Shown piece after piece: positions 1 to 40,102 of a stretch of 40,102 bases of DNA. This DNA is from Nitrososphaera sp. (lineage in GTDB: Archaea; Thermoproteota; Nitrososphaeria; Nitrososphaerales; Nitrososphaeraceae), in assembly GCA_023250885.1 (NCBI GenBank), contig JAHEZV010000004.1, positions 1 to 40,102 of the forward strand, given 5' to 3'. A program made the position numbers and the translations under genes. The stretch's first letter is position 1. Every line of letters starts with the position of its first letter. The notes below the pieces were generated by a model that saw only the letters and a list, made by a program, of their open reading frames with translations, was not told where the DNA came from and made no database searches.

Positions 1-231
1 AAAGCCGGTGACAGCACCGTCACCATAGAACTTGGGCAATGCAGTATCGTCGCTCCTGTGCATGACATACTTGTCAAGCTCTACAAAGGTGCCCTCGTCA
101 AGCAAAAGAGCAATCCTCTCGCGCGCGGTAAGCTTGCCTTTTGAATGCTGAGCATCAATCTTCTCGTGGCCGCCGCCGCTCTCAGCAGACTTTTTCATCG
201 AAGCCAGCCGCTTGATTTTCTCTTCATGCAT
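1..231 (-). CDS. Acyl-CoA (acetyl/propionyl-CoA) carboxylase carboxyltransferase (beta) subunit, N-terminal part, truncated by window edge
   Basis: Reverse-strand translation MHEEKIKRLASMKKSAESGGGHEKIDAQHSKGKLTARERIALLLDEGTFVELDKYVMHRSDDTALPKFYGDGAVTGF; the TARERI-LLD-GTF-E-D motif is typical of this family. Confidence 0.85.
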   Translation of the reverse strand, partial: MHEEKIKRLASMKKSAESGGGHEKIDAQHSKGKLTARERIALLLDEGTFVELDKYVMHRSDDTALPKFYGDGAVTGF

Positions 232-257
232 AGAGATGTAAATAAAGCGAGTAAGTC

Positions 258-271
258 GTCATATAAATTCA
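258..271 (-). promoter_or_regulatory. Probable archaeal TATA box for the carboxylase gene
   Basis: Minus-strand gaatttatatgac about 30-40 nt upstream of the ATG at 231. Confidence 0.4.
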
Positions 272-364
272 TTATTGGCTCCATGGTCAGGGATTCATCA
301 AAGGTCCTGCAAAACGCGGCAGAAGCGTTAATTGTATGCAGCAGTGATGTCCACTAGTCTACAG

Positions 365-577
365 CTATTCCCTGAGGCCGGCCCGCCCGCCCTGCGCCCT
401 GCGGAAGACGTTCATGCCAAGGTTATAGTTTTCAAAGAGCGACTGGAGCGTTTCGATTTCTGTAGAAAGCATCGCACTCTCGCCCTTGTTGAGTTCAGGC
501 TCTTTCATAAGCTCTTCGAGCCTTGCCTTCTTTTCGGCCAAAAGCTTGCACACGGTGTGCTCGTATTCGCTTGACAC
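365..577 (-). CDS. Small hypothetical protein, helical/coiled (70 aa)
   Basis: ORF track; charged heptad-like composition; 19 nt downstream of the preceding minus-strand gene. Confidence 0.6.
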   Translation of the reverse strand: MSSEYEHTVCKLLAEKKARLEELMKEPELNKGESAMLSTEIETLQSLFENYNLGMNVFRRAQGGRAGLRE

Positions 578-596
578 ATGGATTGCTCCTAATCAT

Positions 597-956
597 TCAA
601 ATTTTAACTTTTGCTACGTTGCGCGCCTTTTCAACGAACGCCTGCTGGTAGTTCGCAAAAGCCTGCTTGTCTTCCAGACACTGGCTGCAGATGCACGCCT
701 GCGAGACTGCCTGCCTGTCGCAGTCGGCCTCAAAGCCGCACTCGGCGCACCCAGCCGGCCTACCGCAGACAAAGCAGTCAAGCTCGGGGACCTCTTGCAT
801 TTTCTCCTTCTTTTCTGATGCTGGCGCTTCGCACTTTACATGCTTGATCGCCTTGGTACTTTTTGACCATAATGCGCGTTCGCCTTGCGGTATCTCATTG
901 CCGCACTCGGCGCACTTGCCTTTGAATTTCACTGCAAGGGGCATCCAGTCGCTCAT
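597..956 (-). CDS. Cys-rich zinc-finger protein (119 aa), KGKCAECGNEIPQGERALWSKSTKAIKHVKCE-type finger plus a second Cys cluster
   Basis: MSDWMPLAVKFKGKCAECGNEIPQGE... start at 956 overlaps the RFC-L stop (ATGA). Confidence 0.75.
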   Translation of the reverse strand: MSDWMPLAVKFKGKCAECGNEIPQGERALWSKSTKAIKHVKCEAPASEKKEKMQEVPELDCFVCGRPAGCAECGFEADCDRQAVSQACICSQCLEDKQAFANYQQAFVEKARNVAKVKI

Positions 957-2191
957 TTCCTCTTCGCCTTCTCGATCTCCTTTGCTATCGACTCGCCTAC
1001 AGACTCGTCGCCGAAGTTGTCCACTGCAAACTCGACTGGGTCTACCTTTTCGTCGATCATCAGCCTGATTAAATATGGCAGTGCAAACGAGCCGGCGGAA
1101 CTCCTTGATGTGTGGAGCGCCGGCGCGAGCTCGCGCAGAATATTCCTTGTCGACTGCGAGCGGGCAAATATCGGCCCCATCACCGGCCACGGCATCGCAT
1201 ATTGTGTATATTTTATCCCTTTCTGGCGCGACTTTTCATACAGCCCAGACGCGATGATGCTGCTTATGTATCTGAGCAGGCGCCACTCCCTCCTTGCGTT
1301 TGCCCTGCCGACCATCATGTCTGCTTTTGACAGGACGTCAAGCAGGGAAGCCAGGTCTTCATGCCCGACGTGCGAAGAGACGACGCTTGAGAAGAGAGCA
1401 GCCAGCATGTCCTTGCGCCTCTCCTCCGGCGACCCCCCGTACCTTGGATCGGGGTACGATGCCTCTGCCCTTGCAATGAACTGCGTTGCTTGTTCCAAGC
1501 TGCCGGCGTTAAAGTAGCTGTTTATTGCGTCTGCGATGCCAATATCCACGATGTCCTTGTTTGAAACCGTAGCGTAGCCTGCCGCGCGGGACTGCGCGCT
1601 GTTGAGCATAGAGCGGAGGTCGCCCCTGCTGTTGTTGACAATCGATATCTTGTCTCCCGGCCCGAGCTTTACCCCTTCGCTCTGGAGCACGTGGTCAAGG
1701 AACAGCATCAATAGCCGTGGTGGCACGGGGCTGAACTCTACTGCCTTGCAGGCCTTGGCAAGGTCTTTTATCTTGGTGGATTTCGCGTTGGCGGCCATTA
1801 TCACAGGCACCGTCGGCTCTTTCACCAGGTCCACTAGCGTATCAAGGCCGCCCGTATCCTCCCTGCCAGAGATGCCGTCAACCTCGTCAAGAAACAGCAT
1901 TATCTTTCGCCCGAGCAGGTTTGCTGTATTTTGAAAGACGGGTGTTATCCTTGCCCGCAGGGCGTCCTTGTTACGGGTGTCGCTTGCGTTCATCTCCACA
2001 AGGTCATAATCGAATCGTCTTGCGAGCGTGTGCACAAGCGTGGTCTTGCCGGTGCCCGGCGGCCCAACCAGCAATAGCGGCTTGCTGCCGCTCACCCAGC
2101 TACCCAGCCACTTTAGCGCGGCAAGTCGGGCGTCTTCATTGCCCACCATTTCCTGTACCGTCTTTGGCCTGTGCTTTTCAGACCACATCAT
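953..2191 (-). CDS. rfcL: Replication factor C large subunit (clamp loader)
   Basis: MWSEKHRPKTVQEMVGNEDA, Walker A GPPGTGKTTL, Walker B LFLDEVDGI. Confidence 0.95.
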   Translation of the reverse strand: MMWSEKHRPKTVQEMVGNEDARLAALKWLGSWVSGSKPLLLVGPPGTGKTTLVHTLARRFDYDLVEMNASDTRNKDALRARITPVFQNTANLLGRKIMLFLDEVDGISGREDTGGLDTLVDLVKEPTVPVIMAANAKSTKIKDLAKACKAVEFSPVPPRLLMLFLDHVLQSEGVKLGPGDKISIVNNSRGDLRSMLNSAQSRAAGYATVSNKDIVDIGIADAINSYFNAGSLEQATQFIARAEASYPDPRYGGSPEERRKDMLAALFSSVVSSHVGHEDLASLLDVLSKADMMVGRANARREWRLLRYISSIIASGLYEKSRQKGIKYTQYAMPWPVMGPIFARSQSTRNILRELAPALHTSRSSAGSFALPYLIRLMIDEKVDPVEFAVDNFGDESVGESIAKEIEKAKRK

Positions 2192-3315
2192 TTGGCGACA
2201 GCTTCTAGCTTCTTTTGGAATTCCGCAAAAGGCGCGCGCCGGACGAGCTCGTTGTACCAGTACTGGTTGTAGTGCCTGACTGTCATGAACAGAAATTCAA
2301 GGAACGGCTTTAGCTGGAAACTCTCGGGCAGCATGTCAAGGGCGATTTTGGCTTCGTCGAGGTAAAGCTCGCTTTTTGCCATCGTGAGCTCAAAGGCGTG
2401 CCTCACGTCGCCGGTGTTGAGGGCATAATAGAGCGGCCACGACGGGATCTTGACCGCGTTGTTCTTGATGGCGTCTTCGATCTCGTTGCCGCAGCCGACG
2501 CACTCGCCGGCCCTGGCCATGCCAAGGTGAAATATGTCACTTAATGGCCGGCGGTTGAGCGCCATGTTCCTGCCGGCCGTGCCCATTACAGCCCGGTATT
2601 TCTTGTAGCACTCGGTCATCTTCTCGTCGTTTATTGACACCGGCTTCATCTTTAATTTCACGTCGACATATTGGCCGATTCTGGCGTCCTTGAACCCTTC
2701 TTCAAACGCCTTCAGCACCGCGTCTCCTCCTTGCGCGATTTTGCGTCGCGCTATGCCGAGTATGTAGGGGTTCATGAACTTGTAGTCGTCAAGGTATTCA
2801 AGATCCTCGTCCTTGTCGACTATCCTGTCCATAGGCTCCGACAGGTCGATTGCGATGACGTGGCCGTCGATTACCGCGTTCCTCTTTTCCTCAGAGGCGG
2901 CGTCGCTGAAATATTCGGAAGCGCCGTCGTAAAGCGCGTTGAAAACAGGAAACGTCATCTTCACAAAATTGGAATTCAGTATGCGCTTGACCCTGTCGCC
3001 AAGCACGTCAGGGTTTGACAGCCGGGCCTTAACGTCTGACATGCTGTCATCAGAGAGGGCGAGCTCTTGAGTGCCGGCATCGTCTGCAAACTTTTGAATG
3101 GTGCCGGCGGGGTTGCTGTCGGCAACTATTGCCTTGTGCAATGACATTATGAACCGCTGGGCAAAGCCAGAGAATTCTTGTTCTGTCTTCTCCTTGTACT
3201 GGTTGAACTGTCGGTAGCCCTTGCTCCTTAGCAGCCCCTGCTTCATGATTTCCCTGCCGGTCTGCGTGCTCTTCAGGGCTTCCATTGAAAAGATCGACTC
3301 ATCCTTGCCGCTCAT
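2188..3315 (-). CDS. Conserved-looking hypothetical protein, 375 aa, with a CVGCG motif
   Basis: Long ORF with good coding composition; overlaps rfcL start by 4 nt; no family recognised. Confidence 0.8.
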   Translation of the reverse strand: MSGKDESIFSMEALKSTQTGREIMKQGLLRSKGYRQFNQYKEKTEQEFSGFAQRFIMSLHKAIVADSNPAGTIQKFADDAGTQELALSDDSMSDVKARLSNPDVLGDRVKRILNSNFVKMTFPVFNALYDGASEYFSDAASEEKRNAVIDGHVIAIDLSEPMDRIVDKDEDLEYLDDYKFMNPYILGIARRKIAQGGDAVLKAFEEGFKDARIGQYVDVKLKMKPVSINDEKMTECYKKYRAVMGTAGRNMALNRRPLSDIFHLGMARAGECVGCGNEIEDAIKNNAVKIPSWPLYYALNTGDVRHAFELTMAKSELYLDEAKIALDMLPESFQLKPFLEFLFMTVRHYNQYWYNELVRRAPFAEFQKKLEAVAK

Positions 3316-3492
3316 TTCTTTGCTATGTGTTGTCTAGTCAGCCATTGATAAGCGTAATGGGAGACTAAGGGAACTTTCCCTCCACACCCTTGTGTCACCC
3401 GCTCAGCCTAGCCCCTTTTGCAAAATGCTGGCAGCAATCACTTATTTTTAGTGAAGTTAGATATAGTAAGGAAAAGGGAGAAAAAAGATGGC

Positions 3493-4098
3493 TTACCTCG
3501 AAGCCATCGCGATTCTTTCTTGCTCGTTCTTTTTCTTTACCGCGTGGCTTGCCATGTCGTTGTTGGAAGCCAGGATGATTTCCTTGGCAAGCGCCTCTTC
3601 GATCGCCTGCGGGTTGCTGTAGGTCGACTCCCTCACGCCCTCTGCGATAAAGCGCAGCGCAAGGTCGACCCTGCGCAATGGAGCAACGTCGACTGACACG
3701 TGGTATACGACACCACCATACACGATGCGGGTCGTGTCCTCATTCGGCGATGAATTCTCGATTGCCCTCACCAGCAATTCGACAGGGTTCTTGCCGGTTT
3801 CAAGGTGTAGTATCTCAAACGCCGTCTTGACAATATTCAACATCCTTGCCTTCTTGCCGCCCATCCTGCCGGTGTTCTTGGCGTATTTCTTGCCGAAGTG
3901 CATCATCTTGTTTGCAAGGCGCTCAACTATGTTGACCTCTGCCTTTTTCAATCGCTGGTGCTCGTGTCTGCCAAACGTCACCGGGATTACCGCGGGCTTC
4001 AGACTGATCACGTTCTTCAGGCCTGGGTCGTTTATCGCAATGTCGGTCGTGTCCCACTTGTGGAACAGCTGGATGTGTACCTGCTCTTTTCCGCTCAT
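3493..4098 (-). CDS. rps7: 30S ribosomal protein uS7
   Basis: [43 protein letters not shown]...[15 protein letters not shown]. Confidence 0.95.
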
Positions 4099-4532
4099 CT
4101 TCTCGGCTTCTCCTTTCTTCCGTGCACAAGCTCGTTCAATGAAACGCCGTTAACCTTGAATACCTGCCACCTGACGCCTGGAATGTCGCCCATTGCGCCA
4201 CCCATCGAGCCTCCGATGCCGCCGATAATGACTTCGTCGTGCTCGTCAACAAAGTTGAGAGCTCCGTCCTTTGGAAGGAAAGCCGTAACCGACTTGCCGT
4301 TTTTTATCAGCTGAACCCTGACGCACTTGCGAACGGCAGAATTGGGCTGCTTTGACTCGATGCCTACCTTTTCCAGCACTATACCCCTTGCCTGCGGCGC
4401 GCCCTCGAGCGGGTTTGCCTTCTTGTCAAGCATGAGCATCCTTCTCTTGTAGTACTTGTCTGCCCACCTGGCGCGGCTCTTCTTTGACTTGAGAACCCTG
4501 CCTGCAAACAGACCTAGTGGAGATTTACCCAT
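4095..4532 (-). CDS. rps12: 30S ribosomal protein uS12
   Basis: [58 protein letters not shown]. Confidence 0.97.
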
Positions 4533-4998
4533 CCATATTCACCCTATGACTATTACCCTGTTCAGGGCTTACTATCTGCACATTGGTTATTTGGAAGTAT
4601 CGCTTCGCAAGAAGCCTTGCCTTCTCGGCGTTCCTTCCTTCCCTGCCCACCACGGCGCCTTTTTTCCTCTGGTCGACCGTGACCACGGCCTGCTTTGTCC
4701 CGTCGCTCCTGTCAGATATCCTGACGTCGTTTACCATGTCGGCGTTGAGCATGTTGCGGATAAATTCGGCAGGGTCGTCAGATAATTCGACAAGTTCAAT
4801 CTTTTTTGCAACCACGTTCTGCAGTTGCTTGATGGTCGAGCCGCCCTTGCCTATTGCAAGGCCCATCTGGCCCTTGTTGACCACGAAAATAACGCGGTCC
4901 ATCTTTTCGTCGACGATGCAGTCCCTTGCAGTTGCGCTTGTCACGCTCTGGAAAAGGGACATCAGTCGCAGCTCGTCAGAGGTTAGCTTGATCTCCAT
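4525..4998 (-). CDS. nusA: NusA-like transcription elongation/termination KH-domain protein
   Basis: [20 protein letters not shown]...[18 protein letters not shown]...[25 protein letters not shown] extends to 5040 but the internal ATG at 4998 fits the family. Confidence 0.93.
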
Positions 4999-5073
4999 TT
5001 TTACAGCGTCCCTGTACCGTGCAGCGCAAACGACGACCACGACAACAAATCATGCTTCCAACTCATGCTCAAT

Positions 5074-5403
5074 TTAAGTCTTGGTACCTTGCTTGGCCGC
5101 CGCCCCTTTTTCCGACATTATGGCTTCAATCTCGGCCGCGGTTCCGCTCTTGATCGCTATTGCGGTGATCCGAAAGGGCTTGCTGCAGAGCTTGCCCAGC
5201 TGCACCGAAGTGCCGGGATATTCATAGACTGCGACGTTTGCAATCTTTGCCTGCTCTTCCAGCTTTGCCCTGTCGCCCGAGTCGATCGACTTGCTGACGA
5301 TTATCAGCTCCGTTCCTTTGACTGACTGCAAGACTTCCTTGATGCCGCTCCTGTACTTGTCGGCGACTATTGCGTCCTTAATCACTTTTTCCAACACTTT
5401 CAT
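5074..5403 (-). CDS. rpl30e: 50S ribosomal protein eL30
   Basis: KYRSGIKEVLQSVKGTELIIVSKSID...VAVYEYPGTSVQLGKLCSKPFRITAIAI. Confidence 0.93.
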   Translation of the reverse strand: MKVLEKVIKDAIVADKYRSGIKEVLQSVKGTELIIVSKSIDSGDRAKLEEQAKIANVAVYEYPGTSVQLGKLCSKPFRITAIAIKSGTAAEIEAIMSEKGAAAKQGTKT

Positions 5404-8400
5404 AATCCTTCACCTTCATGTACAGGTCTACCATTCCGGTGCCTACAGGTACAGTGGCACCTACTATTACGTTTTCTGTCACTCCTTTCAGGGTTTCGAT
5501 CTGGCCTTCCAGCGCCGCTCTGGCAATTGTCGGCACTGTAATTTCGAACGCGGCTCTTGCAAGCACAGATGTCTTTGTTCCGGCTATGCCGTGCCTGCCT
5601 ATCTGCTGCAGGTACCCTTTAGACGTCATCAGGTCGGCAACCAGCATGATGTGGCGCATATCCACTTCAAGGCCCTGCTCTTCAAGCGTGTTCGTGATCT
5701 CTTTTATCAATGCAGTCCTTGCCGCTTCGATGCCAAGCGTCTGCCATATCTCGTAGACGTTGTTTGTAGTGATCCTTGTGAGGTCGACGCCTTCGACTGC
5801 CACTACCTTTGCAAGGTTAGAGCCTGCCGTCTGGATTACCCACTCTTCGTCCTGCTTTACAATGGTCACCCGCTCAATGTCCGGGACGCCCTTGACGCGC
5901 GTGTTGAGCAGCTTGCTCTTGAGCGTCAGCAGCGTCTGCGCGTCCGGCTCGTCCGGGATTGTTATCTTGATCAAGAGCTTGTTTTCGTTTGGCTTGATGG
6001 TGTTTTTCTTCTTCGTGCCTTCAAGGACTTCCTGCACGTTGGCGAAATTGCATCCCCGCTCTGCAAGCTTGGCTTCAGACAGGTGGAACGTCAGCACGCC
6101 GCTATAGTCAGTGTCTGACCTGTCGATAAGGTCGCCTATCTGGGTGAACAGTATCTCCCTTGCGACTTCAAGGGCCTTTTCTCTCGACACACTATGTTCT
6201 TCATCCAGGTAAATGTCCATTGTGGGCGTCACGGGCTTTTTGCGCGCGTCCACGAGCTCGATGAGCCGCGGGAGGCCGAGCGTCACGTTTCTCTCTTTTA
6301 CGCCTGCAAAGTGGAACGTCCTGAGCGTCATCTGGGTTCCCGGCTCGCCGATCGACTGCGCGGTGACGACGCCAACTGCTTCTCCCGGCTCTGCAAGCGC
6401 CCTGTCGATCAGGTCGAGCACCTTCTTCATGACTTTTTCAACTCCTTCCTTGCTGAGCCTGTTTTCAAGGAGCGCTTTTTCCAGGTTTGTCTTCATCCTC
6501 GGGTTGAGGTTCTCGGCGTATTTTGCAGTGATGCCCTTGATGACATCTTCGGTGGCCTTCCTGCCTTCGTCAACGACTGATTCAGCTTCAATGAGCCTTG
6601 AAATGTTGACCGCCTCTCCGTGGTCGCTCTTGGCAGGATCGATGCCGTCCTCGCCATAGAGATACTGCACGATGTTGCCATGCGGGTCGCGCACAGTCTG
6701 GTCGTACTCGATCTTCAGGTGCTCCAGCGCGTTGATGAGCCTTCTCTGCATGTAGCCAGACTGCTGCGTCCTGACTGCAGTGTCGACAAGGCCTTCTCTG
6801 CCGCCCATTGCGTGGAAGAAGAATTCCAGCGGCGACAGGCCGTCGCGGTAGTTTGACTTGACAAAGCCCTTTGCGTCTGGGTTGGCGTCGTTTGGCTTGA
6901 AGTGCGATAGCGCCCGGTTGTGGTAGCCCTTCTGGATTCTCTTGCCCCTGATCGACTGCTGGCCTAGGGCTGCGGTCATTTGGCCGATGTTGAGAGTCGA
7001 GCCCCTTGCGCCCGTAGACGCCATTATCACGCCCGAGTTTTCGTCCGGAAACGCCCTGTCAGCTGTCCTGCCGGCGCGGTCGCGGGCTCGGGACAATTCG
7101 TTGACTACATATAGTTCAAGCGCCTCTTCTGCAGCGAGACCCCTTGTCAGGGGAAGCGTGCCGTTGTTGTACTGCTGTATCAGCTCATAGACTTTTTCAT
7201 AGGTCTTTTGTATGACGTCGCTTATTTCCTGCCGGGTCTCTGGCGAGAGCCAGAGGTCAGAGTAGCCGTATGTGAATCCCCTGTGGGTGATGTACGTCTT
7301 GAGCATGGTGAGGATCGAGTCGAGGAACTTTCTTGCAGCGTCCGTGCCATAATCCTTGGCTATCCTGTGGAGCACGCTGTCCGGCTCTTCTGCTCCGATA
7401 GACGCCTTGTCGATTACTCCGCTCATGAGCTCGCCGTTCTTTATGACGACATCCTTGCCCTCGCCCTTTGCGGCCTTGTTCCATTTCGACGTGATGATAA
7501 AGTTAAAGTCCTTTGGAAGAAAGAGCGAGAACAGCTGCCTGCCCGCGTAGAGCTTTTGACCGTCCTTTGTTGCAGCTGGCTCTGGCAGCGGCCCTTCGTA
7601 GCCGCCTATCATCGCCAAATTTGCAAACTCATCCTTTGTCAGTGTGCTCCCGTCGCGGGTCAGCATGAACGCGCCGGTGATAAAGTCCCTGATGCCGCCT
7701 ATGATAGGTCCCCCGTACCTTGGCGATATCAGCTGGTCCTGCACCCTCATGAGAAGGGTGGCCTCGGCCCTTGCCTCTTCGCTCTGCGGCACGTGGAGGT
7801 TCATTTCGTCCCCGTCAAAGTCGGCATTGTAGGGCGGGCATACTGCAGGGTGCAAGCGGAACGTCCTGTATGGAAGCACCCTGACGCTGTGCGCCATGAT
7901 TGACATCCTGTGGAGCGACGGCTGCCTGTTGAAAATGACGATGTCGCCGTCCGCAAGGTGGCGCTCGACGATGTATGCTGGAGCAATTGAGTCGGCTATT
8001 GCCTTCCTGTCTGTCACGTAGTCGAGCCTTATCTTGACGCCGTCTGGCCTGATGATGTAGTTTGCGCCGGGATAGGCGTTCGGGCCGTTCATCACCAGCT
8101 CCTTGAGCCGCTCCAGGTTCCACTGCAAAACGGTTTCCGGTATCGTAAGTTTCTTGGCAACGTCTGTTGGCACGCCAACGTCTGCAATCGTAAGGTTGGG
8201 GTCCGGCGAAATCACCGTCCTGCTGGAAAAGTCGACGCGCTTGCCCGAAAGCGAGCCCCTGAACCTTCCCTCCTTACCCTTGAGCCTCTGGGTCAGGGTC
8301 TTGAGCGGTCTGCCCGACCTGTGGTGGGCCTGCGGGATGCCAGACACTTCGTTGTCAAAGTACGTCGTGACATGATACTGCAGCAGGTCGACAAGGTCCT

Positions 8401-9196
8401 GCACGATGAGCGGCGGGGTCCCTGCCTCCTTGCTCTCCTTGAGGCGCTGGTTGACCCTGATGATGTCTACCAGCTTGTGGGTCAGGTCGTCCTCCGACCT
8501 GATGCCTGTTTCGAGGATGATTGAAGGCCTGACTGTCACCGGGGGCACTGGCAGCACCTGTAGCACGAACCATTCCGGCCTTGCAGTCTTGGGGTCATAC
8601 CCAAGCAACGTCAGGTCGTCGTCGGGGACGTGGCTCAGCCTTTCTCGTATAGTGATCGGCAGCAGCCTGTTTTCTCCGGCGTCCGTCTTTTCTACAAAGA
8701 TTGTCGGCTTTGTGAATATCAGGTCGTACTGGTCTTTACCGCAGTGCGGGCAAATCTTTACCTTCTTCGACCGCTCGATTATCTCGTCCTTGATGTTTTC
8801 AAGAGTAATCACCGCATAGGCAGCCTTTGTGTCGCGGATCGACTTGTAGTGTGTGAGCTCCTCCGGCTCGAGCTTTAGCCTGTTGCACGACCTGCAGGAT
8901 ATCAGCAGGAGCTTGTGAATGTCGTCGACGAAAGCGATGTGCAGCACCGGCTCGGCAAGCTCGATGTGCCCGAAATGTCCGGGGCATTTTGCAGAAGTAT
9001 TGCCACAGGTGGCGCATTTCTGGCCTGGCTCGAGAGTCCCAAGCCTGTTGTCCATCAGGCCGCCCTGCACCGGCATGCCGTCTTCGTCGTAAGTCTCAGG
9101 TGCCGTGATCTCGGCTACAGAGAACTTGCGCACTTCGGTTGGTGACCATACGCTGAACTTTATTCCGCCCAAGATTTTTGCAGATTCTTCCATCAT
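5378..9196 (-). CDS. rpoA: DNA-directed RNA polymerase subunit A, unsplit (A'+A'' in one ORF)
   Basis: NADFDGDEMNLHVPQSEEARAEA active site; continues through the A'' region GEAVGVVTAQSIGEPGTQMTLRTFHFAGV in the same 1272-aa ORF. Confidence 0.97.
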   Translation of the reverse strand: MMEESAKILGGIKFSVWSPTEVRKFSVAEITAPETYDEDGMPVQGGLMDNRLGTLEPGQKCATCGNTSAKCPGHFGHIELAEPVLHIAFVDDIHKLLLISCRSCNRLKLEPEELTHYKSIRDTKAAYAVITLENIKDEIIERSKKVKICPHCGKDQYDLIFTKPTIFVEKTDAGENRLLPITIRERLSHVPDDDLTLLGYDPKTARPEWFVLQVLPVPPVTVRPSIILETGIRSEDDLTHKLVDIIRVNQRLKESKEAGTPPLIVQDLVDLLQYHVTTYFDNEVSGIPQAHHRSGRPLKTLTQRLKGKEGRFRGSLSGKRVDFSSRTVISPDPNLTIADVGVPTDVAKKLTIPETVLQWNLERLKELVMNGPNAYPGANYIIRPDGVKIRLDYVTDRKAIADSIAPAYIVERHLADGDIVIFNRQPSLHRMSIMAHSVRVLPYRTFRLHPAVCPPYNADFDGDEMNLHVPQSEEARAEATLLMRVQDQLISPRYGGPIIGGIRDFITGAFMLTRDGSTLTKDEFANLAMIGGYEGPLPEPAATKDGQKLYAGRQLFSLFLPKDFNFIITSKWNKAAKGEGKDVVIKNGELMSGVIDKASIGAEEPDSVLHRIAKDYGTDAARKFLDSILTMLKTYITHRGFTYGYSDLWLSPETRQEISDVIQKTYEKVYELIQQYNNGTLPLTRGLAAEEALELYVVNELSRARDRAGRTADRAFPDENSGVIMASTGARGSTLNIGQMTAALGQQSIRGKRIQKGYHNRALSHFKPNDANPDAKGFVKSNYRDGLSPLEFFFHAMGGREGLVDTAVRTQQSGYMQRRLINALEHLKIEYDQTVRDPHGNIVQYLYGEDGIDPAKSDHGEAVNISRLIEAESVVDEGRKATEDVIKGITAKYAENLNPRMKTNLEKALLENRLSKEGVEKVMKKVLDLIDRALAEPGEAVGVVTAQSIGEPGTQMTLRTFHFAGVKERNVTLGLPRLIELVDARKKPVTPTMDIYLDEEHSVSREKALEVAREILFTQIGDLIDRSDTDYSGVLTFHLSEAKLAERGCNFANVQEVLEGTKKKNTIKPNENKLLIKITIPDEPDAQTLLTLKSKLLNTRVKGVPDIERVTIVKQDEEWVIQTAGSNLAKVVAVEGVDLTRITTNNVYEIWQTLGIEAARTALIKEITNTLEEQGLEVDMRHIMLVADLMTSKGYLQQIGRHGIAGTKTSVLARAAFEITVPTIARAALEGQIETLKGVTENVIVGATVPVGTGMVDLYMKVKDYESVGKSD

Positions 9197-9210
9197 CCCA
9201 ATCTACCTCC

Positions 9211-12200
9211 CTAAACCTTCTCCTTCACAAGTAGCCTGGGAGCGACGTTGAGGCTCATCATCTCCTGCAACAGCAGCTTGAACGCATAGGCGATCACCAC
9301 TGACGATATCTTGGCCTTTTCGCCGCAGACGCGGCAGACATAGCGACGCTGCTTGACGTCATAGTACGCAAGCAGGCCGCAGCGCTCGCAGACGTTCACT
9401 TCGGCCTTGTCAGATTCCTCCAAGAGCCTGTCCTTTAGCATCATTGACGCGCCATAAGCGATAAGGCAGTCGCGCTCCATCTCTCCGAACCTCAAGCCGC
9501 CGCCGCGTGCGCGGCCCTCGGTAGGCTGCTTTGTCAGCATCTGGACCTGGCCCCTTGCGCGGCTGTGGATCTTGTCGGCAACCATGTGGTGCAGCTTCTG
9601 GTAGTATACAACTCCGATGTAGACGTCTGCCGGGAACTTTCTCCCAGTCCTACCGTCGTACATCGCTTCCTTGCCGGTGTACTTGAAGCCGTACTGCTCC
9701 ATGGCGCTCTTGATGTCATCTCCCTTCTCTCCAAGGAACGCCGAGCCATCGACAATCCTGCCCCGGAGCGAAGCGGCCTTGCCGCCAAGCGACTCCATGA
9801 ACTGGCCGACCGTCATCCTTGACGGGAATGCGTGCGGGTTGATCATGATGTCAGGCACGACGCCGTCTTCGGTGTACGGCACGTCTTCCTGGTTGACCAG
9901 CATGCCGATGACCCCTTTCTGCCCGTGCCTTGAAGCAAACTTGTCGCCGATCTCTGGGATTCTCATGTCACGGACGCGAATCTTGTACATCTTGCCGCCT
10001 TCGACCGACTGAGTGACAATGACCGTGTCAACTACTCCGTTTTCCGACGGCCTGACGCCGACTGAAGTGTCGCGCCTGTACGGGCCCTTGACCTCAAATT
10101 CCTTGTACTCTTCCATGAACCTTGGCGGCGATGTCCTGCCGATCAAAATGTCGCCTCCATTGACCACGGCTTCATGCATTATCGCGCCGTCCTGCTCTAG
10201 CAGGCGGTAGGCCTTTTCACCCCGGTAGCCGCGTATGTTGGCGTCTGCCTGTGGAAGCTCAAAGTTGTCCTTCATGCCGCCTGGGTACTGCTTGGCTTCA
10301 GCCTCGTATATCCTGTAAAAGAACGTCCTGCCAAGCCCCCTGTCGACTGACGACTTGTTGAACACCACGGCGTCTTCGATGTTGTAGCCTTCAAACGGCA
10401 ATACCGCGACGACGGCGTTCTGACCAGTCGGGCGATCTTCAAGCCCGAGCAGGTTTATCGCCTTCGTGCTGACCACCGGAGTTTGCGGGTACAACATGAA
10501 GTGCTGTCTGACATAAGTGCTTGCGTTCATGAGCGGCGTTGAAAATCCGAGGCTCTGTTTTGCCATCGCGCTTTCATAGGTGTTCCTTGGTGACTGGTTG
10601 TGCTCCGGGTACGGGATTATTGAAGCGCCCACGCCCAGAATTGCTGACGGGAATATCTCCAAGTGTGTGTGTTTTGGCTCCAACTTTTTCGGATCAATTG
10701 CGACGTAGCAGTTCTCTTCCTCGTTTGCATCTGTAAGCTCAATCACTCCCATGTATAGGAGGTCGTTCCACGAAAGGAACTTTTTCGATACCTTTTCAAT
10801 AACCTCGTAAGTTACAAGCGGCTTGTTGTCCCTGACTACCACGAGCGGCCGCAGCACTCTGCCGGCGTTGCAGCTGATGTAGAGGCGCTTTGTGGCGTTC
10901 TCATTCTGCGAGCTATAAAGGTAGATTCCGACGTGCGGGTGGATCTTGCCAGATCTCCTCATAGACCTCAACGTGTCTGAAAGGTGATCTCCCTTTTCGA
11001 CGTAGCCTATCAGCCTGCCGTCAACAAACACCCTGGTGCCTGACTCCCTCAGGTCCTCGTCGGATTCCTCGACATTTTGCACGCTAAGCTCGTACAGCTT
11101 TTCCGTGACTTCGGCACTCTGAACGTTAACTGAGATTATCGCGGATAATGCGAGGTTCTTGACAAGTCCGCAATTAGAGCCTTCAGGGGTCTCAGCAGGG
11201 CAGATCCTGCCAAAGTGAGTCGCGTGCAGGTCCCTTGCTTCAAAGTTGGGCTGGCTCCTGCTGAGCGGCGATTGGATCCTGCGCAGGTGCGAAATGGTAG
11301 ACATGTAGTTCGTCCTGTCCAATAATTGCGTGACGCCGACCCTGCCCCTGCCCCAATTGCCGGTGGCAATGGCGTTGTTCAGCTTGTCAGAAACAATGCC
11401 GGGCCTGACTGCAGCTGCAACTGCGTTAATGCCGCGCTTTTGGCCCGAGCGCTCGAGTTGGTACTTCATGTCGCGTATCAGGTTGCGAAAAGCGGTCCTG
11501 AACAGGTCTGCAAGCATCTGGCCGGCGAACTTGATCACCTTGTTGCCATAGTGGTCTTTGTCGTCGGCGTCTATCCAGCCCATCTTGAGCTCGATGAGTT
11601 TGCTTGCCGCTTCGCCCAGGAATAGCGCCTTTTCGTGCCTGTTGTCAGGGTTCTTGCCAATGTGTGGCAAGAGGCCCCAGTCAAGAAGCGTTTCGGCCCG
11701 CTTTATCTGGAATTCCTCCAGCATGCCGGGCGCGATTCTCTTGCTGATATAGACGATAGCGTCCCTGCTCGTGTTGACGTCGCCGGCCTTTTCAAACGAA
11801 GGCTCCAGCTCGTCCTGGATGATTTCGTTCAGCGAGACCGAGTCTGCGATGTCTTTGTCTGACTCGAGGCCAAGCGCCCGAATAAGGGTGATAAGCGGAA
11901 TGTCAACAGGCGAGCCGGGAATCTTCGTCACTATAGAGCCGTCCGGACGCATTACCAGTTCAAGTTTAGCCCTGTAGCCTACTATTGAAGAATATACTTT
12001 CGCCTTGTACAGCAAGGTGCCGGTGGCTTCCTCGGCGTCAACGATTATCTTGTTGTACGAAAGATCTTCCAGTCCGACGATGACACGCTCTGAGCCATTG
12101 ATGATAAAGTATCCGCCGGGGTCGCGCGGGTCCTCTCCAAATTCTACAAGCTTGCTTTCTGGCAGGTTGTGCAGTATGCACGTGTTGGACTTGACCATAA

Positions 12201-12561
12201 CCGGCATGTCCCCGATGTGGATAAAACGCGATTCAAGGATCTTGCCGTCCTCGACCACGCTGCATTCAAGCATAACTGGCGATGCATAAGTAAGATTGCG
12301 GAGGCGGGCTTCCATCGGCGCAACATGCGTGATGGAGCCATCAAGCTCCATAATTCTGGGCTGCTGAAGCTTTATCTTGCCCAGCTTGATCTTGTACGGG
12401 TATTCCGCGGTTTCAATTTCGATCTCCCCCACTTCGTCAATAATGCTCTGGAGTCCGCGTTCCATGAATTCATTATAAGAGTTCAGGTGCTGCCTTGCAA
12501 CGCCTTCCCTTCGCAAAATGTCATTGATAATTGGCCACATCTCAATAGAATTCTCTATCAT
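9211..12561 (-). CDS. rpoB: DNA-directed RNA polymerase subunit B, unsplit
   Basis: 1116 aa; GDKFASRHGQKGVIG, LRFGEMERDCLIAYGA and C-terminal zinc ribbon CERCGLLAYYDVKQRRYVCRVCG. Confidence 0.97.
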   Translation of the reverse strand: MIENSIEMWPIINDILRREGVARQHLNSYNEFMERGLQSIIDEVGEIEIETAEYPYKIKLGKIKLQQPRIMELDGSITHVAPMEARLRNLTYASPVMLECSVVEDGKILESRFIHIGDMPVMVKSNTCILHNLPESKLVEFGEDPRDPGGYFIINGSERVIVGLEDLSYNKIIVDAEEATGTLLYKAKVYSSIVGYRAKLELVMRPDGSIVTKIPGSPVDIPLITLIRALGLESDKDIADSVSLNEIIQDELEPSFEKAGDVNTSRDAIVYISKRIAPGMLEEFQIKRAETLLDWGLLPHIGKNPDNRHEKALFLGEAASKLIELKMGWIDADDKDHYGNKVIKFAGQMLADLFRTAFRNLIRDMKYQLERSGQKRGINAVAAAVRPGIVSDKLNNAIATGNWGRGRVGVTQLLDRTNYMSTISHLRRIQSPLSRSQPNFEARDLHATHFGRICPAETPEGSNCGLVKNLALSAIISVNVQSAEVTEKLYELSVQNVEESDEDLRESGTRVFVDGRLIGYVEKGDHLSDTLRSMRRSGKIHPHVGIYLYSSQNENATKRLYISCNAGRVLRPLVVVRDNKPLVTYEVIEKVSKKFLSWNDLLYMGVIELTDANEEENCYVAIDPKKLEPKHTHLEIFPSAILGVGASIIPYPEHNQSPRNTYESAMAKQSLGFSTPLMNASTYVRQHFMLYPQTPVVSTKAINLLGLEDRPTGQNAVVAVLPFEGYNIEDAVVFNKSSVDRGLGRTFFYRIYEAEAKQYPGGMKDNFELPQADANIRGYRGEKAYRLLEQDGAIMHEAVVNGGDILIGRTSPPRFMEEYKEFEVKGPYRRDTSVGVRPSENGVVDTVIVTQSVEGGKMYKIRVRDMRIPEIGDKFASRHGQKGVIGMLVNQEDVPYTEDGVVPDIMINPHAFPSRMTVGQFMESLGGKAASLRGRIVDGSAFLGEKGDDIKSAMEQYGFKYTGKEAMYDGRTGRKFPADVYIGVVYYQKLHHMVADKIHSRARGQVQMLTKQPTEGRARGGGLRFGEMERDCLIAYGASMMLKDRLLEESDKAEVNVCERCGLLAYYDVKQRRYVCRVCGEKAKISSVVIAYAFKLLLQEMMSLNVAPRLLVKEKV

Positions 12562-12568
12562 TGAAGAC

Positions 12569-12817
12569 TCAACCCTCTACGACGTATCGGTAATATACAC
12601 TTTCACCCGCAGTGGGACTCCTTCTCGTGATCTTCATAATGTCGCCGGGCCGGACGTCAAGATCTTCAAGGGCCTTGTCGCTTATCATGATGTACGGCAG
12701 CTGACTCGGCTTGGTGTTGTACTTTTTCAAGATTTCCTCTGCGTCCTTCTTGGACAGGATTTCATGCTTTGGCTGGTAAGCGTGGTTCGTTATCTTGATG
12801 ACCTTCTTTTCAGACAA
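12569..12817 (-). CDS. rpoH: DNA-directed RNA polymerase subunit H (Rpb5 C-terminal-like)
   Basis: HEILSKKDAEEILKKYNTKPSQLPYIMISDKALEDLDVRPGDIMKITRRSPTAGESVYYRYVV. Confidence 0.95.
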   Translation of the reverse strand: MSEKKVIKITNHAYQPKHEILSKKDAEEILKKYNTKPSQLPYIMISDKALEDLDVRPGDIMKITRRSPTAGESVYYRYVVEG

Positions 12818-12892
12818 TGGAGCGCACCTCCAAACAGGAAAATAGCTTCTGCTGAGAAAACATCAAAGTCAAATTTAATGAATATCCGATGA

Positions 12893-12904
12893 GCATATAT
12901 AAGT
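12893..12904 (-). promoter_or_regulatory. Probable archaeal TATA box for the rpoH-rpoB-rpoA operon
   Basis: Minus-strand cttatatatgctc about 80 nt upstream of the rpoH ATG. Confidence 0.5.
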
Positions 12905-13060
12905 ATTCGCAATTTCTTGCCCAAGAATTTGATATTTCTTTTGAAAATTGAGACGCTGTATTTACGGAGGCTGTCTGAAATGATCTAAAGTGTTAGAGTT
13001 CCTACACAAAAAAGATAAATACTAATGCAATTATAGCGTGTTAGGTGTGCATGAGGGAGA

Positions 13061-13912
13061 ATGGACTATAAAGCGTATGCACTAATGGGAATATTACTGA
13101 CGTCTGTTGCATCTATGGCACTGCTAGGTGCTGCGTATGCGCAGACAACATCGCTGACAGTGAAGACAGACAAGGACAGTTACACCAGTGGCGACTACAT
13201 CACAATCTCGGGCAAGCTGACCGCGACAACAATAAAAGAGCCACTCTTGATACAGGTGTTCGACCCACAGGGTGGCTGGGTCGTTGGTGCTCCAATCGAA
13301 CTTGGGGTAGATGGATCGTACAGCTACAAAGTCAACACAGGCTTCCCTGACGAGAGCACGATGAAAACTGACGGCGAATACACTGTAAAGGTGAGCTACA
13401 AAGGCACTACAGCCGCAGAAACAACATTCCAATTCGATGCCGTTACAGGAGAACCTGCATGGAAGACCTTTACCATCGCGGTTGGTAACGACTCATACCC
13501 AGTACAGTACATGATTACCGGTGGCACAGTTCAAAACATGGTACCAGACGAAGCAACGGCAACACTAACAGTTACAGTCAGCTCCACAGCCGACGGAAAC
13601 CTGCAGATCAGACTTCCAAGGAACGTAATTGAATCAAGAGATGGAGCAGACGGCAAGTCAGGAGCCGATAGTGACTTTGCAGTGTTCGTTGACGAAGAGA
13701 ACGTAGACCCAACAGAAAGCGAAACAGCGACAGATGCAAGAAGAACACTCACCATCGACTTTGCACAAGGCACTGAAACAATCGAAATCGTAGGCACGTG
13801 GGCAATCCCAGAGTTTGGTGCAATAGCTGCAATCATCTTGGCTATAGCAATCGTCGGAATCATCGTAGCAACTGCAAGGTACGGCAAGTTCAACTTCGCT
13901 CCAAGGCTGTAA
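13061..13912 (+). CDS. Secreted/surface protein with N-terminal signal peptide and PEFG C-terminal sorting/anchor domain
   Basis: N-terminal hydrophobic ALMGILLTSVASMALLGAAYAQ; C-terminal AIPEFGAIAAIILAIAIVGIIVATARYGKFNF (PEFG-CTERM-like). Confidence 0.85.
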   Translation: MDYKAYALMGILLTSVASMALLGAAYAQTTSLTVKTDKDSYTSGDYITISGKLTATTIKEPLLIQVFDPQGGWVVGAPIELGVDGSYSYKVNTGFPDESTMKTDGEYTVKVSYKGTTAAETTFQFDAVTGEPAWKTFTIAVGNDSYPVQYMITGGTVQNMVPDEATATLTVTVSSTADGNLQIRLPRNVIESRDGADGKSGADSDFAVFVDEENVDPTESETATDARRTLTIDFAQGTETIEIVGTWAIPEFGAIAAIILAIAIVGIIVATARYGKFNFAPRL

Positions 13913-13974
13913 ACAGCCTATTTTCCTCCTTTTTATTATTTGAACAAGAACTACCGACAGGTATTGAAAAATGG

Positions 13975-14078
13975 GGCCTTCGGAGGGATTTGAACCCTCC
14001 TCAAGCGGTTTCTGCCGAAAAGTTTCTTGAGAAACCGGCCACAGCCGCCTATACTGACCAAGCTATACTACGAAGGCC
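13975..14078 (-). tRNA. tRNA-His (anticodon GUG) with an approx. 29-nt intron (about 14010..14038) at position 37/38; G-1 encoded
   Basis: Manual fold: acceptor GCCUUCG/CGAAGGC, D-arm GUAU/GUAU, anticodon stem GGCGG/CCGCU, loop CUGUGG|A, T-arm GAGGG-UUCAAAU-CCCUC, discriminator C, preceding G-1. Confidence 0.9.
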
Positions 14079-14100
14079 GCCAGAAAATTGGCGAGCACTA

Positions 14101-14112
14101 CAGTATATAATC
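14101..14112 (-). promoter_or_regulatory. TATA box for tRNA-His
   Basis: Minus-strand cgattatatactg centred about 28 nt upstream of the tRNA 5' end. Confidence 0.6.
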
Positions 14113-14189
14113 GTTCGAGTGTAAGTACTGCGGACGCCGTGAAGGGCATCAAGGTCTATGGGTCAGATGGTTCTCATTCCGGAGCCCCA

Positions 14190-15755
14190 TTATTCGGTAG
14201 CCATGCGCACCAATTCAGAAATTTGCTTGCCTTTTCCCTGAGAAAGTGTGGATATGCCTCCAGTCAGACTTTCAGCGACAATGCCTTTCTGTGCAAGCAC
14301 TTGGGCAACTCTGAGCGAAGTATTTCCCATCATGCAAACGAGCAATGGCTTTGCATTATCTCCTCCCAATGCCTCATTCAATTCCTTTGGAATCTGTTGT
14401 GTCATCAAGAGTTGCTCTACCTCGCTGGCCTTTGGGACATAGATCTTGCTTTCATCAACACCTAGAGTCTTTGCGATCAGCTCTATTCCTTCCTTGCGCG
14501 GAGTATACATCGTGTGGATCCAGACAACTCTATCATAATTGCCAATGTTTGAGACAGCTTCATTCACAGGAACTTCCAGACGTTTCTGCTTTTGTCGCAT
14601 GGCTTCAAGGCTCTTTCTGTACTTTTGGATTCCATCCGCGATTATCACGACAAACTTGCCTGCACCGCCAAAGTTCGCCATCTGCATAACTGCGTAAAGC
14701 GCAATGGCGCTGCTCTCGCCCATGTCGTACCCTTTATCCACGAAGAACTTTAGCAGGCGTCTTGCCTGTCCAAAATCCACTTCGTGCTGTCCCGCGTACC
14801 GGTCAGGCTCGTAGAATTTCAAGCCCGAAGCCTTGCCCTTGGTCCTTATGCCTGCGACATCCTGATCTCCCAGCGGAAAGACCACGTGCACCGCCTTTTT
14901 GTCGTATTTCTCCATCATGTACCTGCTCAGGCCGCCCGACGTGCCACCCGTACCAAAAGTGCAGACAATTCTGAAATCTGCCAGAGAATGGCCTTGTTCG
15001 CGCAACTGCTGGTCCATCTCCGCGGCTGTCACGGTTCTGTGGGCTTCGATGTTCAGCTCGTTGTCGTACTGCTCCGGGCAGAAGCAGCCATAGATCCTTG
15101 CAAGAAGTTTTGCCAGGTTTATGATGTCCTGTTTCGCCAAGACTTCTTCCACCTCGGAACGTAATTTATCGAAAATGGTGGGATCGAACCCCAGTTCAGA
15201 GAGCTGCGCCCGTACATTCGCGGCGGTTGCCTTGGCCATTATAAGGTTCGGGTTGCTCTTCATTCCCGGAGCTGGGCAGATGTCCATGTCAAGATTGATT
15301 ATGCGCGTCTTCTCGTTTCTCAACTCTTCAAACACTCCTTCCTGGAGCTTTCTAGAAACAAGGGCAACGACGTCTAGGCCGAGATCGGTGACCTGCCCGA
15401 GGGCGATTCCAAAGTTGCCAGAAGTCGCTTCAAATATCGTCTGTCCACGCCTGAGCCTGCCTGTAGCAATTGCATCGTGAATTATCTGGACTGCAGGCCT
15501 CACTTTTATCGAGCCTCCAAGCACTTTCGATTCGAATTTGCCGAAAACCCGCAGATTTTTATCGGAAAGATCCGTGTTGAACACGCTGCTTGCACACTCT
15601 TTCAAGTCTTCAGTAATATCCTTCAGCGGCGTAGCATTGACAACTTTTGCTTCGCCCGGCTTTTCTCCCACATGAGGAACCTTGCTCCATATCTCACGTC
15701 GAAAGTGCTCGAGCAGAGAGTTGTCAACGTTGCTTCCATTATTCATTCCCTGCAT
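14190..15755 (-). CDS. Fold-type II PLP enzyme (cysteine synthase/CBS-like) fused to a C-terminal rhodanese-like domain
   Basis: GGSIKVRPA (PLP Lys), EATSGNFGIALG, FGTGGTSGG, GESSAIAL; C-terminal KPLLVCMMGNTSLRVAQVLAQKGIVAESLTGGI matches the rhodanese active-site pattern. Start chosen at MQGMNNG; ORF extends to 15884. Confidence 0.85.
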   Translation of the reverse strand: MQGMNNGSNVDNSLLEHFRREIWSKVPHVGEKPGEAKVVNATPLKDITEDLKECASSVFNTDLSDKNLRVFGKFESKVLGGSIKVRPAVQIIHDAIATGRLRRGQTIFEATSGNFGIALGQVTDLGLDVVALVSRKLQEGVFEELRNEKTRIINLDMDICPAPGMKSNPNLIMAKATAANVRAQLSELGFDPTIFDKLRSEVEEVLAKQDIINLAKLLARIYGCFCPEQYDNELNIEAHRTVTAAEMDQQLREQGHSLADFRIVCTFGTGGTSGGLSRYMMEKYDKKAVHVVFPLGDQDVAGIRTKGKASGLKFYEPDRYAGQHEVDFGQARRLLKFFVDKGYDMGESSAIALYAVMQMANFGGAGKFVVIIADGIQKYRKSLEAMRQKQKRLEVPVNEAVSNIGNYDRVVWIHTMYTPRKEGIELIAKTLGVDESKIYVPKASEVEQLLMTQQIPKELNEALGGDNAKPLLVCMMGNTSLRVAQVLAQKGIVAESLTGGISTLSQGKGKQISELVRMATE

Positions 15756-15813
15756 TCTCTGTATGATGCACATCAAGGTTTTATAAAGATATGACAGGCT
15801 TGCAATGGTTTTC

Positions 15814-16630
15814 TCATTTGCCGGGCAGGATACCGACGCGGACTGTTTCAACGACCAGGCCTTCGAGCCGGCCCGCAAGACCATTGAGGCCTATTGAGTC
15901 ACCTGCAAGCTGGCTCATGACCACTCGGTTGCAGTCAAGCTTGTCTTCCCTCATTTTCGTCACTTCGCCATAGTCGACGTGCAGGTAAATGATTGTGGAA
16001 ACGCGCTGCTGCAAGTACGCCTTTGCAACGCGGTAGCCGCCGTTGATGCCTGCAGCGACCACCAGCGCCCATTGGCCGGCCCTTTTCTTTTCGCTGCCAA
16101 GACTCACCTGCACCTTGGTCGCTGCGTTCCTGAATTCCGGGATCTTGTTTATCGACCTGACAATGTCTGATACGTATTCCGCGCTGCCGGACTTGATCGC
16201 TTTTAGTATCACCGGCCGCATGTATTCGTCGCGTGGATGGTGTACGTTGACAAGCGACATGCCAAGCGCCTTTGCCGGCGCGACAACGTCGCCGTAAATG
16301 TCCGCGTGGTTGCGCGTCTCGACCCGCTCCTTGAGCTTCTCCACAGCCTGCCGGGCAATCTTTTTTTGGCACGCCATGCTCCACCATAAAGTCGACGTGC
16401 CTGTCAAACACGTAAAAATTGACAGAAGCCGCGCCAATCGGGTGGTGCGCAATAACTGCGTCGCGCCCAAGATGCCTTGTAAGCATCAGCTCTGCCGTCA
16501 CGATGTCGATTGCAATGAGCACCTTGTTGATGTTCCTGCCGTTTGCGTGTACGGCGGTGCCTGCCGGCATTTTCTTCAAGCCCGCCAGCTCGAGCCCGAC
16601 TTGTATTATCTTTCCAGTATCGGCGGCCAT
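15814..16630 (-). pseudogene. NIF3 (NGG1p-interacting factor 3)-like protein, interrupted by a single-base frameshift at an A7 run near 16363
   Basis: Frame 1 MAADTGKIIQVGLELAGLKKMPAGTAVHANGRNINKVLIAIDIVTAELML...IAHHPIGAAS...FMVEHGVPKK, then frame 2 IARQAVEKLKERVETRNHADIYGDVVAPAKALGMSLVNVHHPRDEYMRP...; span is 817 nt (3n+1). Confidence 0.75.
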
Positions 16631-16687
16631 GGCTACCAGCCTGTAAAGTGCAAAATTTAAATCTGATCTGCCATCTTGCAAAGAGGG

Positions 16688-17755
16688 ATGAGCTGCTCCG
16701 ACGAGCACGTTTCGCATTTGACTGACAATCTGATCCAGATAACTCCCCAGCTTAAGGCAAGGCTGCAGAAGGCAAAATACGGCGTCTACAACCACTCTGC
16801 AGTGGAGCTCTGTCACTGGACGAAAAAGTCGTTTGCAAACGAGGGCAACTGTTACAAGCACAAGTTCTACGGCATCTCGACCCACCAGTGCATGGAGATG
16901 ACACCGACCGCGATGAACTGCGAAAACAGGTGCATCTACTGCTGGCGCCCTACCGAATTTTACGATACGCTTGAAATGCCAGAGGAGCTTGTGGACGAGC
17001 CCGACGTGATAGTCGAGCAATTGATGGCCGAGCGGAAAAAGCTGATAAACGGCTATTACGGCAACGCAAAGAACGACAAGAAAAAACTTGACGAGTCCCT
17101 GCTTCCAGCCCATTACGCCATTTCGCTGTCAGGCGAGCCCACGATGTACCCCAAGCTGCCACAGCTCGTAAAATATCTGAAGTCGCTCAAAGCGACCAAG
17201 TCGATCTTCCTCGTGACAAACGGTCAGGAGCCGGACATGCTCAGGAGGCTTGCTGCTGAGGACGCTCTGCCCACACAGATCTACCTGTCGACCAACGCGT
17301 CGAACAAAAAAATGTTCCATCAGATCAACAGGCCTATGCACAAGGACGCGTGGGACCGGTGGTGGGAGAGCCTGCGGTTCCTTGCCACTGTCAACACGAG
17401 GACGGTGCTCCGCATGACGCTGATAAGGGGATATAACGACAACAACAATTTTGTCGGCGAGTTTGCGGAAATGATGGCGCGGGGCGACCCGCACTTTATC
17501 GAGCTGAAATCGTACATGCACATCGGCATGTCGAACCAGCGGCTGGAGCAGGACCACATGTTGGAGATGCACGAGGTGAGGGACTTTGCGACAAAATTGT
17601 GCGAAAAGATGCCCTCGTTCAAGGTAATGGACGAGAGCGAAATTTCAAGGATAGTAGTGCTTCAGAACCAGACACGCTACATCGATAGGTGGATCAAGGA
17701 ATACCTGACCGAAACCTATTACCCCCGCATGCTTGCTAAAACATTTCATGTATAG
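16688..17755 (+). CDS. taw1: tRNA 4-demethylwyosine synthase (radical SAM, TYW1/Taw1)
   Basis: TPTAMNCENRCIYCWRPTEFY, SLSGEPTMYPKLPQLVKYLK, VTNGQEPDML, LRMTLIRGYND. Confidence 0.93.
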   Translation: MSCSDEHVSHLTDNLIQITPQLKARLQKAKYGVYNHSAVELCHWTKKSFANEGNCYKHKFYGISTHQCMEMTPTAMNCENRCIYCWRPTEFYDTLEMPEELVDEPDVIVEQLMAERKKLINGYYGNAKNDKKKLDESLLPAHYAISLSGEPTMYPKLPQLVKYLKSLKATKSIFLVTNGQEPDMLRRLAAEDALPTQIYLSTNASNKKMFHQINRPMHKDAWDRWWESLRFLATVNTRTVLRMTLIRGYNDNNNFVGEFAEMMARGDPHFIELKSYMHIGMSNQRLEQDHMLEMHEVRDFATKLCEKMPSFKVMDESEISRIVVLQNQTRYIDRWIKEYLTETYYPRMLAKTFHV

Positions 17756-18487
17756 AGGCAGGCTCGTTTTTGCCGTCTCTTTGACTGCAGTCTCCATTGC
17801 TGGCTCGTTCTACCTTCTGGCTTATTCGCAGACCGGCTCGCGCCCGGGTAACATTTACGATTATGCAGGAATGATCAGAGACCGCTACGAAGCGATCATT
17901 GACGACTATATCAGGCAGGCAGGCGGACGCCAACACCACTGCAGAGATCGTGATCTACACCATCTCGAGCTTTGTGGGGCACGGCATAACAAAGGATGGA
18001 CAGGAGATTCAGGACAGGGACATGCTTGCAAATTGCATCTTTAACGAAGTATCCTTGGACGGTGTCAAGGGCATCGGCAAGAAGGGCAAGGACAATGGGG
18101 TGCTCAGCCTGTATTCGCTAGAGCGCGACGCAGGCGGCGGCTCGATACGCATCGAGGTCGGCAAGGGGCTTGAAGGTGACATAACAGACGGGACTGCCGG
18201 CGCGATATTGGAAACCTATCTGGTCCCTGCTAGGAATGAATACGAAAACACTGAGATGCCGAAGTATTTGACGAGGCATTTTACAACACAGTGGCCGTCC
18301 GTGCCGGCGAGATCGGCTATGCTGCCGGTTCGACCCGGGTTTTGAAGAGCCAACCGAAACGTTTGAAGACCAGCTCTCTGTCTGGGTGCCGATCATCATT
18401 TTCATTGCCATTGTAGTGATTGTCTCCATCTTAAGGAAGGGGCGCTGCAGAGGCTACTACGGAGGGGACAGGGGTGCAAGCAGATGA
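17748..18487 (+). pseudogene. TPM-domain (YgcG/TPM phosphatase-like) membrane protein, disrupted by about three frameshifts
   Basis: Pieces in different frames: NIYDYAGMIRDRYEAIIDDYIRQ | ADANTTAEIVIYTISSFVGHGI...DNGVLSLYSLERDAGGGSIRIEVGKGLEGDITDGTAGAILETYLVPA | DEAFYNTVAVRAGEIGYAAG | FDPGFEEPTETFEDQLSVWVPIIIFIAIVVIVSILRKGRCRGYYGG. Confidence 0.75.
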
Positions 18488-18535
18488 TTGCCATTAAAGT
18501 AATATGCGACCGCTCTTTCCATTCATAATGAAATC

Positions 18536-19144
18536 ATGGTAGACAAGGCCGTCATTGCTGCAATTGCAGGCATCGCGATAATTGCCATAATAATAGGCGC
18601 CCTGTACGGCATGTACTTTTCAGGATACAACGCCGCGCAGGCAAAGGACGAGAACGTGAAAAAACTTGCTGGGGATGTAGATGTACAGTTGCAAAGAAGG
18701 TATGACCTTATACCCAATCTGGTAAATTCAGTCAAAGGGTACATACAATTTGAGAGTAGCCTGCTCCAGAACATCACGAAACTGAGGACGGATTGGCAGA
18801 GAGCCCCCACAGTAAATGACAGGGTAGAGACAAGCAATCAGATTGAGCAAGCTCTCAGCAAGCTGATCTTCACATATGAGCAATATCCAGACCTCAAGAC
18901 AGACCAGACATTGGTAAGGCTGATGGACGAGCTCGCCGGCACCGAGAACCGGATTGCAGTGGCAAGGACTTACTACAACGACGGCGTGCGCGACTTTAAC
19001 ACCAACCTCAGGACGTTCCCGAACAACATGTTCAATGAAGGTGGATTCCTAGGAGCCAAGCCGTGGGGATTGGAGCAGTACCCCGCCTACGAAGCGACGG
19101 CACAGGCGCAGACAACAGTCCCGCAGGTAAACCTTACTTCATAG
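18536..19144 (+). CDS. lemA: LemA family protein
   Basis: N-terminal TM helix, NAAQAKDENVKKLAGDVDVQLQRRYDLIPNLVNSVKGYIQFE...ENRIAVARTYYNDGVRDFNTNLRTFPNN. Confidence 0.95.
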   Translation: MVDKAVIAAIAGIAIIAIIIGALYGMYFSGYNAAQAKDENVKKLAGDVDVQLQRRYDLIPNLVNSVKGYIQFESSLLQNITKLRTDWQRAPTVNDRVETSNQIEQALSKLIFTYEQYPDLKTDQTLVRLMDELAGTENRIAVARTYYNDGVRDFNTNLRTFPNNMFNEGGFLGAKPWGLEQYPAYEATAQAQTTVPQVNLTS

Positions 19145-19682
19145 TATACCACTGGGCAAAGTTGTCGAGCGCCTTTTTGCGGTGCGAGTACTCGTTTTTC
19201 TTTTCTTTGAGTTGCGCAAACGTAAGATTGGTGCCAGCAGGGACAAAGATAGGGTCGTAGCCCCAGCCGCCCTCGGTTATTTTATCGGATATCCTGCCGT
19301 CAACCCTTCCCTCCGATATCGACAGGTGCCTGCCGTCGTAGAATGCTATCAGGGATCTGAATGACGCTGCCCTGTCGGCTGATCCTGCAAGCAGCTTCAT
19401 GATGCCGTCGTTTCCTATCGTCTTGAATGCGTGCGACGAGTACTGGCCGGGAAAGCCTTTCAATGCGTCAATAAACATGCCGTCGTCTTCGACTATTACC
19501 GCCATGCCGACCTGCGCAAACGCGCTCTTTGCCTTTTCACCTGCAATATCTTCAAGCAAGAATGACTGGATCTCGACCAAGTTTACCTGGGCAAAGTCGA
19601 CTGCAATGCCATGCGTTGAGAGTATCGACTGGACTTCGCGGTACTTGTTCTGGTTGGTGCTTGCAAAGGTTACGGCTTGCAT
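19134..19682 (-). CDS. rdgB: XTP/dITP pyrophosphatase (RdgB/HAM1)
   Basis: FASTNQNKYREVQSIL...VIVEDDGMFIDALKGFPGQYSS...WGYDPIFVPAG..NLTFAQL. Confidence 0.94.
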   Translation of the reverse strand: MQAVTFASTNQNKYREVQSILSTHGIAVDFAQVNLVEIQSFLLEDIAGEKAKSAFAQVGMAVIVEDDGMFIDALKGFPGQYSSHAFKTIGNDGIMKLLAGSADRAASFRSLIAFYDGRHLSISEGRVDGRISDKITEGGWGYDPIFVPAGTNLTFAQLKEKKNEYSHRKKALDNFAQWYTMK

Positions 19683-20315
19683 CTAAGTCACCCGCGCGTA
19701 CCTGCCCCGCTGCTCTATTTCCTTTACGTTTTCCAGAATTTTCTCTGTTCGTTTCCTGCCTGCGACACTTGCGTACCCCTCTACAAAGCGCGGGAACGCT
19801 TTCTTGACCGCAATGTGCGCGCTGGTAAAAACTTCTTTTATTAATCGTATGTCGGTGGCCATATCCTCCACGCGTTCCGAATAGTACGACAGGCCAAAGT
19901 CGAGCAGGACGAGCTTTTTGTTTGTGATAAAGTTTGAAGTCGTGAGGTCGCCGTGGATTATGTTGCTTGCGTGCAGCATGGCGGCGTAGCAGCCCATTTC
20001 GTAGCAGAGGTCTGGCGTCATTGTGTCCCTGACGTTTTCGCCCTCCACGAACTCCATTATTATTTCGGCATTGACAGGATCGACAAAATGCACAAACGGC
20101 GTCATGACGCCGGCGGCCTTGGCCGCGGACATGAAATTAGCTTCGTGTACCGTCCTCTGCTTCCTGATTGTCGCGTCCAGTTCCTCGTGCCTGTACGGCT
20201 TTGGCGTTCGCACCTTGGAGACCGCCTGTCTCCCGCTCCATTCTACAAGATAGATATCTGCCTCCGCGCCTCTTTTTTCCAGCCGTGGCTGCAATAGTAA
20301 TATAACCTCGGGCAT
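19683..20315 (-). CDS. bud32: Kae1-associated serine/threonine kinase Bud32
   Basis: GAEADIYLVEW...SKVRTPKPYRHEELDATIRKQRTVHEANFM...NIIHGDLTTSNFI...LLDFGLSYYSERVEDMATDI; start at 20315 (MPEVILLL). Confidence 0.94.
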   Translation of the reverse strand: MPEVILLLQPRLEKRGAEADIYLVEWSGRQAVSKVRTPKPYRHEELDATIRKQRTVHEANFMSAAKAAGVMTPFVHFVDPVNAEIIMEFVEGENVRDTMTPDLCYEMGCYAAMLHASNIIHGDLTTSNFITNKKLVLLDFGLSYYSERVEDMATDIRLIKEVFTSAHIAVKKAFPRFVEGYASVAGRKRTEKILENVKEIEQRGRYARVT

Positions 20316-20327
20316 CGAGATAAAAAC

Positions 20328-20648
20328 GTGGTGAGTTTCGAGCCGGCGCCCGGGGAGAAGGTGGTCCTTGACGAGGACTGCGCCGAGGACAAGCTGAGAA
20401 ATGGCTTGCTCTTCCTTACTGACCGCAGGCTCGTGTTCCAAAAGACGCAGGGTAGGATGGCCACCTTCTCAAAAAAGGAAGGCGAAGTTATCATAGATAT
20501 GCCGCTGAACAAGATATCGTCCGTCAGGGCCGAAGGATTCCTTGTGAAAAAGCTGGTCGTCGTGTCCGACGACCAGACCTACAAGTTCGGCGTGTTTAGC
20601 AACGGCAAGTGGGAACGCCAGATAAAGCAGCTCATCAGCGCCAGCTGA
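20328..20648 (+). CDS. Small PH/GRAM-like domain protein (106 aa)
   Basis: EKVVLDEDCAEDKLRNGLLFLTDRRLVFQKTQ...INMPLNKISS-like pattern ending in KFGVFSNGKWERQIKQLI; GTG start. Confidence 0.7.
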   Translation: MVSFEPAPGEKVVLDEDCAEDKLRNGLLFLTDRRLVFQKTQGRMATFSKKEGEVIIDMPLNKISSVRAEGFLVKKLVVVSDDQTYKFGVFSNGKWERQIKQLISAS

Positions 20649-21624
20649 CGTCCACGGTGTCGAGCCGCCATGACTGCTGAACAAACGACTTTTCCATCTT
20701 GACGTGCTTTTTTGTAGTCTGGTATTCCTGAATCGCGGTCCACGCGATCTGCGCCCCATTGTCGCCGGCAAACTTTAGTGGGCACACAAACAGTTTGGCT
20801 CCTTGGCGGCTGCACGCGGCTTCAAGCATCTGGGCAAGCCTCTTGTTTGCGGCTACTCCGCCCACTATCATCATCTCTTTCTTGCCGGTGAATGAAAGGG
20901 CACGCTCGACTGCCTCTGCTAGCATTGCAAACGCTGTCTCCTGCAGCGAGTAGCACGTATCAGCCACCTGTGCCCTGCCCGACGCAAGCCTTATCGCAGC
21001 AGTCAGGAGGCCGGAAAATGAAACGTCGTTTCCCTTGACGATGTATGGCAGCTGCAGGTATTTGCCTGCCGACTGGACTGCGAGCTGCTCGATCCTGCCG
21101 CCGCACGGCGACGCAAAGCCAAGCGCCCTTCCAAACTGGTCAAGCAGTTGGCCTGCGGTGATGTCAAGCGTTTCTCCAAAGACGCGCCACCGGCCATGAG
21201 AGAATGCAAGTATCATGGTGTGGCCTCCAGACACCAGCAGGACGAGCGGATCGGAGGCACCGGTGAGCATCGCACCAAGCTCTAGGTGGCCGAGGGCGTG
21301 ATTGACCGGCACCAGTGGCTTTTTGTTAAAGCCGGCCACCGTCCTTGCAACAACAGCGCCGACGCGAAGGCACGGCCCGAGCCCCGGCCCGGCAGAGTAG
21401 CCGACAATGCCGACGTCCTTCATCGAGACGCCTGCAGACTGTAGCGATTGCCGGAAAAGACCGGTGCTGACTTCCATGTGGTGGCGCGACGCTTCGCGCG
21501 GGTGTATCCCGCTGCCTTCAGGCGCCTTGTAGAGGTCGCGCTCGTCAGACAGTACTTTGCCTGTCGAGTCGACTATCGAGCATCCAAACGTGTGCGCAGT
21601 GCTTTCAACCCCAAGGCATAGCAT
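20635..21624 (-). CDS. kae1: tRNA N6-adenosine threonylcarbamoyltransferase (KEOPS subunit Kae1)
   Basis: LGVESTAHTFGCSIVD...GIHPREASRHHMEV...VNHALGHLELG...LLVSGGHTMI...VGGVAANKRL. Confidence 0.96.
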   Translation of the reverse strand: MLCLGVESTAHTFGCSIVDSTGKVLSDERDLYKAPEGSGIHPREASRHHMEVSTGLFRQSLQSAGVSMKDVGIVGYSAGPGLGPCLRVGAVVARTVAGFNKKPLVPVNHALGHLELGAMLTGASDPLVLLVSGGHTMILAFSHGRWRVFGETLDITAGQLLDQFGRALGFASPCGGRIEQLAVQSAGKYLQLPYIVKGNDVSFSGLLTAAIRLASGRAQVADTCYSLQETAFAMLAEAVERALSFTGKKEMMIVGGVAANKRLAQMLEAACSRQGAKLFVCPLKFAGDNGAQIAWTAIQEYQTTKKHVKMEKSFVQQSWRLDTVDVSWR

Positions 21625-21626
21625 TG

Positions 21627-22829
21627 CTATCCCCTGCTTGTCGCCGACACTATTTTAATCACGTCGCTGCTTTTCAGCTTGTGGTCTGCACCTATCCTCT
21701 GCTTTGTCCTTGCGTCGACTGCGTACAGGAACCCTCTTGCAAGGTCGGCGTGCACTGTGTCTGCAAGGTCTTTTGCAGTCGAGCCTTCGGGCAATAGCCT
21801 GACGTCTGGCAGGACGTTCCCCTTCTTGTCTGCAAGTTTGAACTCGTCTTCCACCGGGTAGACTGCCACCATGCGCAGCAGTTTGAAGCAGGCGATGTTG
21901 ATTGCCTCCTGCACTCCGGTCGAGCCGTATTTCTGCATGAGCGTTCTTACTATGTCGAGTGCCTTTTGCTGCTGTGCGTTAAGTGTGACATTTGGCTTGA
22001 CATCAAACGAGCTGTCGCCTGGTAGGTAATGGAGCACGCCCTTCTTTGATGCCTTTCTCAGTAGCGCTTCAGCCTCTGAGGCGCACGGAACCACTTCAAG
22101 GCCGGCTGACTTCATCTTCTCGATGTTGGCCTCTGCCGAGGGCAGATCGGCCTTGTTAGCCGCTACCACAAATGGCCTGGCTTTTGCCCGCAGTATTTTG
22201 CAGAACGCAAAAATGTCCTCCTTTGTCCAGCTCACCGGCTTTTTCATTGCAAGACCTGACGTGTGAATTGCGGCTGCGATTACCGGCTCGCTTATTGCAA
22301 GGCCAGACAGTCGCTTGGCAAGCATCTGCTCCAGCTTTTGGCCCAGACCTTCGGCCTCTCTGGCGTTTTTGCCCCAGTCCCGCCCTACCAGAGCGGCAAG
22401 CCAGAGGTCGAACTCTTCTTCCACAAAGGTGATGTCAAACATCGGGTTGCCAGTTCCTGCCGGCACCGACCTCCCGTTGCCGTCAGTCGTGCCCGAAGCG
22501 TCCACGACATGTATGAGCGCGTCTGCCTGCCTCGCGTCGTCGAGGAACTTGTTGCCAAGCCCCTTTCCGGCGTGGGCTCCCGGGACGAGGCCCGCCACGT
22601 CGACCAGCTTTACCGGAATGAACCTGTTGCCGTCGATGCACATCGAGTGCACGGGGTTGTCCTGAACGCCAAACTCGCGGCAGATGCATTTTACCCTTGC
22701 ATAGGCTATTCCAACGTTGGGCTCAATAGTTGTAAACGGATAATTGGCGGCTGGGACTGCAAGCTCTGTTGCCGCGTTAAAGAAGGTGGACTTGCCGACA
22801 TTAGCCTTGCCAATCAAGCCTATAATCAA
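21627..22829 (-). CDS. Obg/YchF-like GTP-binding protein with TGS domain
   Basis: IGLIGKANVGKSTFFNAATELAVPAANYPFTTIEPNVG...VKLVDVAGLVPGAHAGKGLGNKFLDD...AANKADLPS. Confidence 0.95.
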   Translation of the reverse strand: MIIGLIGKANVGKSTFFNAATELAVPAANYPFTTIEPNVGIAYARVKCICREFGVQDNPVHSMCIDGNRFIPVKLVDVAGLVPGAHAGKGLGNKFLDDARQADALIHVVDASGTTDGNGRSVPAGTGNPMFDITFVEEEFDLWLAALVGRDWGKNAREAEGLGQKLEQMLAKRLSGLAISEPVIAAAIHTSGLAMKKPVSWTKEDIFAFCKILRAKARPFVVAANKADLPSAEANIEKMKSAGLEVVPCASEAEALLRKASKKGVLHYLPGDSSFDVKPNVTLNAQQQKALDIVRTLMQKYGSTGVQEAINIACFKLLRMVAVYPVEDEFKLADKKGNVLPDVRLLPEGSTAKDLADTVHADLARGFLYAVDARTKQRIGADHKLKSSDVIKIVSATSRG

Positions 22830-22876
22830 ATTACGCTTGTTTTGGCCCAGCCCGAATTAATGTCTTTCAAGATTTA

Positions 22877-23378
22877 ATGAATTGCGGGCGCGATACTGGC
22901 GCGTTGAAAGAGTTTGCGCGGCTCGTCAAAAAGCTCGGGCTTGAGAGGCACCCGGAGGGCGGGTACTTAAAGCAGACATACAGGTCTGACACCATGGTAA
23001 ATGTCGAAGGGTTTAATGGGCCGCGGGACACTTCAACCGCGATCTATTACATGCTGGTCGGCGGCGATTTTTCTGCATTCCACGGGATCAGGTCAGGCGA
23101 GGTCTGGCACTATATGCAGGGGGCTCGATACGCTCTACGCAATAGACAAGGATGGGAAACTGTCAAAGATAAAGATCGGCAGGTGCGGGACACCTCAAGC
23201 AGTCGTAAAGGCCAACACTTGGTTTGCGGCGGCGCTTGACAGCACAAAATCATACTCCTTGCTTGGCTGCACCATGTCTCCGGACTTGGACTACCGCGAC
23301 TGGGAACTTGCCAAAAGGGGCGAGCTTGTCATGATATATCTGCAGCACAGAAAGGTCATTGAGAGATACACAAAATAG
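22877..23378 (+). pseudogene. Cupin superfamily (DUF985-like) protein interrupted by a +1 frameshift at a G5 run near 23119
   Basis: LVKKLGLERHPEGGYLKQTYRSD...STAIYYMLVGGDFSAFHGIRSGEVWHYMQG then, in another frame, LDTLYAIDKDGKLSKIKIG...QAVVKANTWFAAAL...SLLGCTMSPDLDYRDWELAKRGEL; span 502 nt (3n+1). Confidence 0.75.
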
Positions 23379-23400
23379 GCGCTGCCCTCAAACCATCGTC

Positions 23401-24153
23401 ATGGCCAAGCCGGCGGCGGTGTGCATCATAAGTGGCGGGCTCGATTCTGTCTGCTACGCTGCTTCGCTTGCAGCCAACGACGGCTATGATCTTTACTTGC
23501 TGACGTTTGCGTACGGCCAGCGCGCAAACCGCGAAATAGAGCGCGCCCGGTATTTCGCCAAGGTGCTGAAGGCAAAGGACCACAAGGTGGTCGACATCAG
23601 CTTCATGAAGTCGCTCTATGGCAAAAGCAACGCCCTGACGGACAGCGGGCAAGAGCTGTCACATGATTTTTCGCAGAGCCTGGTGGTCCCTGTCCGCAAT
23701 GCCATATTCCTGACAATAGCCACTGCGTGGGCGATTAGCATAAACGCCAAGGTTGTCGCCTACGGGGCGCACACCGGCGACATCCCGCACTATCCTGACT
23801 GCCGGCCGGCGTTTGTCAGCGCGATAAATGAAGCGCTCAACATTGCCGAGTCTGACAGCATCATTGCCGGCCAGCGGCAGAAAATAACGATGCTGTCGCC
23901 GGCCGTGATGGGCCTTGACAAGCCGGAGCTGCTCAAGGCCGGCTACAAGATACTGGGTGACAGGATATTCCAGACGTGGAGCTGCTACTCTGACGGGGTC
24001 AGGGCTGGAAGCGGCTATTTGCACTGCGGGTGTTGCGAATCGTGTATAAATAGGAAAAACGCATTCACCACTGCACGGATAGAGGACGAAACTAATTATG
24101 CGACAGAAAGCCGCGGCAAGCTCAAGGGTAAAGCTAAGCGAGATATTCACTAG
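23401..24153 (+). CDS. queC: 7-cyano-7-deazaguanine (preQ0) synthase
   Basis: VCIISGGLDSVCYAASLA, FAYGQRANREIERARYFAKVL, GAHTGDIPHYPDCRPAFV, HCGCCESCINRKNAF. Confidence 0.94.
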   Translation: MAKPAAVCIISGGLDSVCYAASLAANDGYDLYLLTFAYGQRANREIERARYFAKVLKAKDHKVVDISFMKSLYGKSNALTDSGQELSHDFSQSLVVPVRNAIFLTIATAWAISINAKVVAYGAHTGDIPHYPDCRPAFVSAINEALNIAESDSIIAGQRQKITMLSPAVMGLDKPELLKAGYKILGDRIFQTWSCYSDGVRAGSGYLHCGCCESCINRKNAFTTARIEDETNYATESRGKLKGKAKRDIH

Positions 24154-24835
24154 CATCGAGGGAGAGGGTATACTGTTTGGCACCAAGACGATGTTTGTTA
24201 GGCTGGCGGGGTGCCCGCTGAAATGCCACTGGTGCGACACGCCCTACGCGCTCCCGCTTGACAGCGGCTCCGACTTCTCTATAGCGGAGGTAAAGGAGCT
24301 GATTTCAAAGAACCGTCACCCCAACACCTACAAGGTCAACTTTACCGGCGGCGAGCCACTGGTGCAGCACGAGGCGGTCATTGAACTTGCGAAATTTGTC
24401 CGGCAGAAGGGCCTCAGGACGTATCTGGAGTCGGCCTGCTACGACTCGGCTAGGTTTGCCAAGGTCCTTCCCTACATCGACCTTGTGAAGGTGGAGTTCA
24501 AGCTGAAGGACTCGAAAGTGTTGGACGAAAAGCACTACGGCAGCCTGCTGCGGAGCGAGCTTGAGTGCCTCAAGCTGGCGGTCAGCAGCGGCAAAACATC
24601 CTATATCAAAGTAGTAGTAACAAATTCGTCAAGCCTTAAAGAATTTAAGGAATTGGTACGCGAGGTGTTCAGAGTGGCAAAGCCAGCGGAGATAGCAGGA
24701 TTTATAATACAGCCAAGCTATAAAATTGACGAGCCAACGTTGGATGTGCTTTTTGGCTTTTATGACGCTGTCTACCCAGTGTACGATCAGGTCCGGGTCG
24801 TGCCGCAGCTGCACAAGATCATAGGAGTCAGGTAA
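24098..24835 (+). CDS. queE: 7-carboxy-7-deazaguanine synthase (radical SAM)
   Basis: LSEIFTSIEGEGILFGTKTMFVRLAGCPLKCHWCDTPYA, NFTGGEPLVQ. Confidence 0.93.
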   Translation: MRQKAAASSRVKLSEIFTSIEGEGILFGTKTMFVRLAGCPLKCHWCDTPYALPLDSGSDFSIAEVKELISKNRHPNTYKVNFTGGEPLVQHEAVIELAKFVRQKGLRTYLESACYDSARFAKVLPYIDLVKVEFKLKDSKVLDEKHYGSLLRSELECLKLAVSSGKTSYIKVVVTNSSSLKEFKELVREVFRVAKPAEIAGFIIQPSYKIDEPTLDVLFGFYDAVYPVYDQVRVVPQLHKIIGVR

Positions 24836-24845
24836 AAATCAAGAA

Positions 24846-25427
24846 ATGTCAACAGAAAAGACAGCGATTAACAAGAAGAGGATTGCAAAGCTAGTAAGGC
24901 AGCTTTTGCTCGAGCTGGGCGAGAACCCCGACAGGGAAGGGCTCGCAGGCACCCCGAGCAGGATAGCCGACGTGTACGAAGAAATTTTCGGTGGCTACAG
25001 GATGGACGCAGAGCTCGATGTCAGCTTTTCGGAAGAGACTGAGGCAATCGTTGCAAAGGACATCCAGTTCTACAGCATGTGTGAGCACCACATGCTGCCG
25101 TTCTTTGGCAAGATACACGTCGCCTATATGCCGTCTGGCAAGGTGTTTGGCGTTTCAAAACTGGTGAGGCTGGTCGAGAAGTACTCCCGCCGCTTGCAGA
25201 TACAGGAGAGGCTTACAAAACAGATAGCCGACGAGCTCGTGCGAATGGGAGTAAAGGGCGCGCTGGTGATAGCAGAAGGCGAACACCTTTGCATGAAGAT
25301 GCGCGGCGTCAAAAACGACAGCTCGATCACCACGATAGCGCACCGCGGCGTAATGGAGCAGAAGGAGATACGCGAGCATGTGCTTGCCCTTATCTACAAC
25401 CCCAAGTCAGAGATGACTAGGGTATAA
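24846..25427 (+). CDS. folE: GTP cyclohydrolase I
   Basis: NPDREGLAGTPSRIADVYEEIFGGY, IQFYSMCEHHMLPFFGKIHVAYMP, GVSKLVRLVEKYSRRLQIQERLTKQIAD, EHLCMKMRGV. Confidence 0.96.
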   Translation: MSTEKTAINKKRIAKLVRQLLLELGENPDREGLAGTPSRIADVYEEIFGGYRMDAELDVSFSEETEAIVAKDIQFYSMCEHHMLPFFGKIHVAYMPSGKVFGVSKLVRLVEKYSRRLQIQERLTKQIADELVRMGVKGALVIAEGEHLCMKMRGVKNDSSITTIAHRGVMEQKEIREHVLALIYNPKSEMTRV

Positions 25428-25556
25428 GGATTGCTTGATCTCTTTTCTGGTATAGAAGGAGTCGGACGAAACACAGTTCCACCCATCAATGTCTCCAAGC
25501 CGGGTAATCACGGTGCGCTCTATCATGCTGATTCCTCAGTCTGGGCACCAGAACAT
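25407..25556 (-). pseudogene. Possible degraded small zinc-ribbon ORF: MFWCPD[TGA]GISMIERTVITRLGDIDGWNCVSSDSFYTRKEIKQSLYPSHL
   Basis: Frame-consistent 50-codon reading with TGA at codon 7, where a CPxCG motif would have Cys. Confidence 0.3.
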
Positions 25557-25670
25557 AATTAAGAAATGGCCGAAATGTTACTTAACTGCGAGGCGTACAA
25601 TGCAGCAATTGTGTTACAGTGCAACAAACTGCCATCAGGCTAATAAGCGACCTCTTTTCATCAGCCGCAA

Positions 25671-27107
25671 TTGTCCGGCTGTACGATCACCATTTACGGT
25701 GGGGTAAACGAGGTAGGGGGCAACAAGATCCTCCTCTACGACAACGGGACCAAGATACTCCTTGACTTTGGCAAGGGTTTTTCCCGGCGCGCAAGATTCT
25801 TTGAAGAGTATCTGAAGCCAAGGTCGGCAAACGGCATTGTCGACTTTATCGAAACGGGCCTGATCCCTGACGTCGAGGGCATTTACAGGGAGGACTTGCT
25901 GGAGATGGCTGGCATGAAGGCTAGTGCGCCCGCGGTTGACGCGGTGCTAGTTTCGCACGCCCATGCCGACCACGTCGACTATATTTCATTTCTTCACCGC
26001 GACATCCCGCTCTACATGGGGAGCACGTGCCACACCATCCTCCAAGCCATACAGGACAGGGCGCCCCGGGACTTCGAGCGCGAGGTGCTCGACTTTCTAC
26101 CCAAGCCGTCAAAGAGGGGGGTCAAGCCAGTGGCAAGGAAGATAAACGAGTTCAGGTCTGGTCGCAAGTTCAAAATCGGATCGCTTGAAATACACCCTAT
26201 CCATGTCGACCATTCGATACCCGGCGCGTATGGGTTTATAATTTACACCAGCGCCGGGCCGGTCGTCTACACCGGCGACGTGCGGCTGCACGGTGCAAGG
26301 CCGGAAATGACGCAAGAGTTTGTGTCGGAGGCAAGGGCGGCAAAGCCGATTGTCCTCATATGCGAAGGGACTAGAATAACTGACATCTCGTTGGAGGAAA
26401 GCGAGCAGCGTGTGTTCAGGGAGGCAAACGGCCTTGTAACAAAGCACCCTGATTCGCCGGTGTTCGCCGATTTCAACTTCAAGGACACTGACAGGGTCAA
26501 GACGTTTTACCGGATAGCGAAAGAGAACGGGCGCAAGCTGGTGGTCAAGCTGAAGGACTGCTACTACCTGAAGTACCTGTCGCAGGACCCAAACCTTGGC
26601 ATCCCAAGCTACGATGACAAGGACATCGTGATTTACAAGCCAAAGCAGGTGTCGGGCACGTATGCAGACGGCGACTATTACGGTGAGGACGCGACTTTTG
26701 CAAGCCTGCCAAATGCAAAAACCGCGGCAGAGATAAGCCAGAACCCAAGCAGGTATGTGTGCGCCCTTGGCTACTTTAGCTTTGCATCCCTTATCGATAT
26801 CAGGCCGCCTTCCGGCACGCTCTACATCCACTCTGCAAGCGAGCCGTACAACGAAGAAATGGTTCTGAACCAAGAGCGGGTAGACAACTGGCTCGATAAG
26901 TTTGGCATGGAAAGACATCAAATACATTGTTCTGGGCATGCAAAGGGACCCGACCTGTTCCAGATTGTAAAAGAGATCGACGCCAAGATGCTCTTTCCAA
27001 TACACACTGAGCACCCAGAGCTGTATGTGAGGGCAACCAGGAACATGACCGTTGTTGAGGAAGGGAAAACGTACGCGCTGCAGAGAGTGAATGCAGAACC
27101 TATTTAA
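25671..27107 (+). CDS. MBL-fold/beta-CASP metallohydrolase, RNase J-like
   Basis: VSHAHADHVDYISFL, HVDHSIPGAYGFIIYTSAGPVVYTGDVRLHG, CSGHAKGPDLFQIVKEIDAKMLFPIHTEHPELY; TTG start. Confidence 0.85.
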   Translation: MSGCTITIYGGVNEVGGNKILLYDNGTKILLDFGKGFSRRARFFEEYLKPRSANGIVDFIETGLIPDVEGIYREDLLEMAGMKASAPAVDAVLVSHAHADHVDYISFLHRDIPLYMGSTCHTILQAIQDRAPRDFEREVLDFLPKPSKRGVKPVARKINEFRSGRKFKIGSLEIHPIHVDHSIPGAYGFIIYTSAGPVVYTGDVRLHGARPEMTQEFVSEARAAKPIVLICEGTRITDISLEESEQRVFREANGLVTKHPDSPVFADFNFKDTDRVKTFYRIAKENGRKLVVKLKDCYYLKYLSQDPNLGIPSYDDKDIVIYKPKQVSGTYADGDYYGEDATFASLPNAKTAAEISQNPSRYVCALGYFSFASLIDIRPPSGTLYIHSASEPYNEEMVLNQERVDNWLDKFGMERHQIHCSGHAKGPDLFQIVKEIDAKMLFPIHTEHPELYVRATRNMTVVEEGKTYALQRVNAEPI

Positions 27108-27171
27108 TCGCTGCATGTATTGTACGAGCATTGTATTTTGCATTGGATGCTAGCTTGGAAGTAGTTGCCAT

Positions 27172-28311
27172 ATGGCCGACTCTTGGGTAGACTGCTCTGC
27201 ATGCGGCAACCGGTACGGGTTGTTCCTGTCTGCCTGCCCCATGTGCGGCGCCCAGAACAATTTTGTCGCGGCGCAGCCGCTGGCAGCAAAGAAAAGCAAT
27301 CCCGGCAAGATAGCAATCGGCGTCGTGGTTGCGATAATCGCCGCTGCGCTATTTCTTATGGCCCCCACGCTCGTAGGGATCATTATCCATCGGGAGGGCA
27401 ACCCCGCGATCATCATTCTGCAGCCGCAGAGCCAGGAGCCCAAGACCGTACCGCGCGAAGAGTTGGTACAGCACGCGCTCGACGTGATAAACAAGAACAG
27501 GGCCGACTTTGGCCTGCAGCCGGTGGAGCTGAGCAGCAACCAGGCCGCGCAGGCGCACGCAGAGGACGTTTTCAAGACAAAGACGATATCCCACTGGATG
27601 ACAGACGGGGAAAAGCCCTACATGACTTATACCCGGTATGGTGGCGAAGGCAGCGTCCAGCAGAACGTTGCCATTGCAGGATTTAGCGCAGATCAGTACG
27701 AGGAGTGCCGCACCAACATCCTCCTTGACTGCGAAAAGATAGAGCCGCTATCCACCATCGAGGAGCTGGAGTACGAAATGATGTACAAGGACGCGGAATG
27801 CTGCAACGACGGCCACAGGGACAACATACTCGAACCGCGCCACACGCACGTGAGCATCGGCATTGTCTATGACAAGTACTACCTTGCATTCGTGGAGAAT
27901 TTTGAGAACAACCATGGCCTCAATGTGGACGTCAATAACGGCCAGGTCAGGATCTCCGGCCAGCTGTTGGAAGGGGAGCTTGAGCAAGTAAGCATCTACT
28001 ACGACGTCATGCCCACCCCGGCGGTTTACGAGCAGAACAAGCACCTTTTGTCGTACTCTACTGGCGAACTTGTAGCGACGGTGGTCAAGCCGCTTCCCCC
28101 GGGCTACTACTACGAAAGGCCACAGGGCTACACTTTGATCGAGGCCAACAGCTGGGAGCAGGGCGACTCTGTCAATGTCATGTTCAACCTTGCGTCCGCG
28201 GTAAAAGAGGACGGCGTCTACACGCTGTTTGTGGTGGTCAAGGATGGAGGACAAATGTTTGACGCAACTTCGCATTCTATCTTTGTGGATTCGCAAGAAA
28301 CGGCCCAATGA
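27172..28311 (+). CDS. Membrane-anchored CAP/SCP-like domain protein with N-terminal zinc ribbon
   Basis: CSACGNRYGLFLSACPMCG, TM helix IAIGVVVAIIAAALFLMAPTLVGI, CAP-type HALDVINKNRADFGLQPVELSSNQAAQAHAEDVFKTKTISHW...GHRDNILEPRHTHVSIGI. Confidence 0.85.
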   Translation: MADSWVDCSACGNRYGLFLSACPMCGAQNNFVAAQPLAAKKSNPGKIAIGVVVAIIAAALFLMAPTLVGIIIHREGNPAIIILQPQSQEPKTVPREELVQHALDVINKNRADFGLQPVELSSNQAAQAHAEDVFKTKTISHWMTDGEKPYMTYTRYGGEGSVQQNVAIAGFSADQYEECRTNILLDCEKIEPLSTIEELEYEMMYKDAECCNDGHRDNILEPRHTHVSIGIVYDKYYLAFVENFENNHGLNVDVNNGQVRISGQLLEGELEQVSIYYDVMPTPAVYEQNKHLLSYSTGELVATVVKPLPPGYYYERPQGYTLIEANSWEQGDSVNVMFNLASAVKEDGVYTLFVVVKDGGQMFDATSHSIFVDSQETAQ

Positions 28312-28509
28312 TGTCAGCGTTAATAATTATGGTGCAATATGACTCAATTTGAGCGCAAAAAATAGTGCAATTATTCACCTCGGGCAGGACAATTCGACGT
28401 GGACAAATTACATTTACAAGGTGGCGGTTGCACCTGTGCTATTCTTTATATCATTTCCATGAGCAGCGTTTTTTTGGGCCCCATACTATTTGACACAAAG
28501 GCGAAATAA

Positions 28510-28938
28510 ATGAGCGCAGTCAGCGAAATAATGTCGCCAGAAAAGATGGTAGTAACAACCATCAATCGCAACCTGTCGGCCTTGGATATAACCAAGTTGA
28601 TGATAAAGAACAAGGTCGGATCTGTCGTTCTGGTAGACGGCGACGGCAGGCCTGCCGAGATAGTCGCTGAAAGGGATCTTCTCAAGAAAGTCTCTGCTTC
28701 AAACAAGCCTGCAAAAAAAATCATGTCGTCGCCGGTGATTACGATACCGGCATATGACTCTATTGAAACCGCTGCGGCAGTCATGGCAAAGAGCAAGGTC
28801 AACCGGCTTGTCGTAATAGAGCAGGATGGGTCTCTGGCAGGAGTTCTGTCAGCCACCGACATTGCAAGAAAGCCGGCAATTATACTTGCAGACGACCATA
28901 GCCGCTACGGCCACTTGAAAGCTATCCTGGATCTTTGA
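28510..28938 (+). CDS. CBS domain pair protein
   Basis: Two CBS repeats: MSPEKMVVTTINRNLSALDITKLMIKNKVGSVVLVDGDGRPAEIVAERDLL and MSSPVITIPAYDSIETAAAVMAKSKVNRLVVIEQDGSLAGVLSATDIAR. Confidence 0.93.
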   Translation: MSAVSEIMSPEKMVVTTINRNLSALDITKLMIKNKVGSVVLVDGDGRPAEIVAERDLLKKVSASNKPAKKIMSSPVITIPAYDSIETAAAVMAKSKVNRLVVIEQDGSLAGVLSATDIARKPAIILADDHSRYGHLKAILDL

Positions 28939-28983
28939 CAGCTTTCAGATCTATTATATTCCAGCAAGTACAATAAACCCCCA

Positions 28984-29484
28984 ATGAGCGAAACTTCAAG
29001 CGGTGGTTCAGAGCCGCAGCCTACTGAAATAGTTCTTGCCGGCTGGGGCGAGAGGTTTCTTGCGTGGCTGATCGACTTTATCATAGTGAACACGGTTCTG
29101 TGGACGATATTTGCAGCAGCTTCTATCCCCTTCTGGTTTGACGGAGCCTCCGAAAAGTGGTTCAGCAGGCCAGATGGTCCTGTTAACTGGGCGGTCACTA
29201 GCCTTGTGTTCTTTGCATACTGGATATACTTCGAGACCACCACCGGCCAGTCGCTTGGCAAAATAGCCCTCCATATCAAGACGACCGATCTGGCAGGAAA
29301 CAAGGCCGACGTTCGCGGCGCGGCCATACAGAGCTTTGGCAAGGCGTTCCTGCTGCCAATTGACGTTATCTTCGGCTGGATATTCACAAACGACAAGAGG
29401 CAGAGGATATTCAGCAGGGCTGGCAACACGATTGTGGTCAAGATGAAAAGTAGCGAGCGGAACTACCATTACACAAAAGGCTAG
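28984..29484 (+). CDS. RDD family membrane protein
   Basis: GWGERFLAWLIDFIIVNTVLWTIF...WIYFETTTGQSLGKIALHIKTTDLAG...KAFLLPIDVIFGWIF..DKRQRIFSRAGNTIVVK. Confidence 0.9.
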   Translation: MSETSSGGSEPQPTEIVLAGWGERFLAWLIDFIIVNTVLWTIFAAASIPFWFDGASEKWFSRPDGPVNWAVTSLVFFAYWIYFETTTGQSLGKIALHIKTTDLAGNKADVRGAAIQSFGKAFLLPIDVIFGWIFTNDKRQRIFSRAGNTIVVKMKSSERNYHYTKG

Positions 29485-29589
29485 TTGGACAGCACGGATA
29501 GGTAGGCATTATCATGCGACGCCACCGAAAGCCAAATTATGCCGCGATGCGTGCATATTGCTCGCCTACACCGTTGATCCCATGCTGAA

Positions 29590-29605
29590 ACTCGCAAATG
29601 CGAGT
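29590..29605. repeat. Perfect inverted repeat ACTCGCA-AA-TGCGAGT
   Basis: 7-bp arms with 2-nt centre, intergenic. Confidence 0.6.
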
Positions 29606-29676
29606 GACTATTATAGGGTGATTGATCTATTTAACTCAGCTGACAGTATTTTCTATCAAAAATGTTAACTCATTTA

Positions 29677-29696
29677 TACTATAGAGGCCTATAGTA
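29677..29696. repeat. Perfect inverted repeat TACTATAG-AGGC-CTATAGTA
   Basis: 8-bp arms with 4-nt centre, 13 nt upstream of ORF 29709. Confidence 0.6.
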
Positions 29697-29708
29697 GAAC
29701 ATTCTCGT

Positions 29709-30041
29709 ATGATAAGATCTACTGAGAATCAGAGAGAAAAGGGAGCGAGGCCCTTCTGCCAGGCGACTAGCTGCTTTCACCATGCCAATGCCTACATTGC
29801 TCTCGAGAAAGAGGAAGCAGGCTATTACAAGGTGATCAGGGACAGCAACTATGGGAAGGTGGAAAAGGGCTTTAATACCGAGTTCGACGGGTTGGAGATA
29901 ATCCTGTATTTATGTAGCAGGCACGACGGCGAATTCAAGTACCTCATCAGGTGGGAGCGAGTTGAGGATCTCGAAGCGATGCGATCTCCGCACTCCAGAA
30001 ATTCCATAGGATCCAGCTCCCGCCAGCTATCAAATGCGTAG
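29709..30041 (+). CDS. Hypothetical protein; N-terminal two-thirds looks coding, 3' end overlaps the opposing nuclease ORF
   Basis: ORF track; CFHHANAYIALEKEEAGYYKVIRDSNYGKVEKGFNTEFDGLEIILYLCSRHDGEFKYLIRW. Confidence 0.35.
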   Translation: MIRSTENQREKGARPFCQATSCFHHANAYIALEKEEAGYYKVIRDSNYGKVEKGFNTEFDGLEIILYLCSRHDGEFKYLIRWERVEDLEAMRSPHSRNSIGSSSRQLSNA

Positions 30042-30427
30042 AACAGAATAGAGTAGTTGCCAGTTGAAAAGCCGTCGGGAAAAGGCTGGAGCGTCGATAC
30101 CATTGGCAGCCCGTTTTTGCTTTCTGCGAGCTCTTTCAGCCTCTTGACTTCGTAGCCCCGGAGCCGCGGGATGCCTGCGCTTGCCTTTACCTGAATGAAC
30201 CATTTTGAGCAGTCGTAGGTGGCGACAATATCTGCGGGCCCACTGCTTGCAGGTGACAGCGCGATGTCCCAGCCCATCGATTTCAGATAGAGTGCGACCA
30301 CATTCTCTGCTTCCCTGCCAAACTTGCTCCAGGAATACAAGCAGGTAGCCGGCGCAGCAATCCCGTATAGCTGTTTTTGGCAGGAATTGTTCACCTCCGG
30401 CTCAACAAGATACATATGTGACAGCAA
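29849..30427 (-). CDS. PD-(D/E)XK-like nuclease (Hjc/restriction endonuclease-like fold)
   Basis: KFGREAENVVALYLKSMGWDIALSPASSGPADIVATYDCSKWFIQVKASAGIPRL resembles E...D...(E/Q)xK active-site spacing; exact start and end uncertain. Confidence 0.6.
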   Translation of the reverse strand: MLSHMYLVEPEVNNSCQKQLYGIAAPATCLYSWSKFGREAENVVALYLKSMGWDIALSPASSGPADIVATYDCSKWFIQVKASAGIPRLRGYEVKRLKELAESKNGLPMVSTLQPFPDGFSTGNYSILFYAFDSWRELDPMEFLECGDRIASRSSTRSHLMRYLNSPSCLLHKYRIISNPSNSVLKPFSTFP

Positions 30428-30450
30428 AGGCGTACGAGCCTGTCGCTCAT

Positions 30451-32259
30451 ATGACTGCCTATGCAGCTATGAAGGTAGGACGGTGGGACCTTGCAGACCT
30501 TGTCAAGGATCCTTCCGGTAACGAATTCAACTGTTTTTTGCGCTCAATTGAAGATCAGCTGGAGCAGTTTGAGAGGAGTCGACAGTGCCTTCGGCCCGAT
30601 ATTTCGCCGGCGGAATTTGAAGGGCTCATACACATGCTTGAAGGTATCTCTGAAAAAATCTCTATAGCAAGCGGCTACGCGCACCTTGGTTACTATGCCG
30701 ACACGTCGTCAAATGAAGCGTCGGCACTCGTGATCAAGATGGAAAAGCTGGCGTCAGACATCGGCAACAGGACGCTGTTCTTCGACCTCTGGTTCAAAAA
30801 GCAGCTCGATGACGAAAACGCAGGCAGGCTGATAAATGCAGTCCCGCAGGTCTACAGGGAATTCCTCCGGCACAAGCGACTGGTCGCAAAATATTCGCTG
30901 AGCGAGCCGGAGGAAAAGATAATCAACACTCTTGAAGTGACGGGCACCCGGGCTCTTGTCAAGATCTACGACAAGATGACGAGCGCCTTTGAATTCGCCA
31001 TGAAGCTCAGGCGCGGCAGGAAAGTTGTCGAGAAAAAGTTTGACAACAAGGAAAAGCTGGTGTCGCTTGTCAGGAGCCCTGACGGGAGTACAAGGGAAGC
31101 GGCCTACAAGTCACTGCTGGATGTTTACAAGAAGAATAGCGGCGTGCTGGGCGAGATCTACCAGAACGTAGCCATCCAGTGGCGCGACGAGGCAATCTCG
31201 ATGCGCGGCTACAAGTCCCCGATTTCTGTGCGAAACATTGCCAACAACCTTGACGACGTGACAGTTGAGGCGTTGCTTGGGGCATGCCGGAAAAACTCTG
31301 CAATATTCCAGGATTATTTCAGGGAAAAAGCCAGAATGCTTGGCATGAAAAAGCTGCGCAGGTACGACCTCTACGCTCCCATCTCGAGCAGGGCGTCTGA
31401 CAGCAAAAAGTTCAGCTATGGGAAGGCCGTCCAGAGCGTGCTTGACACCTTTGCCGATTTTGACCCACAGTTCCGCAGGCTCGCAGAGCGCGTCTTTTCT
31501 GAGCATCATGTCGACTCGGAGATCAGGAAGGCAAAGCGTGGAGGGGCTTTCTCCTACACTGTGACGCCCAAGATGACACCCTACGTGCTCTTGAATTTCG
31601 ACGGACTTACAAGGGACGTGTCGACGCTTGCCCACGAGTTTGGCCATGCGATCCACAGCATGCTGGCGTCCGACATGCCAATAATGGTGTCGCACGCACC
31701 GCTGCCGCTGGCAGAGACCGCGTCGGTGTTTGCAGAGATGCTGCTCAACGAAAAGATGGCCGAAAAAATGTCCAGCAAAGAGCGCAGGATCCTGCTTGCC
31801 GAGCATATTGACGACATGTATGCGACGATAATGCGGCAGGCGTATTTCACGCTCTTTGAGGTTGACGCGCACAGGGCGATAGGCGAGAGCAACGCTACCA
31901 TCGATGCAGTGGCAAGAATATACTTGGACAACCTAAACGAGCAGTTTGGCTCTTCAATTGCAATAACGCCCGATTTCCAATGGGAGTGGGTATACATACC
32001 GCACTTTTACCACACGCCGTTTTACACCTACGCGTACTCGTTTGGCAACCTGCTTGTCCTGTCGCTCTACCGGCAGTACAAACTTGAAGGCAGGTCGTTT
32101 GTCCCGAGATACTTCAGGATACTTTCTGCAGGGGGCTCGAGGAAGCCTGAGGAGCTCCTGATGGAAGCCGGTGTCGACATTTCAGCGGAAGAGTTCTGGC
32201 AGCAGGGATTTGACTACGTGCATGAAATGATACAGCAGCTGAAATCACTTGCCCCATGA
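30451..32259 (+). CDS. pepF: M3 family oligoendopeptidase F-like metallopeptidase
   Basis: HEFGHAIHSMLA zinc-binding motif, WDLADLVKDPS N-terminus; ORF begins at 30418 (GTG). Confidence 0.93.
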   Translation: MTAYAAMKVGRWDLADLVKDPSGNEFNCFLRSIEDQLEQFERSRQCLRPDISPAEFEGLIHMLEGISEKISIASGYAHLGYYADTSSNEASALVIKMEKLASDIGNRTLFFDLWFKKQLDDENAGRLINAVPQVYREFLRHKRLVAKYSLSEPEEKIINTLEVTGTRALVKIYDKMTSAFEFAMKLRRGRKVVEKKFDNKEKLVSLVRSPDGSTREAAYKSLLDVYKKNSGVLGEIYQNVAIQWRDEAISMRGYKSPISVRNIANNLDDVTVEALLGACRKNSAIFQDYFREKARMLGMKKLRRYDLYAPISSRASDSKKFSYGKAVQSVLDTFADFDPQFRRLAERVFSEHHVDSEIRKAKRGGAFSYTVTPKMTPYVLLNFDGLTRDVSTLAHEFGHAIHSMLASDMPIMVSHAPLPLAETASVFAEMLLNEKMAEKMSSKERRILLAEHIDDMYATIMRQAYFTLFEVDAHRAIGESNATIDAVARIYLDNLNEQFGSSIAITPDFQWEWVYIPHFYHTPFYTYAYSFGNLLVLSLYRQYKLEGRSFVPRYFRILSAGGSRKPEELLMEAGVDISAEEFWQQGFDYVHEMIQQLKSLAP

Positions 32260-33142
32260 CAATGCTGTCCTTACAGCGTGTATAGCCGGCTCGATGTCTG
32301 CCGGCGTGCTCCTCCCGTCCTCCGGCCTGCTGGTCGAGCCCTACATCCTTGTATGGCTTGGCGCGCTGTTATTCCTGAATCTGATAAGGCTTAACACTTC
32401 GGACCTTCTGGCGACACTCACGAGGCCGCGGCAGCTGGCGGTGCTTTCCGCTGTGAAGCTGGTCGCGTTGCCACTTGGCATGTACGCCCTTGCATATTTC
32501 ATCTACGAGCCGTTTGCGCTTCCGGTCCTTCTCCTCTCAGGCATCTCGACCGGCCTCGGCGCGCCGTTTGTGGTGAACCTCATTGGCGGCCGACTCCCAC
32601 TCATCGTGGGAATGATAATAGCCACTTCGCTTGCCGTGCCCTTTGTGCTCCCGTCGATCGTCTACGCGCTGTTAGGATCGCAGTTTGACATACCGGTGCT
32701 CGACATGGTGTTCCTTCTATCTGCCGCCCTCTTTACTCCGCTTGCCGCCGGCTGGTTCACCAAAAAGTATTTCCCGGCAGTTTCAAGATTTGCAGACGAA
32801 AAGTCATTTCCGCTGTCACTTCTTTTCATCGTCCTGATAAACTTTGGCATGTTTGCCAAATTCTCCAGCTATTTTTACGAAGAGCAGGCGTTCCTGCTCC
32901 AGACCATAGCCACCGCATTCATTTGTTACGCGGCGTACAGCCTTGTGGGTTATGTGAGCGCACCCGGCGGCCGCCACGAAAGGAACGCCGGCCTAATAGC
33001 AATGAGCTACGTCAACAACGTGCTTGTGACCGTGTTTGCGTTCCAGTTCTTTGGCTCGCAGGTTGCGGCGCTTGCCGCGCTCTACAACATCCCCTACTAT
33101 GTGGGCATCGTGGTGATCAAGAAATTCACGACGAGACAATAG
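32249..33142 (+). CDS. Polytopic membrane protein, bile acid:sodium symporter (BASS/SBF)-like
   Basis: About nine hydrophobic segments; LSGISTGLGAPFVVNLIGG...LINFGMFAKFSSYF...SYVNNVLVTVFAFQFFG. Confidence 0.65.
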   Translation: MPHDNAVLTACIAGSMSAGVLLPSSGLLVEPYILVWLGALLFLNLIRLNTSDLLATLTRPRQLAVLSAVKLVALPLGMYALAYFIYEPFALPVLLLSGISTGLGAPFVVNLIGGRLPLIVGMIIATSLAVPFVLPSIVYALLGSQFDIPVLDMVFLLSAALFTPLAAGWFTKKYFPAVSRFADEKSFPLSLLFIVLINFGMFAKFSSYFYEEQAFLLQTIATAFICYAAYSLVGYVSAPGGRHERNAGLIAMSYVNNVLVTVFAFQFFGSQVAALAALYNIPYYVGIVVIKKFTTRQ

Positions 33143-33174
33143 GTATATCTTTTCGACACTCGACATGATCCGGT

Positions 33175-33367
33175 ATGCCAGCAATTCAGATAACAGTGAG
33201 CCAAGGAAGAACTGCGGAACAAAGGAGGAAGCTTGTAAAGGTGCTTACAAAAGAGACTGCAAGGATTCTCAATGCAAGAGAAAAGAAGAGAAGGGAGCAT
33301 CCGCACATACGAGGTGTCAAAGGAGAACTTGGGCAACGCCGGCGTGCTCGACCTTGACATGAAATAG
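33175..33367 (+). pseudogene. 4-oxalocrotonate tautomerase-like protein with a +1 frameshift
   Basis: MPAIQITVSQGRTAEQRRKLVKVLTKETARILNARE (frame 1), then SIRTYEVSKENLGNAGVLDLDMK* (next frame); span 193 nt (3n+1). Confidence 0.7.
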
Positions 33368-34225
33368 TCAGTCTTGCGCCGCGTCCAGAATCGCCTTTGC
33401 CTGCTTGTAGTGCACGGCGTCTATCATCCGGCCCTCAAGCCTTACTGCGCCTCTGCCGCTTCCCTTCTCCATCGCCCCGCCAAGCGCCTGCACCACCTGT
33501 TTCGCCCACTCGATTTCGTTCTTGTTTGGCAGGAAGACCCGGTGCACCGGCTCTATCTGGCTTGGATGGATTATGCTCTTGCCCGAGTACCCGAGACGCC
33601 TCGCAGCGGTAGCGTCCCTGACAAGGCCTTCAACATCGTCAATTTTCTGCCATATCGCATCTATAGCGCGCACGCCCGCCGCCCTTGCGTCGACCGGCAC
33701 TTTTGTCCGGGCGTACGCGTAGCCAGCCTGGTCGTTTTCGTCGTAGTCAAGCCGCATGTCGTACAGGAAATCGAACACGCCAAAGACAAGCGCGTTTATC
33801 CGGTCGTCGGTGCCCGCGATCTGGTAGGCGTTCACCACACCTCTTGCGGTTTCGATCGAAGGCATCAGCGCTATTTTCCCTGTCTTTCTTGACTTTTCAA
33901 GCGCGGCAACCTGCTTTTTTATCTTGACAATTTCCTGTGCATCGTTGACCTTTGGGACCACTATGCCGTCGACGCCTTTGTGTACAGCCGCCTTGAGGTC
34001 TGCCTGCACTAGCCCCGATTCGGGCGAGTTTATCCTTACGTACACCGGCTTGCCGTATTCCTGCCTGCGCGAAATTGCATAGGTTATTGTCTTTCTTGCC
34101 ACACTCTTTTCGTTGGCCGGCACCGAGTCTTCTAGGTCAAAGCAAATGATGTCAGCCGCAAGCGTCTTGGCCTTATCCACAAAGCGTGTGCTGTTGCCTG
34201 GAACAAAGATCAGGCTTCGGAACAT
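33368..34225 (-). CDS. HpcH/HpaI aldolase / citrate lyase beta-like (CitE) protein
   Basis: RSLIFVPGNSTRFVDKAKTLAADIICFDLEDSVPANEK...VYVRINSPESG...GIVVPKVND...SIETARGVVNAYQI...GYSGKSIIHPSQIEPVHRVF. Confidence 0.92.
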   Translation of the reverse strand: MFRSLIFVPGNSTRFVDKAKTLAADIICFDLEDSVPANEKSVARKTITYAISRRQEYGKPVYVRINSPESGLVQADLKAAVHKGVDGIVVPKVNDAQEIVKIKKQVAALEKSRKTGKIALMPSIETARGVVNAYQIAGTDDRINALVFGVFDFLYDMRLDYDENDQAGYAYARTKVPVDARAAGVRAIDAIWQKIDDVEGLVRDATAARRLGYSGKSIIHPSQIEPVHRVFLPNKNEIEWAKQVVQALGGAMEKGSGRGAVRLEGRMIDAVHYKQAKAILDAAQD

Positions 34226-34250
34226 GGAAGAGAGAAGAAAGGGAGGGTTT

Positions 34251-35309
34251 TTAGAGCTTTTGCGGAGTGGTCAGTATCTTGCCGAACTGCTGGGCCTCTG
34301 CCATCATGGTGTGGCCCCTGACCATATCGGAGAACGGTAGGACTGTGTCAATGACGGGCTTTATCTTGCCCTTGCTGACCCAGTACATCACGTCTTCAAG
34401 CTCTGCCTTGGTACCCTGGGTGGAGCCAAGCAGGTTTGTACCCTTGAAGAATAGGAACCTCAGGTCTATGGTAGAGTCGTAGCCCGTGGTTGCACCCGTT
34501 GCAACGAGCGTGCCTCCCGTCTTGAGCAGGCCGACTTCTTGCGGGAACGTCGCCTTGCCGATGTGTTCAAAGACAACGTCGACTCCGGACTGGCCCAGCT
34601 TCTTGTTTATTTCGCGCACCTTCTTATACCAGTCGGCTTCCCTGTGGTTGACCGCATAGTCGGCTCCAAGCTCGATGCACTTGTCCATCTTGTCCTTGTT
34701 GCCTGCCGTTGCAATAACCGTGCAGTTGTAAAGTTTGGCAATCTGTATGCCGACCATTCCCACGCCGGAACCGCCGCCCATGATAAGTACGAGCTGGCCC
34801 GGCTTTATCTTAGCCCGGCCGACGAGCATGTGCCACGACGTCATTCCCACCATCGACACCGCCGCCGCGTCGTTGAACGAAACATTGTCTGCGATTTTCA
34901 CGATGTTGACTTCAGGCAGGTGCGTGTACTGCGAAAATCCGCCCCAGAGCGGCCCCGTCTGAAACCCCCAGATGGTCCTCTCAGCGCAGTCGTATTCCCT
35001 GCCCGATGTGCAGGCTTCGCACACCCTGCAGCTCATGTTTGAATGCGAGGCTACCCTGTCGCCCACCTTCAGCTTCCGAACGTCAGAGCCCACTTCGACT
35101 ACGATGCCGGCAACGTCGCTTCCGGAAATGTGCGGGAGCGGCGTTTTGATCGGCTCGCCCCAGATGGCCCAGAGATCATTATAGTTATACGCTGAAGCTT
35201 CAACCTTTATCAAAACTTCGTTAGGCTTTATCTTTGGAACGTCGATATCTTCAATCTTGATGACCTGCGTCGGGTCCTTGTTGTAGTCCCGGAATACCGC
35301 TGCCTTCAT
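34251..35309 (-). CDS. Zinc-type medium-chain dehydrogenase/reductase
   Basis: HISGSDVAGIVVEVGSDVRKLKVGDRVASHSNMSCRVCEACTSGREYDCAE; GGGSGVGMVGIQIAKLYNCTVIATAG. Confidence 0.93.
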   Translation of the reverse strand: MKAAVFRDYNKDPTQVIKIEDIDVPKIKPNEVLIKVEASAYNYNDLWAIWGEPIKTPLPHISGSDVAGIVVEVGSDVRKLKVGDRVASHSNMSCRVCEACTSGREYDCAERTIWGFQTGPLWGGFSQYTHLPEVNIVKIADNVSFNDAAAVSMVGMTSWHMLVGRAKIKPGQLVLIMGGGSGVGMVGIQIAKLYNCTVIATAGNKDKMDKCIELGADYAVNHREADWYKKVREINKKLGQSGVDVVFEHIGKATFPQEVGLLKTGGTLVATGATTGYDSTIDLRFLFFKGTNLLGSTQGTKAELEDVMYWVSKGKIKPVIDTVLPFSDMVRGHTMMAEAQQFGKILTTPQKL

Positions 35310-35398
35310 ACGTGGAAAAGCACGTATCAGACCTTAAATAGTTAACTATCTCGCAGAGTTTATTCTTTGGCGCCGATCGTTATGGTTGTCTGCAAACG

Positions 35399-35686
35399 TT
35401 AGCGCCTTTCAATCTTGAAATCTTTTTTTGGCTGCTGGATGCGGAGCAAAAGCTGCTTCAGTTCCTCGTCAGTGAGCGGGCGGTTTATCCTGCCAGAAGA
35501 TGCCGCGTTGATGAGATAGTTTTCAACAGCCGCCGCAAGCTCGGGCTTGACAAGCCTGATGTTCATCAGCCGCTGGCGCGCCTGGGGATCGAGGACAACC
35601 AGCAAAACTCGCTGGCGCGTTGCAGCCTCGGCTTCGCGCTTTCTCGCTTCTTCGTCATTTGGCTGCTGTGGCTGTGGAAATGACAT
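35399..35686 (-). CDS. PDCD5-like DNA-binding protein
   Basis: LVVLDPQARQRLMNIRLVKPELAAAVENYLINAASSGRINRPLTDEELKQLLLRI. Confidence 0.93.
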   Translation of the reverse strand: MSFPQPQQPNDEEARKREAEAATRQRVLLVVLDPQARQRLMNIRLVKPELAAAVENYLINAASSGRINRPLTDEELKQLLLRIQQPKKDFKIERR

Positions 35687-35692
35687 AGCTCA

Positions 35693-36148
35693 TTACGCGT
35701 AGCGCTGTAGCTGGGGTGTGGCTTTTATCAGCTCTTTGTGGATCTCGGTCGCAAGCCTGTCCATCTTTTTCATGCCTTCGCTTGAAACGAGCCTGCCCTT
35801 GCCCTGAACCTTGACGATGTATCCTGACGCCTCCAGCTGCTGCAGCGCCTCGCGGATGATTGCGCCGCCTGCATCCCTGTGGTGTGCAAGGTTGTATCCA
35901 ACCTTCTTCCTGCCGCCGTAAGCAACTTTAAGGTCTGCAACTCCAAGAGGACCGTGAAGATAAATCTTTCTCAAGAGTGAAGCGCACCGGGCGTACCACC
36001 AGTCTTTGCTCTGGGGAATTCGGGTGGCGTGTGAGCCTGTCTTGACAAACGCGGACCAAGCCGGGGGCACTATCTTTTTGTCATTCTTCAACTGCTCAGC
36101 CAGCTTGGCGATCAGCTCGTCAGCCGGAACGTCGTAAACCTTTGCCAT
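35693..36148 (-). CDS. rps19e: 30S ribosomal protein eS19
   Basis: VPADELIAKLAEQLK...PPAWSAFVKTGSHATRIPQSKDWWYARCASLLRKIYLHGPLGVADLKVAYGGRK. Confidence 0.96.
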   Translation of the reverse strand: MAKVYDVPADELIAKLAEQLKNDKKIVPPAWSAFVKTGSHATRIPQSKDWWYARCASLLRKIYLHGPLGVADLKVAYGGRKKVGYNLAHHRDAGGAIIREALQQLEASGYIVKVQGKGRLVSSEGMKKMDRLATEIHKELIKATPQLQRYA

Positions 36149-36176
36149 ATGGTATCTCGGAAATTTGCTTGAACCC

Positions 36177-36488
36177 TTATAAATCCTTATTCCGCCCCAG
36201 GACCTTGCGGTAGGTGTGGCCGCACCTGAGGCACGTGATCCGAACAGCCCTCGTTTTTGCCCTGCCGACCCTCACCCGCGCGCTCCTGCCCGGCACAATG
36301 AACGCCTTGCACTTTTTGCAATAGAGCTGCTGCGCCTCGTATGGGAGCCGGACCCTAAAACGCATCGCTATCTTTTTGGCCTGCCGCGCCTGCTGCGCAG
36401 CAAGGGCTTCGTCCTTTTCCTTCAGGGCGCTCTTGACAAGGATATCGATGCGCTCCCTTGCTATCTCTTTTGCCCGCGGCTTCAACAT
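36177..36488 (-). CDS. rnp4: Ribonuclease P protein component 4 (Rpp21/Rpr2)
   Basis: ARERIDILVKSALKEKDEALAAQQARQAKKIAMRFRVRLPYEAQQLYCKKCKAFIVPGRSARVRVGR...ITCLRCGHTYRKVL. Confidence 0.93.
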   Translation of the reverse strand: MLKPRAKEIARERIDILVKSALKEKDEALAAQQARQAKKIAMRFRVRLPYEAQQLYCKKCKAFIVPGRSARVRVGRAKTRAVRITCLRCGHTYRKVLGRNKDL

Positions 36489-36559
36489 GCAGGCAACGCT
36501 CTCCTGCTTGATAAACTATAGCTGCATCCGTTAATTAACTCGGGACGCCATTTACAGCG

Positions 36560-36970
36560 TTGACCAACCTTGACGAGCTGGGACGGAGTGCAACGAAATA
36601 CGCCCGGCTGAAAAAGAGCTGGAACGACGCGGAGCTGGCGCGGCGTGCAGGCAGCATAGTCGACTCGATTTCGCTTCCGTCGTTTTCATTTCCACCGAAG
36701 GAAGAGGCCCTGTCCTCCAGCGGAACGACGGCCTATGTCTATGAAAGCAACACCACATTTCCAGGACCCTTCGACATTCTTGGCGAGCTCCTCCATTCAA
36801 AGGTGCCACTTGAAGGAAGGGATGCAAAATTCTGGCCCGGCGAAATAATCGTTACCAAGCAGAGCAAGGAAGAAGCTGACGCGGCTTTGGGCATGTGCGT
36901 CGAGGAGCTGTAGGAGCTGGTGCACGCAAAAGAATCTGAAATTCTTGACAGGTACGCCGACACTTCTTAA
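36560..36970 (+). CDS. Hypothetical protein (118 aa to TAG at 36911; same-frame readthrough ELVHAKESEILDRYADTS to TAA at 36968)
   Basis: ORF with coding-like composition, TTG start, internal in-frame TAG. Confidence 0.45.
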
Positions 36971-37000
36971 TATACAGGGCCGGCGGTATCGAGAGATACG

Positions 37001-37717
37001 ATAACGCTCATCATCGCCGAGGCTGCGCTGGAGACTGTGCCGCGGGAGATCGCCAACCACGCCGCAGTGCGAAACCACGCGCGAAGGGTTGGGCTCAAGC
37101 CGTCTGAAACCCTGCTTGACAGGAGCTACCACCACGCCACCATGGGCAAGCTGAAAGACAACAACAAGCGCGGCAGGCCGGACATTGTCCATTTCGCTCT
37201 AATGGAGGCGCTTGGAACGCCGCTCTTTCTGAAAGGCATGCTGCGGGTGTATGTTCATACGGTAAATGACAAGTTGATCACTATAGCCGACAACCTGCGG
37301 ATCCCAAAGTCGTACCTTCGCTTCGAAGGCCTGATGGTAGGTCTGTTCAGGGATAAGGCTGTCAAGAGCGACGAAGGAGCGGTCCTGATGGAAACTTCTG
37401 ACGATACGCTTGCAGGCTTGCTGGATGCTATCAAGCCGGGCAAAGTGATAGGCCTGTCGACTACTGGGGTGCAGGGCACCGCGGAAAAGGCTGTGGCTGA
37501 AAATTTTGCAGACGATTGCGCGTTCGTGGTGGGTGCGTTCCCGAGGGGCCATTTTTCTGAGAGCACGACCCGGCTGCTGAACCTGACTTACTCGATAAGC
37601 GATATCGGGCTTGAGGCCCACGTTGTCATTGCAAGGATACTGTACGAATGTGAAAAGCTACTTGAAATAGGCATCCACCATGAAGGCGATGAAAAGCGCC
37701 GTCAAGTAGGGGCTTGA
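37001..37717 (+). CDS. nep1: Ribosomal RNA small-subunit pseudouridine N1-methyltransferase Nep1/Emg1
   Basis: ITLIIAEAALETVPREIANHAAVRNHARRVGLKPSETLLDRSYHHATM...GRPDIVHFALMEALGTPL...VGAFPRGHFSEST; the conserved N-terminus starts upstream of the GTG at 37037 and lacks a canonical start codon. Confidence 0.88.
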   Translation: MTLIIAEAALETVPREIANHAAVRNHARRVGLKPSETLLDRSYHHATMGKLKDNNKRGRPDIVHFALMEALGTPLFLKGMLRVYVHTVNDKLITIADNLRIPKSYLRFEGLMVGLFRDKAVKSDEGAVLMETSDDTLAGLLDAIKPGKVIGLSTTGVQGTAEKAVAENFADDCAFVVGAFPRGHFSESTTRLLNLTYSISDIGLEAHVVIARILYECEKLLEIGIHHEGDEKRRQVGA

Positions 37718-38548
37718 AAACTTGAACACGGTCCACGATGCCCTTTCGCTGGGGCGAGCCAACAGCCAGACTGAAAGCGCGATCATGACTGCTCCAAAGA
37801 CGCTCGCAGTCGCAAGGTAGATCATGCCAAACTGGTTGAAAAAGAACGGTAGCACACTGAACACCACCATCATCAATGTGGTGCCGGCGATTACCCTGAC
37901 AGAGGACTTTTCGCTTGATACCACCGGCAGCATCGGCACGCCGGCCTTGGCGTAGTCTTTTTTAACATGAAGCGCTAGGCTCCAGATGTGGGTCGGTATC
38001 CAGAGGAAGACTAGACCTGCCATCACGAGCCCTATCTCGATGTTCATTGTCGTGACCGCGACATATCCTATCAGCGCCGGGGCGCCGCCTGAAAAGCCGC
38101 CAAGGATGATGTTTGACTGGCTCCTCCTCTTGAGCCACTTGCTGTAAACGATGATGTTGTCAAAGAGCCCAAAGGCCATCAGCCCAAACGCCCAGATGTT
38201 GATGAACCACGCGCAGGCAAGGGAGATTGCGGCGAGCGCCAGCCCAAAGGCAAGGGCGTTCTTCGGCGTTATCCTGCCCGATGGTATCGGCCGGGCCTTG
38301 GTGCGATCCATTATCGCGTCAATGTCGCGGTCGTTGTATCCCGTCAGGGTGTCAGCTGCCGCAGAGCCGGCTGCCACTCCTCCTATCAGCAAAAGCCATG
38401 TAAGCGGCGTAATCGGGATGTCGAAAAGGAACGAGGCTGTCAGTGCAGCGCCAAAAGCGGTGAAAACCAGCAGGTACCAGATCTTTGGCTTTGTAAGCTC
38501 GTAATAGTTCTTGAGCCGGCTTCCTACGGTTATCTGGTGAATCGTCAA
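37658..38548 (-). CDS. ctaB: Protoheme IX farnesyltransferase (UbiA family)
   Basis: YYELTKPKIWYLLVFTAFGAAL...DTLTGYNDRDIDAIMDRTKARPIPSGRI...GGFSGGAPALIGY, multiple TM helices. Confidence 0.94.
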   Translation of the reverse strand: MTIHQITVGSRLKNYYELTKPKIWYLLVFTAFGAALTASFLFDIPITPLTWLLLIGGVAAGSAAADTLTGYNDRDIDAIMDRTKARPIPSGRITPKNALAFGLALAAISLACAWFINIWAFGLMAFGLFDNIIVYSKWLKRRSQSNIILGGFSGGAPALIGYVAVTTMNIEIGLVMAGLVFLWIPTHIWSLALHVKKDYAKAGVPMLPVVSSEKSSVRVIAGTTLMMVVFSVLPFFFNQFGMIYLATASVFGAVMIALSVWLLARPSERASWTVFKFSSPYLTALFIAFMVDAYFK

Positions 38549-38589
38549 TTGCCCGCGAGTGTAAAGTGAACTAATTGTTATTTATATTA

Positions 38590-39054
38590 TTACTTGGCAA
38601 TAGACGTGGAATAGGCCATCTCGCGGCTCGTCTTCCGCATCTCAATGAACGTCTCTGTCTTTTGCACGCCCTCTATCCTGCCTATCTTCTCAGAGATGAG
38701 CTGGTGCATCTCGTCAAGCGAGCGGGCGTTCATTGTCACCAAGACGTCGAACCTGCCTGTGACCTCGGCGACCTCCCTCACTTCTTGGATCTTGAACAGC
38801 TCGTTGAGCACGTTGTCCCTCAGCTTCGAGTCCATGTTGATGCCGGTGAGTGCCTTTACGTTAAAGCCGAGTGCTTCGTCATTGATCAAGATAGTGAATT
38901 TCCTGATAAGGCCACGCTTGACAAGGCGTTTTATCCTGCTGTAAACGACTGACGAATTGACGTTGATTTTCTTGGAAAGTTTTGGCACAGAAATGCTTGC
39001 GTCCTTGGCAAGCTCGCTCAAAATTTTAACGTCTAAATCATCAATTCTTCCCAT
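38590..39054 (-). CDS. Lrp/AsnC family transcriptional regulator
   Basis: MGRIDDLDVKILSELAKDASISVPKLSKKINVNSSVVYSRIKRLVKRGLIRKFTILIN; C-terminal RAM-like domain. Confidence 0.94.
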   Translation of the reverse strand: MGRIDDLDVKILSELAKDASISVPKLSKKINVNSSVVYSRIKRLVKRGLIRKFTILINDEALGFNVKALTGINMDSKLRDNVLNELFKIQEVREVAEVTGRFDVLVTMNARSLDEMHQLISEKIGRIEGVQKTETFIEMRKTSREMAYSTSIAK

Positions 39055-39185
39055 TCAGGAATTCAGGTAGATCATAAATTTGGAGGTTAATAAACCTATA
39101 AACTATTGTTAAACCATGGATTAATGTTTGATTTTTTACAACAAGCAGCGTTAGAACTTTGTGATCCTATAACCAGCAAGGACGC

Positions 39186-39368
39186 TTATAAGTCTGGCGG
39201 ATCGGCTAGGTGCGGCGGGCGCTTGTTCGATATTGGTAAAGGGTTGGGGTATCTGCAGACTATGCAAGGAACGGTCCCCATACGCGTGATATACCTTGTT
39301 TCAAGGACATTATTCAGACGGCCGCAATAACGGCAAGAAAATATTAACGCCATAGGTATATCATCCAT
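39186..39368 (-). CDS. Possible small zinc-finger protein (60 aa)
   Basis: MALIFSCRYCGRLNNVLETRYITRMGTVPCIVCRYPNP: paired CxxC motifs. Confidence 0.35.
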   Translation of the reverse strand: MDDIPMALIFSCRYCGRLNNVLETRYITRMGTVPCIVCRYPNPLPISNKRPPHLADPPDL

Positions 39369-39431
39369 CGATCATTGTTAAACCTTCGCTTTCGGTGCGA
39401 ATCCCCCTTAGCGGAGTCTGGTCTGCCGCCG

Positions 39432-39563
39432 TTACCTTACTTCTTCCGGCTTCGATCCATAGGCATCCTGATATTCTTTCCGTTGGCGGTCACAAACGAC
39501 CAGATCAAGGGCCTTTCCGTCCCATTCTAGAATGCAGCCGCAAGGAAATCTTTCAGATTTCAC
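39432..39563 (-). CDS. 43-aa Cys-containing microprotein MKSERFPCGCILEWDGKALDLVVCDRQRKEYQDAYGSKPEEVR
   Basis: Minus-strand ORF below the 60-aa cutoff, GTG start with aaggga just upstream, strongly coding-like composition. Confidence 0.55.
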   Translation of the reverse strand: MKSERFPCGCILEWDGKALDLVVCDRQRKEYQDAYGSKPEEVR

Positions 39564-39639
39564 TCCCTTGTTAGAATTGGATGTTTTCTATAAGGATTAT
39601 CGAGCGGGGCTACGACTTAGCCCAAAAGAGGGGAGTGAC

Positions 39640-39768
39640 TCAGGCCGATCGTGTACGGAATGAGTCGTTATGTATTCGCTGGCGGATTTTTGTGCCAAAG
39701 AGCACGTACGCCATCGCGGCGAGTAATCCGCCTACTCCAATAAAGAGGACCGTCAATAATGCGTCCAT
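39640..39768 (-). CDS. 42-aa single-TM microprotein MDALLTVLFIGVGGLLAAMAYVLFGTKIRQRIHNDSFRTRSA
   Basis: Minus-strand ORF with a clean TM helix followed by a basic cytoplasmic tail. Confidence 0.6.
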   Translation of the reverse strand: MDALLTVLFIGVGGLLAAMAYVLFGTKIRQRIHNDSFRTRSA

Positions 39769-39828
39769 TGGTCTTCACTGTACTATACGCAGCCTTTGCT
39801 TATACACTCTTGCTTTCGCCATTTCTGG

Positions 39829-39969
39829 CTATTCTGCTTCAATCTTGCAGACATGGTCCTTGAAGGTTGATTCATGAATTCCCTTCAGGATCTCTAACAT
39901 CTTGCCTTGTGGGTCATTGTTCTCTTGGTACTTGCTCCACCCGCATGAGTGGAGAAGCCTCAGGACCAT
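39829..39969 (-). CDS. 46-aa microprotein MVLRLLHSCGWSKYQENNDPQGKMLEILKGIHESTFKDHVCKIEAE
   Basis: Minus-strand ORF with ATG start and coding-like composition; two Cys and two His. Confidence 0.5.
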   Translation of the reverse strand: MVLRLLHSCGWSKYQENNDPQGKMLEILKGIHESTFKDHVCKIEAE

Positions 39970-40102
39970 AATGTTACGAAGCTATACTTAGCAACATAAT
40001 TATGTAGACAGTAGAATGTATTTGACAGCCATTCTTTTAGCTTGGTAGCTTGCCTCCAAGCCAAGTGATAATGACAATGGGCGGGTCGATTGATGGCGCG
40101 CT

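Follow-up and report, generated by a model that had tools for sequence, protein, structure and literature searches.

Described enzymes of related architecture

Enzymes in which a PALP domain is joined to a rhodanese-like domain have been described in fungi. Aspergillomarasmine A synthetase carries the two domains in this order and has a C-x-x-G-x-T loop, and one of its structures (8h4q) contains O-phosphoserine. Fda4 of Fusarium, a PLP enzyme that likewise includes a rhodanese-like domain, catalyses the condensation of L-alanine and O-phosphoserine; O-phosphoserine is its preferred substrate, O-acetylserine yields only traces of product and serine is inactive (PMC12751119). Both known cases use O-phosphoserine and neither has been reported to make cysteine. 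O-phosphoserine routes to cysteine have been described in archaea, where the O-phosphoserine sulfhydrylase of A. pernix has Arg297 as the positively charged residue that recognises the phosphate, and the cysteine routes of many archaea have been stated to be unknown (PMC5120207).

The gene analysed here has the same domain order in an archaeon. It lies in a window (the whole stretch of DNA that we analysed) of 40,102 nucleotides, from a contig of Nitrososphaera sp. (JAHEZV010000004.1), and is complete (Table 1). It is not a chance reading frame, since a single homologue scan confirmed 97 homologues, of which 80 were kept (59-83% identity), and since 126 of 221 genomes of the window's order possess it.

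Table 1. Features of the fusion gene and of its surroundings in the window
Feature	Coordinates	Strand	Description or basis
PALP and rhodanese-like fusion gene, complete	14190..15755	-	521 aa + stop (stop inside the coordinates)
PALP catalytic domain (PF00291), ~residues 67-372	14640..15557	-	K84 PLP lysine; TSGNFG substrate loop, 111-116; GTGGT phosphate loop, 268-272
Family-specific segment, ~residues 157-206 (MDICPAPG... and insertion before CPEQYDN)	15138..15287	-	Alignment and invariant residues
C-terminal domain as modelled, residues 378-521, predicted rhodanese fold	14193..14624	-	Profile search, AlphaFold model, fold comparison
Conserved segment W412-x-H414-x-x-[YF]-x-P419, at the place of the canonical D-x-R	14499..14522	-	Sequence alignment
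Active-site-like loop C474-M-M-G-N-T-S480	14316..14336	-	Alignment; compare GlpE CYHGNSS
tRNA-Tyr (GTA)	13972-14077	-	29-base intron in the anticodon loop
Nif3/DUF34-like ORF	15814-17113	-	Assigned by eye; apparent frameshift
TYW1-like radical SAM gene	16676-17755	+	Wyosine_form (PF08608) and Radical_SAM matches

A divergent PALP domain

The hallmarks of fold-type II PLP enzymes claimed by the first-pass annotation for the N-terminal part were all located (GGSIKVR at residues 80-86, TSGNFG as tabulated, GTGGTSGG at 268-275), and the PF00291 match to the fusion protein is well over the cut-off (E 7.8e-25, 88.2 bits against 35). K84 and the GTGGT motif are invariant in an alignment of 90 sequences that includes divergent relatives. 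The protein nevertheless scores far below the cut-offs of the curated NCBIfam families: 94.5 bits against 344.15 for the cysKM model, and likewise under the cut-offs of the CysM and CysK models (TIGR01136, TIGR01138 and TIGR01139 being those tested), 92.1 against 349.95 for SbnA (TIGR03945), and 81 against 510.25 for CBS (TIGR01137). This places the domain in the beta-replacement branch, outside these curated families. In a maximum-likelihood tree, the PALP domains of the archaeal fusions formed a single clade with a support of 100/100 and a very long stem of 3.35 changes per column. The viral CysM-like genes, archaeal CysM and the E. coli CysK and CysM in the tree all fell outside it.

The fusion shares its PLP lysine motif and a GTGGT-type loop with O-phosphoserine sulfhydrylase and with CysM (cysteine synthase B). 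Its R304 lies within an invariant QDVAGIRT motif and aligns with an arginine of both E. coli CysM and archaeal CysM, whereas CysK lacks it; judging from the alignment, R304 may have an anion-binding role. The differences are considerable. Identity to E. coli CysK and CysM and to archaeal CysM is only 26-28%. In addition to its C-terminal domain, the fusion has an extra segment of ~45 residues relative to CysM-type enzymes (residues ~157-206, mostly missing in the three comparison proteins), and two cysteines are invariant, C160 within this segment and C226 just after it. All homologues covering the substrate loop have TSGNFG in place of TSGNTG, which suggests an altered substrate pocket.

The C-terminal domain is predicted to have a rhodanese fold

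No member of the family that we scanned matches the Pfam Rhodanese model (PF00581), and a PF00581 search of the window's own genome did not return the fusion gene either; of the two Pfam assignments proposed for the protein from its motifs, only PALP was thus recovered. The rhodanese assignment relies on a PDB profile search and on fold comparison. A profile built from 41 domains (residues 378-521) had rhodanese proteins as its best five matches (E 2e-4 to 2e-3), all across the half of the domain that holds the loop. The AlphaFold2 model of the domain (pLDDT 86.5, pTM 0.81) gave rhodaneses as the leading Foldseek matches with a probability of 1.00 and a best E of 1.4e-4, at moderate TM-scores of ~0.5 to the query and up to ~0.70 to the target. 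A direct hhalign comparison between the domain and six rhodaneses told us little (probability 3%, against 0.7% for the control), probably because both alignments were shallow. Two other identities were considered, CARF_Card1 from weak Pfam matches (best 2e-4) and RadA from PDB profile matches, and the fold search supported neither.

Conservation within the domain peaks at the loop. The pattern C474-x-x-G-x-T-S does not vary in any of the homologues that extend over it, and the 90-sequence alignment has Y407, W412, H414, P419, G432, L471, C474, G477, T479, S480, G491, G499 and G500 as the invariant residues of the domain; 4 of these fall in the 7 loop positions, as against 9 in the other ~130 residues. 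CMMGNTS fits the catalytic-type pattern C-x-x-G-x-[RST]-[ST]. It is without the arginine found in many rhodaneses, as is the CYHGNSS loop of E. coli GlpE, to which it aligns and whose MG1655 record is annotated as thiosulfate sulfurtransferase. The first-pass annotation had read VCMMGNTS followed by VESLTGGI; the former was found at residues 473-480, and the latter reads VAESLTGGI. Its claim of a C-terminal rhodanese-like domain with a catalytic-type cysteine is supported by the predicted fold and the invariant loop cysteine, and neither of the outcomes that it had named as counting against the claim, a lack of rhodanese-fold support or an inactive loop in all homologues, occurred.

It is in its first half that the domain is unusual. 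The single-domain rhodaneses GlpE (compared by sequence only), TT1651 (1wv9) and TVG0868615 (3gk5) resemble it in the predicted fold, and in a C-x-x-G-x-x-S type loop followed by a G-G segment. Two motifs of ordinary rhodaneses, D-x-R and G-H-I-x-G-A, are missing from the fusion, which has W-x-H and Y-x-P (W-x-H-x-x-[YF]-x-P) instead. Four of the invariant residues listed above (Y407, W412, H414 and P419) lie in the stretch of about 60 residues that had been taken for a linker, and in the model this stretch forms the first beta strand and the following helices of the C-terminal domain.

Comparison of the whole protein with the fungal enzymes

In the full-length model (pLDDT 79) the relative placement of the domains is uncertain. 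Aspergillomarasmine A synthetase (8h4h and 8h4q) supplied all of its best four PDB matches (E 7.7e-18), superposed at an rmsd of ~13 A. Overall identity between the two proteins is ~19%. The aligned piece of the 8h4q sequence has SSGST as its substrate loop against TSGNFG in the archaeal fusion, so the archaeal and fungal proteins may not share a recent fusion event. The settings also differ: the fungal enzymes belong to secondary metabolism, where they attach amino acids (Asp, Ala), and the archaeal gene is widespread and outside any cluster. What aspergillomarasmine A synthetase and Fda4 add to O-phosphoserine is an amino acid and not sulfur, so the fusion of a rhodanese-like domain to a PALP domain is no proof, taken alone, of sulfur relay.

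Distribution, descent and gene neighbourhood

The survey of the order comprised 221 genomes at least 90% complete, and the fusion matches in it are nearly all full length. Two apparent exceptions without the C-terminal end (G586 and G581) were set aside, as both partial matches stop at contig ends. Named loci come from Nitrosopumilus, Nitrosarchaeum, Nitrosotalea and Nitrososphaera, together with related MAGs. The fusion appears to be conserved vertically, and in a deep family near the base of the clade (f62) it is found at 48-55% identity; this divergence and position suggest that it was inherited vertically and sometimes lost. Only one genome of Thermoproteota outside the order (G218) carries a homologue, with ~45% identity, which is split by contig ends and has the loop CIGGYTS. 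Full-length matches were found neither in plasmids nor in viral contigs, the latter giving only partial CysM-like matches; many IMG/VR contigs (L135-L192) encode CysM-like PALP proteins that match only the PALP part of the query. One record labelled as bacterial, a 'Phycisphaerae' contig (L054), carries the fusion with the gene order of Nitrosopumilus and is very probably archaeal contamination. A bacterial origin was rejected, as 148 other genomes of that phylum gave no match.

The neighbours of the fusion gene vary between lineages and we found no conserved operon partner, so operon logic was dropped as a functional clue. At Nitrosopumilus-type loci the neighbours encode an ASCH protein, TBP, a MoxR-like ATPase and another protein, none of which we read as a sulfur gene; a thaumarchaeal neighbourhood holding TBP has been reported to contain a gene labelled 'cysteine synthase' (PMC3349469), which fits these loci. 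In the window, the tRNA-Tyr gene lies just downstream of the fusion gene; it was missed by an intron-free scan and found when introns were allowed. The Nif3/DUF34-like ORF lies upstream on the same strand and has its N-terminal half in another frame, with an apparent frameshift near 16.4 kb; neither piece has a Pfam match, and either an assembly error or a broken gene would account for this.

Genome content and routes to cysteine

A stand-alone CysM-like gene (template from G029) was found in 181 of the 221 genomes. Both genes are present in 95 of them, 31 have the fusion as their sole recognisable cysteine-synthase-type gene, 86 have only CysM and 9 have neither, so that 212 possess at least one. 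The corresponding numbers in the largest family are 83, 24, 28 and at most 1. The complementarity of the two genes is weakly significant by a Fisher test that ignores shared ancestry (p = 0.004 for the order; p = 0.016 for the largest family, counting one genome with neither) and we regard it as suggestive. The fusion is not the sole cysteine-type PALP of the window's own genome, as we had considered, for a CysM-like gene, cut at a contig edge, is present there. Six genomes of families f64 and f66 that are >90% complete (G505-G508, G510 and G513) had neither gene at the thresholds used; genomes of this kind would have either another cysteine route or auxotrophy.

We inventoried the PALP genes of five fusion-only genomes (G108, G501, G192, G521 and G068), three of which are closed. 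In G108 and G501, every other PALP gene is of the threonine ammonia-lyase, threonine synthase or TrpB type; those of the remaining three were judged by size and motif only. In ten genomes, six of them fusion-only, neither serine acetyltransferase (CysE) nor SepCysS was found over the cut-off, and the transsulfuration family PF01053 had a strong full-length match only in G501, the others being short and weak. In 5 of the 6 fusion-only genomes probed no other route was found, so that the last step of cysteine synthesis has no recognisable candidate there besides the fusion. The absence of serine acetyltransferase favours O-phosphoserine or serine over O-acetylserine as substrate, and O-phosphoserine would be in line with the described archaeal routes. 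The genome content thus supports the involvement in cysteine or sulfur metabolism suggested by the first-pass annotation.

Proposed function and alternatives

Our preferred reading, which we hold tentatively and at a little under an even chance, is that the fusion is a divergent second cysteine-synthase-type enzyme, probably using O-phosphoserine, whose rhodanese-like domain holds or delivers sulfur. PLP would be carried on K84 of the PALP domain, where an activated serine, most likely O-phosphoserine, would bind and undergo beta-replacement via an aminoacrylate intermediate; attack by sulfur would then release L-cysteine. The sulfur, from thiosulfate, persulfide or sulfide, would be carried as a persulfide on C474, and the rhodanese-fold domain would supply or concentrate it for the PALP site. 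Direct hand-off, the idea with which the gene was first singled out, would be the weakest step of this mechanism, since the same domain is retained in the fungal relatives, for which no sulfur chemistry is known. It is rather doubtful that the fusion is a self-contained cysteine synthase which draws on sulfane sulfur (thiosulfate or persulfide) rather than free sulfide by means of its built-in rhodanese fold and is the sole cysteine-forming enzyme in those Nitrososphaerales that are devoid of CysM. The 86 CysM-only genomes, which manage without the fusion, count against this reading of a second cysteine synthase, and since a CysM-like gene is also present in 95 genomes with the fusion, the window's own among them, the fusion may have another function.

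One might argue that the PALP domain makes cysteine from free sulfide and that the rhodanese-like domain is only structural, or is a sensor of sulfide or persulfide that tunes activity. Regulatory C-termini are known on two-domain beta-replacement enzymes, such as the CBS domains of cystathionine beta-synthase, and CBS enzymes that have C-terminal domains are also among the matches of the full-length model; the threonine at the loop position of the arginine and the non-canonical first half of the domain point the same way. However, the concentration of invariant residues at the loop cysteine and its neighbours fits chemistry better than scaffolding, and we consider this explanation unlikely. 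The fungal precedent speaks for another one, in which the fusion couples O-phosphoserine to an amino acid or some other nucleophile, as do aspergillomarasmine A synthetase, Fda4 and SbnA, and has no role in cysteine synthesis. The closest full-length structural match, the condensation catalysed by Fda4 and the nearly equal NCBIfam scores for SbnA and CysK/M (92 and 94 bits) agree with it. Yet 31 genomes would then have no recognisable cysteine synthase, the gene is not surrounded by a biosynthetic cluster and its PALP loop differs from that of the synthetase, which makes such a function improbable.

The enzyme could also work in the direction of breakdown, as a cysteine desulfhydrase or as an enzyme that forms persulfide, with the rhodanese-like domain taking up the sulfur for use in tRNA thiolation or Fe-S assembly. 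It is common for rhodanese domains to accept sulfane sulfur, and the fusion protein has a weak similarity to mycobacterial Cds1 (E 3e-8). Here again, the same 31 genomes would be deprived of a synthase, and the genome pattern suggests an overlap with CysM, so that this last explanation appears very unlikely.

Significance

In the literature that we searched, which covers the field in part, we found no description of this archaeal PALP-rhodanese fusion. The gene had been put forward as a good candidate for new chemistry; its architecture has a precedent in aspergillomarasmine A synthetase and is therefore not of a new kind, whereas the archaeal clade appears to be undescribed, as do its distribution and likely role in cysteine supply. 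The fusion may be the cysteine-making route in dozens of related genomes without another recognisable enzyme. If some Nitrososphaerales genomes have no other cysteine synthase, annotation based on CysK and CysM would mistake these organisms for cysteine auxotrophs. A domain inside the synthase that donates sulfur would, if the proposed mechanism is true, explain how sulfur is used without the release of free sulfide.
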